Of a stretch of DNA of 6,038 bases, positions 1 through 6,038 are shown piece after piece. Position 1 is the first letter of the stretch, and each line of letters begins with the position of its first letter. The DNA lies in NCBI GenBank assembly GCA_016188625.1, contig JACPHL010000284.1, positions 1-6,038 of the forward strand, read 5' to 3'. The notes beneath the pieces are model-generated. The model made no database searches, had not been told where the DNA came from, and was given only the letters and a program-made list of their open reading frames with translations. The position numbers and the translations under genes were made by a program. Source of the DNA: Candidatus Rokuibacteriota bacterium. Its GTDB lineage: Bacteria; Methylomirabilota; Methylomirabilia; Rokubacteriales; JACPHL01.

Positions 1-230
1 TTTCCCAGCGGGACCTTGCCCGTGGCATTCGGGTTCCCTATCAAAGGGTGAACGAGCTGATCAACCGCCGACGTGGGATCACCCCAGGGACGGCTTTGCG
101 GCTGGCGAAGTTCTTTGGAACCTCGCCGGGGTTCTGGATGAACCTTCAGCTTCGGTGGGATCTCTATCGGGCGCAGGCAGCCGAAGCAGAGACTCTCAAG
201 AGGATTCGTCCCATTCGCGCTGCCGGGTGA
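1..230 (+). CDS. higA: HigA-family antitoxin, XRE-type helix-turn-helix, 5' end cut by window edge
   Basis: The reading frame is open from position 3 to the TGA at 228-230 and gives about 75 residues. They match the C-terminal three quarters of HigA antitoxins: a helix-turn-helix beginning SQRDLARGIRVPYQRVNELI, then the family signature GITPGTALRLAKFFGTSP and FWMNLQLRWDLYRAQ. HigA proteins are usually 95-105 residues, so roughly 25-30 residues, including the true start, lie left of the window; the GTG at 48 falls inside the DNA-recognition region and is not the start. HigA normally binds and neutralises the HigB ribosome-dependent mRNA endonuclease and represses its own operon, with higB upstream of higA; higB would therefore be outside this window. 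The C-terminus looks intact. Base composition here looks lower in GC than in the operon at 2764-6029, which is compatible with transfer. Family assignment is firm; whether the system is functional cannot be judged. Confidence 0.88.
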   Translation, partial: SQRDLARGIRVPYQRVNELINRRRGITPGTALRLAKFFGTSPGFWMNLQLRWDLYRAQAAEAETLKRIRPIRAAG

Positions 231-255
231 GAACGGAGCTGCCGGAGCCCGGCGG

Positions 256-369
256 GTGGTTCAATTCGCGACTCTGATGCGCCCCCTGATCGAGAGCTTG
301 GACGCAGAGTCGGAGGAAGGCGTCGAGGACGCGTGGATGGCCGAGGTCGAGCGCCGCATGGCGGTGGCC
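256..369 (+). pseudogene. remnant of an addiction-module antitoxin (PF09720-type, RelB/ParE-partner like)
   Basis: In frame from about 274, residues LMRPLIESLDAESEEG and VEDAWMAEVERRMA match the middle of short addiction-module antitoxins, whose usual pattern is a 'LLxSLD' helix followed by 'VExAWxxEIxRRxxE'. The expected N-terminal segment and the C-terminal 'GxxxxVPWEEV' segment, which contacts the toxin, are both missing. After position about 369 the frame continues as an arginine-rich stretch that is simply the antisense of a Doc-toxin fragment. No credible Shine-Dalgarno sequence precedes the GTG at 256. The piece therefore looks like a decayed internal fragment left after a rearrangement, not an expressed gene. 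Recognition rests on motif memory, so the family name is probable and not certain. Confidence 0.6.
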
Positions 370-422
370 TGGAGGAGGCGGCGGTGCAGATCGACGACCT
401 CCCCCAGGGTGAGATACCGCAT
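261..422 (-). pseudogene. doc: 5' fragment of a Doc-type (Fic-fold) toxin gene
   Basis: Reading leftward from the ATG at 422, the first 21 residues (MRYLTLGEVVDLHRRLLQAT) match the N-terminus of Doc death-on-curing toxins. These continue in intact homologues with a 'GGxxGIRDxGxLESAxxxP' segment and the catalytic 'HPFxDGNKR' Fic motif. Here the similarity stops at about position 363 and the frame runs on without recognisable toxin sequence to a stop at 261, giving a 53-residue product with no active site. The ATG overlaps the TGA of the preceding antitoxin gene by one base (TGATG), the normal arrangement of an antitoxin-doc operon, so the operon was genuine before truncation. Doc normally phosphorylates EF-Tu; this piece cannot. 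Confidence 0.72.
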
Positions 423-607
423 CAGGCGAGACGCCGGTACAGCTCCTCGTTCTTCCGCAGGACGCGCTCGGCAGCCGCCTTGAAATCGTCGCCTGGAGTC
501 GCCAGGAGGTCCACGATCGCGAGGTCCTCCGGCGCGAGCCCGAAGCGTTCGGCTTCGAGGCGCAGCCGTTCGGCCTGGGCGGGCGAGAGGTCGATGGTCA
601 GCTTCAT
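422..607 (-). CDS. Doc-linked antitoxin, small DNA-binding-type protein (61 aa)
   Basis: This 61-residue protein begins MKLTIDLSPAQAERLRLEAE, a short beta strand and helix like a ribbon-helix-helix antitoxin N-terminus, and ends AAAERVLRKNEELYRRLA. That tail is typical of the small protein encoded directly before Doc/Fic toxins, where it would occupy the toxin's active-site groove. The gene looks intact, but its partner is truncated, making it an orphan antitoxin. Its stop codon overlaps the doc start by one base. No Shine-Dalgarno sequence precedes the ATG at 607-605; instead a promoter-like pair (TTGGGC at 641-636, TACAGT at 619-614, 16-bp spacer) would start transcription at or next to the ATG, suggesting a leaderless message. 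Two palindromes lie in the same region and probably mediate autoregulation. The family assignment rests on the sequence pattern plus the Doc neighbour. Confidence 0.75.
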   Translation of the reverse strand: MKLTIDLSPAQAERLRLEAERFGLAPEDLAIVDLLATPGDDFKAAAERVLRKNEELYRRLA

Positions 608-610
608 GGA

Positions 611-634
611 GGTACTGTACCACGGTGCTGCACC
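611..634. promoter_or_regulatory. tandem palindromic operator candidate of the antitoxin-doc operon
   Basis: Two perfect 11-bp palindromes lie side by side: GGTACTGTACC at 611-621 and GGTGCTGCACC at 624-634. Both fit GGTRC-T-GYACC, and the second extends to 6+1+6 bp at 623-635. Their centres are 13 bp apart, just over one helical turn. They sit 3 bp upstream of the antitoxin start and cover the presumed -10 element, as expected for an operator bound by the antitoxin or antitoxin-toxin complex. The repeat is seen directly; the operator role is inferred. Confidence 0.6.
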
Positions 635-641
635 GGCCCAA
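614..641 (-). promoter_or_regulatory. possible sigma70-type promoter for the antitoxin gene
   Basis: On the minus strand TTGGGC (641-636) and TACAGT (619-614) are separated by 16 bp. The -10 element matches four of six consensus positions and lies six bases before the ATG, so transcription would begin at or near the start codon. The tandem palindromes overlap both the spacer and the -10. The match is weak and unsupported except by position. Confidence 0.3.
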
Positions 642-645
642 AACC

Positions 646-680
646 CGCTTCAGCGGACCGGCTTCGCTGGCCGCTGAGCG
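646..680 (-). terminator. hairpin with T-run downstream of the radical SAM gene
   Basis: On the minus strand, CGCTCAGCGG (680-671) pairs with CCGCTGAAGCG (656-646) with a single bulged base. An inner four-pair stem, CCAG (670-667) with CCGG (661-658), closes a CGAAG loop. The run GGTTTTGGG follows. The structure starts 13 bases after the stop codon at 694, the usual place for an intrinsic terminator. The four-T run is short. Confidence 0.55.
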
Positions 681-693
681 CTCGCATTAGCGG

Positions 694-1968
694 TCAGGGC
701 TGGGGCAGGGGCGGTCCAGACGGGAGGGAGGGGTTGGGGGGGGCCTCCAGGGGGTCCGGGCACGGGGTAAAGAGACAGAGGCGGTCTTCGGCGAGGGGGT
801 CGCCGGTCACGGTGAAGGCGCGCGCCCGGGAGCCGCCGCAGACCACCCGAAACGGACAGCGGCCGCACCGCCCCCGGAGCCGCTCCGGATCCCGCAGCGC
901 CCGGAAGAGCGGATGGGTGCGGTAGATCGCCACCGGGCTCGCCCAGCGGACGCTCCCGGCCGAGGCCCGGATGAAAGGGCTCGGGTGGACCTCCCCGCGG
1001 TGGTCGATGACCAGGAGTCCCTTGCCGCTCCCGACCGGGACCCGACGCAGCGGGTCGAGGTGCGAAGGCCAGCGGGACGCCACGGCCCAGACAGGACGCC
1101 CGTCCCGCCGGATCCCCCGTCGACGCTCGAGGATCACCCGTCGGTATTGCGGGGCCTCGGCGACCTCGACCAGGAACGGCGCCGTCAGCGAGAGGTCGTG
1201 AAGGTCGTTGAGGGTGGACTCGCACTCGAGGGGGGTCATCGATCCCTCGCCCTCCGGGGGGCCGGGGAGGAGGGGGAAGGAGACGCGCCAGCGCACGGCC
1301 CCGAGGATCGCCACCAGACTGGCCAGCAGGGGGAGGCCGTCGAGGGTCTGGCGGGTAAGTCGGGTGTCGATCTCGATCGGCACGCCGAGGGCCCGAGCCG
1401 CCTGGATAACCCGCATGGCGCGGTCGAACACGCCCCGGATCCCTCGCTGGCCGTCGTGGATCGCCGGGTCGGGGCTGTCGAGCCCCACCGCCAGGCCGGC
1501 GAGCCCGGCATCTTGCAGGGCCTCGAGGCCCTCGGTGGTCAAGGCGGCCGCGGCGCTCGATGCGAGGGCAACCGGGAAGCCGAGCTTGGACGCCTCCGCG
1601 GTGAGGGCGGTGGCGTCGCGGCGCGGGAAGGGATGGCCGCCGGCCAGGACGAGGACGGGGAGCGGCTCGCCGAACGCCGTCAACCGAGGAAGAAGCCGGT
1701 GCCGTTCCTCGAAGGTGAGGTCATCGGGGTCGGCTCGGGACGCCGCCTCGCCGGAGCCGGAGGGTCCGGGGGGGTCGGAGTCCGGGCTCAGCTCCCAGAT
1801 GACGAGGGCGGGCCGCTCATGAAGTCCCCGCGTCACCCCAATCACCTTCACCGGCCCTCCCACCGTAGCGGTTGAGACATCCCGGTCCCATGCGGGGAGC
1901 CCGTGCCCCACCCCCGAGGGGTGATCGACCTTCCGGGCTCGGTTGTCTTTCCCTTTTTCTACGGACAC
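694..1968 (-). CDS. TIGR04053-like radical SAM/SPASM-family protein lacking the radical SAM Cys motif (probable pseudoenzyme)
   Basis: This 424-residue protein follows the layout of TIGR04053-type radical SAM/SPASM proteins: PALVIWELS at 53-61, LTFEERHRLLPRLTAFG at 84-100, LVLAGGHPFPRRD at 106-118, GLDSPDPAIHDGQRGIRG at 162-179, and EAPQYRRV at 271-278. A C-terminal cysteine set lies at C368, C371, C377, C398 and C403 and probably binds an auxiliary [4Fe-4S] cluster. In active members residues 61-73 read roughly 'TRxCxxxCxHC'; here the segment is SPDSDPPGPSGSG, with no cysteine, and no other frame restores one. The 'GGDP/GGEP' SAM-amine motif reads GGHP. Reductive SAM cleavage is therefore unlikely. 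The frame is otherwise intact, and the GTG start at 1968 has TAGGAGG at 1985-1979. The first 40 residues are not part of the family core, so a later start such as GTG at 1851 is possible. The gene is divergent from the membrane-protein gene at 2019. Function is unknown; family assignment is good. Confidence 0.82.
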   Translation of the reverse strand: MSVEKGKDNRARKVDHPSGVGHGLPAWDRDVSTATVGGPVKVIGVTRGLHERPALVIWELSPDSDPPGPSGSGEAASRADPDDLTFEERHRLLPRLTAFGEPLPVLVLAGGHPFPRRDATALTAEASKLGFPVALASSAAAALTTEGLEALQDAGLAGLAVGLDSPDPAIHDGQRGIRGVFDRAMRVIQAARALGVPIEIDTRLTRQTLDGLPLLASLVAILGAVRWRVSFPLLPGPPEGEGSMTPLECESTLNDLHDLSLTAPFLVEVAEAPQYRRVILERRRGIRRDGRPVWAVASRWPSHLDPLRRVPVGSGKGLLVIDHRGEVHPSPFIRASAGSVRWASPVAIYRTHPLFRALRDPERLRGRCGRCPFRVVCGGSRARAFTVTGDPLAEDRLCLFTPCPDPLEAPPNPSLPSGPPLPQP

Positions 1969-1978
1969 TTAGCCTTCT

Positions 1979-2015
1979 CCTCCTATCCAGGCACCGCCTC
2001 TGCAAGGGTAGGAGG
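1979..2015. repeat. divergent Shine-Dalgarno pair forming an inverted repeat
   Basis: CCTCCTA at 1979-1985 and TAGGAGG at 2009-2015 are perfect reverse complements. Each serves as the presumed ribosome binding site of one of two divergent genes, starting at 1968 (-) and 2019 (+), about 10 and 3 bases from their start codons. The repeat may be nothing more than two independent Shine-Dalgarno sequences facing away from each other, although it could also fold in either transcript. The start codons are only 50 bp apart, so the promoters must lie within coding DNA or overlap. Confidence 0.4.
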
Positions 2016-2018
2016 CAA

Positions 2019-2588
2019 ATGCCAACCCCCGCTCGAGGACGCGGGAGCCGGGCCGAACGACCGGGAGGGCGGCTCTGGCTCCCTCAGCAGACGGCACCCC
2101 GCCAGCGCGCGCCGGGGGAGAGCGGGCTCGCCCGATCCCGAACCAGCGGATGGCCGGCCTGGTGCTGCCCCGACCCGCCCCGGACGATCCGGCACGAGCG
2201 CTGGTGGAACGTCGCCCTCCGCACGGTCCACCTCGTCGGGTTCGGCCTCCTCCTCGGCGGGCACGCCTGGGGCATCGAGCCGGCGAGCCTCCGGGCGGCC
2301 CTCTGGGGTGTCCTGGCCAGCGGTGGCGGCCTGATGGCCCTGGAGCTCTTCAAGACCGCGCGCTGGCTCGTGCTGGGCAAAGGGCTCGCGGTCCTCCTCA
2401 AGCTCGGCCTGCTGCTGCTCGTCCCCGTCTTCTGGGAAGCCCGCCTCCCCCTCCTCCTGGCGGTCACGGTGATCGCCTCGGTCGGTGCGCACATGCCCTC
2501 CCGCTACCGTCACTACTCGCTCCTGGATCGCCGGGTCCTCGATCCCGCTGCCGTGCCCTCGGGCGACGGGGCTCGCGACCGCGCCTAA
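2019..2588 (+). CDS. small four-helix integral membrane protein of unknown function; N-terminus uncertain
   Basis: From the ATG at 2019 (TAGGAGG at 2009-2015, spacer of 3) this encodes 189 residues. The credible part begins near residue 58: RHERWWNVALRTVHLVGFG opens helix 1 (about 65-85), with helices 2 at 91-111, 3 at 122-139 and 4 at 142-157. A conserved-looking SVGAHMPSRYRHYSLLDRR follows at the membrane boundary, then a polar tail. Histidines H71, H82 and H158 lie in or beside the helices and could bind a metal or haem, which is speculation. I recognise the 'ASVGxHMPxRxRxY' pattern from small uncharacterised bacterial membrane proteins but know no function. Residues 1-57 are Arg/Pro/Gly-rich with codon third positions unlike the rest. 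No alternative in-frame start exists before the first helix, so either the start is right and the extension unusual, or a frameshift lies near 2186. The gene is divergent from the radical SAM-like gene and convergent with the operon at 2764-6029. Confidence 0.68.
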   Translation: MPTPARGRGSRAERPGGRLWLPQQTAPRQRAPGESGLARSRTSGWPAWCCPDPPRTIRHERWWNVALRTVHLVGFGLLLGGHAWGIEPASLRAALWGVLASGGGLMALELFKTARWLVLGKGLAVLLKLGLLLLVPVFWEARLPLLLAVTVIASVGAHMPSRYRHYSLLDRRVLDPAAVPSGDGARDRA

Positions 2589-2596
2589 TCCAACTC

Positions 2597-2619
2597 GGAG
2601 GGGGGCTCCGCCCCCCTTC
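2597..2619 (+). terminator. GC-rich hairpin after the membrane-protein gene
   Basis: Six G (2600-2605) face six C (2611-2616) around a CTCCG loop, extended by an A-T pair, a G-T wobble and a G-C pair. It begins eight bases after the stop at 2588. There is no real T-run (TTCC only), so it may be a factor-dependent or bidirectional terminator between convergent genes. Confidence 0.45.
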
Positions 2620-2628
2620 CGACGCCCC

Positions 2629-2696
2629 TGGGCAAAGCCCACCTTTCGCCAGTCCGGCTTCGCCGCTGGCGAAAGGCTTCGGGGGCTGCCTCCCCC
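2629..2696. repeat. cluster of three further hairpins in the convergent intergenic region
   Basis: Three hairpins follow one another. TGGGC-AAA-GCCCA occupies 2629-2641. CCTTTCGCCAG (2642-2652) pairs perfectly over 11 bp with CTGGCGAAAGG (2666-2676) and has an inner CGGC-TTC-GCCG stem. GGGGG (2681-2685) faces CCCCC (2692-2696). Together with the hairpin at 2597 they fill almost the whole gap between the gene ending at 2588 and the operon end at 2764. The remainder (2697-2763) contains only a small CCTCA/TGAGG repeat at 2724-2738 and no gene. The 11-bp stem is strong enough to end or protect transcripts from either side. Confidence 0.6.
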
Positions 2697-2763
2697 CGGA
2701 TACTTACTCCGATACATGGCCAGCCTCACGGCTTGAGGACCGAGAGGTAGGTAAGGGAGGCGA

Positions 2764-3237
2764 TCAGAGCGTACTCCTCAGCGCGAGCCCGAGGAGGAGG
2801 ACGAACAGGGCCAGGAGCAGGGTCAGACGCGCCAGCCAGGCGACCGCCCGGCTCCCGCCCGCCGCGGCGGCCGCGCCGACGCTCGCGCTCGACCGCTGCC
2901 GGACCCAGCGAGGCCCGAGGACGAAGTCGTGCAGGGCCGCGAGGGCGAGCATCAGCGCGACCAGGGCGAGCTTGGTGGCGAGGAGCGGGCCGATCGGGCG
3001 GGAGGTCAGCACGAGGGTGGCCGTCCCCGTGACCACGAGGAGCGCAATGGCGAGCCAGCCCACCGCCCGAAACCGCCGCCCGGTCGCGGAGAGGAGCCCG
3101 ACGCGGACGGAGGGCTCGGGGAGACGGCGGAGCAGTGGGACCAGCACGAGCGCCAGGAAGACCATCCCGCCCACCCAGGTCGCCGCGGCCAGGAGGTGGA
3201 GCCATCGGATGGCCAGCAGCAGCCCGACGTCGGTCAT
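2764..3237 (-). CDS. CopD-like four-helix membrane protein
   Basis: This 157-residue protein is almost wholly hydrophobic, with helices at about 5-37, 57-78, 84-105 and 131-155. The pattern IRWLHLLAAATWVGGMVFLA, a proline at 34, GRRFRAVGWLAIALLVVTG at 53-71 and TKLALVALMLALAALHDF at 88-105 resembles CopD-family and related copper-resistance or DUF4149-type membrane proteins. H14 and H103 sit in helices 1 and 3 where such families carry metal or haem ligands. Copper transport is a family association, not shown here. The ATG at 3237 lies 33 bp after the crotonase stop on the same strand, so it is likely the last gene of the operon, ahead of the hairpin cluster. A clear Shine-Dalgarno sequence is lacking (GGGGA directly before ATG). 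Its relation to acyl-CoA chemistry is unclear. Confidence 0.78.
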   Translation of the reverse strand: MTDVGLLLAIRWLHLLAAATWVGGMVFLALVLVPLLRRLPEPSVRVGLLSATGRRFRAVGWLAIALLVVTGTATLVLTSRPIGPLLATKLALVALMLALAALHDFVLGPRWVRQRSSASVGAAAAAGGSRAVAWLARLTLLLALFVLLLGLALRSTL

Positions 3238-3270
3238 TCCCCGGCCGCGCGCCCCCTGGCCGCCCGCGGC

Positions 3271-4233
3271 TCAACCGGCGGTGAGCCGCGCCCCGCAGCG
3301 ACCGCAGAAGGCGAACCCCTCCGGGAGCCCCTTCGCCTGACAGCTCGGGCAGCTCCGCGCGTAGGGGCCCCAGAGGAACTCGCTCGACCCCCCTTCGGCG
3401 GCCCTCCGCCGGATCCCGAGGTAGTCCCAGGGGCGCTTCTCCGCGAAGGCCGTCATCCCCTCGTACGGCTCCAGGGAGGCGAAGTGGAGCGCCAGCCAGT
3501 CCCGGGCGTGGCCGATGGTCTGGTGCCAGGCCAGGTCCTTCCAGAAGTTCACCTGCTGCTTGGTGTAGCGGAGGCACTCCGGGAACTTCTCGATCAGCTT
3601 GTCGGCCAGCTCCCGGACGGCGGCGTCAAGCTCCCCGGCCGGGACGACGCGGTTGACCAGCCCCCACTCCAGGGCCTGCCGCGCGGTGATGGCGTCACAG
3701 GTGAAGAGCATCTCCCGGGCCCGCCGGTCCCCGATGTGGAGGGGCAGCCACTGGGTCGCGCCGCCGGCCGCCACGCTCCCGACCCTGGTCCCCACCTGGC
3801 GGATCGTCACGTGCTCGGCGGCGACCGCCAGGTCGCACGCCATGTTGAGCTCGTTCCCGCCCCCGGCCACGATCCCGTTGAGCCGGGCGATGACCGGCTT
3901 GCCGGCGTTGCGGATGGCGTCGAGGGCGCCGGCGAAGATCCCCATGTACTTCCAGTAGTCGCGCGGCCGGCGGGTGTAGGTGGAGGCGTACTCCCGGACG
4001 TCCCCCCCCGTGCAGAAGGCCTTCTCCCCGGCGCCGGTGAGGACGACGACCGCCACGGCGTCGTCCCAGGCGGCGTCCTGGAAGGCGGTGGTCAGCTCCT
4101 GGAGGGTGAGGGCCGTGTAGCAGTTGTACACCTCCGGCCGGTTGATGGTGATCCGCGCCAGCCACTCCCCCTTCTCGTACAGGATCTCCTTGAAGACGAA
4201 GTCCTCCGCCGCCCGCCGCTCGAACATCGTCAT
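3271..4233 (-). CDS. crotonase-superfamily enoyl-CoA hydratase/hydrolase, MenB/BadI/BamA-like, with C-terminal zinc ribbon
   Basis: This 320-residue protein has the crotonase fold signatures. The first oxyanion-hole loop is AFCTGGDVREY (72-82). The second is GIVAGGGNELNMACDLAVA (120-137). RQVGTRVGSVAAGG (145-158) and EWGLVNRVVP follow downstream. Loop sequences FCTGGD and QVGxxxGS place it nearer MenB, BadI (2-ketocyclohexanecarboxyl-CoA hydrolase) and BamA/Oah (6-oxocyclohexene-carbonyl-CoA hydrolase) than ordinary fatty-acid enoyl-CoA hydratases; the YTRRPRDYWKYM stretch after the first loop also recalls BamA. It is shorter than BamA (about 380). The C-terminus adds a short zinc ribbon, C295-P-S-C298 and C310-G-R-C313, unusual for crotonases. 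The ATG at 4233 overlaps the preceding small gene's stop (ATGA); a second ATG lies two codons later. The neighbouring BcrD-type activase supports a role in cyclic acyl-CoA breakdown. The exact substrate is not known. Confidence 0.85.
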   Translation of the reverse strand: MTMFERRAAEDFVFKEILYEKGEWLARITINRPEVYNCYTALTLQELTTAFQDAAWDDAVAVVVLTGAGEKAFCTGGDVREYASTYTRRPRDYWKYMGIFAGALDAIRNAGKPVIARLNGIVAGGGNELNMACDLAVAAEHVTIRQVGTRVGSVAAGGATQWLPLHIGDRRAREMLFTCDAITARQALEWGLVNRVVPAGELDAAVRELADKLIEKFPECLRYTKQQVNFWKDLAWHQTIGHARDWLALHFASLEPYEGMTAFAEKRPWDYLGIRRRAAEGGSSEFLWGPYARSCPSCQAKGLPEGFAFCGRCGARLTAG

Positions 4234-4403
4234 GCTCCCCTCCCTGGCTCCTGTAGTGTCGGGCTCTTCCCCTTCCCCTCGGGCACGTCCCGCGCCGGGC
4301 CCGAGAGCGCCGGCGGCCGACGGTCCTGGAACGCCACGGCGTAGAGGGCCGCCAGCGCGGCCAGCAGCCCCAGCGCCACCCCGAGCAACCAGCCCGTCTC
4401 CAT
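4230..4403 (-). CDS. 57-residue single-pass membrane protein, previously unrecognised small gene
   Basis: An ATG at 4403-4401 opens a 57-residue frame that ends in TGA at 4232-4230, sharing four bases (ATGA) with the crotonase start. A full Shine-Dalgarno sequence AGGAGG lies at 4416-4411, seven bases before the ATG. The protein starts METGWLLGVALGLLAALAAL, a single transmembrane helix at about 5-25, then carries an Arg/Pro/Lys-rich tail, probably cytoplasmic given the short acidic N-terminus. I do not recognise a family. The strong ribosome site, the translational coupling and its place in a tight operon argue that it is real. It might anchor or organise the operon's enzymes at the membrane, or simply set translation of the crotonase; both are inference. 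Confidence 0.68.
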   Translation of the reverse strand: METGWLLGVALGLLAALAALYAVAFQDRRPPALSGPARDVPEGKGKSPTLQEPGRGA

Positions 4404-4424
4404 CGTCCTTCCTCCTGTCCCGCG

Positions 4425-4779
4425 CTACACGTCCACCGTCCGCTCCAGGTGGACGAGCGGCCCGTGCCGGAACCCGCTCGACCAGGGTGCGCCCGATCCC
4501 GCGCCCGCGGTAGGGCGGGTCCACCCCGACGAGGTCGATCCAGCCCACCGGGCCGGGGATGCCGAACTCCGACTCGCTGGTCCAGCCCAGGAGGAACCCG
4601 ACCACGCGGCCGTCCACCTCGGCCACCAGCGACATCCACGGCGGCCGGAGGGCCGCCAGCTCGAAGCGCCGGGCCCAGTACTCCTTCCGGAAGCGGCCGC
4701 CGAGCCGCTCGTCGATCTCCACCACCGCCTGGAGGTCGTCGTCCCGGAGCGACCGGACCTGGACGGCATCTCGCCCCAT
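4425..4779 (-). pseudogene. GNAT-family N-acetyltransferase with internal deletion and frameshift
   Basis: From the ATG at 4779 the first 101 residues form a good GNAT N-terminal half: VRSLRDDDLQAVVEIDERL, MSLVAEVDGRVVGFLLG (49-65), then IDLVGVDPPYRGRGIGRTLV (81-100), where RGRGIG is the acetyl-CoA pyrophosphate-binding motif A. At about 4480-4472 the frame breaks: the expected C-terminal end, GFRHGPLVHLERTVDV and TAG at 4427-4425, follows immediately in another frame. Some 35-45 residues, including motif B helix and strands, appear to be missing, and the deletion is not a multiple of three. Read without shift, the frame runs on as missense into the crotonase. A sequencing or assembly error could cause the shift but hardly the missing segment. 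The start has GGGAGG upstream and lies 13 bp after the activase stop, so it was an operon member. Confidence 0.7.
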
Positions 4780-4792
4780 CGTCGGCCTCCCT

Positions 4793-5593
4793 TCAGGCGG
4801 CCTGGGCCCGGAGCTTCCGCACCCGCTGGAGCCCCAGGAGGGCCGCGCCCATGGCGGTGGTGTACTGAGGGAACTCGGGGACGTTCACCGTGAACTCCCA
4901 CTTCTCCCGGGCCGCTCGGACCATCCCCGCCTGGAGGGCCACCCCGCCGATGAAGGTGATCTCGCCGGCCAAGCCGACCCGCTTGAGCTGGCCCAGAGCC
5001 CGGTCGGCCAGCGAGTCGTGGATCCCGCGGAGGATGTCCTCCACGCTCCGCCCCTCGGAGATGTGGTTGATGATCTCCGACTCGGCCAGGACGGCGCAGA
5101 CCGAGGAGATCGGCTGGGGGCGCTCGCTCCGGAGCGAGCTGGGCCCGATCTCCTCCAGGGGGACCTCGAGGTACTTGGCCGCGCGCTCCAGGAAGCCCCC
5201 GGAGCCCGCCGCGCACTTCTCGTTCATGTGGAACTCCTTGACCTTCCCCGCTTCGCGCAGGCGCACGGCCCGCGTGGACTGGGCGCCCATGTCCAGGACG
5301 AACTGGGTCCCCGGGAAGGCGTGGTGGGCGCCGCGGGCGCCGCAGGTCAGGTCCGTGATCTGGATGTCGCGGAAGGAGACGGCGGCGCGGCCGAGCCCGG
5401 TCGTGGCGACGTAGGCCAGCTCCTCGGCGGTCAGCCCCGCCGCGGCCAGGGCCTGCTCGAGCGCCTCCCGCGCCACCCCCTCGAAGTCGGCCCGCGTCCG
5501 GACGAGGGCCTTTCCCCGGACCTCGGCCGTCTCGTCGAGGACGACGCACTTGGTGCTCCCGGCCCCCAGATCGATCCCCGCCACGTAGAGCAT
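4793..5593 (-). CDS. BcrD/BadG/HgdC-family [4Fe-4S] ATPase activase of benzoyl-CoA reductase or 2-hydroxyacyl-CoA dehydratase
   Basis: This 266-residue protein is a BadF/BadG/BcrA/BcrD/HgdC-type ATPase of the acetate kinase/Hsp70 fold. The phosphate-1 loop is GIDLGAGSTK (6-15), a TTGLGRAAVSF segment follows at 64-74, and phosphate-2 is VLDMGAQSTRAV (99-110). Cysteine C127 in MNEKCAAGSGGFLE and C166 in SSVCAVLAESEIINHISEG match, by number and context, the two ligands with which each subunit holds the dimer-bridging [4Fe-4S] cluster in HgdC. An adenine-site FIGGVALQAG and C-terminal AMGAALLG are present. The segments SSVCAVLAE, ILRGIH and DMGA (not DIGGQD) favour BcrD/BadG over HgdC. It would couple ATP hydrolysis to low-potential electron transfer to a catalytic subunit not in this window. 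GGAGGTGA, seven bases before the ATG, contains the upstream gene's stop codon, which suggests coupled translation. Length fits BcrD/HgdC (260-290). Confidence 0.9.
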   Translation of the reverse strand: MLYVAGIDLGAGSTKCVVLDETAEVRGKALVRTRADFEGVAREALEQALAAAGLTAEELAYVATTGLGRAAVSFRDIQITDLTCGARGAHHAFPGTQFVLDMGAQSTRAVRLREAGKVKEFHMNEKCAAGSGGFLERAAKYLEVPLEEIGPSSLRSERPQPISSVCAVLAESEIINHISEGRSVEDILRGIHDSLADRALGQLKRVGLAGEITFIGGVALQAGMVRAAREKWEFTVNVPEFPQYTTAMGAALLGLQRVRKLRAQAA

Positions 5594-5597
5594 CCCC

Positions 5598-5605
5598 TCA
5601 CCTCC
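5598..5605 (-). promoter_or_regulatory. Shine-Dalgarno sequence containing the upstream stop codon
   Basis: On the minus strand GGAGGTGA occupies 5605-5598 and its last three bases are the stop codon of the RidA-family gene. The activase ATG follows after GGGG. Ribosomes ending the first gene are thus placed directly on the next start, which suggests coupled and roughly equal expression. Confidence 0.7.
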
Positions 5606-6029
5606 CCTCGCCCGCGGGCGGGCGGTCGAGGACCGCCACCCCCTCGATCTCGAGGAGCGCCCCGGCGTCCTGGTCGTAGAGCCCGCGGACCTCGACCAGG
5701 GTCATGGCCGGGTAGTGGCGGCCGAGAAAGGCCCGGTAGACCTCGCCGATCTCCCGGCCCCGGGCGCGGTAGGCCTCCCGGTCCAGCACGTAGATGGTGA
5801 GCTTGACCAGGTCCTGGAGTGCGCCTCCCCGGGCCTCGAGTACGGCGCGGAGGTTCTGGAGAACCTGGCGGAACTGGGCGACCAGGTCGCCCCGCCCCAC
5901 CAGCGCGCCGTCGCGGTCGAAGGCGACCTGGCCGGCCAGGAAGAGGAGCCGGCCGCCCTCGACCTCGACGCCGTGGGAGTACCCGCGCGGCCGCGGGAGG
6001 GTCTCGGGGTTGACCACCGTGAGGCTCAT
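5598..6029 (-). CDS. RidA/YjgF/UK114-family protein lacking the catalytic arginine
   Basis: This 143-residue protein has the trimeric RidA fold pattern: LLFLAGQVAFDRDGALVGRGD (28-48), QFRQVLQNLRAVLEARGG (52-69), LVKLTIYVLDREAY (74-87), EVYRAFLGRHYPAMTLVEV (96-114) and LLEIEGVAVLD (125-135). Archetypal RidA hydrolyses enamine or imine intermediates to ketoacids and needs the arginine of 'PAR'; here that position is M109, while the glutamate E127 of the 'EIE' motif remains. It therefore belongs to a Rid subgroup not expected to act as a standard 2-imino acid deaminase, and may bind or process another intermediate in the acyl-CoA pathway. The ATG at 6029 has GAGGG four bases upstream. The stop at 5600-5598 lies four bases before the activase ATG, inside its ribosome site. 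Upstream genes, if any, are beyond the right edge. Confidence 0.9.
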   Translation of the reverse strand: MSLTVVNPETLPRPRGYSHGVEVEGGRLLFLAGQVAFDRDGALVGRGDLVAQFRQVLQNLRAVLEARGGALQDLVKLTIYVLDREAYRARGREIGEVYRAFLGRHYPAMTLVEVRGLYDQDAGALLEIEGVAVLDRPPAGEGR

Positions 6030-6038
6030 CTACCCTCG

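Follow-up and report, generated by a model that had tools for sequence, protein, structure and literature searches.

A TIGR04053-like radical SAM/SPASM protein from Rokuibacteriota that appears to have lost its SAM site and kept an auxiliary cluster motif

Work with the heme b synthase AhbD has shown that an AuxII cysteine motif, CX2CX5CX20-38C, is common to all AhbDs studied and that, in those of non-methanogens, a Glu and two Ser residues replace the cysteines of AuxI; what AuxII does in AhbD was left open (PMC10452713). By profile scores, AhbD and NirJ-type tetrapyrrole enzymes are also the nearest relatives of the TIGR04053 family of radical SAM/SPASM proteins, one member of which adjoins a nitrite reductase gene on a Thermus plasmid, while another lies near siroheme genes on a Deinococcus plasmid. 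Proteins of the pseudo-SAM/SPASM sort have already been catalogued, in the haloarchaeal NCBIfam family TIGR04347, and the protein described here is a variant of that sort. Judged by their titles, papers on well-supported radical SAM pseudoenzymes seem to be rare in the open literature, and our search for open-access papers on pseudo-SAM/SPASM or TIGR04053 proteins found none.

The gene in question occupies positions 694–1968 on the minus strand of a 6,038-nt contig of a Candidatus Rokuibacteriota bacterium, the whole of which is called the window here. Its 424 codons contain no stop, bearing out the long open frame described in an earlier, sequence-only reading of this DNA. A Shine-Dalgarno-like AGGAGGA (positions 1978–1984) lies 9 nt upstream of the GTG start at 1968, with the caveat that AGGAGGA occurs more often in the window than expected. 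That reading had also placed the protein, at full length, among TIGR04053-type proteins, and the profile agrees from end to end: residues 49–402 match profile positions 3–366 of 366 (1.9e-85), so that the complete radical SAM plus SPASM architecture is present. The score of 287.3 bits nevertheless falls below the curated cut-off of 395, in contrast to intact relatives at 474–512 bits and sisters with the motif intact at 474–477. The general radical SAM model PF04055 is passed with 39.3 bits against a gathering score of 29.5, and this match begins only at profile position 23 (residue 79), after the cysteine motif.

The motif itself is where this protein departs most plainly from its family. Residues 61–73, encoded at positions 1788–1750, read SPDSDPPGPSGSG and align without gaps to the ELTRACALACxHCRAEA of relatives, with Cys1 replaced by S64, Cys2 by G68 and Cys3 by G71. 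The loss of all three cysteines of CxxxCxxC, previously proposed from the sequence, is thus confirmed by alignment, as is the claim that no frameshift explains it: none of the three minus-strand frames holds a Cys codon at 1750–1788, which together with the gap-free alignment rules out compensating indels as well. The cysteines of the protein lie at residues 249, 368, 371, 377, 398 and 403; its first 248 residues are Cys-free, no CxxxCxxC was found anywhere in it, and these positions also rule out an alternative three-Cys motif elsewhere in the barrel. The replacement loop is rich in Gly, Ser, Pro and Asp and has no metal-site pattern.

The damage extends beyond the loop. We scored as kept or lost each alignment column in which 90% or more of 54 relatives agree. 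The protein keeps 0 of 10 such positions at residues 61–73 and 4 of 14 at residues 50–75, whereas the remainder of the barrel retains 20 of 32, the middle part 5 of 8 and the SPASM region (residues 311–402, positions 763–1038) 24 of 28; the difference between residues 61–73 and SPASM is significant (Fisher p = 2e-6). With the same count at 95%, hardly any position is lost from any part in the other relatives, save in L061, the most divergent of them. Specific losses in the barrel include the family GGD, matching the SAM amino-group motif GGE/GGD, which reads GGH at residues 110–112 (positions 1633–1641; change at 112), and SLDG, which reads GLDS (162 and 165). Further changes are QINT to EIDT (199 and 201) and the loss of the R of a GR pair (237) just after the barrel. 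From knowledge of the fold, we take residues 112, 162, 165, 199, 201 and 237 to lie at strand ends around SAM, as presumed contacts. A SAM-side placement also comes, at the level of sequence, from an alignment in which an intact sister was matched to BlsE (7vob) and PqqE (6c8v), which rank first among solved relatives in sequence and near the top in fold. These are active enzymes with RS clusters, in contrast to what is predicted for the present protein. PqqE is likewise the best solved fold for an AlphaFold model built with one distant relative, albeit a poor one (pLDDT 41). Since the RS cysteines and many other conserved residues at expected SAM-pocket positions are lost, the protein should not bind a [4Fe-4S]-SAM cofactor or make a 5′-deoxyadenosyl radical.

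At the other end of the protein, the AuxII motif is satisfied by C368-x2-C371-x5-C377 (positions 838–867), three of the four [4Fe-4S] ligands, and by C398 (775–777), the fourth, which follows C377 after x20. Residues E271, S330 and S380 are retained as well. The two serines match by spacing two of the AhbD positions that replace AuxI cysteines, and E271 is plausibly the equivalent of the Glu. With AuxII cysteines and Glu/Ser/Ser kept, and with RS-loop and SAM-site residues lost, the auxiliary-cluster half of the protein is, as far as its residues tell, retained and its SAM half dismantled. AhbD (TIGR04545) is a close comparison, being the second-best family at 177 bits and sharing the AuxII motif and, in non-methanogens, the Glu/Ser/Ser set (PMC10452713); AhbDs, however, retain CX3CX2C and make heme, which this protein cannot do by such chemistry. 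The likeness to TIGR04053 lies in the end-to-end match, the domain order, the AuxII cysteines and nesting with the same-phylum relatives L002–L005, and the difference in the sub-threshold score, the missing CxxxCxxC, GGD turned to GGH and the other SAM-site losses. TIGR04347, compared by family name and profile score, is by that name likewise radical SAM/SPASM-like and regarded as pseudo-SAM. There the protein scores 98.7 bits, short of the cut-off of 525 and lower than its own intact relatives (150–181 bits), so its loss of cysteines looks independent of that family.

Strong matches to the protein occur in 47 of 95 genomes of the phylum, and the 55 rows of the tree set were the protein itself and 54 relatives, of which 53 belong to the phylum and one does not. 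CxxxCxxC is intact in 53 of the 54 relatives compared residue by residue, L012 being one Cys short; L037, whose motif reads N, was unscored. A further 32 relatives from outside the phylum all keep it: 29 from a 377-genome sample of another phylum, and three that are plasmid-borne (Haloferax, Deinococcus and Thermus). The conserved Cys-less clade that the sequence-only reading had looked to for support did not emerge, as no second such member was found in the 95 phylum genomes or among 30 relatives from the 377 genomes of the other phylum, and the copy at 694–1968 is the only one to lack all three cysteines among the relatives searched. Searching with the SPASM half reached further radical SAM families, where every full-length member sampled has CxxxCxxC; L114 is a truncated fragment. 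The matches on plasmids, most of them from haloarchaea and Thermus, proved to be TIGR04053 proteins of the ordinary kind, and viral contigs gave no close relatives. The source genome, a draft of 2.6 Mb in 344 contigs, is the sole family representative in the sample; at 84% completeness it yielded no second, intact TIGR04053 copy, its other matches being only HpnH and two TIGR04311/TIGR04317-like proteins. Since the closest relatives share only about 45% protein identity, saturation of dS is to be expected.

Three of the relatives deserve mention in their own right. In L012 (G065:C71) the middle Cys of the motif is replaced (CALARVHC) and the rest is intact, which could be a second, partial loss or a sequence error. 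In related genomes, L115 (G003:C325) is a TIGR04053 relative broken by a deletion within its barrel, and L114 (G069:C71) is a broken copy of which only a SPASM-bearing remnant is left.

Taken together, these comparisons make it fairly likely that the 694–1968 protein is a pseudoenzyme, as was first proposed. The fuller account that we favor, and hold to be somewhat better than an even bet, is that it is a catalytically dead, fast-evolving TIGR04053/AhbD-like member of the radical SAM/SPASM proteins with one auxiliary [4Fe-4S] site, acting by binding. A partial barrel and the SPASM domain would still fold and hold that one cluster, and binding would have replaced radical chemistry; as to what is bound, our guess is a ligand of the tetrapyrrole type, an electron carrier or a partner protein. 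The binding or scaffold role is thus something that we infer from sequence. The pseudoenzyme part of the original proposal stands on the loss of other SAM-site residues, the kept SPASM and AuxII residues and the persisting coding composition; against it count the accelerated branch, the want of a Cys-less clade and an evidence base that consists of a single sequence, taken from a 6-kb contig of one draft genome. It is conceivable, if tentative, that the protein represents a new pseudo-radical-SAM lineage of independent origin, whose SAM half was dismantled and whose SPASM cluster was kept as a tetrapyrrole-modifying enzyme became a binding or electron-transfer protein. With a protein that has an auxiliary cluster but no SAM site, the role of a SPASM cluster on its own could be tested directly.

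The strongest alternative is that the catalytic role was lost, for example with its substrate, and that the gene is a decaying pseudogene yet to acquire a stop, a possibility that we regard as real but doubtful. Evidence in its favor comes from the tree, where the protein groups with L002, L003, L004, L005 and six others (97/94 support); descent from within TIGR04053 is thereby supported, with the caution that a long branch demands. Its tip branch, at 1.59 changes per site, is the longest in the tree and roughly three times that of the sister L002 (some 0.54); the overall acceleration is 2.5–3 fold. Broken down by region, its branch takes up 59% of tree length for residues 50–75, 8.8% for 76–235, 5.4% for 236–310 and 5.7% for 311–402. 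The corresponding lengths for the protein and L002, counted from the node that they share with L004, are 9.2 vs 0.12, 1.43 vs 0.48, 1.44 vs 0.61 and 0.79 vs 0.30, so that even its SPASM evolves about 2.6 times faster than that of L002. The pattern is therefore one of general acceleration plus collapse at the loop, and the general part leaves relaxed selection open for this gene. Decay would also suit the source genome, which has a ferrochelatase and only weak cytochrome-d1-like matches, so that it may be able to do without a step of the AhbD or NirJ type; and the remnant L114 is a precedent for a broken TIGR04053 gene in a related genome.

Against decay, the SPASM ligands are kept even though the loop is saturated with changes: if SPASM had decayed as slowly as the state of the loop allows, at least 24 of 28 positions would be kept with a probability of 6e-11. 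When neutral change was simulated at one substitution per codon, only 1–11% of runs, depending on composition, stayed free of stops. Codon-position GC in the barrel part (0.79/0.54/0.90) is much like that of intact sisters, as against 0.66–0.74 for the intergenic DNA of the window, and coding constraint thus has not decayed. The stop-free frame, the codon composition and the putative ribosome-binding site argue against both sequencing error and long neutral decay, and would support continued translation and constraint.

A further alternative is a working enzyme whose auxiliary cluster or altered barrel carries out new chemistry without SAM. Such an enzyme would fit the retention of the AuxII ligands and of SPASM residues on the substrate side, but no new conserved catalytic motif is recognizable from the single sequence and the loop shows no metal-site pattern, and we consider it improbable. 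Least probable of all is that the motif was altered by an error of sequencing, assembly or binning, a possibility that a single draft genome in 344 contigs and a window numbered as its own contig might suggest, but the segment shows substitutions rather than indels with the frame kept, about 19 other conserved positions are also lost up to 1 kb away, and ordinary relatives of the adjoining membrane-protein gene occur in the phylum, with 44–64% identity.

As for the ligand or partner of the favored binding protein, its neighbors in the window do not decide the matter: they are a membrane protein, a CopD-like protein, an enoyl-CoA hydratase, a BcrAD-type activase and a Rid protein, and no conserved gene neighborhood pointing to a partner was found. 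The divergent membrane-protein gene was considered as a conserved partner and rejected, being widespread in the phylum and not tied to TIGR04053 genes.

Several other features of the window can be recorded. The membrane-protein gene just mentioned (2193–2585, plus strand) encodes a small multi-helix protein of an unnamed conserved family, without a Pfam match, that is present in 26 of 94 phylum genomes, mostly at 44–64% identity. At the contig edge, a frame cut short at 1–230 (plus strand) looks by eye like a HigA-like helix-turn-helix protein, and a small frame at 425–607 (minus strand), again by eye, like a ParD-type antitoxin, with no Pfam match. The activase at 4793–5593 (minus strand) is of the BcrAD/BadFG type of acyl-CoA dehydratase activases (TIGR00241), the dehydratase/reductase subunits being absent within the contig. 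Finally, a single open frame at 3271–4779 (minus strand) joins the start of a GNAT acetyltransferase, from 4779, to the enoyl-CoA hydratase; what remains of the GNAT domain seems to be encoded on this strand in a different frame, which makes a frameshift in the GNAT gene probable.
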